DNA of 64,000 nt from contig CM039462.1 in NCBI GenBank assembly GCA_022414725.1, forward strand, positions 37,177,456 through 37,241,455, given 5' to 3'. This stretch comes from Microglena sp. YARC (taxonomy: Eukaryota > Chlorophyta > Chlorophyceae > Chlamydomonadales > Chlamydomonadaceae). The translations under genes and the position numbers were made by a program. Positions 1-64,000 of this stretch are shown here, piece by piece. Below the pieces are notes generated by a model, which was given only the letters and a program-made list of their open reading frames with translations, searched no databases and was not told the DNA's origin. The stretch's first letter is position 1. The number at the start of each line of letters is the position of its first letter.

Positions 1-362
1 AGGTTTCTGATTTTCTATTTTTGTTTGGTGGGGGTGATCACAGTGGTGGGGGTGGGAGGTGGTGGAAGTGTTCATGGTAGAGGTGGTGGCCATGGTGGAG
101 GTGATGGTATAGATGCATTCAGGTGGGCCAGGGCACGCCTGCGAATATATGGCCCAGCAACCCGCATACATATATTGGTTTCTGATTGTATATTTTTGTT
201 TGGTGGGGGTGATCACAGTGGTGATGGTTTGTTTGTTTGGTGGTGGTGGTGGTGGTGGTGGTGGTGGGGTAATGGTGGTGGTGGTTATACACGCCCAGCA
301 TTCTGATGCGTGAGGGCACGCCTGCGAATATATGGCTCAGCAACCTGCACACATATTTTGGA
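1..362. repeat. TGG-rich microsatellite with an imperfect direct repeat
   Basis: A GT-rich stretch ending in a pure TGG run near 238-268. The segment starting at position 2 (ggtttctgattttc) recurs at about 178 (ggtttctgattgta) together with tttgtttggtgggggtgatc, giving an imperfect direct repeat of about 177 bp. Open frames here are only Gly/Trp or His/Thr runs. I see no gene. Confidence 0.85.
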
Positions 363-765
363 ACTCACCTCTCTCATTTGTACCGCCGTGCAAACCCTAG
401 TTGGTTAGCTCAACTCACCTCTCTCATTTCTATCGCCGTGTAAACCCTAGTTGGTTAGCTCAGCTCACCTCTCTCATTTCTATCGCCGTGTAAACCCTAG
501 TTGGTTAGCTCAACTCACCTCTCTCATTTCTATCGCCGTGTAAACCCTAGTTGGTTAGCTCAACTCACCTCTCTCATTTCTATCGCCGTGTAAACCCTGG
601 TTGGTTAGCTCAACTCACCTCTCTCATTTCTATCGCCGTGTAAACCCTAGTTGGTTAGCTCAACTCACCTCTCTCATTTCTATCGCCGTGTAAACCCTAG
701 TTGGTTATCTCAACTCACCTCTCTCATTTCTATCGCCGTCTGAACCCTAGTTGGAACGCCAAGAT
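363..765. repeat. 50-bp minisatellite, about 8 copies
   Basis: A 50-bp unit containing ctctcatttctatcgccgtg then taaaccctagttggttag is repeated about eight times with almost no divergence. The first and last copies carry substitutions, for example tctgaaccctag near 740. Each unit contains one AAACCCTA, a permutation of the plant-type telomere heptamer, but as a single occurrence per 50 bp, so this is not a telomere. Confidence 0.95.
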
Positions 766-779
766 ACTCTAGTGCTGCC

Positions 780-2870
780 TGCAGATGGTGGGTTGGGTTG
801 CGGTGGGGATGAGAGGGTGGGTGGGTGGGGAGTCTATTGCTGGTAAGTGGGTGCTGGTGGGTGGGTCGGGGGGGGGGGGGGGGGGAGGGGTCTAGTGTTG
901 GTAGGTGGGTGGGTTGGGTGGGTGGATGGGGTGGGGGGGGGTCAGCTTTGCCTGCAGAGGGTGGGTTGGGTTGCGGTGGTGTGGGGATGAGAGGGTGTGT
1001 GTGTGTGGGTGGGTGGGGGCGGATGGGTGTGGGGGGGGTGAGTGTGGTGTGTGTGGGGGGGGGGGGTGGGGGGGGGGGGATGGGTGGGTGGGTGGGTGGG
1101 TGGGGGGGGGGGGGGTGAGTGTGGTGGGTGGGTGTGTGTGTGGTGGGTGGGTGGGCGGGTAGGTGGGCGGGTGGGAGGGTGGGTGGGTGGGTGGGTCTTT
1201 GCTGGTCGGTGGATGAGATGGGTGGGTGCTGGTGGGTGGGGTCGCGGTGGGGTGGGGTGGTTCAGGTTTGCCTGCAGAGGGTGGGCGGGTGGGTGGGGTG
1301 GGGTGGTTCAGGTTTGCCTGCAGAGGGTGGGCGGGTGGGTGGGGTGGGGTGGTTCAGCTTTGCCTGCAGAGGGTGGGCGGGTGGGGGGGGTGGGTGGGGG
1401 GTGGGGGTGGGGTGGTTCAGGTTTGCCTGCAGAGGGTGGGCGGGTGGGTGGGGTGGTTCAGCTTTGGGTGCCTGGGAGCCTGCAGGGGGTGGGTGTGGGG
1501 GTGGGTGTGGGTGTGGGGGTGAGGGTGAGTGGGGGAAGTGGTGTGGGAGCCTTGGGAGCCTGCAGAGGGTGGGTGGGTGGGTGTGGTGGGTGGGGGGGTG
1601 GGGTGAGTGGGGGAAGTGGTGTGGGGGTGTGTGGGGGTGGGGGTGGGTGCGGATAGGGGGTCTAGTGCTGCCTGAATAGGGTGGGTGGGGGTCTAGTGCT
1701 GGTTGGTGGGTGGGTGGGGTGGAGTGTGGGGTGAAGGGTGTAGGGTGTGGGGGGTGGGAGTCTAGTGCTGCCTGAAGAGGGTGGGTGGGGTCTAGTGCTG
1801 GTTGGTGGGTGGGTGGGGTGGAGTGTGGGGTGTGGGGTGTAGGGTGTGGGGGGTGGGAGTCTAGTGCTGCCTGCAGAGGGTGGGTGGGGGTCTAGTGCTG
1901 GTTGGTGGGTGGGTGGGGTGGAGTGTGGGGTGAAGGGTGTAGGGTGTGGGGGTGGGAGTCAAGTGCTGCCTGCAGAGGGTGGGTGGGGGTCTAGTGCTGG
2001 TTGGTGGGTGGGTGGGGTGGAGTGTGGGGTGAAGGGTGTAGGGTGTGGGGGGTGGGAGTCTAGTGCTGCCTGCAGAGGGTGGGTGGGGGTCTAGTGCTGG
2101 TTGGTGGGTGGGTGGGGTGGAGTGTGGGGTGAAGGGTGTAGGGTGTGGGGGGTGGGAGTCTAGTGCTGCCTGCAGAGCGTGGTTGGGGGTCTAGTGCTGG
2201 TGGATCAATGGGTCTAGTGCTGGTTGATGGGTAGGTGGGGTGGAGTGTGGGGTGTGGGGGGGGAGTCTAGGGCTGCCTGCAGAGGGTGGGTGGGGGTCTA
2301 GTGCTGGTGGATCAATGGGTCTAGTGCTGGTTGGTGGGTGGGTGGGGTGGAGTGTGGGGTGAAGGGTGTGGGGGTAGGAGTCTAGGGCTGCCTGCAGAGG
2401 GTGGGTGGGGTCTAGTGCTGGTGGATCAATGGGTCTAGTGCTGGTTGGTGGGTGGGTGGGGTGGGGTGTGGGGTGAAGGGTGTGGGGGTAGGAGTCTAGG
2501 GCTGCCTGCAGAGGGTGGGTGGGGGTCTAGTGCTGGTGGATCAATGGGTCTAGTGCTGGTTGGTGGGTGGGTGGGGTGGAGTGTGGGGTGAAGGGTGTGG
2601 GGGGGAGTCTAGGGCTGCCTGCAGAGGGTGGGTGGGGGTCTAGTGCTGGTGGATCAATGGGTCTAGTGCTGGTTGGTGGGTGGGTGGGGTGAGGTGTGGG
2701 GTGAAGGGTGTGGGGGGGGGAGTCTAGGGCTACCTGCAGAGGGTGGGTGGGGGTGGTGTGTGGGGTGTGGGGTGTGTGGGGTGGAGTTTGGGGTGGAGTG
2801 TGGGGTGTGGGGTGTGTGTGGGGGGTGGGGGGGGGGGAGTCTAGGGCTGCCTGCAGAGGGTGGATAAGAA
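780..2870. repeat. G-rich minisatellite array with strong G-quadruplex potential
   Basis: The plus strand is dominated by GGGTGGGTGGGG-type runs, punctuated by a conserved block ctgcctgcagagggtgggtg and by gtctagtgctgg. In the right half (about 2,308-2,650) the unit is regular at about 113 bp, marked by tggatcaatgggtctag. Further left the units are shorter and more degenerate. All long frames across it are Gly/Val/Trp or Pro/His runs and are rejected as genes. Four or more G3+ runs with short loops occur repeatedly, so quadruplex formation on the plus strand is plausible. Confidence 0.93.
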
Positions 2871-2888
2871 GTGGGTTAGATTTAGGAT

Positions 2889-3826
2889 AAGGCAGACACA
2901 CAAAGAGCACCCACAACTTAGTAACGGCAATATGATAGCACATGATAGCATGCCATCGTATGACAGACAGCCACACGCACACACAGGCACAACAGCCACA
3001 AACACACACACTCACACATGAAAGCACAACACACATGAACACAGAAACACAGAAATACCAAACACACACGGACACACATACAAGCACAACACACACAGAA
3101 CACACACATACATAAAAGCACAACACACACAAACACAGAACACACACATGCTTACAAGCACAACACACACACAAACACAGAACACACACATGCATACAAG
3201 CACAACACACACACATGCATACAAGCACAACACACACACAAACACAGAACACACACATACAAACAAGCACAACACACACACAAACACAGAACACACACAT
3301 GCATACAAGCACAACACACACACATGCATACAAGCACAACACACACACAAACACAGAACACACACATGCATACAAGCACAACACACACACAAACACAGAA
3401 CACACACATGCATACAAGCACAACACACACACAAACACAGAACACACACATACATACAAGCACAACACACACAAACACAGAACACACACATGCATACAAG
3501 CACAACACACACACAAACACAGAACACACACATACATACAAGCACAACACACACACAAACACAGAACACACACATACATACAAGCACAACACACACACAA
3601 ACACAGAACACACACATACATACAAGCACAACACACACACAAACACAGAACACACACATACATACAAGCACAACACACACAAACACAGAACACACACATG
3701 CATACAAGCACAACACACACAAACACAGATCACACACATACATACAAGCACAACACACACACAAACACAGAACACACACATACATACAAGCACAACACAC
3801 ACACAAACACAGACGAACACAGAAAT
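2889..3826. repeat. CA-rich 38-42 bp satellite in the UMP kinase intron
   Basis: Tandem copies of a unit containing acacagaacacacacat, then gcatacaagcacaacaca; the spacing between successive catgcatacaag blocks at 3,365 and 3,407 is 42 bp, and other units are 38 bp. It lies directly downstream (minus-strand sense) of the splice donor of the kinase exon and so probably lies inside its intron. Six-frame reading gives long Cys/Val or His/Thr frames that are repeat artefacts. Confidence 0.93.
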
Positions 3827-3837
3827 ACAGAAACCAC

Positions 3838-3962
3838 CTGAAGTTGCAAGGAGTTCATAACTGTCGCCAACACTCCCACATAGTCTGCAGTCGCCCTCTC
3901 TAGGCCCTTGTGCTTGGCCGAAGCCCCCCTGATGTGCTTTCCGCCCCCCCACCACAATAGCC
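3838..3962 (-). pseudogene. Duplicated 3' fragment of the UMP kinase exon
   Basis: Minus-strand translation gives a second, diverged copy of the end of the kinase exon: [19 protein letters not shown] followed by [17 protein letters not shown], ending at the same splice-donor position (cttcag then gtggtt). Compared with the main exon it has KHIRG instead of NYFRG and V instead of M before LATVMN. It sits about 190 bp downstream of the main exon end, with CA-rich intron sequence between. It is probably a local tandem duplication of exon end plus intron start and is not obviously usable as an extra exon. Confidence 0.75.
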
Positions 3963-4035
3963 ACACAGCACACACACACTAACACACACGAGCACAGAAA
4001 TACAGAACCCACCAACACAGAAATACAGAACCTAC

Positions 4036-4980
4036 TTGAAGTTGCAAGGAGTTCATAACTGTCGCCAACATTCCCACGTAGTCTGCAGTCGCCCTCTCTA
4101 GGCCCTTGTGTGCGGCCGTAGCCCCCCTGAAGTAGTTCCCGCCCCCCACCACAACTGCCACTTTCATTCCTGAAGCTGCCACCTCAGCGATCTCTTGTGC
4201 GATCCAGTTCATCATATCAGGGTCTACGCCTGAACCCCGATCTCCACTCAGCGCCTCCCCGCTGAGTTTTAGCATGACGGTACCGTACCGCAAGTCCCTC
4301 CTGGTAGGTGAGCTGCTGGTGGTGCTAGCTGGCCCGGCGTCCCTGGAAGGGGGGCTTAGGTCACGAGTAAGCTGCTCCAGGGAGGTTGTGGAGGGTAACC
4401 ATGAGGCTTGGATGGATCCGGAGGCGGAGAAGGAGGATGGGGTGTCAGCGTGTGGAGAAAATAGGTCAGCGACATCAATGCCTTGGGCCATCTGGGCATC
4501 AAAATCCACCAGGCTGTCAATGCTTTCGATGGATAGGCTGTCTGCCAGGCTGTCAATAGACCCGTCCACCTGGGAATCAAAATCCATCAGGCTATCTCCT
4601 TTGGTGCAGGGTATGCATCGGGGGGCAAGGGGGCTGCGGACGGGGCTAAGGGGACGCTGGCAGGGGCTGCTCCGGAGCGCATGGGCAGGGGGGGGGCTGA
4701 GTGTGCGTGGGGGGAGGGGGGGGGCTGTTGACGGGGCTGGAACTCTTGAGCATGTGCTGCTTACACTGAAATGAGTAGGGAATGCGCTCCTGCGGGATTG
4801 TGGAGATGGTATGCAGCTGTCAGATGGTTGCCCATGGTTGACACCCCCAACACAAAAGGGCTCAAAAGGGCTCAAAAGGGGAGGAGAGGAGGGGGCATGC
4901 AAGGTTTGGGAGTTTCTGACCATGGGCAGTGGACGATTCGACAGTTCATGGCATGCATGCAGACTGAATTGCTGGTCCAT
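4036..4980 (-). CDS. UMP kinase (PyrH-type, probably plastid-targeted), 5' exon
   Basis: The C-terminal part of this minus-strand open frame matches the bacterial/plastid UMP kinase of the amino-acid-kinase fold, which phosphorylates UMP to UDP. Visible motifs in order are [13 protein letters not shown], the nucleotide-binding [11 protein letters not shown], and [17 protein letters not shown]. This covers roughly the first 110 residues of a ~240-residue family domain. The exon ends at 4036 with donor GTAGGT, so the rest of the domain must lie in later exons beyond the satellite or outside the window. The long Ser/Pro-rich N-terminus (after a Ser/Arg stretch [16 protein letters not shown]) could hold a transit peptide. 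The true start is uncertain: in-frame Met codons lie at 4980 and about 4923, inside the upstream tandem repeat. Nuclear host gene; the kinase call is strong, the gene model is partial. Confidence 0.8.
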
Positions 4981-5330
4981 TGCTTCTTACATCCCCAACA
5001 CAATGGGCTCAAGAGGGGAGGAGAGGAGGGGGGCATGCAAGGTTTGGGAGTTTTCCGACCAAGGGCAGTGGACGATTCGACAGTTCATGGCATGCATGCA
5101 GACTGAATTGCTGGTCCATTGCTTCTTACATCCCCAACACAATGGGCTGGAAGAGGAGAGGAGGGGGCATGCAAGGTTTGGGAGTTTCCGACAATGGGCA
5201 AAATCGACGATTTGACAGGTCATGGCATGCATGCGGACTGAATTGCTGGTCGATTGTTTATAACATCCCCAACACAATCGGCGCAAGCAGGGAGGAGAAG
5301 AGGGGGGCATGCAAGGCTGGGGAGTTTTCA
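4845..5330. repeat. ~140-bp tandem repeat, about 4 copies, at the 5' end of the kinase gene
   Basis: Units contain ccccaacacaatgggctc, a purine block gaggagaggaggggggcatg, then gacgattcgacagttcat and agactgaattgctggtc. The cccaacacaa anchor falls near 4,849, 4,993, 5,133 and 5,266, giving spacings of about 144, 140 and 133 bp. It overlaps the 5' end of the kinase frame, so the transcription start and first codons may lie in or just downstream of this array. Confidence 0.9.
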
Positions 5331-5339
5331 GCATGTAGT

Positions 5340-6545
5340 ATTTGCTGATACAGTTTCGAGGAAACTTGCGCATCAAATCGACTGTGCATTAAGTGAATGC
5401 GGAAACGAAACATCTCGAAGATTGCTAAATCGGTTGAGTTTTCGGCACAGCGGCAGTAGCGGTGGGAGGATAGGATAATGATAAGGTTTCGTCATCTTGA
5501 TGCCCTACTGAATTATATTCGTGCCCGCAGTTTGATGAATACGCAAAAAGTATCAAGGGGTACATATGCACATGACAGACAAGAGATATGAATGACGACA
5601 TGGTGTAAGGTCGAGGTGGATAGAAACGACACCCTAGTCATTCGTGACTGGCTGTTTTTAGTAGTTGACAGTTCACAATTCTCCAGTTCACGACGCGCAG
5701 ACAAAACGAAAACATTCGGATGGGTTTTCAATCGCTTCCCCGCGATGCGTAAGGAAAGGGGTGGGGAGGGGAGCGGGGCTGGGGAGTTGCACAGGTCATC
5801 GGACTGGAGACAGCAGAGTTTCTAGCAACTTTCGATTAACAATTCAACACTCTCATGGCATTGTGTTATATAGAGTGTGGTGCAGTAGCGATTAAACTGC
5901 CCATGTCTTATCGGCCCGCATACGGTGCGCAGCCTGAATGCTGATATACGATGCAACTTAACGATAAGACCAATCCGCCAGTGATGGGATAACGGAATAG
6001 AGATTCCGGTGCTTTTCCCGTTGGCCTCGTAGATGATGGTGATGATGTCTGGTGGGTGTGGCCAGGTGTGGCGTACATGGGTACATGCGCAGGCACTGGC
6101 ATGGGGGTGGGCATGGGCATGGGGACGACTTTTCAAGCTTGCCCCCTGTTGATGTTTAAGGGAGGGATTCCATCGGAGCTGCCACCGGACTGTTATCCTG
6201 TGGTCCGTGGCATGGGGTTGGTCGGCACTTACAAATGCATGGTGTCGGTGCCTGGGGTCCTACGATTGTCAATCCGCTACGGTGATTCCTGTTTCCTGCG
6301 TAGCTGAATAGGGACTGTAAAGGTAAAGCAGGCGGGAGTTTGGGCGTGTGTAGTAGGGGACTGAAGGTGATATGTGCCTGGGGCGCGATGACGATAAGCT
6401 TGACAACGGCGGCCAACCTCCCCGCCAACCTCTGGCCTGACGCGGCCTGACGGGCCTGAAAGTGTCGTGTCAGTCGCGTCTCTAGCTAGAGGCAGGCTGA
6501 CTCGGGCAGGCTGCAACAACGCCGATAAATTTCACGCTCAGGTAG
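5340..6545. other. No gene recognised
   Basis: Short open frames only, on both strands, none with family motifs. Base composition is moderate, with a G-rich stretch near 5,750-5,800 and a repeated ggcatggg pattern near 6,090-6,125. I see nothing I can support as a gene. Confidence 0.6.
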
Positions 6546-6570
6546 TTAGGGGTAGGTCACACTGCTCTTG

Positions 6571-6674
6571 CTTTTGGTCGATTTAGCTTTTGCTTTTGGT
6601 CCGATTTTGGCCCGATTTTGGTGGGGACCAAAAGCGACCAAAATCGGACCAAAAGCAGACCAAAAGCTGAATCG
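6571..6674. repeat. Long imperfect inverted repeat (hairpin)
   Basis: The left arm starts cttttggtcgatttagcttt at 6571 and the right arm ends agctgaatcg at about 6674. Arms of about 50 nt built from cttttggtccgattttgg and its complement face each other across a tiny loop near gtggggacc. A further copy of the arm follows near 6,705-6,735 (ccgattttgctttcgatttt). The structure resembles a foldback element or a self-complementary satellite remnant. Confidence 0.8.
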
Positions 6675-6739
6675 AAAGCAAAATCTGGTCCTCGAGACAA
6701 TTTATTGATCCGATTTTGCTTTCGATTTTACTTTTGGTC

Positions 6740-7400
6740 AGGTACTTAAATACAGTAGTATAACTGATTGTTTTTAAGTCTAAAAGCTGTAATGTTTTTG
6801 AACTGATGACAATTTTTTGACAGCCCCCAAAGTGCCGATGCCTTCAAAAAATGTGCGCTGTCAAAAAAGCGCACTTGCCTTTGAAAAAGTGTACTCGCAC
6901 CAGTTTTTTTAGTTCGCTTTTGTTTATTTTGCACGACCTGCAGGACCTGCAAGGTACTAGGACCTGGAGGATCTGCAGGGAGCTGGGAGCTGGGAGCTGG
7001 GAGCCGGGAGCTGCCCGCAGCAGGGACGGGGCTACAGGGAGCTGCAAGTAGGGAGACTTGATAGTGGAAACAATACAGATGTGGGAACCTCTGTTACAAC
7101 CTCTGTTAAAATTATATGACCAAATCGTCAATTAATAATAGTAAGAAAAGAAATCCAAGTTGCTTGCCAGAGGGATGTAGCCAAGTTCAATTGGGAAATA
7201 ATGTAGCAATTCGCTTGCTGGGAACATCTTATGAAGTACCAAGTAGGAATAATGTACAAATTAAAATTCAACCTCTCAAGTCTTGCTACATAGGAAATAC
7301 GACGAGGTTCCTGAATCCATGTTACCAAGTGACAATCTCTCTCGTGGGTACCGCACAAGTAATGTGCCAACAACATGCCACACAAAAATCAGTATAGCCA
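6740..7400. other. No gene recognised; short GGGAGCT direct repeats
   Basis: About 6,975-7,010 holds four or five copies of a gctggga heptamer. The rest is AT-rich with short frames lacking recognisable motifs. Confidence 0.55.
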
Positions 7401-7405
7401 TCTAG

Positions 7406-8230
7406 CTAGGGGGGTTCTGGCTCATGTTTGGCATGAATGGACCACCCATCATCCCAGGCGTACCCCCAGACATAAGCCTGTGTGGCACCACCCATCATCC
7501 CAGCCCCATTGTGTGGGGTGGACATCGCAGGACCCATCATCCCACCCCCATTGTGTGGGGTGGAGCTGCCAGGAATGGAGGGGTTCATGCCCATCATCGC
7601 ATTGCCCCCTCCAAAAATATTGGCAATCATGAGAGTGGTCTGCCGGTTCACCTCTGACATGTGTGACATCATCTCCAACCGGTTTTCACTCTTCTCCCTC
7701 CTCTCTCTCTCCCTCCTCTCTCTATCCTCCCTTTCTCTCTCCTCCCTCCTCTCCTGCTTCCTCTCCTCCCTCCTCTCATTATACAGCCTCTGCTCCTCCT
7801 TCCTCTCCATGTCTCTGTCCTCCTTCGACTTCTCCCTCCTATCATCCCTAGCCTGCCTAGTCTGGTCTTGGGACAGCAAAATGCTTTGGAAACTACGCAC
7901 AGCCCCAGACCCAGTGCCCGGTTTGGAGGATGTGTGAACAGGGTTTTGCGTGGGGTGTGGGGCCTTGTCAGGTGATCTCACCTCCCCATCCTCCTCCTCC
8001 TCTACAGGCCTACTGGCCTTGCTACTCTTCCGTGATATCACTTTCCCCACTCCCTCAGAGCACGTCCCCTGGGGTAGCTCCGAGCCATCAAGCACACCAA
8101 CTCCTAGGGGACATTACGCCGAATGGGTCTTGAAGAGTTCCACCCACAGCCCCAAATGCATCCACCCTTTCTTTTCAAGGGACATGGCCTCTAAGTCCTT
8201 CAACTCAAGTGCCATGCCAGTGACACGTGT
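7406..8230 (-). CDS. Charged coiled-coil protein, possibly a PIF/Harbinger accessory (Myb-like) protein C-terminus
   Basis: The minus-strand open frame of 229 codons (7406-8095) encodes an acidic stretch (VEEEEDGEVRSP), then about 60 residues of Arg/Glu-rich coiled coil (EERKQERREEREREDRER), a segment MSHMSEVNRQTTLMIANIFG, and a Gly/Met/Pro-rich tail with two imperfect SSTPHNGGGMMG-like repeats. Upstream, to about 8,230, another frame adds LKDLEAMSLEKKGWMHLGLW and probably belongs to the same protein after a frameshift or intron. The layout (DNA-binding head, charged coiled coil) resembles trihelix/Myb-like proteins that accompany PIF/Harbinger transposons, which fits the transposase scrap next door, but no DNA-binding domain is visible. 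The family call is inference. Confidence 0.4.
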
Positions 8231-8271
8231 CGTGGTCGTGGGTGCACCCTCTCGGTCGATTTAGGCTACTG

Positions 8272-8454
8272 TACAGTACACGTCTTCGAGAACCTGTCAC
8301 TGCGGTCAAGCTTTCTCGGATATGCTGTGCCTTGCACAACTTCTTGGAGCGTAGGCATCCTTATTCTCAATACATGGGAGAGGATATAGTTACATACTCA
8401 GCAAAAATCAATGCCGAGACTGAACAGCGCCGAGGCAGCTGGACAGTTTTATAA
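8272..8454 (+). pseudogene. PIF/Harbinger-type transposase, C-terminal fragment
   Basis: The plus-strand frame reads VKLSRICCALHNFLERRHPY and then a charged tail ending at a stop. The ICCALHNFL signature is typical of the C-terminal end of DDE_Tnp_4 (Harbinger) transposases, where a Cys/Leu-His-Asn block follows the last catalytic acidic residue. The catalytic core is absent: upstream sequence belongs to the oppositely oriented coiled-coil frame. Probably a truncated or rearranged element. Confidence 0.5.
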
Positions 8455-8639
8455 CAGTGAGGGTTTGGGCAACATACCCCTCAGAAACTGGTCCAGGAGG
8501 TGACCTCCAAAAAAGCGTACGAAAGAGCAAATAAAAGGCTTGACAACAAGCAATGCGAACTACAAAGGCAAAGAGAAACTAGCTAATAAAGAGTATATTG
8601 TAGAAGGGCTGCACTATCAATATTCGGGCCCTTTACCGA

Positions 8640-9060
8640 CCCCATTACAGAGGTTTTACAGTGATAAACGCAGTAAACGCTCTGTAAACCTGCACTCTAC
8701 TCCATTTACAGACTGTGGTTACAGACCGTTAACACACTGTTGGGGTACGGTAGAAACGAGCTAAAACGCGCAGGCTGTAAACAGCCTGTAAATGCTTACA
8801 CACTTTGTTACATAGTAGTTACAGACTCTGGTTTACAGACCTCTGTAAACCTTCTGTATGTGTGGCTGTAAACCCTATGTAAGTATGACTGTAAACCCTC
8901 TGTAACGAGGTGTGTATACCCTCTGTAAGTATGGCTGTACACGCTCCGTAACTAGGTGTGTAAACCCTCTGTAACGTGGTCGGTACACCCTATGTACTAG
9001 GTGTGTAAACCTCTGTAGCTGGGTGTGTAAACCATGTGTAGATCTTGTGTAACCAGGCCC
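8640..9060. repeat. Degenerate tandem repeat rich in GTAAACCCTCTGTAA
   Basis: About a dozen diverged copies of a ~25-30 bp unit, with forms such as ctgtaaaccctctgtaac and gaggtgtgtataccctctg. The strand contains many AAACCCT words, but spacing and flanks vary, so it is a decayed minisatellite and not a telomeric tract. Confidence 0.75.
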
Positions 9061-9289
9061 GAAATCCGTTAGTAACCAGGTCGTTGGAATGGGGGGAAAT
9101 GGGGCGCAGCTGCTTTAATTTTTTACACTGCCCTGGGAGGGACGTTTACAAACATATACATATAGGTATCATGACAAGTAGTGCTCGGTGCGACGAGTCA
9201 ATTGATAGAAGCTTACAAGATGCAGTCAACGAAAATATTATAACTTCATTAGAAGGTCCATTCATAGACATACACCTCCCCCCCCCCCC

Positions 9290-12200
9290 CTTAAATCCCC
9301 TGCCCTTAAGCACAACATGGCTTCTTTTGCTGCTCCTCGTTGTAGTGCTCTGTTGATTCACCTGCGCAACACAAGCACACCTACCACACACGAACACAAA
9401 ATGTGAATACGTCGAATAAATCCTGTTGCTGCTGCTCTCTCCGCTTGACATGCCTTGTAGTCCTGCTTCCACCTGTGCAACAGAAACCCACATCCATGTG
9501 CCCCAATCCATGAAAGCAGATGGGGGGCAACACATGTTTCCAAGAACATACAACACAGGCTGGTACATGACAGGAGTACCCCGGCCACTCATAAATGCAT
9601 CTTAACTCCCTACCCCTTCAGCACAACATGCTGAGCGGGGAGCAGCAGAAGAAGGCACACCCTAAGCTATTTTTTATAACCACCTGCACAACACAAGCAC
9701 ACATACCACCATGCATGCACACTAAATAAGGCACAAATGTAAATACGCAGAGTGACTCATGCTGCTGATCTCCGCTTGGCATGCCTTGTAGTCCTGTTTC
9801 CACCTGTGCAACAGAAACCCCATCCATGCGCCCCCACATCCATGACAGCAGATGGGGGGCAACAAGTGTCTCGAAGAACATGCAACACAAACACAGGCTG
9901 GTACATGACAGGAGTACCCTAGCCCGCTCATATAAATGCATCTTAACCCCCCCTGCCCCTTCAGCAGAACATGCTGAGCAGGGAGCAGCATAGGGCTAAG
10001 GCTGAGCCTTCTCCTCCTGCTCCCCTCTCAGCATGTTGTGTTCTCTCGTTTGCACATGTGCAACACGGCCACACATACCATACATGCAAAAAAAGGCATC
10101 ACATGTGAGTACGTAGAGTGGCTCCTCCAGTCCTCCCTCTGCTGCTCTCTGCCTGGCATGCTGTGTTGTCCAGCTTCCACCAGTGCAGTAGGAGCCCACA
10201 TCCATGCGCTGCTATCCATGACAGCAGATGCGAGGCAATTTGATGGCTCCATAAGAATAGAACCAAACCATGAAAGCAACCAACACAGGTTTAAACAGGA
10301 TAGCTCATGGAGCCAATAACGTCACAGTCAAGGCATGTTTTGTTTAGCTCATACAACGCACCAATCGAGGTCGACACATGATCTGCGTCTGCAAGACAGA
10401 TGCCCCGCGGTGAAGGAACATATGCCGGGGATTGGAGGCACGAACCATAACTAGCGGCTGGCAGAAAGCCGTCAGATATGCGAATGCAGGGTCCGTTGCG
10501 TCGCAGGAAGCAGGCTCTGAAATTGGTTGCGTCTCGGGTAGAAGAGCTGGGGGTCCTCCTGAAGTAACCTGCCAGGGAGCAGCGCGAGGGGCGGCAGGGC
10601 GGTGAATAGAGCAGGGTAGGGCATGCGTAAGAGAGAAATGAAGGGTGGGGAGCAGCAGCAGTTTGGGGGCAATCGCATGGCTCCATGAGCATGGAGCAAC
10701 ACAAGCACCCGTCAAACCCTACATCCGTAGCGAGGCTCGCTCTGCGCGTTGTTCATACGTTGGCTTTGATCTCGGACTCCTGTTCCTGATAGCGCCGAGA
10801 TCATCGCACCTCTCGATTTGTTCGGCTGGATGCACAACATTACCTGGTCGCCCGTCTAGGTGTTAATTGATCGAAGCAATAAACAGGGTAAATCAGGTAG
10901 CATGGTTCCAATGCAACGATTGTGGCTGGAAATTGAGCAGTTGTTATATCACAATGGCAGGCGAACGATGAGAAGGCTTTGACCCATCCAGGAGCTTGAA
11001 GTTACAGCCAGCGCTACCACCGCGGTAACCACCGCAACCGACATCAGCACTGCTGTTACAGCCCCGTTTGCCAGCTCAGCGGCGTGAGACTTGCGCGCAT
11101 GAATGCACTTCGCCACAGATATAGCTTGTTTATAACCTGCTTCTTCCGCATCTTCGAGAAGAAGGAGGCTGCATTCCATGTCCGTGCTATAATTAGGCGA
11201 GGCAGCGATCCCGGGAGCCCGCAGCTACGACCAGCAGCTTCTAGCTAGCTCCCTGACTGGCCTTTGAGCAAAGCTAATGCGACCTAGTGCACGTTGACGT
11301 TAACAGAGCTGCTGGATTTTGGGGGGTAGCTCAGTTGCCTGGATCAAGGACTACAATATACCTAAACGATATTGTTTTCACTGCTGATGAGGGCAAGTAG
11401 CCAAAGAGATTGGATACATTTTGGTGACAAATTGACAATGCTTTGGTTATGTAAGCGTCGGAAAAGGCAATCAGCCTTAAATGCTAGAACCAGTCTGCAT
11501 CACCTGGTAAGTATGATACTTCTGGTACTTTTTATTCCTTTGTAAGGAAATACATGCTCCTGTTAATATTGGTAATGCCGGAGATGAGGGGATTAGGGGA
11601 ACCCTAATTCATTTGTGTAACCAAGGTCTGGTTACCAAGCAGCTTGTAACACTAGAACATGTATGACAACGACAAATTTATCCCTAGTAATGTATGTGAC
11701 TGTCTGAGACAGCGAGTAGTCAGGTTGATGACCAAAGCCATGTAGGGGACATTAGGGACTAGTCTTCGTTTTATAGTGGTAATCAAGTTTCGGAATGAGG
11801 AACGATTAATGCTCAGCCTACATATCCGGTATATTACCTTGGCTTGCTATTCAATGAGAAAATATGCCTAAAATCAGTAAAATGTGCTGCTGAAGTTTTA
11901 AGTTTAAACACCATTCTATTATAACTTCTATATGAAGCGTGTGATCACCATCCTATTATAACTTCTATATGAAGGGAGTGAAGCGATGACCTGTGACGAA
12001 TCCTACAACTTTGAGATCTTACCTGGTAGCAGCAAAAACTAAATCCTACATCGCCTGCAAGGAAAATAATAAATGTATCCTACACTTAACCATCCCCCTT
12101 CCAGCTGCCCACAGACATGCCGGCTGTCTCGAGCAATACCATAATGTGTGGTACTGGATGGATTCATTAAATCACTCTCCAATCCCCTTGAACTCTACAC

Positions 12201-12703
12201 CCGGAGCTTGGCAGGTCCTAGATAAGCAAATTTCCATATCATCCCTACAAAACCCATGCCTAATTTATCCAAAGTGGAAGATACCACGATGAAGGGCTTC
12301 AGCCCGCCAAAACGCTCCCCCCCCCCCCCCCCCCCCAACACGCAAATGGATTGCGATACGGTGGATGCTGACTTAGACACAGCCCCCCACATGCAGCCCC
12401 AAAACCGCCCACCCCTTCAGGTCACTACCGTCAACCCAGACAACCCAAACCCTTCACCATCATTCCCCTCGCCCCTTCCTTCAACTGTTACCAACCTGAA
12501 AAACGCGGCCAGACCAAACCCTCCACCGCAAAAAGATTCGGGCAACAACTAACATCCAATAACTCTTGACACTCCCCCCCCATCTCAAAATTCCTAAACA
12601 CCCGCAGAACTTGGGCCCAACATTAAACTAAAACAAGCAGCAATCCACAACTTTTTCTCACGCACATCAACACCGAGTAGTGGTACCACTATTTTAAAGA
12701 GAG

Positions 12704-12760
<57 letters not shown>

Positions 12761-12929
12761 ACACACACACCAAACAGGCAAGAAGCTCAAACGAACATGT
12801 TTCAAACATCCATTCTCCTACCTCTATTAAAAATGGACCCACCCAACAGCCCATCCACCCTGCCAGCCACTCGAAGACTCAAACATGAACGACATACATT
12901 TTCTGATTCTCAACGCAACTCAAATGCAC
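9290..12929. repeat. Macrosatellite copy A (~3.57 kb)
   Basis: First copy of a long tandem unit. Anchors recur at a fixed distance: gatctgcgtctgcaagacag at about 10,380 and 13,947, and cacccggagcttg near 12,199 and 15,778, giving about 3.57 kb. The first third (9,290-10,310) consists of 270-350 bp sub-repeats containing gcatgccttgtagtcctg, gcagatggggggcaac and tggtacatgacaggagtacc. The rest is unique within the unit and includes C-runs at about 12,318 and a ~56-nt poly-C at 12,706-12,761. No protein family is recognised. Confidence 0.9.
10949..11179 (-). CDS. Small putative membrane protein inside macrosatellite copy A
   Basis: A 76-codon frame starting at an ATG has a hydrophilic N-terminus (ECSLLLLEDAEEAGYKQ) and one long hydrophobic segment AVTAVLMSVAVVTAVVALAV that could span a membrane. 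The equivalent frame in copy B (about 14,520-14,760) is broken by indels, which argues against function, or reflects poor sequence there. I do not recognise a family. It may be a chance frame. Confidence 0.25.
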   Translation of the reverse strand: MECSLLLLEDAEEAGYKQAISVAKCIHARKSHAAELANGAVTAVLMSVAVVTAVVALAVTSSSWMGQSLLIVRLPL

Positions 12930-15900
12930 TCCCAAAACATGCACACAAAATAATGCATCACATGTGCATACGCAGAGTGACTACCCCTGCTGCTGCCTTC
13001 TGCTTGGCATGCCTTGTAGTCCTGCTTCCACCTGTGCAACAGAAACCCACATCCATGTGCCCCAATCCATGAAAGCAGATGGGGGGCAACACATGTTTCC
13101 AAGAACATACAACACAGGCTGGTACATGACAGGAGTACCCCGGGCCCACTCATAAATGCATCTTAACTCCCCCTACCCCTTCAGCCACAACATGCTGAGC
13201 GGGAGCAGCAGAAGAAGGCACACCCTAAGCTATTTTTTATAACCACCTGCACAACACAAGCACACATACCACCATGCATGCACACTAAATAAGGCACAAA
13301 TGTAAATACGCAGAGTGACTCATGCTGCTGATCTCCGCTTGGCATGCCTTGTAGTCCTGTTTCCACCTGTGCAACAGAAACCCCCATCCATGCGCCCCCA
13401 CATCATGACAGCAGATGGGGGGCAACAAGTGTCTCGAAGAACATGCAACACAAACACAGGCTGGTACATGACAGGAGTACCCTAGCCGCTCATATAAATG
13501 CATCTTAACCCCCCTGCCCCTTCAGCAGAACATGCTGAGCAGGGGAGCAGCATAGGGCTAAGGCTGAGCCTTCTCCTCCTGCTCCCTCTCAGCATGTTGT
13601 GTTCTCTCGTTTGCACATGTGCAACACGGCCACACATACCATACATGCAAAAAAAGGCATCCACATGTGAGTACGTAGAGTGGCTCCTCCAGTCCTCCCT
13701 CTGCTGCTCTCTGGCCTGGCATGCTGTGTGTTGTCCAGCTTCCACCAGTGCAGTAGGAGCCCACATCCATGCGCTGCTATCCATGACAGCAGATGCGAGG
13801 CAATTTGATGGCTCCATAAGAATAGAACCAAACCATGAAAGCAACCAACACAGGTTTAAACAGGATAGCTCATGGAGCCAATAACGTCACAGTCAAGGCA
13901 TGTTTTTGTTTAGCTCATACAACGCACCAATCGAGGTCGACACATGATCTGCGTCTGCAAGACAGATGCCCGCGGTGAAGGAACATATGCCGGGGATTGG
14001 AGGCACGAACCATAATTAGCGGCTGGCAGAAAGCCGTCAGATATGCGAATGCAGGGTCCGTTGCGTCGCAGGAAGCAGGCTCTGAAATTGGTTTTGCGTC
14101 TCGGGTAGAAAGAGCTGGGGGTCCCTCCTGAAGTAACCTGCCAGGGAAGCAGCGCGAGGGGCGGCAGGGCGGTGAATAGAGCAGGGTAGGGCATGCGTAA
14201 GAGAGAAATGAAGGGTGGGGAGCAGCAGCAGTTTGGGGGCAATCGCATGGCTCCATGAGCATGGAGCAACACAAGCACCCGTCAAACCCTACATCCGTAG
14301 CGAGGCTCGCTCTGCGCGTTGTTCATACGTTGGCTTTGATCTCGGACTCCTGTTCCTGATAGCGCCGAGATCATCGCACCTCTCGATTTTGTTTCGGCTG
14401 GATGCACAACATTACCTGGTCGCCCGTCTAGTGTTAATTTGATCGAAGCAATAAACAGGGTAAATCAGGTAGCATGGTTCCAATGCAACGATTGTGGCTG
14501 GAAATTGAGCAGTTGTTATATCACATGGCAGGCGAACGATGAGAAGGCTTTGACCCATCCAGGAGCTTGAAGTTACAGCCAGCGCTACCACCGCGGTAAC
14601 CACCGGCAACCGACATCAGCACTTGGCGGTTACAGCCCCGTTTTGCAGCTCAGCGGCGTGAGACTTGCGCGCATGAATGCACTTCGCCACAGATATAGCT
14701 TGTTTATAGAACCCTGCTTCTCCGCATTTCGAGAAGAAGGAGGCTGCATTTCATGTCCGTGCTATAATTAGGCGAGGCAGCGATCCGGGAGCCCGCAGCT
14801 ACGACCAGCAGCTTCTAGCTAGCTCCCTGACTGGCCTTTGAGCCAAAGCTAATGCGACCTAGTGCACGTTGACGTTAAAGAGCTGCTGGGATTTTGGGGG
14901 GTAGTCAGTTGCCTGGATCAAGGACTACAATATACCTAAACGATATTGTTTTTTTCACTGCTGATGAGGGCAAGTAGCCAAAGAGATTGGATACATTTTG
15001 GTGACAAATTTGACAATGCTTTGGTTATGTAAGCGTCGGAAAAGGCAATCAGCCTTAAATGCTATAGAACCAGTCTGCATCACCTGGTAAGTATGATACT
15101 TCTGGTACTTTTTTATTCCTTTGTAAGGAAATACATGCTCCTGTTAATATTGGTATGCGGAGATGAGGGGGATTAGGGGGACCTAATTCATTTGTGTAAC
15201 CAAGGTCTGGTTACAATGCAGATTTGTAACACTAGAACATGTATGACAACGACAAATTTATCCCTAGTAATGTATGTGACTGTCTGAGACAGCGAGTAGT
15301 CAGGGTTGATGACCAAAGCCATGTAGGGGACATTAGGGACTAGTCTCGTTTTATAGTGGTAATCAAGTTTCGGAAAATGAGGAAACGATTATGCTCAGCC
15401 TACATATCCGGTATATTAGCCTTGGCTTGCTATTCAATGGAAAATCATGCCTAAAATCAGTAAATGTGCTGCTGAAGTTTTAAGTTTAAACCATTCTATT
15501 ATAACTGTCTATAATGAAAGCGTGTGATCAACCATCCTAGTTATAACTTCTATATGAAGGGAGTGAAGCGATGACTGTGCGAATCCTACAACTTTGAGAT
15601 CTTACTGGTAGCAACAAAAACTAAATCCTACATCGCTGCAAGGAAATAATAAATGTATCCTACACTTAACCATCCCCCTTCCAAGTGCCACAGACATTGC
15701 CGGCTGTCTCGAGCAATACCATAATGTGTCGCGGTACTGGATGGATTCATTAATCACTCTCCAATCCCCTTGACTCTACACCCGGAGCTTGCAGGTCTTC
15801 TAGATAAGCAAATTCCATATATCCCTACATAAACCCATGCTAATTTATCCAAAGTGGAAGATACCACGATGAAGGGTTCAAGCCCGCAAAACGCTCCCCC

Positions 15901-16489
15901 CCCCCCCCCCCAACACGCAAATGGATTGCGATACGGTGATATGCTGACTTAGACACAGCCCCCCCCACATGCAGCCCCCAAACCGCCCACCGCCCTTCAG
16001 GTCACTACCGTCCAACCCAGACAACCCAAACCTTCACCATCATCTCCCTCGCCCTTCCTTCAACTGTGACCAACCTGAAAAACGCGGCCAGACCAAACTC
16101 CAAGCAAAAGTTCGGGCACACCAACTAACTCCATACTCTTGGACACTCCCGCCCCCCATCCTCAAAATTCTAAACACGACCGCAGAACTTGGGCCCAACA
16201 TTTAAACTCCAAAGCAAGCAGCAATGCCACAACTTTCTCACGACATCACACGAGTAGTGGTACACTTATTTTAAAGAGAGCCCCCCCCCCCCCGCCCCAC
16301 CACACACACACACACACAACAAACAAGGCAAGAAGCTCAAAACGAACATGTTTTCAAACATCATTCCTTACCTCTATTAAAATAGAGACGAACAACACAC
16401 AAGCAACACACCCCTGCCAGCACTCGAAGAACTCAAATGAAAAGACATACATTTTTCTGATTCTCAACGCAACTCAAATGCCTCCCAAA
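12930..16489. repeat. Macrosatellite copy B (~3.57 kb, indel-rich)
   Basis: Second tandem copy, collinear with copy A. It carries far more single-base gains and losses than point substitutions, and these increase toward the gap, for example gatattgtttttttcactgc versus gatattgttttcactgc and many missing bases after 15,600. This pattern suggests uncorrected long-read sequence rather than divergence. No intact gene. Confidence 0.88.
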
Positions 16490-17230
16490 TACATGCACAC
16501 AAATAATGCATCAACATGTGCATAGAGAGTGACTACCGCTGCTTGCTTTGCTGGCATGTTTGTAGTCCTGCTTCCACTGTGAACAGAAGCCCACATCATG
16601 TGCTACCATACATGAACAGCAGATGGGGGGCACAGTGTTCTCAGAACATGCAAAAAGAACTAGGCTGGTACATGACAGTAGTACCGCGGCCCACTCATAT
16701 AATGCATCTCACCCCTACTTTAAGCACAACTGCTAAGCAGGGAGCGCAGTCGGCTAAAGGGTGCCTTCTCAATTGTTTGCTCCCGGTCAGCATGTTGTGC
16801 TCTCTGTTTCCACCTGTGGTGACAAGCACACACATAGCATGAAGCATGCACACAAAATAATGCATCCACATGTGCATACGCAGGAGTGACTCCCTCCTGC
16901 TTGTGCCTCTGCTTGGATGCCTTGTAGTCTGCTTCCATACTGACAGCAGATGGGGGGCACATGTTCTCCAAGACATGCAACACATAACACAGGTGGTCAT
17001 CTGACAGTAGCACCCAGCCACTCATATAAATGCAACTACAACCCCCTAGCCCTTCAGCACAAGATGCTAATAAGTGGGCGGCAGCAGTCGGGCTAAGGGT
17101 GCCTTTCTCCAGTTGCTCCCGCTCAGCATGTTGTGCTCTTTCTTTTCCACCTGTGCAACACAGACAACACATAAGCATACATGCACACAAAATAATGCAT
17201 CACTGTGAATACACAGAGTGACTCTCTGCT
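16490..17230. repeat. Macrosatellite copy C, start only, cut by the gap
   Basis: Two and a bit sub-repeats (about 16,490-16,815, 16,815-17,140 and 17,140-17,230) each begin near catgcacacaaaataatgca and contain gcagatggggggcac. The array continues into the run of Ns, so the true copy number is unknown. Confidence 0.85.
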
Positions 17231-18230
17231 NNNNNNNNNNNNNNNNNNNNNNNNNNNNNNNNNNNNNNNNNNNNNNNNNNNNNNNNNNNNNNNNNNNNNN
17301 NNNNNNNNNNNNNNNNNNNNNNNNNNNNNNNNNNNNNNNNNNNNNNNNNNNNNNNNNNNNNNNNNNNNNNNNNNNNNNNNNNNNNNNNNNNNNNNNNNNN
17401 NNNNNNNNNNNNNNNNNNNNNNNNNNNNNNNNNNNNNNNNNNNNNNNNNNNNNNNNNNNNNNNNNNNNNNNNNNNNNNNNNNNNNNNNNNNNNNNNNNNN
17501 NNNNNNNNNNNNNNNNNNNNNNNNNNNNNNNNNNNNNNNNNNNNNNNNNNNNNNNNNNNNNNNNNNNNNNNNNNNNNNNNNNNNNNNNNNNNNNNNNNNN
17601 NNNNNNNNNNNNNNNNNNNNNNNNNNNNNNNNNNNNNNNNNNNNNNNNNNNNNNNNNNNNNNNNNNNNNNNNNNNNNNNNNNNNNNNNNNNNNNNNNNNN
17701 NNNNNNNNNNNNNNNNNNNNNNNNNNNNNNNNNNNNNNNNNNNNNNNNNNNNNNNNNNNNNNNNNNNNNNNNNNNNNNNNNNNNNNNNNNNNNNNNNNNN
17801 NNNNNNNNNNNNNNNNNNNNNNNNNNNNNNNNNNNNNNNNNNNNNNNNNNNNNNNNNNNNNNNNNNNNNNNNNNNNNNNNNNNNNNNNNNNNNNNNNNNN
17901 NNNNNNNNNNNNNNNNNNNNNNNNNNNNNNNNNNNNNNNNNNNNNNNNNNNNNNNNNNNNNNNNNNNNNNNNNNNNNNNNNNNNNNNNNNNNNNNNNNNN
18001 NNNNNNNNNNNNNNNNNNNNNNNNNNNNNNNNNNNNNNNNNNNNNNNNNNNNNNNNNNNNNNNNNNNNNNNNNNNNNNNNNNNNNNNNNNNNNNNNNNNN
18101 NNNNNNNNNNNNNNNNNNNNNNNNNNNNNNNNNNNNNNNNNNNNNNNNNNNNNNNNNNNNNNNNNNNNNNNNNNNNNNNNNNNNNNNNNNNNNNNNNNNN
18201 NNNNNNNNNNNNNNNNNNNNNNNNNNNNNN
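17231..18230. other. Assembly gap of exactly 1,000 N
   Basis: All bases are N. The round length indicates a placeholder of unknown true size. It falls inside the macrosatellite, a usual place for collapse. Two long minus/plus frames that cross it are artefacts. Confidence 0.99.
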
Positions 18231-18539
18231 GGAAGAGAAGATTCTCATAAAAAAGTAAAATGGTACAGAATGTGTATATATCCTAACAACGATCGTGAAC
18301 ATAATAAGACAAAAACACACGTATCCCGCTTTATGCAATGATGGTGTCGAACCGCGTTCTCTATCAAGGGCGATGACGCTCCATTCTTCGTTAAAAAGTA
18401 AAGGGTAATGACGGGTCACATGATGTTCGTTCTGTATCACCAACCAAAAAAGTGTAAAAAAATCAAAATGGAGGTAAGAAGAAGGTAAGAAGAATATGGC
18501 GGGGGGTGCATGGATGATAAACCAGCAATATCATAACTG

Positions 18540-18905
18540 CTATTTAGCTTTAAAATAATTTTGGGACACTCAGTTATGATTTGAATGATAATCCCTGAAA
18601 CCAGGTACATGGTCCGTTGGTTCACTACAAATATTTTTTTGAAGGAGGTCCTCAGGAAGGTTTTTGTAATATATACAAACGTGTCAAGAGCTCACTACAT
18701 AGATGGTCAATGCTGATTCAGGGTGGGTAAAAAGTAAGCGTTTAAAACGAAAAAGGAAAGAATTGTCCATGAATTTTACGTTCATTCGATTCCAATATTG
18801 CAGTAGAACCCCTTCATAACATGCAAGGATTTTGGGTCGGTATAGTATGTTGCAAGAGTTGTAATGTTGAGATATCGATCAGTACTGGCATCGAGTATAA
18901 ATGTA
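18540..18905 (+). pseudogene. IS630/Tc1-type transposase copy, 5' part, heavily indel-damaged
   Basis: Nucleotides here align with 46,275-46,610, for example aataattttgggacactcag, ggtaaaaagtaagcgtttaa and cataacatgcaaggatttt. The copy covers the terminal repeat remnant, the helix-turn-helix region and the beginning of the catalytic domain, but has a one-base insertion roughly every 15-30 bp relative to the open copy, so it encodes nothing continuous. It ends near 18,905 where host-like sequence begins. Confidence 0.85.
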
Positions 18906-19224
18906 TCCACCATGAGAGATTGTGATCCCCCCTGCCCTAATTCTCCCCAAGGCCACAGACCCCACCACACCTCTCCATTGTTGCACATCGCACGAGCAAA
19001 CATGCGGTAGCCAGGCTCTTAGTCGTCGTGCCACCCTATGTCACATTCGCCCCACGACCCCGGTATGCCCCCCTCATCCCGCGCCCACCCGCACTTTTGC
19101 AGCACCATCCGCTTGTACTGGGATCAGAAGGCGCAATGCAGTGCCCAACAGAATGGGAAGCGTGTCGGTTACCGTCGGGAGGGGGGGGAGTTATCAGCAT
19201 CCTTATGATGGCTGGTGGATGGAG

Positions 19225-19690
19225 TGTACTGCTTAGAGATGGGTGTGAGAGACTACGAGCTGGATCAATTTGGAGTGGTGAACAATGCCGTGTATGCCAA
19301 CTACTTCCAACATGCTATACACGATGGGTTGGAGGCGACTGGGTATTGACTGCGAGCCTATGCACGAGCAAACCTAGGCTGGCAATTAACTGACATGAGG
19401 CTGTCATACAAGGCTCCCGCTTAGATCTAAGGACAGGTTCAGAGTGTTATCCGGGGTGAGTCGAGTCACTGGCGCTCGCTCGTTGTCATGGACGAGGTCA
19501 TTGTAAAGTCTGTGACGAATGGCGACGGTGAGGAAAAGGACATGGTGATCGCAAAATTGCCAGTCACTATGGTTGTACTGGATGGAGAATTACAAGGCGA
19601 CTAGGCTCCCTGCTGCGATCAAGGATGTGTTTACAACGCTATGCAAGAGGCCCAAGTGCCAGCTCAGGAGGGCACTCTGAACACTATATG
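19225..19690 (+). pseudogene. ALT-type acyl-ACP thioesterase (hotdog fold), frameshifted
   Basis: Plus-strand translation gives [20 protein letters not shown] followed by [13 protein letters not shown], the highly characteristic start of the 4HBT hotdog domain of plant/algal acyl-lipid thioesterases. After a frameshift come SYKAPLRSKDRFRVLSGVSR and a stretch containing GARSLVMDEVIV, and a later frame gives KLPVTMVVLDG and ATRLPAA. So most of the ~130-residue domain is present, in three frames. These plastid enzymes release fatty or beta-keto acids from acyl-ACP. It is either a pseudogene or a real exon with base-calling errors; it lies in the same indel-rich stretch as the neighbouring transposase copy. 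It supports a photosynthetic, green-lineage host. Confidence 0.7.
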
Positions 19691-19780
19691 TGCTGAGTGG
19701 TACGATACGCAGCAGGACATGTTGGTTTCAGGGGATATCCAAAATTATGGCAGTCGCTGTCGTTTAGGCATGGGAACTCT

Positions 19781-19925
19781 GTAGGCTCCCCTCCGGTCGC
19801 CTCACACCGTTCCGCTCGGTTTCCTCGCGACTTCCCGTGGGGGCTCCCCTCCGGGCGCCCCCGGTCGCTCCGCTGGGGAAGATGTGAAAGGGGCTCCGCC
19901 GCTTGTTGAATACAAGACCTCTCCG
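19781..19925. repeat. GC-rich dispersed repeat Y, copy 1
   Basis: The sequence contains ggctcccctccggtcgcc, ccccggtcgctccgctgggg and gaaaggggctccgccgcttg. The same ~140-bp block occurs at 29,939-30,085 and 50,806-50,957 in an otherwise AT-richer region. No coding potential is recognised. Confidence 0.8.
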
Positions 19926-20074
19926 CTAAGGTTGATGTTGTGGGTGAAGGATGGACGAGTAGGATGCGCAAGCCACGAGTTCCCTTGGCGGTGCGCGATA
20001 TTAATGCGCCCGTCATTGTAGTTATCATCGAAAGCGCGTTCCTTAGTGTATTTCTCCTCGAAGTGCTTGTGCAA

Positions 20075-20084
20075 AAAAAATTGA
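20075..20084 (+). promoter_or_regulatory. Mimivirus-type early promoter motif (AAAATTGA)
   Basis: The sequence AAAAAAAATTGA ends at 20,084, about 106 nt before the ATG at 20,190. AAAATTGA is the early-gene promoter motif described for Mimivirus and relatives, and normally lies within roughly 50-110 nt of the start. A single octamer can arise by chance in AT-rich DNA. Confidence 0.4.
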
Positions 20085-20189
20085 AATGTTTCGCTCGATC
20101 TGTAATATCATATTATACTTCCACTTTGCCTTATCATTTCTCAAACTCAATCATGTACAAGAACAACCGTGCAATCATCGACCTAATCA

Positions 20190-20465
20190 ATGGACGACGA
20201 AGACATTGTTCGAGACTTTCTTGACATTCCCAATCTTAAACCGCATTCTGAACGCACATGAGCCGTGCATTGTATCGTCTTGGATGATGAGTCCGACGAC
20301 GCGACCCAGCCCGAGCTTATGTCAGAGTCTGACTACGAGCCCATGTCCGAGCCGCGAGCTCCGAGTCCGACGAGCCCGACCCGCCCAGTCCACGACGAAC
20401 CCGAACCCATGTCCGACGACGAGCCGAGCCTGCCTATCAGCCGGCCCACGCGTTTGAAGACTTAG
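20190..20465 (+). pseudogene. Acidic, Pro/Ser-rich protein of unknown function, with in-frame TGA
   Basis: The ATG at 20,190 opens MDDEDIVRDFLDIPNLKPHS, then a TGA at 20,259-20,261, and the same frame continues without a shift as IVLDDESDDATQPELMSESD and a Pro/Ser/Glu-rich tail to a TAG-type end at 20,465. The continuity of frame and style on both sides of the stop suggests one gene carrying a nonsense mutation (or stop readthrough). The protein would be about 91 residues, disordered and strongly acidic. No family is recognised. An AAAATTGA motif lies upstream. Confidence 0.5.
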
Positions 20466-20666
20466 CCGCATGATGGCGAGGACCGGGATATTAGAAACGT
20501 TCCTCGCAGCGGGCCTACCCAGGCGACCATGTCACCAGCTGGTGACGTACTGGTTGTCAAACAAGCCGTTGACACCTGGATGACTGGCGTTTGGACTAGG
20601 CATGAACGAAGATGATGATCCTGAGTCTGCATCCCGACAAGGCCAACTCCTTGCGCGATTGCGCGC

Positions 20667-20798
20667 ATGACAGATGACGATCACAGTGGATGGACAAACT
20701 GTCCCCAAAACCTGAATGGAGCCCTAAACGAGGTGCACCACGTGATCCCATGCGAGATGTATGAAATCATTTACTTGCTAAACAATGAGCTTCCCTAG
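20667..20798 (+). CDS. Small hypothetical protein (43 aa)
   Basis: ATG to TAG frame starting MTDDDHSGWTNCPQNLNGAL and containing CEMYEIIYLLNNELP. Composition is protein-like, and it follows the acidic gene by about 200 bp. No domain is recognised. It could be a fragment of a larger decayed gene. Confidence 0.3.
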   Translation: MTDDDHSGWTNCPQNLNGALNEVHHVIPCEMYEIIYLLNNELP

Positions 20799-20959
20799 GG
20801 AACCGCCTTTTAGGGTTTCCTGCGTATAATTATATTTTCGAAATGCGACAGTTTTCGCCGTTTGCGTGTACATGGAGCCGCCGCCTTGGCATGTGTGGAC
20901 ATCGAGGAGGATGCGAAAGCCGCCATGTATGGATTTGCGTTGTTTACACTCATTTTTAT

Positions 20960-21030
20960 ACACTCGGACAAGGGAATTATGTTACATAATATGCGAGTCC
21001 CCCAAAATCCTCTTGTATGTGTTTATCTTC
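20960..21030 (-). other. Fanzor 3' flank with potential hairpin, copy 1
   Basis: In the plus direction the block reads cactcggacaagggaatta, tgttacataatatgcgagtc, cccaaaatcc. It lies just beyond the stop of the minus-strand Fanzor remnant. ACTCGG near its start can pair with CCGAGT in the sister copy at 21,853; here one C of that arm is lost (gcgagt). TTATGTTACATAA is a perfect palindrome between the arms. In TnpB/Fanzor systems the guide RNA comes from this side of the gene, so the conserved block could be guide scaffold or simply the element end. Confidence 0.45.
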
Positions 21031-21530
21031 TACATTCGCTCGACACTGCGTTACTGTATGTAAAGAACCTGTCAGCTTGTAATCAATTGTGCGTCCTACC
21101 ACAACTTCCAGTTTTCAATATTTCTTTGGCCTCGCAAGAATTCCGGGGCGGGTTGGGTACAATTGTAAAGCAATTGTGGATGTTAATGGCTGCATTTAGG
21201 TCACGGTTTACAAACAACTTGCTGTTCTCCATGGTGGAACTGCACCATAGCAAGCCTCGAACCGTGCGCCCTTTTTTTCGGACTGCACACTCTGGAGGAC
21301 GGTGGTGCTGTCCTTGTGCCAGATCTTTGTGGTACGGAATTCGTCAATGTCGGCAACTCGCCCCTTGAAACGGTCGCTAAAACGCATTGAACGCGCTCTT
21401 TGTAGGGACAGAAAGTTCACCCTTGCCACCCAGGGGCAAACTTAGAAAGAACCGTATGCGATGACAATTGTTTTCCTTTCACCGACATCCGTCTGGACCT
21501 CGTTGAAGAAGCGTGCTAAGACACGTTTCT
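21030..21530 (-). pseudogene. Fanzor (TnpB-like) nuclease, C-terminal remnant, copy 1
   Basis: Minus-strand translation in two or three frames gives GKKRVLARFFNEVQTDVGER, TIVIAYGS, then RVADIDEFRTTK (about 21,327-21,350) and, after a frameshift, STMENSKLFVNRDLNAAINI (NRD near 21,197-21,215). DEF-R-T-[ST] and NRDxNAAxNI are the second and third RuvC-like catalytic motifs of TnpB and Fanzor proteins, RNA-guided DNA endonucleases carried by transposons. The first RuvC aspartate and the whole N-terminus are missing, because the gene is interrupted upstream by an M2-type repeat at about 21,555. At least two frame breaks occur. Dead remnant. Confidence 0.7.
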
Positions 21531-21554
21531 TGCCACCGTAGAGCCGCAGGCGCT

Positions 21555-21657
21555 GCGCGCACCACTCGGTCCCCCTCCGGTGGTCGCGAAAACATTAGGT
21601 TACACCGCAAGGTGTGCCTTACACGAAGAGGTTTCATTAAGTATTCCGTTGACAGTA
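21555..21657. repeat. M2-type element end with GC-rich neighbour, fragment
   Basis: The sequence contains cactcggtccccctccggtg, ggttacaccgcaaggtgtgc and ggtttcattaagtattccg, then ttgacagta. The same combination occurs inverted at 31,965-32,080 and at 52,804-52,881. It interrupts the upstream part of Fanzor copy 1. Confidence 0.75.
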
Positions 21658-21675
21658 CCCCCCCAAGTTACGTAC

Positions 21676-21838
21676 AATGGGCGTTCCTGCGCGGCCGATT
21701 TTGACTGGTTGCGAAACATGGTATGGAGCGGATTTGTGATTCCTTTGTGCTGATGTCTCAAGCTAGTGAGTCTTTCAGGAGGCTCTAAATCCTGATTAGA
21801 AATTTAAAAAAATCGGCCGGGAGGCAGGAACGCCCATT
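21676..21838. mobile_element. M1 MITE, 163 bp copy
   Basis: It starts aatgggcgttcctgc and ends gcaggaacgcccatt, with internal gactggttgcgaaacatggt and ctctaaatcctgattagaaa as in the 166-bp consensus. Flanking tetramers are gtac and atac, a 3-of-4 match to a duplication. Three bases are lost in the left end (ctgcgcggccg). Confidence 0.9.
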
Positions 21839-21850
21839 ATACCATACCAT

Positions 21851-21921
21851 ACACTCGGACAAGGGAATTATGTTACATAATATGCCGAGTCCCCCAAAAT
21901 CCTCTTGTATGTGTTTATCTT
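21851..21921 (-). other. Fanzor 3' flank with potential hairpin, copy 2
   Basis: Same block as at 20,960 but with an intact outer stem: actcgg at about 21,853 pairs with ccgagt at about 21,885, enclosing the palindrome ttatgttacataa. It is directly adjacent to the stop of the Fanzor copy 2 frame. Function as guide-RNA scaffold is a hypothesis. Confidence 0.5.
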
Positions 21922-22197
21922 CTACACTTCGCTCGACACTGCGTTCTGTAAAGAACCTGTCAGCTTGTAATCAATTGTGCGTCCTACCACAACTTCCAGT
22001 TTGCAATATTTCTTTGGCCTCGCAAGAATTCCGGGGCGGGTTGGGTACATTGTAAAGCAATTGTGGATGTTAATGGCTGCATTTAGGTCACGGTTTACAA
22101 ACAACTTGCTGTTCTCCATGGTGGAACTGCACCATAGCAAGCATCGAACCGTGCGCCCTTTTTTTTCGGATTGCACACTCTGGAGGACGGTGGTGAG
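21922..22197 (-). pseudogene. Fanzor nuclease, C-terminal remnant, copy 2
   Basis: Frame 21,922-22,176 contains STMENSKLFVNRDLNAAINI (NRD near 22,083-22,100) followed by a Pro-rich tail PTRPGILARPKKYCKLEVVV. It matches copy 1 almost base for base over 330 bp. The block with the DEFRT motif is absent, because the sequence switches at about 22,192-22,198 (ctggaggacggtggtg) to an IS630-type transposase. Truncated and chimeric. Confidence 0.7.
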
Positions 22198-22496
22198 TAG
22201 CCAAACACGTCTCTCGTATGTCTTCCAAATGAAGTTTCGTCGATCGATACAAAAGTCCTCCCTTCCTCTTTTAACCGTTCCCTTTGGCTTATGAATGACG
22301 TGGTTTTCTCATATAAGTTATCAGGCCTGGAGAAGAACTTTGCTTTTTTCTTTGTGAGCCCAAGCCTTTTTATCACAAGGCGAATCAATTCTTTTGATAC
22401 CTCAAATCCGAAAGCATCCTTTACCTTATGACGAAGAACAGCAAGAGATGTGAATGGATATATTTTTAATGACGCCTTTAAGAATTCTATGACCAC
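22198..22496 (-). pseudogene. IS630/Tc1-mariner transposase, N-terminal part fused to Fanzor
   Basis: The frame begins MVIEFLKASLKIYPFTSLAV, has a second helix-turn-helix ending in LVIKRLGLTKKKAKFFSRPD, and reaches the first catalytic motif TFVSIDETSFGRHTRDVFGY, where ID-E is the first Asp of the DDE triad. It then runs into Fanzor sequence, so the second Asp and the last acidic residue are missing. This transposase is a different family member from the one at 46,307. A collinear copy of the same fragment lies at 25,672-25,878. Confidence 0.75.
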
Positions 22497-22559
22497 ATCC
22501 GATTTTGTAGGTTTATTCCGGTTGTTTTTTAGTGGGGTTTGAGATCCACCTCGAGACTG

Positions 22560-22904
22560 TCATGTGCTTACATTCGCAAGTATAGCCACTCTCCTCAAAA
22601 CTTTGCAGCAATGTGTAACATACCATAACATCCATACCATACCAGTATCCGACGATCTGCTTGAACGACGACCCTCATAATCATTCGATGTTGTTGGTAT
22701 CGTCCGCACTGCGTGTAGACCGTGTGCGAGCAGGGCGTATATTGCCTCGTCCCTGTGTTGTGTTTGCGAATCTATCCATTCTTCGAGTCCCCTGTGAAAC
22801 CCAATAGGTAAAGATACGGTCAATGTCTTTGTATTTATCGTATTTTTCATCTTGTTTTGTCTTCTGTATGTCTTCTCCTCTTCTTCTTTTATATTGTTTT
22901 CCAT
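22560..22904 (-). CDS. Ribbon-helix-helix (CopG/Arc-like) DNA-binding protein
   Basis: A 114-codon frame with a lysine-rich start and a second Met at KMKNTINTKTLTVSLP. The segment TKTLTVSLPIGFHRGLEEWI followed by DSQTQHRDEAIYALLAHGL fits the RHH fold: a beta strand with alternating polar residues, helix A, a short turn, and helix B ending in a Gly-Leu. RHH proteins bind DNA as dimers, often as small repressors. The last ~30 codons (YVTHCCKVLRRVAILANV) run into dispersed repeat E, so the natural C-terminus was probably replaced. Probably viral; the role is unknown. Confidence 0.5.
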   Translation of the reverse strand: MENNIKEEEEKTYRRQNKMKNTINTKTLTVSLPIGFHRGLEEWIDSQTQHRDEAIYALLAHGLHAVRTIPTTSNDYEGRRSSRSSDTGMVWMLWYVTHCCKVLRRVAILANVST

Positions 22905-22912
22905 GCTAAAAA

Positions 22913-22921
22913 AAAATTGAC
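22913..22921 (+). promoter_or_regulatory. Mimivirus-type early promoter motif (AAAATTGA)
   Basis: aaaaaaaaattga ends at 22,921, about 79 nt before the ATG at 23,000, and is followed by an AAC-rich leader with repeated caacaacaacaa. Distance and sequence fit the known early motif of Mimivirus relatives. Confidence 0.5.
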
Positions 22922-22999
22922 GCCTTTTCCTTCCTTTGAAACAACAACAATAAACAACAACAACAACAACAACAATAACAACAACAACAACTTGATATC

Positions 23000-23800
23000 A
23001 TGTCTACCAACAACATGTCTACCGATTTCACATCATTCGTGAATGATTCCGGTATATTTACAGTTGTCCAAGTGAAGGACCAAACGAAGATATCCGAAAA
23101 ACTCAGTGTCCCTCATTTGAAGGACATGTGCGACAAGATAATTTCATTTCCCCTCGTTCCTGCGTGCCTCGCAGACCCTGTCTGCGCAATGAAAAATGCG
23201 TACGCTAAGTTGCTCGAAAGAAACCCAAAGCGGAGAAAAAGCCTTTACAGGACATGCTTCTCCCTATTGCCTTAGCTGCCAACGCTGCTAAGTCTGCTGC
23301 TCCTGCTCCTTCCGCCGTACTGCCATCGCCCAGTGCCCTTGCCCTCCCAGAGGACGAATGCATGTCGGAGAGTTCCAGCAGTGGCGGTAAAAAGCGCCGC
23401 GCCAATGGTTCACCCTCTGTGGCTCCTACTCCTGCTGCTGCTGCTTCTACTTCTACTGCTGCTGCTCCTGCTGTTGCTTTTACGTTTACTGCTACTGCTC
23501 CTGCTACTGCCCTGCTGCTGCTGCCTGCCTGCTGCTGCTCCTGCTGCTGCGCTCTCTGCTCCTGCTGCTGCTCCTGCTCTGCTGCCTGCTCCTGCTGGCT
23601 CGTTCTCAACGTGCTCCCTGTCCTCCTCCTTGGCCTCCGGTCGTGTTTGGTCGCGGGTCCGTTCTAAAGAACGAGCTTCCTGTTGGATCCAATATAGATG
23701 CATTTACCATCGTGGGGTATTCCCACCCTGGGCTGCACTGCTGTCACCATTAACGGCAACCCGTGTGGTAGAAAAACAGGTGCTCTTAAGCAACCCCCAA
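23000..23800 (+). pseudogene. Viral-type protein with Lys/Ala/Ser-rich low-complexity middle, frameshifted
   Basis: The ATG at 23,000 begins MSTNNMSTDFTSFVNDSGIF and the frame runs 91 codons. Near 23,210 the sense continues in another frame as ARKKPKAEKKPLQDMLLPIA, then SSSSGGKKRRANGSPSVAPT and a long Ala-rich GCT/GCC tract where further slippage occurs. Near 23,660 one frame reads VGSNIDAFTIVGYSHPGLHC before a stop. I do not recognise a domain. The basic/Ala-rich middle is reminiscent of histone-like or nucleoid proteins, but that is only composition. An early-type promoter motif lies 79 nt upstream. Confidence 0.45.
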
Positions 23801-24057
23801 TGGTGGGAACTTCATCACTGGCAAGTGCGCGACACCTATCGTGCATGAAACAGACTCCCGCCAAGCGTGAGGCGTAACCTCGCCACCAGGCGACCTACGC
23901 TTGACGAGCTCTCACTTGAGATTAGATCCCTGACCCTTTAGTCAGTCCAGTAGTTAGTTAGTCAGTCAGTAAAGTTAGTTATTTAGATACTCTTTTTTTT
24001 GATACATTTTTTAGAAACGAGACGGATGCGTAGTGAATTCGGCACGTACATCGTACA

Positions 24058-24472
24058 TTAGCTGTTCCGTTTAGGGTGAACAGTGTGTAGCCGAGGAGCG
24101 TCTTGGCGATGGTGACGCCCCCCGAGGACGACCAGGACGCGCCCAGGAATCAGCTCGAGCTTCACCGGGGCTGATCTCGCCGAGGTCGCCAGAGCCCCGC
24201 CGCCGAGGATTCCAGCGAGCAGCCGATGGCGCGGCAGCAACGACCCAGAGGTCGATGAGTCCCTTTTGTAGTACAAGTACGCCCGCCGATCCCACCGGGA
24301 TAGTCTGCATCGCCAGCGTCACGCCGACTGCGCCCTGCATGGACTGGCCGGCGAAGAACATGAGCGGACGGGACCAGAAGTCCCGCGCCGGCGCCGGCGC
24401 CGATCGATTGCCGATGAGCGTTCCCTGGCAACGGTCCCGATGACCTGTAAGGGCAGCGAACAGTGCCGACAT
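24058..24472 (-). pseudogene. Putative small membrane protein, GC-rich, frameshifted
   Basis: The minus-strand frame starts MSALFAALTGHRDRCQGTLI, then FFAGQSMQGAVGVTLAMQTI and GVLVLQKGLIDLWVV. After a frame change it reads LLAGILGGGALATSARSAPV and LIPGRVLVVLGG. Three or four hydrophobic segments suggest an integral membrane protein. GC content is clearly higher than the flanks. No family is recognised. Confidence 0.4.
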
Positions 24473-24479
24473 TCTTTCT

Positions 24480-25480
24480 TTTACCAGTGGGGCCTGTGAG
24501 TGGAGACAAAAACATCCATCTACACATCGTCTCCCAAAAACTCAGACATTGGTTTCCAATTGTATAAGGTAACAGAACAACCAATCCTACAACCGTGCTC
24601 CATCCGTGTTGCAGTTATTGGCTGTGATATGAGATCTGTGAAGACTTGCGAAAGTCGATCTGTGACTACACATGCTGCTCACACGAACTACACTTCCTCA
24701 TGCATAAATTGCATTGAACAAGTATCTATTCACCAATTAAACCGCTTTCTGGAGTGTATTATATATTCTATTGTAAAAATGCTCGTTGTCATTGACAATA
24801 CAATCGGTCCCAAGCCTATTTTTCAGGCAGTACCTCCTATCTTTTCTTAGGCGCCAAAGGCATGGTCATGCGATCGCACGTACGCTTTCAGAGGTTGTAG
24901 AGATTTGCCGGACAAAGCAAGTTTCTGGGTTCATCCTCACGGATCGAAATTGCACGTGCATGACATAGGTCGTGACAGAGAGGCGATGAACACCTTTGCC
25001 TCAGACATGGTGCTCCGGTTCTTGGAATATGCTTTGGTGCCCAGTTTATCAACTTATACTTTGGTGGTCATCTCGAATACACAGGTGCCGCCGTACACCA
25101 TAAACGGGGCATCAAAATTATTGGGCACGTATTGGGCTCGTTGAGGGGTTCCAATGAAATTGGAGGCTGACTTCTATGCTGCATACTCAATTTCTGATCT
25201 AGCTCCGTGCATGCGCCCGATTTGCCTCGATGAGGTCCATGACCAACGTGTTGTAGCGTTCCGACATAAGAGACGACGGATATGGGGAACCCTTTTCCTC
25301 CGGAGTCAATTTCTGCGCTCATACGAGCTGATATTGAATTTCACAGACAGTGCAAAAATGGGCACCCGAAGACCTCTGAAAAGACTCTCCATCTCGGGAA
25401 TTGGCTGAAAGCGGTGATAGCTGGTGTAGCTGGCAGTATCATTCGAGTGTTGTTGCTGATTGTGGATTGTTACACTGTCA
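24480..25480. other. Decayed region with short hypothetical frames
   Basis: Plus-strand frames at 24,905-25,144 (VLRFLEYALVPSLSTYTLVV) and 25,282-25,500 (WLKAVIAGVAGSIIRVLLLI) look protein-like but have no recognisable domain. Part of 24,530-24,740 recurs diverged at 27,735-28,200 (cataaattgcattgaacaag), so the region includes old duplications. Confidence 0.35.
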
Positions 25481-25592
25481 ATAATGTTACAGTATATTGA
25501 ATCATTAATTCTATATTACACTTGGACAGACGTCGATTGTGGTACATATTGCTGCAGTTTGAGGAGAGTGGCTATACTTGCGAATGTAAGCC
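25480..25592 (+). repeat. Dispersed repeat E
   Basis: Contains aatgttacagtatattgaatc, acttggacagacg and gaggagagtggctatacttg. Related ~110-150 bp blocks lie at 22,565-22,630 (inverted), 34,165-34,320 (inverted), 39,400-39,495, 48,785-48,825 and 52,885-52,950. Confidence 0.7.
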
Positions 25593-25671
25593 ACAATGAC
25601 AGTCTCGAGGTGGATCTCAACCCCACTAAAAAAGCGTACAACCGGATAAACCTACAAAAATCGGTGTGGTC

Positions 25672-26110
25672 ATAGAGTTCTTAAAGGGCGTCATTAAAAA
25701 TAGATCCATTCACATCTCTTGCTTCTTCGTCATAAGGTAAGGATGCTTTCGATTTGAGGTATCAAAAGAATTGATTCGGTTGTGATAAAAAGGCTGGGCT
25801 CACAAAGAAAAAAGCAAAGTTCTTCTCCAGGCTGATAACTTATATGAGACCACGTCATTCATAAGCCAAAGGGAACGGTTAAACCGTGACCTATGCACAT
25901 TTCCACACTGCTTACAATGTACCACCCGCCCGGAATTCTTGCGAGGCCAAAGAAATATTGCAAACTGGAAGTTGTGTAGGACGCACAATTGATTACAGCT
26001 GACAGATTCTTTACAGAACGCAGTGTCGAGCGAAGTGTGAAGATAAACACATACCAAAGGATTTTGGGGGACTCCGGCATATTTGTTCCATTGTTGTACT
26101 TTGTTCAGTA
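25672..26110 (+). pseudogene. IS630 transposase::Fanzor fusion remnant, with Fanzor 3' flank
   Basis: 25,672-25,878 matches, inverted, the transposase fragment at 22,300-22,496 (ttaaagggcgtcattaaaaa, aagccaaagggaacggtt). At 25,879 it joins Fanzor C-terminal sequence starting aaccgtgacc (NRD, 25,883-25,899), followed by the Pro-rich region and the conserved 3' flank with gggggactccggcata up to about 26,110. Compared with the copy at 21,922-22,496 it lacks ~300 bp across the junction. No continuous frame remains. Confidence 0.75.
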
Positions 26111-26325
26111 GTCGGAACGAAATTAACATAAGAAATTAAAAATATGGCTGATCAATAAGATGCATATCGATAACTTGTTCAAAGTGTGCGACAATCTTTA
26201 CCTATCAGACAAGAAGCAGCTCTCAACCCACCAACTTTGTAAAACGTTGCAATTCAAGCTTGTGTGAACTGCACAAACCACACACCGTACATAAAACCAA
26301 GGAACCCAAACACAACATACATTAA

Positions 26326-26669
26326 GGTTGCTGTTGAAGACAACTGCAGGCAAAAAGAGGTCACGAAACTCATATCCTATCTACCATATATTGTTGAGGT
26401 GATGCATGGAGTGTTAAGTCAAAAACAATGTCGTGCTTGTACATTGTAGGTTGGAAGACAACGGTCTGCAACAGTTGTTGCTGCTTATCTGATGTGGGAA
26501 AGATGCATTACGATGACAGATGCGATCAAGCACATTCAAAGGTTTGAACCCCACCGCATTCCAACCAGAAGCCAACTTTAAACGGTCCCTTGAAATGTTT
26601 GAAGTTCACCTGAGGGGCAAGGTCTTCCATGGCGGTGCATCCTTGTCCCATCAAGATGACAAACCATGA
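26326..26669 (+). pseudogene. Tyrosine/dual-specificity phosphatase, frameshifted in the catalytic loop
   Basis: Translation in successive frames gives VAVEDNCRQKEVTKLISYLP, then VVLVHCR at 26,433-26,450, then GRQRSATVVAAYLMWERCIT, and finally LNPTAFQPEANFKRSLEMFE to a stop at 26,669. HCxxGxxRS is the cysteine phosphatase P-loop, with Cys as nucleophile; a base is missing between CR and GRQRS, so the loop itself is split. The family dephosphorylates Tyr/Ser/Thr or RNA 5' ends. It is distinct from the second phosphatase at 45,660. Viral relatives are common in NCLDV. Confidence 0.7.
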
Positions 26670-26899
26670 ACAAGATCATCGTGAACCTGGAGTGAAGATG
26701 CTCCTCGTGAATTCCACTGCCCCACTACTGGGGGCGAGAATTCCCCTTCATAACATACATGCTGGATGGTACACCACACCTTGCTTTCTGTTCTTCATGG
26801 ATGCGTCCAATGGTACCGGCCAGTCAAATGTATCTATCGATCGTAGCACTCCCTTCGCGCTTTCCATGCTGATAATTGTTTAGGGTTTATATTGTATAT

Positions 26900-27178
26900 T
26901 TCAAAACACGATCTTCAGACATGGATTGCTTACCTTACCAGAATCCCACGTACACTGTAGGGTCCATTGTAACCGTAGACAACCAACAACGCACAACGAC
27001 TTGGATAAGACAACAAGTATCGTGGAATAGTGTACGAGGCTTACATTCACAAGGGATTTCCGATGTATGGTGTGCTGATGAGAAAGAACAATGCGTGCTA
27101 TGACATGAAAAAATTCAAGCAATCAACATCATGCTTGTCAGTGATATATGTTGCCAACACTTGGATGAGAACCGTATC
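26900..27178 (+). pseudogene. Unrecognised protein fragment, frameshifted
   Basis: One frame reads LPYQNPTYTVGSIVTVDNQQ and another, shortly after, IVYEAYIHKGFPMYGVLMRK followed by NACYDMKKFK. They look like parts of one protein separated by an indel near 27,005. No family is recognised. The 3' side ends in a partial M1 MITE at 27,179. Confidence 0.35.
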
Positions 27179-27211
27179 AGTCAAAATCGGCCGGGAGGCA
27201 GGAACGCCCCC
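27179..27211. mobile_element. M1 MITE fragment (one end)
   Basis: agtcaaaatcggccgggagg followed by caggaacgcccc matches one 30-bp end of the M1 MITE. The rest of the element is missing. Confidence 0.8.
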
Positions 27212-28825
27212 AGTATTGTGAGTACTTTGAAAAATGCAACAACACCTCTTGCGGTTGTGCATTGAGTTGACAATAAAATTTCAACAAACCTTTTTTTTAT
27301 ATTTGAATTATACTACCTCTTTCTGTTCTTAAGATGGGTCTTTTTGAATTTGTATACGGAACATCCAAGCCGCAGCTGGGTTCCTTGCTTGATGGTGCCA
27401 CATGGGATAAGTCAGTGAGTCAGCAGCTCAATTCCACTGTCCCCCCTCCGCGGGACCCGCTATCCCCCTTAAGATTCCCATAGTTTCTTAAGCAGGAGCC
27501 TTCTTGATACAATACGGTTTCTTGGATGACCGGACCATAGTGAATGAGGTTGCGAAAGACGCGACACACATTAATCCGCGGTGGTGTCTTTTGGAGACGA
27601 TGACATGTTTCCGCCGTTTGCATGTGGAGTCAGATGTTTTTCGATCGTCGTCAGTGTTCCTCCGTTTGCGGGTGTTCGTTCGTACGGAGGGGTGGCTTAC
27701 GCTTGAGGGGCACCATCCAGATTGGTATGAATGTTCCAAAAACTCAGACATCTGGGTGATCTTAATCAGATGACTCCAAATTGTATAAAGGGTGTCCCAC
27801 GGATAACGTCAGAACGTTTTGTATGAAAAATCAAATATGGACAAATGTCTCATGGTAATTCAAGCATCCACTCAACGTGTTGCTGATGTGGATAGAGTTG
27901 TTTCACGTGAAGAATGCTATAATATACCTGTGAGTCTGAGCAATGAGAATCTGTGAAGACTTCAAAGAATAGAAATTGATCTGCCTCACATGCGAACAAC
28001 TGGAGAACCAGGGAGATTGTTGGTAAATAAGGAAAGTTATTTCTTGCAGGCAATTTGTAACATGAGTCACACATTTCCATGTGACATCGAAACAGCCCTC
28101 ATATATGTTGACATCTTGGACTACATCCAGATGAACTACACTTCCTTCAGGTTTGCAATAAACATAAATTGCATTTGAACAAGTATCTATTCACAAATTA
28201 GTCTCCTTGTACCTACTACAAAATTCATTGACAAGTGGAACTAAGTCCCCTTTACACTGTCCACGGAGTTTGCTCCTTTTCTTTTAAAACCAATGAGTTT
28301 TATGAAACGTTACACTGTTTTAGTTGATAATCGTACATTGTGAGTACTTTTGAAAAAAACAACAACGCCTCTTGCGGTTATGCATTGAGTTGACAATAAA
28401 AACGATTTTCAAAACAAATCCTTATTCGTCTCAAAAATGTTGCTTACACGCCAATTAACCATGTTCGTCGTATTTCCATCTGATATATGATTTACTGTTC
28501 CCAAGGTTGCTCCGGGTCGACCAGTTGTGGAGCTTCCACCTTCACAGGAGCAATGAGCTCATCCTTTTCCAGTACGGAGGTCTTTAACTCTGCGTTCTCC
28601 TCCAGGACGTCCCAATAACAGTTTTGCAGCTTAGCGACTTGCTCGCGAGTCGGGGGATCCATTGCTCTGCAATATCACAGCAAAATAAATTCATGATTAT
28701 TCAAACGTATGGCGCACAATCAGGGGGGGGGTATTTGATTACAGGAACGCTTTGAAAATATTATTAATGCTCACATCGTGAGCACTTTGACTTTTCATCT
28801 ACTGTACATCTTATTTACGTGAATC
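27212..28825. other. Mostly non-coding, with a duplicated AATAAAA-containing block
   Basis: 27,215-27,300 and 28,335-28,420 share cctcttgcggtt, tgcattgagttgacaataaa and a following T/C-rich tail; a third copy sits in the M2 element at 32,150-32,215. 28,440-28,500 resembles the right part of M2 elements (tttccatctgatatatg). No gene is supported. A frame at 27,504-27,773 reads through without motifs. Confidence 0.5.
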
Positions 28826-29362
28826 GTGTTACAACCCATTTTTTTCTTCTTTCGTCGACTCCACCAGGGAATATGTCGTTCAGGAGCCCACGCGACTTCG
28901 ACGAGCTCTTTCTTTCATCATCTTGTTCCGAAGAAGGATGCGCATTTTCGAACACGACGCCTGTGTGTTCGATATCGCTGTCTCCAAGTCTTGCTTGATC
29001 GTTTGAAACTTGGAGTGCGTATCCAGGTGTCTCGCATGCTTACAATTGCAATTGGGGAATGCAGTTTCAATGATGATTTACGTCATGGTCTGTCTCACAA
29101 ACCACCAAAGTGGATTCACCATCCCCTAGTTTTCGTTTGTGTCATGAAGCTCTTTCCAGCCTGCCTCGCCAACAATATACATCACATGAGTAAGCACACA
29201 CACTGTCTGCTGCGACATACGATGCCTCATTTCAAAGCGTTGGTTGCTTCGCAAATTCATTATACACTGTTAGGTTTACATATTTTCGGAAAGCAAACGA
29301 GTCAATTGTTGCCTCCCTTTGACACAGTGTGTGTCATTGGGGCACAGAGAGATTTATGGTAG
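28826..29362 (+). CDS. Hypothetical protein (178 codons), uncertain
   Basis: The longest frame of this stretch, rich in His, Leu and Cys (RLCVRYRCLQVLLDRLKLGV, HHPLVFVCVMKLFPACLANN). The composition is unusual and other frames carry patches that also look protein-like (FRSPRDFDELFLSSSCSEEG near 28,873), so the true reading may be a decayed gene in another frame. No family is recognised. Confidence 0.25.
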   Translation: MLQPIFFFFRRLHQGICRSGAHATSTSSFFHHLVPKKDAHFRTRRLCVRYRCLQVLLDRLKLGVRIQVSRMLTIAIGECSFNDDLRHGLSHKPPKWIHHPLVFVCVMKLFPACLANNIHHMSKHTHCLLRHTMPHFKALVASQIHYTLLGLHIFGKQTSQLLPPFDTVCVIGAQRDLW

Positions 29363-29403
29363 TGCAAGCGTGCATTGTGGGGCACAACGCGCACCGCGTT
29401 TTT

Positions 29404-29628
29404 TCATAGTGGGAGTGCACGAGCAAGAATCACAGCACTTGAGGTTCTCGATCTTTCGTTTTTGGAAACCAAGCTCCGCCTGTTCAGTAGACGATGTTGC
29501 TTGTTGAGCCCTAGAAGCGTTTGTAGCTCGCTGAACAGCGTCAAACGCACGCGCTCTACAGCCACGGCATCACCGGCAACAGCCACGGCATCAAAGTTGC
29601 TTTCGTGTACATTTCCATGATCAGTCAC
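29404..29628 (-). CDS. Hypothetical protein (74 aa), uncertain
   Basis: The frame begins MTDHGNVHESNFDAVAVAGD and contains VERVRLTLFSELQTLLGLNK, a plausible amphipathic helix. No domain is recognised. It lies just upstream (minus sense) of nothing obvious, and next to the truncated F-box/LRR gene. Confidence 0.25.
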   Translation of the reverse strand: MTDHGNVHESNFDAVAVAGDAVAVERVRLTLFSELQTLLGLNKQHRLLNRRSLVSKNERSRTSSAVILARALPL

Positions 29629-29639
29629 TGCACATGCAT

Positions 29640-29936
29640 TGCTTGTCTGGGGCTGCTACTACATCTACAGTCGGCGGATTGATTGGAGCTGGCTGGATTG
29701 CCCTCCTTTTAATGCAATGTCTTGGATCTTGTTTTCGATAGCCGACATTGATTGGTAGGGTACGTATTCCCCCCGATTGACACCTATTTTCAACTCTTTG
29801 AGCCTGCAAATGCGTGATAATGCGTATTCCAAACTTTATATAATGTCTTAGGTGGATCCTTGTGAAGCACCGGGTGTGACGCATCTCCACTTTCCGCAAA
29901 CGAGCGACATCTTCATTGATTTCGTCAAAGGAACTC
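29640..29936 (-). pseudogene. Truncated F-box/LRR gene copy
   Basis: Minus-strand sense starts MSSFDEINEDV, identical to the intact gene at 56,673, then jumps by deletion to ARLRKVEMRHTRCFTRIHLR and continues in a shifted frame with sequence equal to VENRCQSGGIRTLPINVGYR. The F-box middle is lost and the leucine-rich repeats end after about 100 codons. It is a dead duplicate of the 55,264-56,673 gene. Repeat Y abuts its 5' side at 29,939. Confidence 0.8.
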
Positions 29937-29938
29937 AT

Positions 29939-30085
29939 TCGTTCCTTCCGGTCGCCCCAACCCACTCGGTTCCTCGCGGACTCCTTTGTGGGGACTCCCC
30001 TCCGGTAGTCCCCGGTCGCTCCGCTGGGGGGAATAGGTGAAAGGGCTCCGCCACTTGTTTAATGTGGTACGGTGGTTCTCATCCA
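29939..30085. repeat. GC-rich dispersed repeat Y, copy 2
   Basis: Contains ccggtcgctccgctgggggg and gaaagggctccgccacttgt, matching 19,781 and 50,806. It ends with gtggtacggtggttctcatcc, close to gtgatacggttctcctcc of copy 3. Confidence 0.8.
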
Positions 30086-30289
30086 AGTGTTGGCGACATA
30101 TATCACTTGACAAGCAGTTTTTAGGTTGGTTGGTTAAGGATGAGAACAACCGTGATGTCTTTTTTACGCCCCCCTTGTTCTTCATCTGCCGGTGGAATTA
30201 CCACTTTACTGTCCCCGCTTTCCTCGAGATACATGTGGAACAAGGCAACCTGAAATCTTCCTCAAAAAACAAAACTTAAATTATAACAC

Positions 30290-30730
30290 GATGGCAACAA
30301 CATTTCAAGAAAAAATAACTTTCTGATAGGGTGCATAGGAATCAGGACAGCTTTCGTGATTCTTGCCTTTCTCGCGACACCTATGTATCTAAGGTACATG
30401 GCGTCTTGGCCCCTTGTGCCAGCAATAGGGTTCTTTGCCATATACTTTGGAGGCCTTCGGAAAACGGGGATAGAGTGGCGCCAGGTGGCGGGAAGATCTG
30501 GTGGTCGAAACTTCGCCCCGTTTCATGGCACGTTATACCTATTGTTTGCAATCCTTGCGCTCTCCCGCTGGCAAAGACATGCATGGGTCGCCTTGGCTGT
30601 CGATGTATTTCATCGGTGTCCTCGCTAACACTGTTGTTTCGTTGTGGGTTATAAAAAAACGATTTAGGAATACATCTCACCTATGTTTTTGCCAGGGATC
30701 TCGACTCGACTCGACACAGGTTCCGTCATG
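30290..30730 (+). pseudogene. Multi-pass membrane protein resembling a conserved NCLDV type, frameshifted
   Basis: The ATG at 30,290 starts MATTFQEK. After frame changes the sense reads FLIGCIGIRTAFVILAFLAT, YLRYMASWPLVPAIGFFAIY, FGGLRKTGIE, GGKIWWSKLRPV (about 30,487-30,522), HGTLYLLFAILALSRWQRHA, WVALAVDV and IGVLANTVVSLWVIKK. I associate the GGKIWW..LRP.H..LYL.FA pattern with a small hydrophobic protein conserved in many giant viruses; the function is unknown. Four hydrophobic segments are visible. At least three one-base indels break the gene. Confidence 0.6.
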
Positions 30731-30829
30731 ATGCGAGAGGTCGGTCGCTCTGTGACTCGACGCGGTCGATGCCCCAGGTTGCTGTGGCCCTTTAGGCAAA
30801 ATTTTCTACCCACTCAAATGCGCTTCAGA

Positions 30830-31174
30830 TCAGCACCATTCGCTGTGAACAGTGCATGCTGCTGCTGTTTGTGAATCTTGAGGATCCTGCTGCCCATGAA
30901 CAACACCACATATGACTTTTAATCTTGATGATAAAGACCTCTCCACGCGAACAGCCTCATTGGTGATTGTAAGCTCCTCACCAGTTGCCTCATGCACACT
31001 GACCTCGTGTGTGTCCACACAAACGCCCTCCGCATTCTCAACCCATATGCGTGCCATTTCATGATCGAGGCTCTGGAGCTTGACAACGATGTTCGGATCC
31101 ATGACGTCCACAGCTCGTACACATGGCGTTTCAAAGTAGCTCATGGACATGGTGCCGGAGGCTGCAGGATTCAT
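30830..31174 (-). CDS. Hypothetical protein (~115 aa)
   Basis: Frame with a likely start at MNPAASGTMSMSYFETPCVR (31,174), although it stays open to 31,258. The sequence continues with AVDVMDPNIVVKLQSLDHEM and WVENAEGVCVDTHEVSVHEA, suggesting beta-rich structure. The ORF is intact in an otherwise decayed area. No family is recognised. Confidence 0.45.
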   Translation of the reverse strand: MNPAASGTMSMSYFETPCVRAVDVMDPNIVVKLQSLDHEMARIWVENAEGVCVDTHEVSVHEATGEELTITNEAVRVERSLSSRLKVICGVVHGQQDPQDSQTAAACTVHSEWC

Positions 31175-31561
31175 GTTGGTAAATGTGTAAGTGTGTAAAA
31201 TGTGTATCTGATTGTGTTTTACACTGCATTTCCAATGTCGCGTCTCGGTGTTGTGCATGGTCGCTGCGGTTTTTTAATAAGCCATCAGCTTGACATTGGC
31301 GTATACATCTAAATGGTGGCATAGCAGTGCAGATGGACATTTGAACGAATTGTCTGCTAGTTATTTTGCCCACTTGTGACGAATGCGACTGCGATACGCT
31401 GGCACAAAAAGGCCGAGCCGGGGGATCACATTGCGGTTTGGGATGAGACGGTGGGGGCATCACGGCATATTTGTCGGGATCGATGGCGGATCGAAACTAT
31501 GTCATTGATGGTGTTCACACGTCATGGCACGGCAGCAGTTCACAGTGGTTGGGCTGCCTTG

Positions 31562-31765
31562 TCACATAAACTTGGCAGGTGGAAACAATGACGACTCCGA
31601 CGAAGGTGACCACGAAGCCGGCAAATTGCTCGTTGTCCTGCTGTCTGCGGTTGATGATGTCGAGCGGGAGTGATCACGGGCGGCGGGATGGCCTCGCCGC
31701 TGATACATGAAATCACTGACCATGTCAGTCAGCTTTCTTTTGGCAGCTGCAAAAGCCTCCTCCAT
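31562..31765 (-). CDS. Hypothetical small protein (67 aa)
   Basis: The frame starts MEEAFAAAKRKLTDMVSDFM, a good amphipathic helix, followed by an Arg/Ser/Thr-rich tail with DHSRSTSSTADSRTTSNLPA. No family is recognised. It could be the 5' part of a truncated gene. Confidence 0.35.
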   Translation of the reverse strand: MEEAFAAAKRKLTDMVSDFMYQRRGHPAARDHSRSTSSTADSRTTSNLPASWSPSSESSLFPPAKFM

Positions 31766-31964
31766 TGTACCTCCCGCACCAATCGCACAGTCAACATCAG
31801 GCTAACGAACACTTCGTGCATGAATATCCATCCTCCAGGTCGGAAACAAGTGTTGTATCACCGCCAAAAATTCATATAGAATCGAGGTATACTTTTGGCG
31901 CTGACATGAAGGGATCAAGCTCAACCAAGGGTTCACGTTTAACTTATCTTGTTCGGCGTACGCT

Positions 31965-32422
31965 TACACTCGACGGAATACTAAATGAAACCGCTTTTTG
32001 GGAGTGTACGGTACACCCTTGCGGTGTAACCTAATGTTGTCGCGACCACCGGAGGGGGACCGAGTGGTGTCTACAACAATACGAGTTTTTATCATCAACA
32101 ACAACAGAGCTGCTGTGGGCAAATGGAAGAGGTCGTCATAGACCCATCATTCCATCTTGCGGTTGTGCATTGAGTTGACATAAAAAAAAATTCAACAACT
32201 CTTTGTTCGTCTCAAAAAGTTTGCTTACAAATTCACGTCGTTTTTCGATTTACACCAAAGAGTTTCACCTCCACAGAGTAGAACGACTGATGTTCGTAAA
32301 CACAGAAGTTTTTAAAACACCCCAAGTCAGCGACCATTCTTAACGCCAATTTTTCTAACGGCGATGTCGTACATTTAATTTCCATCTGATATATGTTTCA
32401 TTTTACTGTTCCGCCGACTGTA
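31965..32422. mobile_element. M2 Tc1/mariner-like non-autonomous element, complete (458 bp)
   Basis: The left end reads TACACTCGACGGAATACTAA and the right end, complemented, TACAGTCGGCGGAACAGTAA followed by AATGAAAC, so the ends are imperfect inverted repeats of about 27 bp. Both ends start at a TA, the Tc1/mariner target. The interior carries ggtgtaaccta, the accgagtggtgtc block, the ttgagttgacataaa block, and tctaacggcgatgtcgtaca. No coding sequence. Confidence 0.75.
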
Positions 32423-33360
32423 GAAGATCTTCATTGTGAAATTGCTTTAATCCTAGCGAGTCATCAGCTGAATCCATATGCACCGCTACACGGTGCCCGC
32501 GCTACTCCCGTTCATAATCCAAACTGAGTTGTCAAGTAGGAGTCTACTCGTGGTATTCAGTAATCAGTATGCACCGCGCTCCTCCATTCAGATTGGTGCG
32601 CGCTGGTCCTCGAATTCGTCGTGACATGTGAATGAATGTATGCGCAGCAAATTTTTTTAATTCGAAAACCAGACTAAGATAAAAGGATAAGCAGAAAAAA
32701 CACATCATTACATGCAACTTTGGGGGATTTATATCGGTGCGTCATGGCTAGAGAACAAAATAATAAAGCATTCCATTATTATGGCGTGTGCAAATTACAA
32801 TCAGTAACAAACATTTGATGGCAGGATAATCTTTGGCTAAATATGGGTGGATCAAATTCGCCGAGGTGCTTACATGTTTGAAAAATACCATACTTCACTT
32901 ACTTGCACTGACGAAGGAAACGCTCCCGCCGTTGCATCTTCAATAGGAATTGGGCTCGTTTCAGATGGTTCGTGAATTACACAAGACATTAAACAACATG
33001 CAAGAACCTTCTGACAAAGACAAAGACAAACACAAACTGTAATGACGGAGCAAAGGCTTGGCTAAAAAACATCATGGGTCATTGGTTTCCGTTGTGGATA
33101 CGAATTGGAATGGTTGCATTCCATCAGGTACTTGCAAGTGGGGCCCCCTTCCCTTCCCTTCCTCTGTATCTGGACCCCTACAGTCAACGGAATACTTAAA
33201 TGAAACCGCTTCGTGTACGGCACACCTTGCGGTGTAACCATTTTCTTGTCAAAAGTTGCATGTGATTTATCAAAGATTTGAATCTATTCAACAACGCAAA
33301 GCCTGTTCTTTCTACGCACCCATCGCTAAGCTTAAAGAATCCGATCGTCGTTTGTAATTA
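32423..33360. other. No gene recognised; M2 end fragment at 33,178-33,240
   Basis: AT-rich with only short frames. 33,178-33,240 (ctacagtcaacggaatactt, then ggcacaccttgcggtgtaac) is an isolated M2 end. Nothing else is supportable. Confidence 0.6.
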
Positions 33361-33362
33361 GA

Positions 33363-33990
33363 ATGTCTCCCAATATGAAACTCCAATATGAACTATGTGC
33401 GCAAAGCAATTGGGAAACTTGGACACTGTCGATTCATTATTCCATGCGGGTGCTGAACCATTCGACCGTGTTGGAGCGCTGTGGTGCATTATGTTACGCA
33501 GCATTCTACGACCAACCAGAACATAGTTTTAAAGATTGTATGTTTTTGGTCTTCGTATACCAACGGACCTGACAATCTACCAAGAGCCAGATGTTGCAGA
33601 AATGATTGATCTTGCATTATTCCTAGCTCAGATGAAAAAGAACCAATTCATAGCTAATTATTTGAAAGATATTCACACACATATTTGTAAATCTCAAAAT
33701 TCTGTACCCAGAAGAAACTAAATTTTGAACTTGTGCTTCAATGCGGATCTAGGAGACATAATGGCAGTTAAACGGTTGCTCAATGATGGTGCGGATCCAT
33801 GTTATATCAACATGGTATTCCATTGATGTTTGCCATATCAAATAGGCATGATTGCGTTGTAAGTTGTTTGATGAAAACATGATGCATACGCATGCTAAAC
33901 CAATCGATCCTTCGAAATTGGCATTGCATTTGGCAAACCGTTTGCATAATCAGAGACTTTGTTTTTACATCGAAAACATCATTAAGAATC
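33363..33990 (+). pseudogene. Ankyrin-repeat-like protein, decayed
   Basis: The ATG at 33,363 opens MSPNMKLQYELCAQSNWETW. Further frames give EPDVAEMIDLALFLAQMKKN, then LCFNADLGDIMAVKRLLNDG with ADPCYIN, then IPLMFAISNRHDCVVSCLMK, and AKPIDPSKLALHLANRLHNQ near the end. LGDIMAVKRLLNDGADP and the following LMFAISNRHDCVV fit one ankyrin repeat and the next. At least three frame breaks. The style (ADP, imperfect repeats) is that of giant-virus ankyrin proteins. Confidence 0.55.
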
Positions 33991-33999
33991 AATAATAAT

Positions 34000-35210
34000 A
34001 ATGTTGTCGCGACCACCGGAGTAGGAACAGGTTAGGGTCAAGCAGGAACAGAAACAAAGCACTGTCGAGTCAGTCACTTCTCATCAAGGACGGCGGCGGG
34101 CAGCACACGTCGAGTCGAGCAACTCACAGCGGAGACCTCTCTCATCTCATCAAGGACGGCGGGCGGCACCGTGGGCTTACATTCGCAAGTTATATCCACT
34201 CTCTCAAACTTTTCAGCAATGTGTAAATGTGTACAACATCACCGTCTGTCCAAAGTTTGTACATAGAGAATTGGAATTGATTCAATATACTGTAACATTA
34301 TTGATCCCGGCTGGCTGTAACATGACCCAGGTGCGGATAAACTTGATGATGGTGTTGACCCGGTGGACGTCTGAGGTGCTGGCAGTGGAGATGCACCGAC
34401 AGGCAGTGTATGCCAAGGTGTCATCATTGGTAGTGAAGCTGATTGGATTCAGTCGGACGGAAGCCTAGTTTGGTTCAGTTCAGCGGCTTCTTTAAAATTG
34501 CATCGGAAGTCATCGTGGCAGCAGGACACATGCAGGGGGTTCTGCGGCAAGACCCTAAGTAGTACATCACCAGCTGTGGCCTTTAAGGCAAGGTAGCCAA
34601 CCGACGGCTTTGAGGAGGATTTGGAGGTCGTGGGCCCTCACCTCAGGCAATGTGCCTGACCTCATTCTGTTGAAGGGTTCCCGCTCTGCCACGAGCCTTT
34701 GGTCCAGCTGATCTTGAAATCATAAGAGGGCGTCCAGTGTGTGTAGGACGCACTGGGGTACACAGGCACAGAGAACAAGCCCCAGTTGCTCCAAGGGCTA
34801 CTATCCAGCACCATGCCTGGCTCTCAGTGGCCATCACTGCAACCACGCAGATGACGGGTTTTCAGGCGACCAGTGGTCGACAAGCATGGCCGCCTGGGCG
34901 GTCGTAAGGGCGCACTTGGCACCACAATCAATGCGCAGATCGGCATCACCCCCGATATTTTGACTTACGACCTTCACACCACCTGCTTCAAGCAGGATAT
35001 CAGGCTTGATCTAAGCCCATGTTTGCAAGCACCAAGTGGCATGATGCAAGATGCCTATTTTGGACCCATGTAGCAGAGTGCATAAGGGTGATACACAGTC
35101 AACGGAATACTAAACTGAAACCACTTTCGTGTACGGCACACCTTACCAGGGTTTTTTTTTTAAGAAAAAAATAAAATAACCCTGTCTTTTGAGGCTTTTG
35201 AAAAGTTGAC
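34000..35210. other. Decayed region with repeat E (inverted) and unassigned frames
   Basis: 34,060-34,160 has direct repeats of catcaaggacggcgg with gtcgagtc blocks that also occur near 30,715, 54,450 and 59,340. 34,165-34,320 is repeat E, inverted. A frame at 34,873-35,073 (HGRLGGRKGALGTTINAQIG) looks protein-like but is unassigned. 35,096-35,150 is an M2 end fragment. Confidence 0.5.
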
Positions 35211-35213
35211 CAC

Positions 35214-35384
35214 AATGGGGCGTTTCCTGCTCCCGGCCGATTTTGACTGGTTGCGACAAACATGGTAATGGAGCGGATTTTTCGTAATCCATGGTGCTTA
35301 TGTCTCAAGCATAGCAAGTCGTTCAAGAGGCTCTAAATCCTGATTAGACATTTCAAAAATCCGCCGGAGTCTGGAACGCCCATT
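35214..35384. mobile_element. M1 MITE, diverged copy (171 bp)
   Basis: It starts aatggggcgtttcctgctcc and ends ggaacgcccatt, with scattered insertions (gcgacaaacatggtaatgg) relative to the 166-bp consensus. No target duplication is visible. An old or error-rich copy. Confidence 0.8.
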
Positions 35385-35539
35385 TCAAACCGCGCGAGAG
35401 TCACTTCCTCTCACGATGTCACTGACGTTCTGTTGTTTTCTGGGCTAATAGCGGATGTTTCAATCTGTTGACCGTTCCAGTGCAGGTATACACAATCCAC
35501 GCCCTGTCGTAATGCACCTCGAACCCGCCACGTTACATG

Positions 35540-35585
35540 ATGAGTCCCCAAAAGTCCGGTGTATGTGTTTTTCCCGCACGCGCAA
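35540..35585 (-). other. Possible Fanzor 3' flank fragment
   Basis: gatgagtccccaaaagtccg followed by gtatgtgttttt resembles the conserved block downstream of the Fanzor remnants (gagtcccccaaaatcctctt then gtatgtgttta). No Fanzor coding motif is recognisable beside it. Confidence 0.3.
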
Positions 35586-35799
35586 GAGCACACAAGCCGC
35601 CCATCTGCATGCCATCATCATAAATAATCGGAGCATAAAGATACTTGTGGATCTATTACTTCTATTACTATCTTATTACTACTCTATTACTATCTATACT
35701 ATCTCGTTTAATAATGATTTCAGTGGAATATAAATAACCACATCTCGAGACGGGTCAAATGTATGGAACACAAGTGGTATTGGAGTTTATTGAGCTCAA

Positions 35800-36778
35800 A
35801 CCCCCATATCACATGAGATATCATCGAATCCAATCCCAACAAACCATGGGATTGGAACTGGTTCAGCAGAAACCTCCAACATCAACATGGGAGATTTAAC
35901 AAGCCACCCAGATAAAACCATGGGACTGGTATTTGATATAGCAGAAACCTAGCAATAACGATTGATAATTGTCATTAAACCCCAGTAAACCTTGGATTGG
36001 GTGGGTTGAGCATAGGAAACGCCCAATTTCACATGGGGAAATTATAAAAGCCAACCGCAGATAAACCATGGGACTGGTATTATATCAGCAGAAACCCTAC
36101 ATCACGTGGGAAATGATCGAAGCCAACCCCGACAAACCGTGGAATTGGTATTGGATCAGCAGAAACCCATGCATTAAATGGGATATTGTCATTACAAACC
36201 CAGACAAACCGTATGGAATGGGGTGGATTGAGTTCACCCCGAACATCACACTAGATCAATTTACAAACCAACCAAGATAAACAATGGGACTGGTTTTTAT
36301 CAGTAAAAACCCAGTATCACATGGGATATTATACAAGCCAACCCAGATAAACCAGGGACTGGTCTTTGATCATAAAAACCCTAGTATCACATGGGATATT
36401 ATACAAGCCAATCCACATATACCATGGGACTGGTATTTTATCAGCAGAAAACCCTACATCACGTGGGAAATGATCGAAGCCAATCCAGATAAACCATGGA
36501 ATTGGAACTGGATCAGCAAAAACCCTGTCATAACGATGGATATTATCGAAACCAACCCAGACAAACCGTGGAATTGGGGTGGAATGAGCGAAAACCCCAA
36601 CATCACGTGGAAGATTATACAAACCAACCCAGATAAACCATGGGACTGGTATGAGTTGAGCAGAAACCCCAATATGTTGCTATCTTCCCAAGACATATGT
36701 GATGTCATACGTAGATACAGAGCAGCAAGAATATACAAAAAATATGGCGCCAATGTCAATACTAACCCCAAGTTATAA
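35800..36778 (+). pseudogene. W-N-W / NP repeat protein of giant-virus type, frameshifted
   Basis: About ten ~90-bp units encode variations of KPWNWYWISRNPCIKWDIV and NPDKPWDWYELSRNPN. Continuous frames are 36,068-36,280 and 36,284-36,778; upstream units back to 35,800 are in other frames. The last frame ends with a distinct C-terminus SSQDICDVIRRYRAARIYKK before its stop at 36,778. Such tandem W-(N/D)-W...NP-x-I-T-W repeats are typical of Mimiviridae/Mesomimiviridae proteins of unknown function. A second fragment lies at 47,440-47,535. Confidence 0.7.
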
Positions 36779-37070
36779 TGTATGTCAACACAGACTCTAT
36801 AGAGAATATAATGAAATGGTTTAAAATTAACCCCGTTACACTCAGGGAGAGGGGCGTGCCGATTCCAGAGGAACTAAGAGCTCACTTGACAGAAAAGTAA
36901 TTGTCCGTGTGTATTTCCTGACATGTTCATTATTTGTAAGCTTGAATTTCCAATTCCTCTTCAAATGTAAAGCTCGTACGGACATGTATTCACGCAAGGT
37001 GTGCCGTACACGAAGCTTCCGTTGACTGTATTGGCGAGAACGAATCCGTTCATGATCACATGAGCGAGGG

Positions 37071-37265
37071 TCACGTTTGTGATGGTTGCGGGCGTTTTTT
37101 TCCGTTCTTCGCGCGGTTTATCATTCTCACAACATGAACGTGTGGCTCTGGCTCGACGACTTGTGCTTCAAGGAGGGCGACCCCGTGTGACGACACCTCC
37201 TCGACTTGTACAGGCGCTTTCAAGGTGACTTTCGAAGCCCAGCACTCATCCTCGATCGCTTTCAC
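37071..37265 (-). CDS. Hypothetical small protein (64 aa)
   Basis: The frame starts MKAIEDECWASKVTLKAPVQ and contains VEPEPHVHVVRMINRAKNGK. It may continue upstream, since sense-like codons precede the Met. No family is recognised. Confidence 0.35.
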   Translation of the reverse strand: MKAIEDECWASKVTLKAPVQVEEVSSHGVALLEAQVVEPEPHVHVVRMINRAKNGKKRPQPSQT

Positions 37266-37269
37266 GACG

Positions 37270-38095
37270 ATAGTTTTCAGCGACCTGCACCAAAATCAAC
37301 TTTGCCTTCCATTTTGGCAATAGTTGTTCCGCTGGGTTGCGAATTTGATTTGCTGTTCGCTGTCCTGCTCCAATTTTAATATTCTGCGTTCAAGTACTTC
37401 TTTCTTGTGCATGAAATGGTAATGGATGGATTCAATCTCTTTTGAAGCTTTGCATCGTAGTCGACAGTGCCAACATCTTTAATGGTGTTCGTTTGATGCA
37501 ACGACGACGAAGGTAATGAGGAGTGATCGTGATCGCTGAGTGATCGTTCATGTTTGATTACTTATTCCAATCATGATGCATGATGTTTTTATACTTCAAT
37601 AATGCAACTTGCAAGCAGTATTAGTAGCAGGCGGGTGTATGTCCTCAGTTGTTGAGTTTAGTGATACACCTTGCAACTCTGTCTGAACAGTGCAGCCAAC
37701 CCGAGACCGAATATGATTGAAATGATTGATGACCCCGTCTTGGTATCGAATGCTTTGGTAATCATGACATTTCGTACGATACGAGGCGAGGCGATGAGGG
37801 ACGAGAATCCGCCACCGCATCCGTGACTGGAATATTAATGAATGGCCCGACAATGAATTCGACAGAGAGAGATTCGAGTTTGTATGGCTGTAATAATCTG
37901 TATGGATTTTGGCGTTGTTTACACTCGTTTTTCGAGGCGGGCACATGGAAAACTTGTCGTAGATTCGTTCGCCATCCTTCGGTTGAACCTGGGTAGGACG
38001 ACTCCTGCATGTTGGGGAGGGGGATTCCGTATTGTTTGCAAAGATCCTCATTTGAGACGCCTGTCATTATCGTTCAGGGAATTCCATTGCTCGAT
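37270..38095. other. No gene recognised
   Basis: Short frames only. 37,895-37,920 (atggattttggcgttgtttacactc) resembles 20,930-20,955, suggesting a shared decayed segment. Confidence 0.5.
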
Positions 38096-38099
38096 AGTC

Positions 38100-38390
38100 A
38101 TGCTTGACAGATCGTACCTCAGTTGCTTCTCAAGCGCTTCTGCGCGCTCAGTCTCAAGCTCAAGCTCATCTCCATACTATTCACTCGAGAAGCATCTGCC
38201 TTCTTCGAACGCGCTCAGTCTCAAGCTCAATCTTCAGTCGAGCATTGTCAAGCTCAATCTCCATACTATTTCACTCGAGCATTCTCAAGCTCAATCTCCA
38301 TACTATTCACTCGAAGCAGCATCTGCCTTCTTTCGAACGCGCTCAGTCTCAAGCTCAATCTTCAGTCGAGCCATGTAAATTAATAGCGAA
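38100..38390. repeat. Short tandem repeat, Ser/Leu-rich frame (TCTCAAGCTCAATCTCCATA)
   Basis: Three to five imperfect copies of a 40-75 bp pattern with gcgctcagtctcaagctc and ccatactattcactcgag. All three plus frames stay partly open because of the repeat. Not considered a gene. Confidence 0.75.
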
Positions 38391-38394
38391 GGTA

Positions 38395-39400
38395 GAGATG
38401 CAGATAAGTAGTTGAGAATTGTCAATCATTGTTTTAAATTTGATGATTGTTTTCTTTAAGTCGTGTGTTACGCCAATCTCAATCTTGGGCCATGTACTGT
38501 AGTGTACCACACTCCGGCAAAAGATTCAAACCCACCTATTGAATGCGTTTCCGCGATCTCCCGGTCTCAGAATCGCGAGAGAACTTGTGAAACTCGCAAG
38601 CAAGCCAAGTCGTAGGTCTGCTCTCGAAGCGTCTAGGGAATGTTGGCGTCTGCTGTCCTTAGAGTACAGTCATCAGCCACGCGTGTCTCTTCTTGTGTCC
38701 TACTACGATGATGAGCAATTCGTAACTCAAACCCTGCTTGTGTTTACACTACATTTCCAATGTCGCTTCTCGGTGTTGTGCATGCACCGTTAGGTGTGCC
38801 GTACACGAAGCTGCTTGAGTGAATAAGCTTGAGACTGAGTTCGGTAGGAACAAGCTCAATGTAGATAACCAACAGCAATTGCATCTTCTGAAGTAACAGC
38901 AATGGCAATCGTCTGCAGTAACAGCAATGGCAAGTGCTGCTACGTGTGCAGCAGCATTCGGCAGCCGCAGCAGCTAATGCCCTTGCCTTGGTGAGCGAAC
39001 CTGCTGGCAAGGGCTTGACATAGCTCTGCATCTGCGGCAGCAATATTGTAAAGGTCCTCGTTGCCGAGCTTGATTGTGTAGGACTCTTGAATGGACACGT
39101 CGTAACACCTAGTATCAAAAAAGCAGTATCAATGATTCTGTGAACTAGTACCTGCCCACCCCAAACCCTTTTTTTCCGCACAGAAAGGCCAGCTGGAGGA
39201 TTGCACCGAGCTCCATTCGAATACTTGAATGACATCCTGATTTTGCCAGTGCGACAGCTTCAAACACGGCCCTTATGTCGTCGGTGATGTACATGTCATC
39301 AGGTCCAGTCGACCCGTAGCCTTTTGAAAGCTGATAGAACATGCATGATGTCCGGATCCTGCATGTTGTTTTTGATAAATTAAAACAATGTCAACACAAG
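38395..39400. other. Unassigned region with gene-like fragments
   Basis: A minus-strand frame at 39,145-39,342 (DDMYITDDIRAVFEAVALAK) looks like a piece of a real protein and may continue beyond a break to 38,990 (TKARALAAAAAECC). 38,740-38,790 shares about 45 bp with 31,215-31,260 (catttccaatgtcgc). No family is recognised. Confidence 0.35.
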
Positions 39401-39628
39401 TTACAGTCAGACCGGTCAATAATGCAGTATATTGAATCAATTCCCAATTTCCTATGTACAACTTGGACAGACGGTCGATTGTTGTACACAATGCCGGCAG
39501 GCTCACATCAATCCCTATTTTACATGTGTTCACATGAACACATCTGAAAGACTCTCCATCTCTGTATCCTGGGGTAGAAATCGAACCCTGTCTGATGAGA
39601 ATGATACCAATGTTTATTTTTCACAAGT

Positions 39629-39693
39629 AATGGGCGTTCCTGCCTCCCGGCCGATTTTGACTGGTTGCGAAACATGGTATGGAGCGGATTTGT
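39629..39693. mobile_element. M1 MITE, truncated
   Basis: aatgggcgttcctgcctccc to gagcggatttgt matches the first ~65 bp of M1 in the gactggttgcg orientation. The remainder is missing. Confidence 0.85.
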
Positions 39694-39737
39694 CAAGAGC
39701 GGTGACACATGGGTACTTGTTCAAGTTCAATTGTTTT

Positions 39738-40297
39738 TACAGTCAGACAGAATTTGTGGGACACCCTTACCGGTGACCCTTGAAACCCAAATTGATTGGG
39801 TAGGTCAGCTAAAGGTTTTGTATCGAGTTCCCAATCCTTCGTGTCCTTCATCCCATATTTCAGCATTTAAGCTGGCCCAGAGGATAACAATTGTAAGCTG
39901 CTAACTGACCAAGGTGGGTCGGTTGGGTTGAGCGCCCACATTTGCCCTCTCCGGAAGCTGGGGTTTTAGGGGGGGGGGGCGAGGGAACACAGAATACATC
40001 CGATCGCTCCACGTTATCAGAAGCAAAAGAAGGTTCAGCAGAGTTCACGTCTAGGTTCCAGGTTGCACTATAGCCACATTGGATGCGCTTTTGACACTGT
40101 TGTGACAGTGCAGTACTTAGTGGACCTTGACGTTATTTACCACCATCTTCTGCTTCTCAAACGTTTTAGCCCCTTCTCCTTTGTCTGACACTACTTCTTC
40201 TTCTCATGGTGATACACTATTTCACTCACATTTCATTATACCCATAATCAACTTTTCAAAATAAAAGGTGTCCCACAATCAAATGTCCCTAGCTGTA
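39738..40297. mobile_element. M3 TA-flanked inverted-repeat element, left copy (560 bp)
   Basis: The left end reads TACAGTCAGACAGAATTTGT then GGGACACCC. The right end, complemented, reads TACAGCTAGGGACATTTGAT then TGTGGGACACC. Both begin at a TA. The interior includes aaattgattgggtaggtcag, a G9 run and gaacacagaatacatccg. The same sequence lies inverted at 42,361-43,713 and partly at 56,986-57,485. The ends resemble those of the IS630-type element at 46,261 (TACAGTTGTTCTC then TTTTGGGACAC), so Tc1/mariner relatedness is likely. Confidence 0.65.
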
Positions 40298-40299
40298 TG

Positions 40300-42353
40300 T
40301 AAACATCATAATATCCCGTCCAAGCACGGATGACGATGCACGGTGATCCTCTCCCGCGAACTCAGGATTCATCAGAACCTTGCAGACATCGAGATGGCCT
40401 CTAATTAAGGCTATCCTCAGTGACTTGCTATCGTTGTCATCTGCCTTGGCACGGTGCTTCTCGCCCGCGAACTCAGGATTCATCAGAACCTTGCAGACAT
40501 CCACATACCTTCCTCAGCGCGTCAACATAGTGCATGGCTTTCGTTGTCATCTGCCTTGGCACGGTGCTCCGCGCCCGCGAACTCAGGATTCATCAGAACC
40601 TTGCAGACATCCACATGTCCTTCCATAGCACCTTCCCTCAGTGCATGGCTTTCGTTGTCATCTGCCTTGGCACGGTGCTTCTCGCCCGCGAACTCAGGAT
40701 TCATCAGAACCTTGCAGACATCCTCATGTCCTTGATTAGCGGCGGCACACAGTGCCTCGCTGTTTTCGTCATCTGCTTGGCCCGGTGCTTCTCTCGCCCG
40801 CAAACTCAGGATTCATCAGAACCTTGCAGACATCCACATGTCCTTCATTAGCGGCTAATCTCAATGCACGACTGTCGTATGCATCTGCCTTGGCACTATG
40901 CTCCTCGCTCGCGAACTCAGGATCCATCAGAACCTTGCAGACATCCAAATGTCCTTCCATAGCGGCATTAGTCAGTGCATAGCTTAAGTCTGCATCAGCT
41001 TTGGCACGGTGCTCCTCGCCCGCGAATTCCGGATTCATCAGAACCTTGCAGACATCCAATGTCCTTCCTTAGCGGCGGCACTCAGTGCCTTGCTTTCGTT
41101 GTCATCTGCCTTGGCACGGTGCTCCTCGCCCGCGAACTCAGGATTCATCAGAACCTTGCAGACATCCACATGTCCTTCATTAGCGGCTAATCTCAGTGCA
41201 TAGCTTAAGCCTACATCAGCTTTGCACGGTGCTCCTCGCCCGCGAATTCCGGATTCATCAGAACCTTGCAGACATCCACAAGTCCTTCCCTAGCGGCAGC
41301 ACTCAGTGCACGACTGCTGTTGTCATCTGCCTTGGCACGGTGCTCCTCTCCCGCCTAACTCAGGATTCATCAGAACCATGCATACATCTAGATAGCCTCC
41401 TTTAGCGGCGTACCTCAGTGCACAGCTGGAGATTGCAATCGGATTTGGCACGGTACTCCTCACCCCGCGAATTCCGGATTCATCAGAACCTTGCAGACAT
41501 CGAGATAGCCTCCACTAGCGGCTAACCTCAGTGCCTGGCTTTCACTGGCATCTGCCTTGGCACGGTGCTCCTCTCCCGCGAACTCAGGATTCATCAGAAC
41601 CTTGCAGACATCGAGATAGCCTCCACTAGCGGCTAACCTCAGTGCCTGGCTTTCACTGGCATCTGCCTTGGCACGGTGCTCCTCTCCCGCGAACAAAGGA
41701 TTCATCAGAACCTTGCAGACATCCAGATGGTCTCCCTCAGCGGCGAACCTCAGTGCCTGGCTTCCACTGGCACCTGCTTTGGCACGGTGCTCCTCTCCCG
41801 CGAACAAAGGATTAATCAGAACCTTGCAGACATCCAGATAGCCTCCCTGAGCGGCATACCTCAGTGCCTGGCCATTATTGGCATCTGCCTTGGCGCAGTG
41901 CTCGCCTGCAAACTCCGGATCCATCAGAAGCTTGCACATATCCACATGACCTCCATTAGCGGCGTACTCCAATGCCCGGATGTCGTTGTGATCTTTTAGC
42001 AATATGCGGACGACGTCGGCTCGCCCGGCCTTACACGCTATCCTCATGGGGTTCTGATTGAGATGATCACATCTGTCCACTAGCGCCTGTGCTTCACATG
42101 CAGCGTCATCCGCGAAAGCAGTATGCATGGCTCGACTGATGAATCCTGCGTGCATCCAGCACCCGTCCTTCTTCCAACTGCCTGCTCGGCGCATGATCAA
42201 AACCACGAGTTCCATCTGAAGCGCTTCCATACCGGTCCGAGTGTTCCTCAAAATATCCTCCTTCAAGCTTCGACGTGACCTGAGGATGAAAGAGAGATCT
42301 TCGGTACACTGCCACAGAACATTTCTACATTTTCTGAGCGCTAAACCGACCAA
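40300..42353 (-). pseudogene. Large ankyrin-repeat protein, frame broken in the 3' half
   Basis: Minus-strand frame 41,460-42,353 is open for 297 codons: an N-terminal segment (NVLWQCTEDLSFILRSRRSL) and then ankyrin repeats. Downstream the repeats continue in other frames to about 40,300. The unit is 37 residues (~111 bp), with the core SQALRLAASGGYLDVCKVLM and NPEFAGEEHRAKADA; about 15 units are present and many are nearly identical, indicating recent tandem growth. Ankyrin repeats bind proteins, and expanded families are common in giant viruses. No ATG precedes the open frame near 42,353 in frame, so the start is unclear. The gene lies exactly between two inverted M3 elements. Confidence 0.75.
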
Positions 42354-42424
42354 TTCCTCATACAGCTAGGGACATTTGGTATTGGGACCATAAAAGTTCT
42401 TGACATGACAGTAACATTACAAAT

Positions 42425-42590
42425 AATGGGCGTTCCTGCCTCCCGGCCGATTTTTTTAAATTTCTAATCAGGATTTAGAGCCTCCTGAACGACTCGCTAG
42501 CTTGAGACATGAGCACCAAGGAATCACAAATCCGCTCCATACCATGTTTCGCAACCAGTCAAAATCGGCCGGGAGGCAGGAACGCCCATT
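42425..42590. mobile_element. M1 MITE, 166 bp, target duplication AAAT
   Basis: AATGGGCGTTCCTGCCTCCC at the left and its complement at the right. Flanks aaat (42,421-42,424) and aaat (42,591-42,594) form a perfect 4-bp duplication. Confidence 0.95.
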
Positions 42591-42602
42591 AAATGCCAAG
42601 GT

Positions 42603-42885
42603 ATCATCCATTAATTGATCCAGTATGACCATACACAAGTGCTTGACATGACAGTAACAGTAACAATCAAGAACAACCTATGATTTTGACAAGGCACAAC
42701 CTGTTTGAAGACACATCTCACTGCACCAGTCATCCTACAAGTAGGGCTGACAATTGCCAATGAATTCGTCAATTCAAACATAAGTTTATGCCAAGGCATC
42801 ATCCATTAATTGATTCAGTATGACCATACACAAGTGCTTGACATGACAGTAACATTACAATCAAGAAACAACCTATGAATTGGAC
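42603..42885. repeat. Direct repeat, ~85 bp, spacing 189 bp
   Basis: tgccaaggtatcatccatta to acaacctatga near 42,596-42,683 recurs at 42,789-42,876 with a few substitutions (tgccaaggcatcatccatta). Both lie inside the M3 right copy. Confidence 0.8.
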
Positions 42886-43054
42886 AAGGAAACCCTAAAC
42901 AAACTCACTAGGGTGTGTGTGAAGAAATCTGCTGATGGGTACCGTTCAGGATTCCTTTGATGTTAACCTCAATGAAGTCTGCTCCCATGAGAATCGAGAT
43001 GGTCAGTATGCACATCAACACTGCAATGGGGAATGCAGTGTGTGTCAGGTATAT

Positions 43055-43220
43055 AATGGGCGTTCCTGCCTCCCGGCCGATTTTTTTAAATTTCTAATCA
43101 GGATTTAGAGCCTCTTGAACGACTCGCTAGCTTGACACATAAGCACCAAGGAATAACAAATCCGCTCCCTACCATGTTTAGCAACCAGTAAAAATCGGCC
43201 GGGAGGCAGGAACGCCTATT
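43055..43220. mobile_element. M1 MITE, 166 bp, target duplication ATAT
   Basis: Same ends as the consensus, with a few substitutions (cgcctatt at the right end). Flanks atat at 43,051-43,054 and 43,221-43,224. Confidence 0.94.
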
Positions 43221-43732
43221 ATATGCCAGTGTAAGGACAACAACAAGTAAAAAGAAGAAGTAGTGTCAGACAAAGGAGAAGGGACTAAAACGTTTGAGAA
43301 GCAGAAGATGGTGGTAAATAACGTCAAGGTCCACTAAGTACTGCACTATCACAACAGTGTCAAAAGCGCATCCAATGTGTCTATAGTGCAACCTGGAACC
43401 TAGACGTGAACTCTGCTGAACCTTCTTCTGCTTCTGATAACGTGGAGCGACCGGATGTATTCTGTGTTTCCTCGCCCCCCCCCCCTAAACCCCAGCTTCC
43501 GGAGAGGCAAATGTGGGCGTTCAACCAACCGACCCACATGGGTCAGTTAGCAGCTTACAATTGTTATCCTCTGGGCCAGCTTAAATGCTGAAATACGGGA
43601 TGAAGGACACGAAGGATTGGGAACTTGATACAAAACCTTTAGCTGACCTACCCAATCAATTGGGTTCAAGGGTCACCGGTAAGGGTGTCCCACAAATTCT
43701 GTCTCTGACTGTAGGCCATCAAATTGAATGTA

Positions 43733-43920
43733 CAGAGGACACCAAATTCAATATAGATTCGAATGGTGTTGTTCCACCATGGATAATAGCAAGTTGGTGA
43801 ACCGGGACCATTACAGAGGTACGTAGCGCATAATTACAAGCTGGCATGAACGCAGTGTCGAGCGTAGTGAGAAGACAAAACACATACAGTCGGACTTTGG
43901 GGACTCGGGATAAACTCACC
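43733..43920 (+). pseudogene. Fanzor C-terminal remnant, copy 4
   Basis: ccaccatggataatagcaag then ttggtgaaccgggacc encodes MDNSKLVNRD in one frame (NRD at 43,796-43,813), the equivalent of MENSKLFVNRD in copies 1 and 2. Downstream comes cgcagtgtcgagcgtagtga and the 3' flank ggactttggggactcgg. More diverged than the others and with no DEFRT block. It starts 20 bp after the M3 right end. Confidence 0.55.
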
Positions 43921-44099
43921 AAGATTGGATGTCATCAACTACCAAGGCTGCTCCGAACAATGAAGTACCACGCACTCGAGGGATGCAGCCTTTATAGCTT
44001 TTCAGCTTTCCTCCCACCTAGAGACTTATTAGAGTCCCTGAGTATTCTGGGTTGACTTGGGCATGTTGCCTGTGTTACGAAAAAATGGAGCATAAATCA

Positions 44100-44800
44100 G
44101 TCAGTCAGGAAGGCAGTGCAGCAGCAGCATCTAACAACTATCCTGTAAGCTAGATCCGACCAGCTCAACTCGATATAGCATCCTGTAAGCTATCGAACAC
44201 TCGCGACAGTGCAGGAAGGCAGTGCAGCAGCAGCATCTAACAACTATCCTGTAAGCTAGATCCCACCAGCTCAACTCGATATAGCATCCTGTAAGCTATC
44301 GAACACTCGCGACAGTACAGGAAGGCAGTGCAGCAGCAGCATCTAACAACTATCCTGTAAGCTAGATCCGACCAGCTCAACTCGATATAGCATCCTGTAA
44401 GCTATCGAACACTCGCGACAGTACAGGAAGGCAGTGCATCAGCAGCATCTAACAACTATCCTGTAAGCTAGATCCGACCAGCTCAACTCGATATAGCATC
44501 CTGTAAGCTATCGAAAACTCGCGACAGTGCAGGAAGGCAGTGCAGCAGCAACATCTAACAACTATCCTGTAAGCTAGATCCGACAAGCTCAACTCGATAT
44601 AGCATCCTGTAAGCTATCGAACACTCGCGACAGTGCAGGAAGGCAGTGCAGCAGCAGCATCTAACAACTATCCTGTAAGCTATATCCGACAAGCTCAACT
44701 CGATATAGCATCCTGTAAGCTATCGAAAACTCGCGACAGTGCAGGAAGGCAGTGCAGCTGCAGCATCTAACAACTATCCTGTAAGCTATATCCGACCAAC
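44100..44800. repeat. 106-bp tandem repeat, 7 copies
   Basis: The aggcagtgca anchor falls at 44,111, 44,217, 44,323, 44,429, 44,535, 44,641 and 44,747: exactly 106 bp each time. Each unit has two internal tcctgtaagct words and ctcaactcgatatagcatcc. Substitutions are few, indels absent. Non-coding. Confidence 0.97.
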
Positions 44801-44809
44801 TTCACCTGG

Positions 44810-45655
44810 TTGGTTGAACAAACGCGATTGATTGAGCGAGCAAAAGCACTTCCTGAGCAATTAGCGAACAGGCGATGCAACTCGTCGCGAAATCCTGGAA
44901 GCTTCCGAATTTCCAAGAATTGAGTGGTAACCAGCGAAAGATGTGGTGCTTCCTCGCTGCACCGAGCATATAAACCGACTAAACCCTTATCATGTTTCAG
45001 CTGAAGATCGCGACGTTCCACACATTTTGGTTACATTTCAGGTAACATTTGCGGTATGTCTATCCTGTGACAGGTCACCTTTCACCGATGCGAGTGTTTG
45101 CGGTCAGCCAGCTGTAACCAGGTCAGATCCGACACGTGTTTCTCTGCGAGTCCGCAGCTGAATTCCCATGCCCACACGTGTGTCCCGACATATATATTGT
45201 CAAGCAGAGGTCTGCTTGAGACACGTGTCCCCCATGATGCGCCCATGAAAATACGAGTGTAAACCGACATGTCATCAGATCTGCCACGTGTTTTTCGCGC
45301 GCCTCGAATCTTCACACGAGTCCGCAGCTGAATTCCAGTTCCCCACTCCTCGAGACCAAGTGTCGTCTCAAGCAGGCTTCTGCTTGACAACACTATGGGA
45401 ATTCTGAAGGGAGACCGCATGCCCACGGAGTGGGGCAGTGGAATCTTCTGCTTCCCAACAGTTATAGAATTTACAGGTTATATTTTGGGTATTCTTTCAT
45501 ACAATGATAATTAGGGGGTTTAAAGAAATATAGAGTCTATGGTTTAATCGATTTACACAAGATACAGAACACAATACAGTTAAAAAATAGAAGAGCCATT
45601 CATTGCAAGTACAATTTAGATACAAATATGAAGTATATGTGATGTGTTTTAGAAA
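44810..45655. other. No gene recognised; palindromic GTCAAGCAGA repeats
   Basis: The hairpin word ttgtcaagcagaggtctgct then tgagac occurs near 45,197, a rearranged form near 45,364-45,396, and again at 59,484-59,510. gagtccgcagctgaattcc is also repeated (45,149 and 45,319). Frame 44,767-45,021 on the minus strand reads protein-like but has no motif. Confidence 0.55.
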
Positions 45656-45659
45656 CGAG

Positions 45660-46174
45660 ATGTCCTTGATACTTCCTGGATTGATTGTTGGCGGGTTCCA
45701 TGAATCTTTTGACCGTGATCTTCTCACCACCACAACGTCACACATATTTTGAACGTTGCTACGGAATGCAATGTAACGGAACGCGTGGGGCTAATATATG
45801 CTAAAGTTGATATGCCGGATGATTGCCATCAACTGAATATTTCTGTTGCGTTTAGCAAATGCATGGATTTCATAATTGCAGCTCATCAAAAAAAAAGTTG
45901 TGTGTTTGTGCACTGCCTTGAGGGGGTTAGTCGCTCTGTTTGTGTGACGCTGTGTTATATGGTCCAACATGTTGGATGGAAGTTTGAGCATGCATTTATG
46001 CATATACGTTCCCGAAGACCGCATGTCGATCCTTTCCCAAAATACATTGCTCAGACGCGCAATTACCTCGTGCAAAAGCGCGAGGAGAGCAAAAGAAGCC
46101 TCATCATCACAATCGATCACGACAATCCGGTCGAGCAAAATGCTCTCTCTCAGGATGCAACAAAAACAATCTGA
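45660..46174 (+). CDS. Dual-specificity protein phosphatase, one-base frameshift
   Basis: The ATG at 45,660 opens LILPGLIVGGFHESFDRDLL and reaches TSHI; then at about 45,747 a run of four T shifts the frame and the sense continues LNVATECNVTERVGLIYAKV to a stop at 46,174. The catalytic loop is FVHCLEGVSRSVCV, matching HCxxGxSRS, with the substrate-trapping general-acid Asp plausibly in VDMPDD. Length (~170 aa) is normal for an H1-like DSP. Everything except the T run looks intact, so the frameshift may be a sequencing error. DSPs occur in both algae and NCLDV. Confidence 0.75.
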
Positions 46175-46260
46175 TGGAGAGTGAGGTATGTCTTAAAGTA
46201 TGCGTGATCAGCTGTGGCAATCATGAATGACATACCTGGTCTCCACAGTTGTCAAGCGAG

Positions 46261-46960
46261 TATACAGTTGTTCTCAAATAATTTTGGGACACTCAGTATA
46301 ATTTGAATGATATCCCTTGAAACCAGGTACAGGTCCGTGGTTCACTACAAATATTTTTTGAGGAGTCTCAGGAAGGTTTGTAATATATACAACGTGTCCA
46401 AGAGCTCACTACATAGATGGGTCAATGCTGATCAGGTTGGTAAAAGTAAGCGTTTAAAACGAAAAAGGAAAGAATTGTCCATGCTTTTACGTTCCACGAT
46501 ATCCAATAATATTGCAGAGAACCCCTTCATAACATGCAAGGATTTGGTCGGTATAATTTGCAAGAGTTGTAATGTGAGATTATCGATCAGTACTGCATCG
46601 AGACACATAAAACAATGTGGATTTTCTAGGAAGAAGGCGTTTCCCACAGTTCTCTACGGACATTCAAAAGAAAATGTAGAAATGTTTTGTGACAAGTACA
46701 GAGAAAGCTCTAACGTTGTTTGTATCGACGAAGCAGGATTTTTACGCTGGAGAACACAGCAAATATGGATAACAAGCAAGATCGGTTCTCGATTAACTAC
46801 GAAGACAATGAGTAACCTCCGTCGTGTGAAGTTCACTTTATTACTCGCTATTTCATCTCAGGGAATAATAGATTATCAGTTATTGGAGCACAATTGTAAA
46901 AAAGAAGATTTCATTAAATTCTTTAAAACTTTGGTCATCCCAAAGAAAACCACGATCGTA
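46261..46960 (+). mobile_element. IS630/Tc1-type transposon, left end and 3'-truncated transposase
   Basis: A terminal repeat TACAGTTGTTCTCAAATAAT then TTTGGGACAC starts at a TA at 46,261. The transposase starts at the ATG 46,307: a helix-turn-helix (RKVCNIYNVSKSSLHRWVNA), a basic linker, a second HTH ending in SRHIKQCGFSRKKAFPTVLY, then NVVCIDEAGFLRWRTQQIWI with the first catalytic Asp, and IDYQLLEHNCKKEDFIKFFK. The frame is interrupted at about 46,960, just before the expected second catalytic Asp, by sequence of the M2 family. So it is inactive but is the best-preserved transposase in the window. Related copies lie at 18,540 and 53,690. Confidence 0.85.
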
Positions 46961-47332
46961 ACCAAATGGTGTAGCAACCCACGGGGCAGTGGAACACCAA
47001 TACGATTTTGAATCAACAAATTGCAGGGTGTTAACGAGAATATCGTGGTTCTTTTTTAGATCACGGCTCTCCATCCTGCAGACTCCGTATCGTTCTTTTG
47101 TCGGTACTTCGAGAGAGTGTCCATTGAAGGACCAGCCGCACTTAAGCGATCGACTCTCCCGGTCCGTGGCCCAAAAGAACACGGGGTCTTTGTTGATGTG
47201 CAATGCGTCATGAAAGGAGGTTTCTTTTCTGGACGGGCCATTTTGTAGGACCATCCACTCGTACACTATAATGTCTGTCGACGCCTTATACCGTTTATTG
47301 GGATGTTTCATTTTACTGTTCCGCCGACTGTA
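46961..47332 (-). mobile_element. M2-related element with coding-like interior, inserted in the transposase
   Basis: The right end (complemented) is TACAGTCGGCGGAACAGTAA. Reading inward on the minus strand, a frame gives NKRYKASTDIIVYEWMVLQN, GPSRKETSFHDALHINKDPV and GWSFNGHSLEVPTKERYGVC. The transposase-side end lacks ~65 bp compared with the copies at 51,545-51,822 and 52,165-52,616. The encoded protein is not recognised and may be a captured fragment. Confidence 0.6.
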
Positions 47333-47439
47333 GGTAGGGTTTTGACCCCTTCAGAATTATTAGAGAATATAATGGAATAACAGGGTTTTCAGAGCGGAGA
47401 AGATTATTAGAGAATATGCAAACGCCTGTGTCAGATGGT

Positions 47440-47535
47440 AATAATATATTTGAGTTCGCACTCAATTGCCCCCAATCCCATGGATTATCGGGGTTTGTTT
47501 GAACAATGTCAAAGGTGATGTTTGGGGGAATCCCA
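47440..47535 (-). pseudogene. Fragment of the W-N-W / NP repeat family
   Basis: The minus-strand frame contains GIPPNITFDIVQTNPDNPWD then WGQLSANSNI, one full repeat of the family found at 35,800-36,778. The rest of that frame is repeat sequence. Confidence 0.6.
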
Positions 47536-47559
47536 AATTCTGAAGCGACTGATGTTCGT

Positions 47560-47702
47560 AAACACATAAGTTTTAAACACAATTCAGAAACCATTCTTAA
47601 CGCCAATTTTCTAACGGCGATGTCGTACATTTATTATTACATTTTTTATTTATTTCCATCTGATATATGTTTCATGTTTCATTTTACTGTTCAGCTGACT
47701 GT
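47560..47702. mobile_element. M2 right-end fragment
   Basis: gatgttcgtaaacacataag, cttaacgccaattttctaac, ggcgatgtcgtacattta and cattttactgttcagctgac, ending near 47,702, match the right third of the M2 element at 31,965-32,422, with a small tandem duplication of atgtttc. Confidence 0.75.
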
Positions 47703-47744
47703 AGCGGTTGCACCAATTGCGCTTTCATATACCTCCACCGTCGT

Positions 47745-48172
47745 GACGAGGCCTATCGTGACGATGCCTATCGTGTAAGCCCGTGCTGACAATGCAGCTA
47801 CTGCCGTCGTGAGGCTGAGGCCCGTGCTGACAATGAAGCTACTGCCCGTCGTGAGGCTGAGGCCGTGCTGACAATGAGCTACTGCCCGTTGTGCGGAAGC
47901 TGCTGCCCGTCGTGAGGCTGAGGCCCGTTGCTGATGAGTCTGAGGACCATCTCAGGCAAAAGTTGTTGTCGTTATCGCCTGATGACGTCGCTGCTATGAC
48001 TCCTGAACACGTTTCGGAGTATATGAAGGCGTGTGCCTCGGTTGGGGTATCAGCATTTTCATTTGGATCAGCCTTGGTATTTGGTGATAATTGTTTTTTA
48101 AATACATACATGTCACACAATCACCCACCCCCGCAGCACATCTCCTCGCATGGTTTGTCAAGGCAGCACTGA
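47745..48172 (+). pseudogene. Coiled-coil protein with ARREAEARADNE repeats
   Basis: 47,760-47,930 has imperfect 39-45 bp repeats which, in successive frames, read ATARREAEARADNE-like heptads. The frame then settles and gives ADESEDHLRQKLLSLSPDDV, AAMTPEHVSEYMKACASVGV and FSFGSALVFGDNCFLNTYMS to a stop at 48,172. A charged coiled coil followed by a small C-terminal region. No family is recognised. Indels in the repeat break the frame. Confidence 0.45.
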
Positions 48173-48243
48173 ATCCTCGGAGGAGCCCTGTGGGTTACTG
48201 AATGTGAGAGGGGGGGTGGGATTGCTTGAAAATTTCACGTTTT

Positions 48244-48519
48244 TCAGCAAGGAACTGATGGGGGACGTGGAGGTTGCAACACGATTTGAGGAGCGGCACC
48301 TCCAATATCAGAGGAAGACACAACTCTACAACAACCTTTCTCGCATACATGAATGATTTGAACTTCATAACCAATAATTTTGAGAACTTTCCATTTCCAG
48401 CAAAACCATGTCACAGTTAAGTCATTGGTGATGGCATCTATTAGGCTCAGGCTTCGGACGGGTTTCGTGTTTTTTTCCATCAACACACGTAATTCTCGTT
48501 CATATTCTTCTTGGAACAT
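48244..48519 (-). CDS. Hypothetical protein (91 aa)
   Basis: The frame starts MFQEEYERELRVLMEKNTKP and continues VRSLSLIDAITNDLTVTWFC. The N-terminal half is convincing protein; the C-terminal Pro-rich end overlaps sequence that is also open on the other strand. Possibly truncated. No domain is recognised. Confidence 0.4.
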   Translation of the reverse strand: MFQEEYERELRVLMEKNTKPVRSLSLIDAITNDLTVTWFCWKWKVLKIIGYEVQIIHVCEKGCCRVVSSSDIGGAAPQIVLQPPRPPSVPC

Positions 48520-48900
48520 TTTGACCTTTCAATATCAAGGAAGATATTCCTTTATATTCCAACTCGGGATCATGTCTCCACCAAGACCAGCAGGAATGAT
48601 GATGTCACCATTAGGAATGTTATTTCAGTGATCAGCAAGAAGTGCCGCCGTGTGAGAATGGACAAGGATGATGCTGACTGTGTAATAATGTAATTCGTCA
48701 CTGTTTCGGCATGACAACTCTCAGATTGGTTTCAGAATGGGGAGCGCGGGCAGATTGGATTGTATTGGATTCATTTGATGACTCGCTTGAATTTATTCAA
48801 TATACTGTAACATTATTGACCGGTCTGACTGAAACGCTTGGGACTTTCACTGAAACGCTTGGGAGGGGGGATGTTTCATTTTACTGTTCCGCCGACTGTA

Positions 48901-49066
48901 AATGGGCGTTCCTGCCTCCCGGCCGATTTTGACTGGTTGCGAAACATGGTATGGAGCGGATTTGTGATTCCTTTGTGCTGATGTCTCAAGCTAGAGAGTC
49001 GTTCAGGAGGCTCTAAATCCTGATTAGAAATTTAAAAAAATCGGCCGGGAGGCAGATACGCACATT
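48901..49066. mobile_element. M1 MITE, 166 bp, target duplication TGTA, nested at an M2 end
   Basis: The flanks are tgta (48,897-48,900) and tgta (49,067-49,070). The left flank is the terminal ttccgccgactgta of an M2 element, so M1 landed exactly on the M2 terminus. The right end has substitutions (gatacgcacatt). Confidence 0.92.
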
Positions 49067-49157
49067 TGTAGCAAAATTTTAAAAAGAAAAGGATATAGAA
49101 TTGAACAACATCAGACAAAGAAGGGAGCTTCCATTTTGCAGGGATGCGTGTTGTTGA

Positions 49158-49213
49158 TGAGGTGTACCGTACACTCCCAAAAGCGGTTTCATTTTAGTAT
49201 TCCGTCGAGTGCA
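49158..49213. mobile_element. M2 left-end fragment
   Basis: gaggtgtaccgtacactccc then ggtttcattttagtattccg tcgagtg, the complement of the M2 left end, with the terminal TA changed to ca. Confidence 0.75.
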
Positions 49214-49439
49214 GGAATCGATCAATGCTTGGTCAACCACAACGGGTCGCCATGAATTCATTTGATTGACCGAAAAAATGTATGAAGAATGCCTGAGAAT
49301 GTCTCACATCAATCAATCCCTATTTTAAACGTGTTCACATGAACACCTCTGAAAAGACTCTCCATCTTGGGAACAACAATTATTTCAACAAACAATAAGA
49401 ATCATCAACCAATCCCTATTTTAAACGTGTTCACATGAA

Positions 49440-50305
49440 CACGGTCTGAGTGTAACGTGTCAGGAGTGAGACGTGGGCCGGGTCGTAGTAGCCAATATGC
49501 CATGTGAATTTCCGTGTCTTCCGCCAAACTGCAACGCCTCGCGTATGAATTGTAGCGTTCAATGGGATCCGTTTGGTGGCTTATTTTTTGCCGGACGGAC
49601 GGTGTGGATGCAACAGTTTTCCACAGTTTTGCCCGTCTCCCTCGAGCCATGAAAACAACCTCTACGTCCCTCACTCCTCTTGCCTTGCCAGGCAGAACAC
49701 TGCTGCCTGAAATTCCTCTTCTGCTCGGGTGTCATGTTGCGCCAGACGATGGTCAATCCATGAGGGTTGATCAACAAAATGCTCAGGGCGTTGCTGGCAA
49801 ACACCCCAGACAGCCCACCGAAGTAGAACCCGGATGCTGGCAGCAACAGGCTAGCAATAAGCTTCAACACCGGTGGGTGCCGTATCATCCGATATCTGCA
49901 TTTCCTCTTTTACACTCTCTATTACAACACGGGAAAACATCACCCACGCATCCTCCATTGATGCTGGCTGTAGCGGGGGCGTGTGTTGGCGGTCATACGC
50001 TTCACGCTTGTCAGGATCACTCAACGCTTCGTAAGCCGCGCACAACATTTTGAAACGCTCCTGAGCAGCATCCCGTTGGCTGTCAGGAGATGTTGCCCAT
50101 TTGTCCGATGCCATTTCAGAGCTGCTTGCCGGTATGCTCGCCGAATCTCCTCTGTCGTTGCAGTGTCTGCTGCCACCCCCAACAATTCATAGTGGCTGCT
50201 GACCACGATGGCCTGCGTTGGGCATTTATTGATGTATAATAATGCCCCTCCTGCAAACCATTTTTCGAAGGATTCTGGAGCACGCATGATTGGTGTGATG
50301 TACAT
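49440..50305 (-). pseudogene. J-domain (DnaJ-like) membrane protein, frameshifted
   Basis: The Met at 50,305 or shortly after opens a frame with SSHYELLGVAADTATTEEIR and RAYRQAALKWH. The next frame gives DKWATSPDSQRDAAQERFKM and LCAAYEALSDPDKREAYDR, completing the J-domain. The break falls in the HPD motif near 50,104-50,112, where one C appears to be missing. Downstream, other frames encode LIASLLLPASGFYFGGLSGV with NALSILLINPHG (one or two membrane spans) and a basic tail to about 49,440. J-domains stimulate Hsp70 through HPD. Host or viral origin is unclear. The single-base nature of the breaks leaves room for sequencing error. Confidence 0.7.
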
Positions 50306-50321
50306 GATTCACTGCATACAG

Positions 50322-50600
50322 TCAATGACATTGAATCCCGGGACAGGTTGACGCACTGTGTTGACATCTTGTCGCGTTTGTTGCTCTCACACACTCACTC
50401 ACTCTTGCGCGGGTCATCATCGATTCAATGGTCGGGTACACGAAGTCCACAATGTCGTCCACATCCGCACATTTGGGGAGGAAAATCGTATTCTCGGTGC
50501 CTGCGTTTGATGGCGTGGAGAAGCGCACCACAATGAGCGAAATTCTCCTGCTTTTCATTATGCGCACGACTCCGTTTGAAGGCCCCCCGCCGAAATCCAG
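50322..50600 (-). pseudogene. Possible PIF1-like helicase fragment
   Basis: The frame contains RRISLIVVRFSTPSNAGTEN and TIFLPKCADVDDIVDFVYPT, then IESMMTRARVSECVRATNAT. The LP...DIVDFVYP pattern followed by A-x-N resembles the region just before the last helicase motif of PIF1/Helitron-type proteins. No Walker motifs are present in the fragment. The assignment is tentative. Confidence 0.3.
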
Positions 50601-50805
50601 ATCTCAGGATCGACCATATTGAACTTCGCCATTTGTTTCTCGATTGAGATGGCCAAGTATTAAATTACATTTTTTATTCATTCACGATCCCTGAATCTTG
50701 ACCACCATGATGTCGTCATCTCCGTTGTTTGTCAGTCACCACTCCCATCGAGAGAGTTAGGGTTAACCCATCAATCAATCCAGTGTGTCTCATGCATGTG
50801 AACTG

Positions 50806-50957
50806 TGGGCTCCCCTCCGGTCGCCCACCCGCTCGGTTCCTCGCGGGATCCTTTGTGGGGCTCCCTCCGGTCGCCCCCGGTCGCTCCGCTGGGGATAGGT
50901 GAAAGGGGCTCCGCCGCTTGTTTAGTGTGATACGGTTCTCCTCCAATTGTTGGCAAC
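50806..50957. repeat. GC-rich dispersed repeat Y, copy 3
   Basis: gggctcccctccggtcgccc, ggctccctccggtcgccccc and gaaaggggctccgccgcttg, as in copies at 19,781 and 29,939. It is followed by a partial M1 end and an M2 right end. Confidence 0.85.
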
Positions 50958-50960
50958 AAT

Positions 50961-51116
50961 ATACCATGTTTCGCAACCAGTCAAAAATCGGCCGGGATGC
51001 AGTAACGCCCATTCCAAGTCAGCGACCATTTTCTTAACGCCAATTTTTCTAACGGCGATGTCGTACATTTATTTCCATCTGATATATGTTTCATTTTACT
51101 GTTCCGCCTACTGTAT
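50961..51116. mobile_element. M1 end fragment joined to M2 right-end fragment
   Basis: 50,961-51,013 is one M1 end (ataccatgtttcgcaaccag to taacgcccatt). 51,015-51,116 is the right part of an M2 element (gcgaccattttcttaacgcc to ttccgcctactgta). Two decayed elements abut. Confidence 0.75.
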
Positions 51117-51151
51117 AGTGTTCATTCGGGGCGGAAAAAAAGTGTACACAT

Positions 51152-51409
51152 ATGTATTATAGCATGGTAGAGCACATTATTACATGTAGTGATTTGAAAA
51201 CAGTAGGCGAGCGGATCGAACACATAGTAAATGAGATGGCTTCTTTATATGAAGCGACAGGCGTGGAGTATTTCAAAGCCCATGCATCAGGATGGTCCCA
51301 ATGGGTGTGGATGTTACAGATAGCAAGCGCGAGAGTGGCAGATCACATACCCTGGGGGATCCTCAGGGGGTGTGGAATTCACCAAAAGACGGTTGTAATG
51401 AGAAGATAA
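51152..51409 (+). CDS. Hypothetical protein (85 aa)
   Basis: The ATG frame reads MYYSMVEHIITCSDLKTVGE, NEMASLYEATGVEYFKAHAS and GWSQWVWMLQIASARVADHI. Intact and helix-rich, with a Trp-rich centre. No family is recognised. It sits between transposon debris and could be a surviving viral gene. Confidence 0.45.
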   Translation: MYYSMVEHIITCSDLKTVGERIEHIVNEMASLYEATGVEYFKAHASGWSQWVWMLQIASARVADHIPWGILRGCGIHQKTVVMRR

Positions 51410-51544
51410 CTGATAACAAAGCACATAAGTGTTCCAAACGTGTTCAAAACAACCCATAATAATTTTATCAGTGAGGTTGCCGAATGCTAAGGAAATCATA
51501 TCAGACACGTGCGTCTTTGTTTCATTCGGTATGTAGTTCAAACG

Positions 51545-51822
51545 GTACGGTACCGGGGAAGAGTCGATCGCTTAAGTGCGGCTGGTCCTTCAATGGACAC
51601 TCTCGAAAGTACCGACAAAAGAACGATACGGAGTCTGCAGGATGGAGAGCCGTGATCTGAAAAAAGAACCACGATATTTCTCGTTAACATTCCTGCAATT
51701 TTGTTGATTCAAAATCGTATTGGTGTTCCACTGCCCCGTGGGTTGCTACACCATTTGGTTACACCGTAAGGTGTGCCGTACACTCCAGAAAACGGTTTCA
51801 TTTTAGTATTCCGTCAAGTGTA
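51545..51822 (+). mobile_element. M2-related element with coding-like interior, 5'-truncated
   Basis: cgcttaagtgcggctggtcc, gaaagtaccgacaaaagaac and cactgccccgtgggttgcta, ending ttttagtattccgtcaagtg then TA. Same family as 46,961-47,332 and 52,165-52,616. The left end is missing. Confidence 0.75.
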
Positions 51823-52164
51823 GTGCATTGGTTCTTCCATGTCATACAAACGCTCTTTGTGTTCCCCTGGAATTCGGGGCCGGGAGGTAGGACGCCATTA
51901 CTTCATGATTCTTTTAAATGATGAGCAGAAAGCTAATCAACATCGTGATTGTTATGGTCCACATGATGCTTCTGCGCAAATTTGAGGTAACTTCTGTTTT
52001 TTTGTCATGGCAATCCCATGTGATGATCACACTTGTCGAAACCAACCATGCTAACATGGACAAGGCTTCCAACATGCTTTGAACATGCGCGTCGAGCATA
52101 GACAAGAATTAGAGACGAAGCGAAAGATATTTGTGATTAAGGCCAACGCTAGAGTACATAACGC

Positions 52165-52616
52165 TACAGTCAAACGGGAATCACTTAAATGTAAAACATC
52201 AAAATAAACGGTACAAGGAGGCGACAGACGTGTATGAGTGGATGGTCCTACAAAATGGCCCGTCCAGCAAAGAAACCTCCTTACATGACGCGAATTGCAC
52301 ATCAACAAAGACCCCCGGTTCTTTTGGGCCACGGTAGCCGGGGAAGAGGCGATCGCTTGAAGTGCGGCTCGTCCTTCAATAATGGACACTCTCGAAAGTA
52401 CCGACAAAGGAAACGATACCGAGTCTGAAGGATGGAGAGCCGTGATCTAAAAATAGAACCACCACGATATTCTCGTTAACATCCTGCAATTTGTTGTTCA
52501 AAATCGTATTGGTGTTTCCACTGCCCCGTGGGTTTGCTACACCATTTTGGTTACACCGTAAGGATGTTGCCGTACACTCCAGAAAACGGTTTCATTTTAG
52601 TATTCCGTCAAGTGTA
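52165..52616 (+). mobile_element. M2-related element with coding-like interior, full length (452 bp)
   Basis: The left end TACAGTCAAACGGGAATCAC then TTAAATGTAAAAC and the right end, complemented, TACACTTGACGGAATACTAA are imperfect inverted repeats at TA dinucleotides. The interior frame includes YEWMVLQNGP-like sequence after GGTACAAGGAGGCGACAGAC, broken by indels relative to 46,961-47,332. The largest member with both ends. Confidence 0.7.
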
Positions 52617-52919
52617 ATAGGTCGTGTACGTGCGCATCGATGGGTGGTGTGCGAATGACGCGCTAGGCTCTGACCGGGATCGCTCTTCTGCTCTCACAAT
52701 CGCAAAGGCGTGCACTGCATGGAATTGATGGGTCTAGGACGACCTCTTCCATTTGCCCACAGAGCTCTGTTGTTGTTGATGAATAAAAATTGTATTGTTG
52801 TAGACACCACTCGGTCCCCTCCGTGATCGCGACAACATTAGGTTACACCGCAAGGTGTACCGTACACTCCGTCGAGTGTATGTACCATGACTTGGACAGA
52901 CGGTCGATTGTTGTACACA

Positions 52920-53474
52920 TGTACACCATTGCTGCAAAGTTTGAGGAGTATGTAAAACAGAAACAATGGCTTAACTTCAAGAAGTTTGGATACAAGCATG
53001 TATGCGTGTTTCACAGTTTCAGGCAGTAACGTTGGAATGGCAAAAATTTTATTTTACATGGAACGCGTGGTATTCGATAATGAGGACGACGCCAAGAAAT
53101 GTTTAGAAATACTCGACCTGTACAAAGAGACATTCTACTTCAGGCGTACATCGAACGTGATGAATAAGACTATGTTTCACGTTTGACGGCACGACAATCC
53201 ACCTATTATCTGGTGACAAAAATTGAGTACGCCCAGAATTGCTGCTCGATTTGAAGAAGAATTTGTAGAGATAGAAAGAAGACGTACACGGCAAACGCGT
53301 GGGAAATACATGGATCCAATATTGATTATGGACGATTTACGTAAGGCTATTCGGGTATCTTTCCGCTCAGAAAAGGGCATTCTGGAGCCTGCTTGCTGTT
53401 ATGTTTTTCGTGCAGTTGTATATTCTGTATCGATCCATGCTATTACGAAGCTAAATATCATCGCACGTAGGTGA
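52920..53474 (+). pseudogene. Unrecognised viral-type protein, frameshifted
   Basis: Three consecutive frames look like one protein: FEEYVKQKQWLNFKKFGYKH (to about 53,029), then FYMERVVFDNEDDAKKCLEI and YFRRTSNVMNKTMFHV, then STPRIAARFEEEFVEIERRR with YMDPILIMDDLRKAIRVSFR to a stop at 53,474. Start and family are unknown. A caaaaattga word at 53,216-53,225 resembles the early promoter motif but lies inside the frame, so I do not call it. Confidence 0.4.
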
Positions 53475-53612
53475 GCTCATGCACCCCCCCCAACGTTTTT
53501 CCATTTCCAAGCCTGCTTGATACACACGGCTTTCGTTTGAGTACATGCGGTTGCGTAAGACCCGCCGCCGTGCGTGTGTGAGGATGCGGTCGTCCGCTGC
53601 CAACTTTGAGGC

Positions 53613-54509
53613 ATGACGTGTTGCAGCAGGAGTCAGTTATCATTAAAAAAATACCGCTTTGAATTTACATTGACAGTCACATGTACATTCCGTCGTTTGA
53701 GGAGTCTCAGGAAGGTTTGTAATATATACAACGTATCCAAGAGCTCACTACATAGATGGGTCAATGCTGATCAGGTTGGTAAAAGTAAGCGTTTAAAACG
53801 AAAAAGGAAAGAATTGTCCATGCTTTTACGTTCCACGATATCCAATAATATTGCAGAGATCATTCCGGATAGAGACTCTTCGAGTTCTGAACAGATTGGT
53901 GCGTACGCCAGATTCTACATGGGTGCCGCCCCAATCCTTCTTGCCCATCGTGCTTCCAGGGGGTACCGAAACCTCCGCTTTCGAAGGTACTGCAAGAAAC
54001 AGAAACTTATTGTTGAGATTGCTGACTTCGTAGCTCCGAGAAAGAAGAGCGCTAAGGTACTCGTCGGGTTTGGTGATTGGAAAGGTCTGGGGGCGACGCC
54101 AATCTCTAGGCGGACTTGTGGCCCTCTCCAAGCTATTCGTTTCGAGCTTCGTAGCCGAGAAAACGTCATCATGGAGGACATCGATGAGTTCAGAACATCT
54201 CAACGATGCAGCTGCTGTGAGAACCACCTTTGCAACATGGTGGCACTCACTCATCGTAAGAAGCAAGACGGTACAGGTTGGGAATGTACAGAAGGACGAA
54301 AGCGGATTCATAAGATTCTCCACTGCAAAAGCAGTCAAAGCGGAGCGCCACGCCAACAGAGCGGTGGTATGCTTCACTGCGGGAAGACTTGGGACCGCGA
54401 TGTGAACGTTCCGCCGACTGTAATGGTCTCTCTCTGTGAGTCGACTCGACATGTTCCGCCGACTGTAATGGTCTCTCTCTGTGAGTCGACTCGACATGTT
54501 CCGCCGTGA
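53613..54509 (+). CDS. In-frame chimera: IS630 transposase HTH fused to Fanzor C-terminal half
   Basis: A 298-codon open frame. Residues ~25-82 are the transposase N-terminus (LRSLRKVCNIYNVSKSSLHR, ISNNIAE), identical to 46,356-46,518. At 53,858 it switches without loss of frame to a Fanzor/TnpB-like protein: KKSAKVLVGFGDWKGLG, TPISRRTCGPLQAIRFELRS, DIDEFRTSQRCSCC (RuvC-like Glu plus the first half of a zinc-binding site), HKILHC and CGKTWDRDVN (last RuvC-like Asp). After 54,407 the frame runs through two copies of M2-end sequence (VPPTVMVSLCESTRH). The N-terminal RuvC Asp is absent, so DNA cleavage is not expected. It differs in sequence from Fanzor copies 1-4, so at least two Fanzor lineages are present. 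Confidence 0.7.
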   Translation: MTCCSRSQLSLKKYRFEFTLTVTCTFRRLRSLRKVCNIYNVSKSSLHRWVNADQVGKSKRLKRKRKELSMLLRSTISNNIAEIIPDRDSSSSEQIGAYARFYMGAAPILLAHRASRGYRNLRFRRYCKKQKLIVEIADFVAPRKKSAKVLVGFGDWKGLGATPISRRTCGPLQAIRFELRSRENVIMEDIDEFRTSQRCSCCENHLCNMVALTHRKKQDGTGWECTEGRKRIHKILHCKSSQSGAPRQQSGGMLHCGKTWDRDVNVPPTVMVSLCESTRHVPPTVMVSLCESTRHVPP

Positions 54510-54520
54510 TGCGAGAGGTC
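54408..54520. repeat. Tandem M2-terminus repeat (44 bp x2 plus partial)
   Basis: gttccgccgactgtaatggt then ctctctctgtgagtcgactc gacat is repeated with a 44-bp period, followed by gttccgccgtgatgcgagag. The gttccgccgactgta word is the M2 terminal repeat; the gatgcgagaggtcg word recurs at 30,730, 59,350 and 59,403. Confidence 0.8.
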
Positions 54521-54784
54521 GGTCGCCATGTGACTCGCGCTCAATTCTTTGACAGGACCACCGCATCTTATTGTGTACCTGGTTCCTGACAGGTATGCGC
54601 AACTCTTTTCATGTCAGTACTCCACCAATTAGGGATATCTGTCACTGCCCCACACTCCGCCAGTTTAATGGCAAAACTTGAAGACCACTTCCCGAGCAGG
54701 AACGTCTTTTTCAAAACACACATGTACTGCCATGGGTGTGTAAGTACGGATGTAAGCTATCGTCACATTTGTGACAGGGTGTAT

Positions 54785-55048
54785 TCAGCTCCTTTGCATC
54801 AGTTCGTCTAGCAAGTTTTCGAGAGCTTTCATGGAATCGGTCATCCCCCACCATGCATCTGAATGTTGAACCAGGATCCCCTTTTGTTCCGACTCTTTGT
54901 ATGCCCTCACCAGTGCATCTTCCACGCACCTGATTCCAATACCCATGTTGCTGTAGATAAGTCCATCAAGCGTGTGCTCTTGTGATGCGTCGCCACTTTC
55001 TATGTTCTTCAAATAGTTCTTGATTTCGCTTAGCTGTAATAAAGCCAT
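54785..55048 (-). CDS. Hypothetical protein (87 aa)
   Basis: Intact ATG-to-stop frame: MALLQLSEIKNYLKNIESGD, CVEDALVRAYKESEQKGILV and WWGMTDSMKALENLLDELMQ. Predominantly helical and charged, with normal composition. No family is recognised. It sits between the Fanzor chimera and the LRR gene and is one of the few undamaged genes. Confidence 0.55.
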   Translation of the reverse strand: MALLQLSEIKNYLKNIESGDASQEHTLDGLIYSNMGIGIRCVEDALVRAYKESEQKGILVQHSDAWWGMTDSMKALENLLDELMQRS

Positions 55049-55178
55049 TTTCCCTCACCATATACTATTTTCCACCTGAAGGAAACGTAGCGTGGCAAGT
55101 GCCCAAGTTGAGCCTTACGACCCGACTGCGACAACCCAAGAAGAAATCCAGCCTAAATCCTGATGGCATGTGGCATGT

Positions 55179-55344
55179 AATGGGCGTTCCTGCCTCACGG
55201 CCGATTTTTTTAAATTTCTAATCAGGATTTAGAGCCTCCTGAAAGACTCGCTAGCTTGAGACATCAGCACAAAGGAATCACAAATCCGCTCCATACCATG
55301 TTTCGCAACCAGTCAAAATCGGCCGGGCGGCAGGAACGCCCATT
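55179..55344. mobile_element. M1 MITE, 166 bp, at the 3' end of the LRR gene
   Basis: Consensus ends; the right end carries the variant ggccgggcggcagg (cgg instead of agg), shared only with the copy at 56,687. Flanking tetramers atgt and gtag do not match, so target duplication is absent here. On the minus strand it supplies the last ~26 codons and the stop of the LRR gene. Confidence 0.93.
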
Positions 55345-56673
55345 GTAGTACGTCAACGAAGTGAGTCCTTGAAGCGGTGATATGTCGTCCACGTCGGTGT
55401 TCGAAATGTCCAGGTGCACCAACGAAGTGAGTCCTGCCAGTGGTGATATGTCTTTCACACGTGTGCCCTTCATGTTCAGGTGAATCAACGAAGTGAGTCC
55501 TGCCAGTGGTGATATGTCTTCCACGTCGGTGCCCTTCATGTTCAGGTGAATCAACGAAGCGAGTCCTGCCAGTGGTGATATGTCTTTCACACGTGTGCCC
55601 TTCATGTTCAGGTGAATCAACGAAGCGAGTCCTGCCAGCGGCGATATGTCGAGCTCCTTGCTCCGGCGACAAGACGAAATGGAGCCGGACATCGGTACTC
55701 GGTCTTCGACCACACATGTGTACGACATGTTCAGATGAACCAACGAAGTGAGGCCGGACAGTACTGATATAGAGGGTACACGTGTGCCCTCCATGTTCAG
55801 GTGAAGCAACGCAGTGATACCGGACACCGGTGAGATGTCTTCGAGCTTGTATTTGAGACGCGAAATGTCGAGGTGAATCAAAGAATTGAGGGCGGACAGA
55901 GATGATAGGTATTCCACTTCGGTGCCCTCCATGTTGAGGTGAATCAACGAAGTGAGTCCTGCCAGCGGTGATAGGTCCTGTTCGCCCACCCGTGTGTACG
56001 CCATGTTCAGATGAACCAACTCGGTGAGTCCGGAAAGCGTTGATATGTCTTCTAGTCTGTTTCCGATATGCGAAATGTTGAGGTGAACCAACGCATTGAG
56101 TCCTGAAATCGCTGATAATGGGTGTTCGTCCACGTACGTGAGGTGCGAAATATCTAGGTGAATCAACGAAGTGAGACCGGACAGCGATGATATGTCGGTC
56201 ACAAGTGTGTGCGACATGTTCAGGTGCGTCAACGAAGTGAGTCCGGAAAGCGGTGATAATAGGTCTTCGTCCACGTAGGTGTGCGACATGTTCAGGTGCG
56301 TCAACGAAGTGAGTCCGTACAGTGGCGATATGTCGGTCACGTAGGTGTTCGATATGTCCAGCTGAACCAACGAAGTGAGGACGGACAGCGGAGATATGTC
56401 TTGGATCTTGTCTTCGATAGCCGACATTGATTGGTAGGGTACGTCTTTCCCCCGATTGATACCGATTTTCAACTCTTCGAGCCTGCAAATGCGTGATAAT
56501 GCGTATTCCAAACTGTTATAATGTCTCAGGTGGATCCTTGTGACACACCGGGGTGCGACGCATCTCCACTGTTTGCAAACGAGAGGCACTTGTTTGAGGT
56601 GGGATTCGTTCGAAATCGCATTGGCTAGAATGATCTCCAATACATCTTCATTGATTTCGTCAAAGGAACTCAT
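55264..56673 (-). CDS. F-box / leucine-rich-repeat protein with MITE-derived C-terminus
   Basis: 469 codons, intact, starting MSSFDEINEDVLEIILANAI. Residues ~1-50 resemble an F-box (ILANAISNESHLKQVPLVCK then QWRCVAPRC), which in eukaryotes recruits substrates to SCF ubiquitin ligases. From about residue 90 come ~15 LRRs of 23-24 residues with the pattern LTSLIHLNMKGTRVKDISPL (SDS22-like). The final residues SCRPADFDWLRNMVWSGFVI PLC are translated from the M1 MITE, replacing the natural end. A truncated duplicate is at 29,640. Such F-box/LRR proteins are known from giant viruses. A second M1 lies 14 bp upstream of the start codon. Confidence 0.85.
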   Translation of the reverse strand: MSSFDEINEDVLEIILANAISNESHLKQVPLVCKQWRCVAPRCVTRIHLRHYNSLEYALSRICRLEELKIGINRGKDVPYQSMSAIEDKIQDISPLSVLTSLVQLDISNTYVTDISPLYGLTSLTHLNMSHTYVDEDLLSPLSGLTSLTHLNMSHTLVTDISSLSGLTSLIHLDISHLTYVDEHPLSAISGLNALVHLNISHIGNRLEDISTLSGLTELVHLNMAYTRVGEQDLSPLAGLTSLIHLNMEGTEVEYLSSLSALNSLIHLDISRLKYKLEDISPVSGITALLHLNMEGTRVPSISVLSGLTSLVHLNMSYTCVVEDRVPMSGSISSCRRSKELDISPLAGLASLIHLNMKGTRVKDISPLAGLASLIHLNMKGTDVEDISPLAGLTSLIHLNMKGTRVKDISPLAGLTSLVHLDISNTDVDDISPLQGLTSLTYYNGRSCRPADFDWLRNMVWSGFVIPLC

Positions 56674-56686
56674 TTGTTTGTGAAGT

Positions 56687-56852
56687 AATGGGCGTTCCTG
56701 CCTCCCGGCCGATTTTTTTAAATTTCTAATCTGGATTTAGAGCCTCCTGAACGACTCGCTAGCTTGAGACATCAGCACAAAGGAATCACAAATCCGCTCC
56801 ATACCATGTTTCGCAACCAGTCAAAATCGGCCGGGCGGCAGGAACGCCCATT
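56687..56852. mobile_element. M1 MITE, 166 bp, target duplication AAGT, upstream of the LRR gene
   Basis: Flanks aagt at 56,683-56,686 and 56,853-56,856. It has the same orientation and the same private variant (gccgggcggcagg) as the copy at 55,179. It lies immediately 5' of the LRR start codon, so it replaces or separates the native promoter. Confidence 0.95.
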
Positions 56853-56985
56853 AAGTGTGCTGTGCTGATGGTTGTTTATACTGAAGAATGGTTGTTTACA
56901 CTTCATTCGAGGACGATGATCCGCCACCGCATTCGGGGTGTGTGTCATGAATGGACGACGGTGTGGATGCGACAGTTTGTACGTG

Positions 56986-57485
56986 TACAGTCAGAGACAG
57001 AATTTGTGGGACACCCTTACCGGTGACCCTTTGAACCCAAATTGATTGGGTAGGTCAGCTAAAGGTTTGTATCAATGTCCCCCAATCCTTCGTGTCCTTC
57101 ATCCCGTATTCAGCATTTAAGCTGGCCCAGAGGATAACAATTAATGGGCGTTCCTGTCTCCCGGCCGATTTTTTAAAATTTCTAATCAGGATTTAGAGCC
57201 TCCGGAAATACTCGCTAGCTTGAGACATCAGCACCAATGAATCACAATTCTGCTCCATACCATGTTTCGCAACCAGTCAAAATCGGCCGGGAGGCAGGAA
57301 CGCCCATTAATTGTAAGCTGCTAACTGACCCAGGTGGGTCGGTTGGTTGAGCGCCCACATTTGCCTCTCCGGAAGCTGGGGTTTTAGGGGGGGGGGGGGG
57401 CGAGGGAACACAGAATACATCCGGTCGCTCCACGTTATCAGAAGCAGAAGAAGGTTCAGCAGAGTTCACGTCTAGGTTCCAGGCT
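56986..57485. mobile_element. M3 element, partial copy interrupted by an M1 MITE
   Basis: The left end TACAGTCAGAGACAGAATTT then GTGGGACACCC starts at a TA at 56,986. It continues collinear with 39,738-40,060 (gattgggtaggtcagctaaa, gaacacagaatacatccg) to about 57,485 and stops at ggttccag. An M1 MITE sits at 57,143-57,308. Confidence 0.75.
57143..57308. mobile_element. M1 MITE, 166 bp, with a paralogous empty site
   Basis: Flanks aatt (57,139-57,142) and aatt (57,309-57,312). The M3 copies at 39,886-39,900 and 43,553-43,567 have the uninterrupted ggataacaattgtaagctg with a single aatt, confirming the element boundaries and a 4-bp duplication. Confidence 0.97.
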
Positions 57486-57565
57486 GTATGATGACTTGAC
57501 ATGTTTCTGCAACTAAATTCTCCTTCCCAACTCCGCGAGGGCAGAGATCCCCCCTTTTCGGTTAA

Positions 57566-59035
57566 TCAGGTGACGTTCCAGGTCCGTCTCTTGCTGTAGG
57601 AGAGGACCATGGTCCGTGTCCGTCCTTCTCTTAGGTGACGTTCCAGGTCCATTCCCGTGTCCGGGATGGCCGCAGAGACGTGCTCTTCGACGAACATAGC
57701 CACGGCGTCGTTCGCGTTCAAGTACGTCGCACTGGTCTTCTTTAACGAATCGGGCATAATCGAACTTGTACTCGTATCAAACGCGTGTGAAGGGTGCGTA
57801 GGAACTCCAATGCGCATCGCTCCGTCTGCCTTGAATGCCTCTACAAGCCCTGCGTCTCGTGGGAAGAGGAATTTGGCGGCGTCCGCCTCATCCGCGCCCA
57901 CAAACCGACTGATGTAGTCGAGTTTTCGTATCCGTCGTTGGACTCCCTTGTCAGAACCGTCGACCATCGGCGGGGAGTTGCATATCATGTGTATATTGTG
58001 TTGCGGGCGGAAGTGTACGATGTCGCTGGAGTGCAAGAGGCGGTAGGTGATGCCTTCCCCACCGGTCATATCCTTGAGGACTCCGGAATTTAAGACTTCG
58101 TCGTGGTTTGGCTCTGTGCAATACATAATGCGACACCCCTTCCACGTCGCAAACTCTGGCATCGGGCGACCTGGATTCGATGCGTTGCTTGCTTGTCAGC
58201 ATTTCCACGTCGAATTTCCGGATGTAGTCTCCCAATACGATCTCCATGACTTTGAAGAACTTGTCTCCCGTTAGAGCGGACGCGTTGGCGCCGGCGTGTA
58301 TGTGAAAGAGCTCTTGTCCGCTGTCTCCGTACAGCTGTCTAAGCAAATGTGTGGATGAGGTATTCTCGTTGGTATATATCGGGGTGCATCGTGTCCCAGT
58401 ATTTCCGCACGCGGTCTGCTGATTCCACGCACACTTCGCCATTGTAATCGAATCCCACGGACATGGAGACCATGTCCTCCGGATGCCCTTGACGGAAGAC
58501 GCCGTTTTTGAGGTCCCACACGCCGTTGTTGAACCCTAAGAGGTTTGGGTCGGCGTCGGAGGTTCTTCATGAAGTCCGGGTCGTAAAAAAGTACTCGAGC
58601 ATCTCTTGCAGGACGTTATTCTTGAAGGTCGCGTCCTGGAGGCGCGCGGTGATGTGCGCTAGCCGGTCGGCGTCGAGTTTCTTAATGAATTCCGGTTTGT
58701 AAAAGTACTCGAGCATGTCTTTCAGTACGTTATTCTTGAAAGTCGCTGACTGGAGGCGGGCGGTGATGTGCGCTATGTAGGCGGAGTCTTCCTTTGTGCT
58801 CTCCTCGTTGCTCTGCATGTCGTAATCGCTTTGGGACGCTCTCTCCCTGTTCATAGCGATAATGAAGTGCTCTAGAAACAACGGTGGAACATGCTCGTGC
58901 TTGACGTGGATCGCGTCGACGTCCTTCTTCCATCGCCCGTCGAATACGTACCATAATAGCTTTCCGTTCGTTCTCGCGGCGGCAGCGATGCGGTTCCAAT
59001 TATTTTTTCGCGATGCGCGCGATCTCGTTATGACT
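57566..59035 (-). pseudogene. D5-like primase-helicase of NCLDV, frameshifted, Walker A altered
   Basis: The minus-strand sense, in several frames, reads TNGKLLWYVFDGRWKKD, a duplicated block ending FKNNVLKDMLEYFYKPEF, LGFNNGVWDLKNGVFRQGHP EDM, SVGFDYNG, QLYGDSGQELFHIH, DKFFKVMEIVLGDYIRKFDV, EMLTSKQR, GCRIMYCTEPNHDEVLNSGV, LKDMTGGEGITYRLLH and IHMICNSPPMVDGSDKGVQR RIRKLDYISRF. These are the D5_N and superfamily-3 helicase motifs of the viral replicative primase-helicase. Where the Walker A GxxGNGKS should be, the sequence reads AGANASALTGDKFF, lacking GK[ST]. The N-terminal primase domain is absent. The 3' 198-codon frame (57,566-58,162) is intact. Replication-core gene, now dead. Confidence 0.8.
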
Positions 59036-59059
59036 CCGTTGCACGCGACGACGTCATAT

Positions 59060-59583
59060 CAATGTGTAATGACCATGACTTTTAATAAAAGCTAAGAAAT
59101 TGGAAAAGTTATAATAAACTCAGTTCCAACAGTTCTCTTCTATTGTTTAAGTATAGTTTGTGTCTTTCTGGCTGTGAAGAGGATAATAAGGTTAGTTAAA
59201 TGGTCTTCTGCGTTGTTTACACCAGACTGGTCCCGACAGTTGTAGTGGGACTCAGATTGAGATCGTGGATTACAGACTGATCAACGGTGGACAGCTCGTG
59301 CTTGACTTGGAACTTGGTCGTGTGATGTGACTCGACTCTACAGGTTCCGCCGTGATGCGAGAGGTCGCTCTGTTATGTGAATTGACACAGATTCTGCCGC
59401 CTGATGCGAGAGGTCGCCATGTAATGTGACTCGACAGGTGCCACCGTGTGTCCCGCGATTCCTCTTTCATACTCCTGACATAGTTGTCAAGCAGAATTCT
59501 GCTTGAGACGACACATCGGAAACGCCCAATTGTTACAGTGATTTTTTTACAAACAACATACACATTGTGTAAGACTTGACAGT
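59060..59583. other. No gene recognised; promoter-like and repeated words
   Basis: 59,335-59,460 contains two gatgcgagaggtcg words seen also near 30,730 and 54,500, and 59,484-59,510 the gtcaagcagaattctgctt palindrome shared with 45,197. Short frames only. Confidence 0.5.
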
Positions 59584-59806
59584 TACACTCGACGGAATAC
59601 TAAAATGAAACCGCCTCCTGGAGTGTACGGTACACCTTATGGTGTAACCTTTATGGTGTAGCAACCCACGGGGCAGTGGAACACCATCATGTTTTTTTGT
59701 AGCCCATCAACCATCAATAAAAACAATTTCAACAATTTTCTAACGGCGATGTCGTACATTTATTTCCATCTGATATATGTTTCATTTTACTGTTCTGCCG
59801 ACTGTA
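59584..59806. mobile_element. M2 Tc1/mariner-like non-autonomous element, complete (223 bp)
   Basis: The left end TACACTCGACGGAATACTAA and the right end, complemented, TACAGTCGGCAGAACAGTAA, both at TA. The interior holds gtgtagcaacccacggggca, the aacggcgatgtcgtacattt block and catctgatatatg. An internally deleted version of the 458-bp element. Confidence 0.8.
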
Positions 59807-59814
59807 GTTATCAT

Positions 59815-60665
59815 GGACATCTCTTGTCCCGAAAGGGCAGCTGCGGCGTGAGGTCAGTGCTCAGAAGACGAAGTTTCACGAGCTCGAGCATACGGCAGAC
59901 ACTCTCAGGGCACAGGAGGTAGTTCCTCTCCTCCTGAGTTCTCTTTCCCTTGACCTGCACCCGCTTGGTCACGCTTGGTCACGCTCACCATATCCAGACC
60001 CACGGCGTTCAGGATCATCTTCACAGCCTTGGACACCTGGCCAAGGTCCACCCGTCGCGAACGCCGCACGATGCATGGCTGAACAGCCTAGCGGTGTTGT
60101 TCACATCATGTTGTAGCCGCAGAACATCTGTGTTCCCTTGAGCTTTTCGTCGAACACCGTCATCATATTCCTTCTCTCGCTCATTCTCGCGTTCCTTCTC
60201 TCGCTCAACAACGGCAAAGCTGGGGGGGGCTGGCGGCACGTCCTCGGTGCCGCAATCAAGGCTATCGTATGTATATTCTGAGACAGACTTGATAGACATG
60301 TCGACGCCACCTGTCCCCACGTACTGGAATACGACATCGGCCATCTCCTGAAAGACGGCACCTGAATCACCTGCGTCAAGTTGGTAGTACTCGTACCCAA
60401 CGTCGCCACGGGGCTTGACTCGAGGGTCTCCTCGAAGGTACCGGAGCAGGACAGTCTCAGACTCCACACAAGCAAGCGGATTAAGTACGTGGATTTCGAA
60501 GATAATCTTTGAGTTCTTCGGGTACTGAGAAAGTCGCTTACCAAAGGGCTTCGACGTCCAGCCCACCTTGACGACGATCTCATTTTTCTGAATGAACTTG
60601 TTCTCAACCAACGCGTACACGACCAACTTGTGCGCCATGATCTCTGTCGAGCTGCTCCTGTACAA
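59815..60665 (-). CDS. T5orf172/GIY-YIG-like nuclease-domain protein, C-terminus frameshifted
   Basis: Open for 214 codons from 60,665; a better start is MAHKLVVYALVENKF at 60,638. The N-terminal domain shows IVVKVGWTSKPFGKRLSQYP, CVESETVLLRYLRGDPRVKP and GDVGYEYYQLD, matching the T5orf172 (MUG113) branch of the GIY-YIG fold common in giant viruses. A charged linker EREKERENEREKE follows. Then the sense moves to other frames: VDLGQVSKAVKMILNAVGLD and, after a 10-bp tandem duplication (gcttggtcac twice, ~59,968-59,988), KGKRTQEERNYLLCPESVCR to a stop near 59,815. The N-terminal domain is intact; the C-terminal domain is disrupted. Probably a DNA-processing or homing-type function. Confidence 0.65.
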
Positions 60666-60882
60666 TTCGTTGTGAAGAAAGAATCTGTGAAGAAGACGGA
60701 CTTCGTTGCATTTATTGAATCATTGAGTTTGTGCAATAATTCAGTAGCAATAATCCTATATATTGTTCTCCTCTCTCTTCATTCGAACACGACCGACCGA
60801 CATCTTCCTCCTTTCCATGAGCAGCATCATATTTATAATGAAGCCGCCGTGGCGTGCGTGAGAATGATCAAAATTACCGCTT

Positions 60883-61048
60883 AATGGGCGTTCCTGCCTC
60901 CCGGCCGATTTTGACTGGTTGCGAAACATGGTATGGAGCGGATTTGTGATTCCTTTGTGCTGATGTCTCAAGCCAGCGAGTCGTTCAGGAGGCTCTAAAT
61001 CCTGATTAGAAATTTAAAAAAATCGGCCGGGAGGCAGGAACGCCCATT
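60883..61048. mobile_element. M1 MITE, 166 bp, target duplication GCTT
   Basis: Perfect ends AATGGGCGTTCCTGCCTCCC and complement; flanks gctt at 60,879-60,882 and 61,049-61,052. Close to consensus, so probably a recent insertion. Confidence 0.96.
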
Positions 61049-61166
61049 GCTTGACACATTTTCATCACCATTTTCTAATGAGTCAGGTTACAATTAGCAT
61101 GGTGAACAGTTGGAAGAGAAACACCAGTAGAACTACACTCAAAAGATTGTTGTATTGTACACAGTT

Positions 61167-61290
61167 TACACTCGACGGAATACTAAAATGAAACCGCTTT
61201 CTGGAGTGTATGCTACACCTTAAGGTGTAGCAACCCACCTTGCAGTGGAACACCATCATGTTTTTTTGTAGCCCATCATCAACAACACGC
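61167..61290. mobile_element. M2 left part, truncated
   Basis: TACACTCGACGGAATACTAA at a TA, then ctacaccttaaggtgtagca and ggaacaccatcatgtttttt as in the 223-bp element at 59,584. The right half is missing. Confidence 0.8.
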
Positions 61291-61377
61291 ATCCCTGCAA
61301 AATGGTAGCGGTCTCCCTTGACACAACAGTTCCATGCAGTGCTGCCTTGCGATTGTGGGGGCTGTCAATGGGAGGTG

Positions 61378-63642
61378 TTAGATGATGGTCAACGAATGTT
61401 TTTTGTTGAGGTACTCCTCTACACCGAGCATCTCTGCGTTGGAGAGTTCCCTGTCGAAAACGATGACTTCTGCACAAGCCCAATCTGACGACTCGAAGTC
61501 TACAACATCTCCATAATTTATCGTTAGTCTTGTAGAATGCCCATTAACAATTAGGTTGTTTCGTTGTACCTTGTTCGACCTGTAAAGCTGTTTAGTATCA
61601 CATGAGACAACCCACTCATCTCCATGCAAATTTTCTTGTGGAGTAAACCAGGTACCATGAAAAGCTAAACCACTACCACCTATATGAAATCCGGACAACC
61701 AATTGTTACCCAAACCATCAAAAATACGCTTTTGTATTCCGCTTGTAGAGTATCGAGCGAGATGGAAGAGGGTGTATGTTTCAGGTAGCACATCTGCTGG
61801 AAACCTTATACCCGAGCCAGTACCACCCGATATGCATGTTATAGATCTCCCCAAGGGATCTGTAGAGTCTCCAACTGTTATGGTTCCCGCCCTGGTTTCG
61901 GTGGCGTGCCTCCCGTTTCCTGATATATCATTCCAACTCTTTGTGCCGACATCCCATCTCTCTGGTGTGTACCACGCGTATAGCCCGATCACGTCCGCGG
62001 GGCTCTCGATGAGCCCTGCTCCGCGGAAGTCGGCGAATGATATGCGAGTCGGCTCGGTCGCCGCTAACGGGATCCTCGTGATGGACGAGATGTAATTAGG
62101 TGTACGAGAGCCCCTAAACAACTTGTCCATGGCGTAAGGATTCTCGCCTGATGACCCTCCAGGGTCCACGAAGTCGAGAATCGATTTAATGCTCAATGGG
62201 CCTAGGGTAGGGATGGAGTCGCCGAAGTGCTTGATGCGCATGTAAGACACGACATTGGAAAGTTGAGAATCTGTGAGGGAAAGGTCGTAGAAGGCCATCT
62301 CGCGAACATCTAGACAACTATAACTAGAACTACTAGTGGATTTAGCGATCGAATTGTCAGTGGTAGTGCGCGACGAGTAATTTGTGATAGTTCCATTTCC
62401 AGTGACTTTGTTATCCAATAGGTATGAAGACGGATCTATAAATGCTTCCACTAGGTTCGCACTTGGAATCCTCAACACAAGGAGCATCCATGACCCATAA
62501 GTGAAATTTTGATAAGTTGATATATTCTGGGTATTGCCTGAATAAACAAGACTACCTAAAGTGTTTATGACACTCTGTCTGTATAATAGAAAAGAGGATG
62601 GCGACCCCGCCGATCCAAAATCGAATATCCTTTGAAATTGTTTGTTCTCGTAAAATCTCACAACGCCCACGAAAGTGAACCCGTTCTGGAGGTTCCATGT
62701 TTGTGTCCCAAGATTCAAATAATTTCCCTTTGAATGATTAGCGTCGGTCGTCCCGAAGCGCACATACCTGTTGGGTTCATTGGTCCTGAGTTTGGGTAGC
62801 CCCGCGCCTCCAACCTCGGCGGTCGCGAACGAGTTCCACGAGGATACATTGGTGTTATCAATAGAAAGCTGTGGCAATTGGGATGCATCCAAATGAATAT
62901 TGCGAATGGGGACCTTGCGAAGCAGCGGGTCGCTGAAGTATTTGTCGTGGAGGTGCCCTACGACATCGGAAAGTTCAGAATCTGTGAGAGAACGGTCGTA
63001 GAAGGCCATCTCGCGGACGTCGAGACATGCGTAGGAATCTGATGACCAATTGGATCTCCCTATCCAGTTGTTAGTGAGAGTGCGTGCCGCGTAACTTGTG
63101 ATAGTTCCAGTCCCAGTGACTTTGTTGTCTATGAGGTTTGAAGAAGGATCTTTCCATGTTTCTAGGAGGTTTGCGTTCGTTACACGTATCACAATGACCA
63201 TCCATGAACCTGGAACAAAATTCATTGCAGTGAGTATTTGGGGCGAACCTCCTGAAAAAACATGACTAATAAGACGCGAACCATCTGGATGCGTGCAAAA
63301 TAAATTGTTGTTAGCTATACCGTTACCAAAATCGAATATTCTTTGCCAACTCTTTGATTCATAAATCCTCAGAACGCCCACGAAAGTGAACCCGTTCTGG
63401 AGGTTCCATGTTTGTGTCCCAAGATTCAAATAATTTCCCTTTACATGATTAGCGTCGGTCGTCCCGAAGCGCACATACCTGTCCGTCTCGTCCGTCTTCA
63501 GTGTGGGCAATCCGGCTCCGCCGACCTCGACGGTCGCGAACGAGTTCCATTCGGAAACGTCTCCCCCTCCTGCGGGAAGCTGTGACGTGTCCAGGTATAT
63601 CTTCGGAGCCGTCAGAATCAATGGGTTTCTGAAGTTCTGCAT
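61378..63642 (-). CDS. LamG / concanavalin-A-like lectin repeat protein, 754 aa
   Basis: The longest intact gene of the window. Three tandem domains of ~230 residues: ~10-240, ~245-480 and ~555-754. Each shows YLDTSQLP or HLDASQLP, WNSFATVEVGGAGLP, RYVRFGTTDANH, GFTFVGVLRIYE, QRIFDFG, and an LDVREMAFYDRSLTDSELS end, the hallmarks of the Laminin-G_3 / ConA-like jelly-roll fold seen in large virus surface proteins. Domains 1 and 2 are recent duplicates; domain 3 is more distant (GLYAWYTPERWDVGTKSWND, VIVFDRELSNAEM). No signal peptide is visible. A role in glycan binding or as a structural surface protein is likely. The start at 63,642 follows AT-rich repeats that duplicate the start codon region. 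Confidence 0.8.
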   Translation of the reverse strand: MQNFRNPLILTAPKIYLDTSQLPAGGGDVSEWNSFATVEVGGAGLPTLKTDETDRYVRFGTTDANHVKGNYLNLGTQTWNLQNGFTFVGVLRIYESKSWQRIFDFGNGIANNNLFCTHPDGSRLISHVFSGGSPQILTAMNFVPGSWMVIVIRVTNANLLETWKDPSSNLIDNKVTGTGTITSYAARTLTNNWIGRSNWSSDSYACLDVREMAFYDRSLTDSELSDVVGHLHDKYFSDPLLRKVPIRNIHLDASQLPQLSIDNTNVSSWNSFATAEVGGAGLPKLRTNEPNRYVRFGTTDANHSKGNYLNLGTQTWNLQNGFTFVGVVRFYENKQFQRIFDFGSAGSPSSFLLYRQSVINTLGSLVYSGNTQNISTYQNFTYGSWMLLVLRIPSANLVEAFIDPSSYLLDNKVTGNGTITNYSSRTTTDNSIAKSTSSSSYSCLDVREMAFYDLSLTDSQLSNVVSYMRIKHFGDSIPTLGPLSIKSILDFVDPGGSSGENPYAMDKLFRGSRTPNYISSITRIPLAATEPTRISFADFRGAGLIESPADVIGLYAWYTPERWDVGTKSWNDISGNGRHATETRAGTITVGDSTDPLGRSITCISGGTGSGIRFPADVLPETYTLFHLARYSTSGIQKRIFDGLGNNWLSGFHIGGSGLAFHGTWFTPQENLHGDEWVVSCDTKQLYRSNKVQRNNLIVNGHSTRLTINYGDVVDFESSDWACAEVIVFDRELSNAEMLGVEEYLNKKHSLTII

Positions 63643-63715
63643 ATAATTTTTTTACATAAGTTCTGCATACAATTTTTTACATAAGTTCTGCATATAATTT
63701 TTTTACATAAGTTCT
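63643..63715 (-). promoter_or_regulatory. AT-rich direct repeats upstream of the LamG gene, containing its ATG context
   Basis: On the minus strand the unit ATGCAGAACTTATGTAAAAA then AATTAT occurs twice upstream, and the gene itself begins ATGCAGAACTTC. The repeats are about 25-26 bp and each contains an ATG in the same sequence context plus an A-run and TTRTA stretch. They may act as promoter (the A-run followed by ATTG/ATTA is close to the AAAATTGA motif) or be slippage duplicates of the gene start. Confidence 0.45.
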
Positions 63716-63766
63716 GTATACAGTTGTTCTAAAATATTTTTGGGACACTCTTAAATGTCCCTAGAT
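63716..63766. mobile_element. Solo IS630/M3-type terminal repeat
   Basis: TATACAGTTGTTCTAAAATA then TTTTTGGGACACTC closely matches the end of the transposon at 46,261, and is followed by aaatgtccctag as in M3 ends. A single end without a transposase. Confidence 0.65.
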
Positions 63767-64000
63767 TTATACGTTGAAAAAAGAGAATGCAAATCCGAAT
63801 GACACGCCTGTGACGACTGAGATCGTCATTGCGTTGCGCAGGATGGACACCATTTCTTTATTTTTCCCCTCTTCTGGAGAGTAGGAAAGTGTAAATACCG
63901 CTGTCACTCCTGCGGCTAGTACTAGAAACTTTCTGAAGACTTCGAACGTCGTCCACGAATCGTGTCCGATAGTGAGCCAACGGATATTTGTATATTTCTG
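63767..64000 (-). CDS. Small membrane protein, partial (5' end outside the window)
   Basis: Open from the window edge to a TAA at 63,767-63,769: 77 residues with RWLTIGHDSWTTFEVFRKFL, a hydrophobic segment FLVLAAGVTAVFTLSY, a charged loop SPEEGKNKEMVSILRN, and a second span AMTISVVTGVSFGFAFSFF. Two membrane helices. The frame is clean and codon use normal. No family is recognised; small two-span proteins are common in NCLDV. Confidence 0.6.
   Translation of the reverse strand, partial: QKYTNIRWLTIGHDSWTTFEVFRKFLVLAAGVTAVFTLSYSPEEGKNKEMVSILRNAMTISVVTGVSFGFAFSFFNV

What the first reader, a model, noticed from the sequence alone, without database searches (positions are those of the whole stretch)
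53613..54509. Open in-frame chimera of a transposase DNA-binding head and a Fanzor nuclease C-terminus
The frame runs from the IS630-type HTH (identical to 46,356-46,518) into a TnpB/Fanzor-like C-terminal half with DEFRTS, CSCC...HC zinc-site residues and WDRDVN, without a stop, for 298 codons. The switch at 53,858 follows ATTGCAGAG exactly. Seen: the frame and motifs. Known: Fanzors are eukaryotic/viral TnpB homologues carried by several transposon classes, including mariner-like ones. Inference: either chance fusion by deletion, or a domesticated fusion protein that binds transposon ends with a dead nuclease domain.
Basis: partly seen in the sequence, partly recalled or inferred. Interest (0 to 1): 0.8.

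Follow-up and report, generated by a model that had tools for sequence, protein, structure and literature searches.

The report
Rearranged scrap of a Fanzor-carrying transposon
A piece of a common jumping gene lost its middle and both ends, so that the start of its transposase happens to read straight into the end of its nuclease; it looks like an ordinary genomic scar, not a new protein.

Summary
The frame is real: 53613-54509 is open for 298 codons, with an IS630-type HTH head and a Fanzor tail. But two unrelated genes have not met. Both pieces come from one 3.38-kb TIR transposon of this 568-Mb genome, which carries an IS630/mariner transposase (ORF1, 327 aa) followed by a Fanzor (ORF2, 770 aa). 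The window holds element positions 96-258 joined to 2550-3099. The middle 2,291 bp and both ends are missing, and the scrap sits in a minisatellite of a host repeat that lacks it in a paralogue. Head and tail keep phase by a one-in-three chance. The junction occurs once in the genome, while each marker has about 250 matches. Of 6 loci opened with an ORF1-to-ORF2 deletion, only the window has one frame holding both HTH and Fanzor tail. RuvC-I, residues 1-507 of Fanzor and the DDE domain are lost. Best reading: a young, non-functional deletion relic. Worth keeping: three database proteins (P0048, P0060, P0070) carry the same kind of in-frame fusion at other junctions, also without RuvC-I.

The parts
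53417..53695 (+). host repeat flank left of the scrap (its 3' part, from the ATG at 53613, supplies residues 1-28 of the ORF)
   Evidence: 95% match to L011:7493-7762, where the same host repeat runs on into a minisatellite with no such insert
53696..53858 (+). element positions 96-258: part of the transposase gene, residues 18-71 (first HTH)
   Evidence: 162 of 164 nt identical to the element in L011; 100% over 54 aa to ORF1
53858..53859 (+). internal deletion junction; 2,291 bp of the element (259-2549) missing; 1-nt microhomology (A); no GT-AG borders
   Evidence: the only match in the genome at up to 3 mismatches
53859..54408 (+). element positions 2550-3099: Fanzor ORF2 residues 508-690 (alternative RuvC-II Glu, zinc site, RuvC-III Asp)
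   Evidence: 553 of 555 aligned columns identical to the L011 element, the other two being one substitution and one gap at the host junction; residue positions
54408..54506 (+). host 45-bp minisatellite, 2.2 units, read in frame as the ORF's last 33 residues
   Evidence: TRF; a related array in L011
53613..54509 (+). composite open frame, 298 codons plus stop
46262..46959 (+). sister copy of the same element, 5' end only (element 1-695, with its left end)
   Evidence: 98.9% over 698 nt
18553..18895 (+). more diverged copy of the element's 5' end (element 15-341)
   Evidence: 88.6% identity

Best explanation
The frame is a relic of one Tc1/mariner-IS630-type transposon that carries a Fanzor gene. 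An element copy, or a DNA copy made during repair, lost its middle (259-2549) and both ends and came to rest, or decayed in place, inside a host minisatellite through end-joining-like junctions with 0, 1 and 2 nt of microhomology. Both source frames were open, so the joined frame is open wherever the phases match (one chance in three); the minisatellite happens to lack stops in that phase. The product would carry one HTH region without the transposase's first 17 residues and the last part of Fanzor without RuvC-I, so neither transposase nor nuclease activity is expected. Shown: the source, the breakpoints, the empty paralogue, the uniqueness and the lost residues. Inferred: the repair route and the absence of function.
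For: Both pieces lie collinear in one 3.38-kb element; L009, L011, L012, L013 and L014 carry it at 98.7-99.6% pairwise identity. Inverted ends with TA at both outer edges are seen in 6 of 6 copies whose ends were printed. The host repeat without the insert is present beside L011. The junction is single-copy against 263 tail and 251 head marker matches at up to 2 mismatches. Damage is usual in this family: of 39 other copies fetched, all chosen for the 3' segment, 19 are full-length, 11 are 5'-truncated and 9 are internally deleted. In-frame odds are 0.333; of 6 loci opened with an ORF1-to-ORF2 deletion, 1 (the window) has a frame with both HTH and Fanzor tail. RuvC-I Asp457 is conserved in 44 of 44 homologues and absent here. 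The chimera model has pLDDT under 50 over residues 1-55 (the head had few alignment rows), and the strands of the parent model at 451-477 lie in the deleted part. Mariner internal deletions and abortive gap repair are described in PMC4161770 (passages seen).
Against: The two base changes private to this copy (53735, 54299) are both synonymous, which has about a 5% chance if changes fall at random. Three database proteins show similar in-frame fusions. The join of L049, filler counted, is also in nominal phase, though its frame is closed elsewhere. No expression data were available. Loss of both ends is unlike the other copies fetched, 39 of 39 of which keep the 3' end, so the route by which this scrap arose is not explained by the family's usual damage.
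Confidence: 0.93

Rival explanations
1. A KP-like repressor: internally deleted copies of this element class encode an HTH-Fanzor-tail protein that occupies the transposon ends and damps transposition.
For: In 4 of 4 fusions found (window ORF, P0048, P0060, P0070) the transposase head, the alternative RuvC-II Glu and three zinc cysteines are kept and the RuvC-I Asp is lost. P-element KP is a repressor made by a small internally deleted copy (PMC7776569 passages). Both private changes are synonymous.
Against: A protein database can only show in-frame fusions, so their recurrence is expected without selection. The window copy has no TIR, is single-copy, lacks the first 17 transposase residues and everything after residue 71, and its first 55 residues are not modelled with confidence. 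None of 5 sister loci opened with an ORF1-to-ORF2 deletion has a frame holding both parts. P0070 lacks the fourth zinc cysteine and the RuvC-III Asp and its tail looks frameshifted (my reading).
Confidence: 0.03
2. Processed retrocopy of a spliced transposase-Fanzor transcript.
For: The head and tail order fits two exons.
Against: The missing stretch starts AACCCC and ends GTGGT, with no GT-AG in either register; both outer ends are truncated; no poly-A run is seen at the right border.
Confidence: 0.01
3. Assembly error joining two copies.
For: The element is highly repeated.
Against: Two private base changes, one in each piece, and host flanks that match the empty paralogue on both sides make a collapse or misjoin unlikely.
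Confidence: 0.03

Closest known systems
Fanzor1-carrying Tc1/mariner elements (PUl-1, PGv-1; Bao and Jurka 2013, PMC3627910, passages seen)
   Same: Mariner-like transposase and Fanzor in one element with terminal inverted repeats and TA at the insertion site
   Different: The window copy has neither terminus nor either complete catalytic core; in this genome's full element I found two ORFs (PGv-1 is described with a third protein, an endonuclease)
SpuFz, Spizellomyces punctatus Fanzor (PDB 8gkh)
   Same: ORF2 of the full element matches by sequence (E 1.4e-8) and by fold (E 2.4e-18)
   Different: The window frame keeps only residues 508-690 of the 770, without RuvC-I
Internally deleted mariner copies and MITEs (PMC4161770, passages seen)
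   Same: Internal deletion of an autonomous element, said there to be easily explained by abortive gap repair
   Different: The window copy also lost both TIRs, so it is not expected to move in its present form
P-element KP repressor (PMC7776569, passages seen)
   Same: Internally deleted element; truncated P transposases keep a DNA-binding head
   Different: Repression untested here; no termini, single copy, incomplete HTH region

Membership tests
Fanzor nuclease (window frame) | RuvC-I Asp in a DPG motif | tested here: not met
   Asp457 is conserved in 44 of 44 homologues and falls in the deleted part
Fanzor nuclease (window frame) | alternative RuvC-II Glu six residues before the zinc finger, zinc cysteines, RuvC-III Asp | tested here: met
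   Glu617, Cys624, Cys627, Cys663, Cys681 and Asp688 all present; criterion from PMC10711439 passages
Fanzor nuclease (parent ORF2) | DPG RuvC-I, alternative Glu, zinc finger, Fanzor fold | tested here: met
   Asp457, Pro458 and Gly459 invariant in 46 sequences; the seven best PDB fold matches are all Fanzor chains
Fanzor nuclease (parent ORF2) | RNA-guided DNA cleavage | not testable with these tools
   no guide-RNA or activity data
Fanzor1 rather than Fanzor2 (parent ORF2) | place in the Fanzor1 clade | not tested
   no tree built; the mariner setting suggests Fanzor1 (PMC3627910 passages)
Tc1/mariner-IS630 transposon (parent) | DDE transposase domain and terminal inverted repeats | tested here: met
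   DDE_3 89.5 bits; inverted ends in 6 of 6 copies printed
Tc1/mariner-IS630 transposon (parent) | TA target duplication | tested here: inconclusive
   TA stands at both outer edges in 6 of 6 copies printed; that it is a duplicated target and not part of the ends is inferred
Tc1/mariner-IS630 transposon (window copy) | two terminal inverted repeats | tested here: not met
   element 1-95 and 3100-3377 have no match beside the scrap
Domesticated transposon gene | selection on the frame, expression, conservation between species | tested here: inconclusive
   only 2 private changes, both synonymous; no transcript or second species available
KP-type repressor | binds the element's ends and lowers transposition | not testable with these tools
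   would need expression and binding assays

The most novel reading that the evidence does not exclude
Fanzor-carrying mariner elements repeatedly give rise, through internal deletion, to in-frame proteins that pair the transposase DNA-binding head with a Fanzor tail lacking RuvC-I, and some of these act as encoded brakes on their own transposon. The window ORF would be one such case and P0048, P0060 and P0070 others.
Probability: 0.04. Interest if true: 0.65.

Novelty: new member of a known kind. Interest (0 to 1): 0.18.

Why it matters
It shows how an open, motif-rich chimeric frame can come from deletions inside a two-gene transposon, and it warns against calling domestication from an open frame alone. 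It also documents a Fanzor-carrying mariner-type element with about 250 matches per marker and full-length copies 98-99% alike in a large genome. If the recurrent fusions did act as repressors, they would be a new regulatory by-product of Fanzor elements.

Tried and rejected
Intron or retrocopy reading: rejected, no GT-AG at the junction in either register. Two unrelated transposons nested in one another: rejected, both pieces are collinear in one element. Amplified chimeric family: rejected, the junction is single-copy at up to 3 mismatches. Viral carrier: a viral-contig scan with ORF2 found no relative (close relatives only). Rfam and tRNA scans of the window were empty; a sequence search of solved structures with the chimera found nothing. 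NCBIfam gave the chimera only a weak IS3 match (E 0.031), while the sister ORF at 46307 matched transpos_IS630 at 54.9 bits, below its cut-off of 100. Literature: six paper searches; among the rows listed (for, 15 of 29 papers) I saw no title or abstract start on a natural transposase-Fanzor fusion; papers beyond those rows were not seen.

Limits: one search scored 40 of 1,270 candidates and all 39 non-window copies were fetched, so the tallies describe copies chosen for the 3' segment. One search was given 76 of the 100 listed head places and the 100 listed tail places, exact matches only: 22 at full spacing, 7 shorter (the window included), 3 longer, 44 heads with no listed tail in reach; of the 7 shorter, two (spacings 2,698 and 2,748) were not opened. 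One search scored 7,995 candidates, not all.

Full report
Observation. The frame 53613-54509 is open for 298 codons. Its HTH part, 53696-53859, repeats 46357-46520 at 99% over 164 nt, and its second half matches the Cas12f1-like TNB profile below the curated cut-off.

Source. A search of the window's own genome (568,105,699 bases, 2,390 contigs, unnamed) found the second half in many near-identical copies; in 39 of the 39 other rows scored the match covers query 247-800. Longer stretches showed why: L009, L011, L012, L013 and L014 carry one element of about 3.38 kb at 98.7-99.6% pairwise identity. In 6 of 6 copies whose ends were printed it has inverted ends (CAGTTGTTCTCAAATAA, with one change at the left end of L011) with TA at both outer edges. 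Its first ORF is an IS630/mariner-type transposase of 327 aa (DDE_3, 89.5 bits); its second is a 770-aa Fanzor (TNB, 33.8 bits). ORF2 matches the solved SpuFz by sequence (E 1.4e-8), and its predicted model (mean pLDDT 84.9) has Fanzor chains as its seven best PDB matches. The window scrap is element 96-258 joined to element 2550-3099.

How it lies. To the left is a host repeat, to the right a 45-bp minisatellite of the same repeat. Beside L011 the same host repeat is present without the scrap, with only minisatellite at that place; L011 itself is a full element inserted elsewhere in that repeat. The three junctions show 0 nt (left), 1 nt (middle) and 2 nt (right) of microhomology, my reading. 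Neither element end is present. The middle junction has no GT-AG borders, so it does not look like a spliced-out intron. The repair route is inferred: either capture of element pieces at a break, or three deletions of a once complete insertion; the data do not choose.

Why the frame is open. Transposase and Fanzor frames were both open and recent, so a deletion from one into the other leaves an open frame whenever the phases match, one third of the time. The host flank supplies an ATG, and the minisatellite lacks stops in that phase. Six loci with a deletion from ORF1 into ORF2 were opened: the window, L030, L043, L049, L050 and L051. Only the window has a single frame holding both HTH and Fanzor tail; none of the other 5 has. 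L030 is out of phase and stops soon after the join. L043 is open into the Fanzor tail but from only 7 codons before the join. L049 and L050 share a head breakpoint with filler; the join of L049 is in nominal phase, filler counted, but its frame is closed. These loci come from the 39 fetched copies and from the exact-match part of the marker lists, not from a full census.

How common. The tail marker has 263 and the head marker 251 matches at up to 2 mismatches. The chimera junction has one, the window itself. Of 39 other copies, all chosen because they carry the 3' segment, 19 are full-length, 11 are 5'-truncated and 9 are internally deleted, and 39 of 39 keep the 3' end. The window scrap, without its 3' end, is unlike them in this.

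Selection. Against the fetched copies, the window has private changes at 53735 (20 of 20 others that hold this part differ) and 54299 (39 of 39 differ); both are synonymous, while 53777 is shared with 6 of 20. In each marker listing the window was the only one of the 100 listed places with its private base; the remaining 163 and 151 places were counted but not listed. About 22% of random changes in this frame would be synonymous, so 2 of 2 has roughly a 5% chance: too little to argue from, but it does not go against function.

What is lost. RuvC-I Asp457, conserved in 44 of 44 homologues, lies in the deleted part; the alternative Glu617, the zinc cysteines and Asp688 remain. The strands at 451-477 of the parent model are gone. 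The chimera model has mean pLDDT 70.4, mostly above 70 in the Fanzor half but under 50 over residues 1-55, which hold about half of the Pfam HTH match at 31-82; few rows of the alignment cover the head, so this is weak evidence. Its five best PDB matches are still Fanzors. The transposase DDE domain is absent.

Fusions elsewhere. A protein search with the window ORF gave 13 hits, of which one, P0048, matches both halves; a search with P0048 added P0060 and P0070. Among 72 proteins held, these three and the window ORF are the only ones that match both a transposase and a Fanzor set at E 1e-4. Their joins differ: P0048 from transposase residue about 131 to Fanzor about 475, P0060 from about 172 to about 607, and P0070 from about its own residue 124-137 to Fanzor 575. 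P0048 and P0060 share their head and a 99% identical tail, so they come from closely similar elements. All lack the RuvC-I Asp; P0070 also lacks the fourth zinc cysteine and the RuvC-III Asp. In Pfam the HTH and TNB matches of P0048 are all below the curated cut-offs. Each of the three stands for a single contig of 1,452-1,595 bases in the source marked ena. Because a protein database shows only in-frame fusions, this recurrence does not by itself speak for selection.

Known context. Fanzor1 in Tc/mariner elements is described in PMC3627910 (passages), the Fanzor residue signature in PMC10711439 (passages), mariner internal deletions and abortive gap repair in PMC4161770 (passages), KP repressors in PMC7776569 (passages), and the spread of internally deleted P elements in PMC12393704 (abstract and section list).

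Verdict. A young deletion relic of a known kind of transposon; ordinary in mechanism, with a small open question about recurrent transposase-Fanzor fusions.

Noticed in passing
L011:5146-5150: The transposase stop and the Fanzor start overlap as TGATG, which could couple translation of the two ORFs by termination and re-initiation.
   Followed up: no
P0048, P0060, P0070 (protein database): Three database proteins with a transposase head fused in frame to a Fanzor tail at other junctions, all without the RuvC-I Asp.
   Followed up: partly
L049:572-2113 and L050:568-2127: Two loci share a deletion from element 330 to about 2135-2153 with filler DNA and keep both element ends, which looks like a deletion derivative that has moved.
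   Followed up: partly
L022, L026, L041: Three loci share an internal deletion from element 145 to 784 with a 12-nt overlap at the join, also suggesting a deletion derivative that has spread.
   Followed up: no
39 fetched copies (L009-L014, L016-L048): 39 of 39 keep the element's 3' end while 11 are 5'-truncated, an asymmetry that is odd for a cut-and-paste element; the sample was chosen by a 3' segment.
   Followed up: no
55264-56673: A 469-aa leucine-rich-repeat protein on the minus strand, flanked by a 168-bp repeat at 55177-55344 and 56685-56852, with an inverted copy at 48901-49066.
   Followed up: no
45749-46174: Dual-specificity phosphatase-like ORF (DSPc, 71.6 bits) just upstream of the 5' element copy at 46262.
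   Followed up: no
17231-18230: A run of 1,000 N, presumably a scaffold gap.
   Followed up: no
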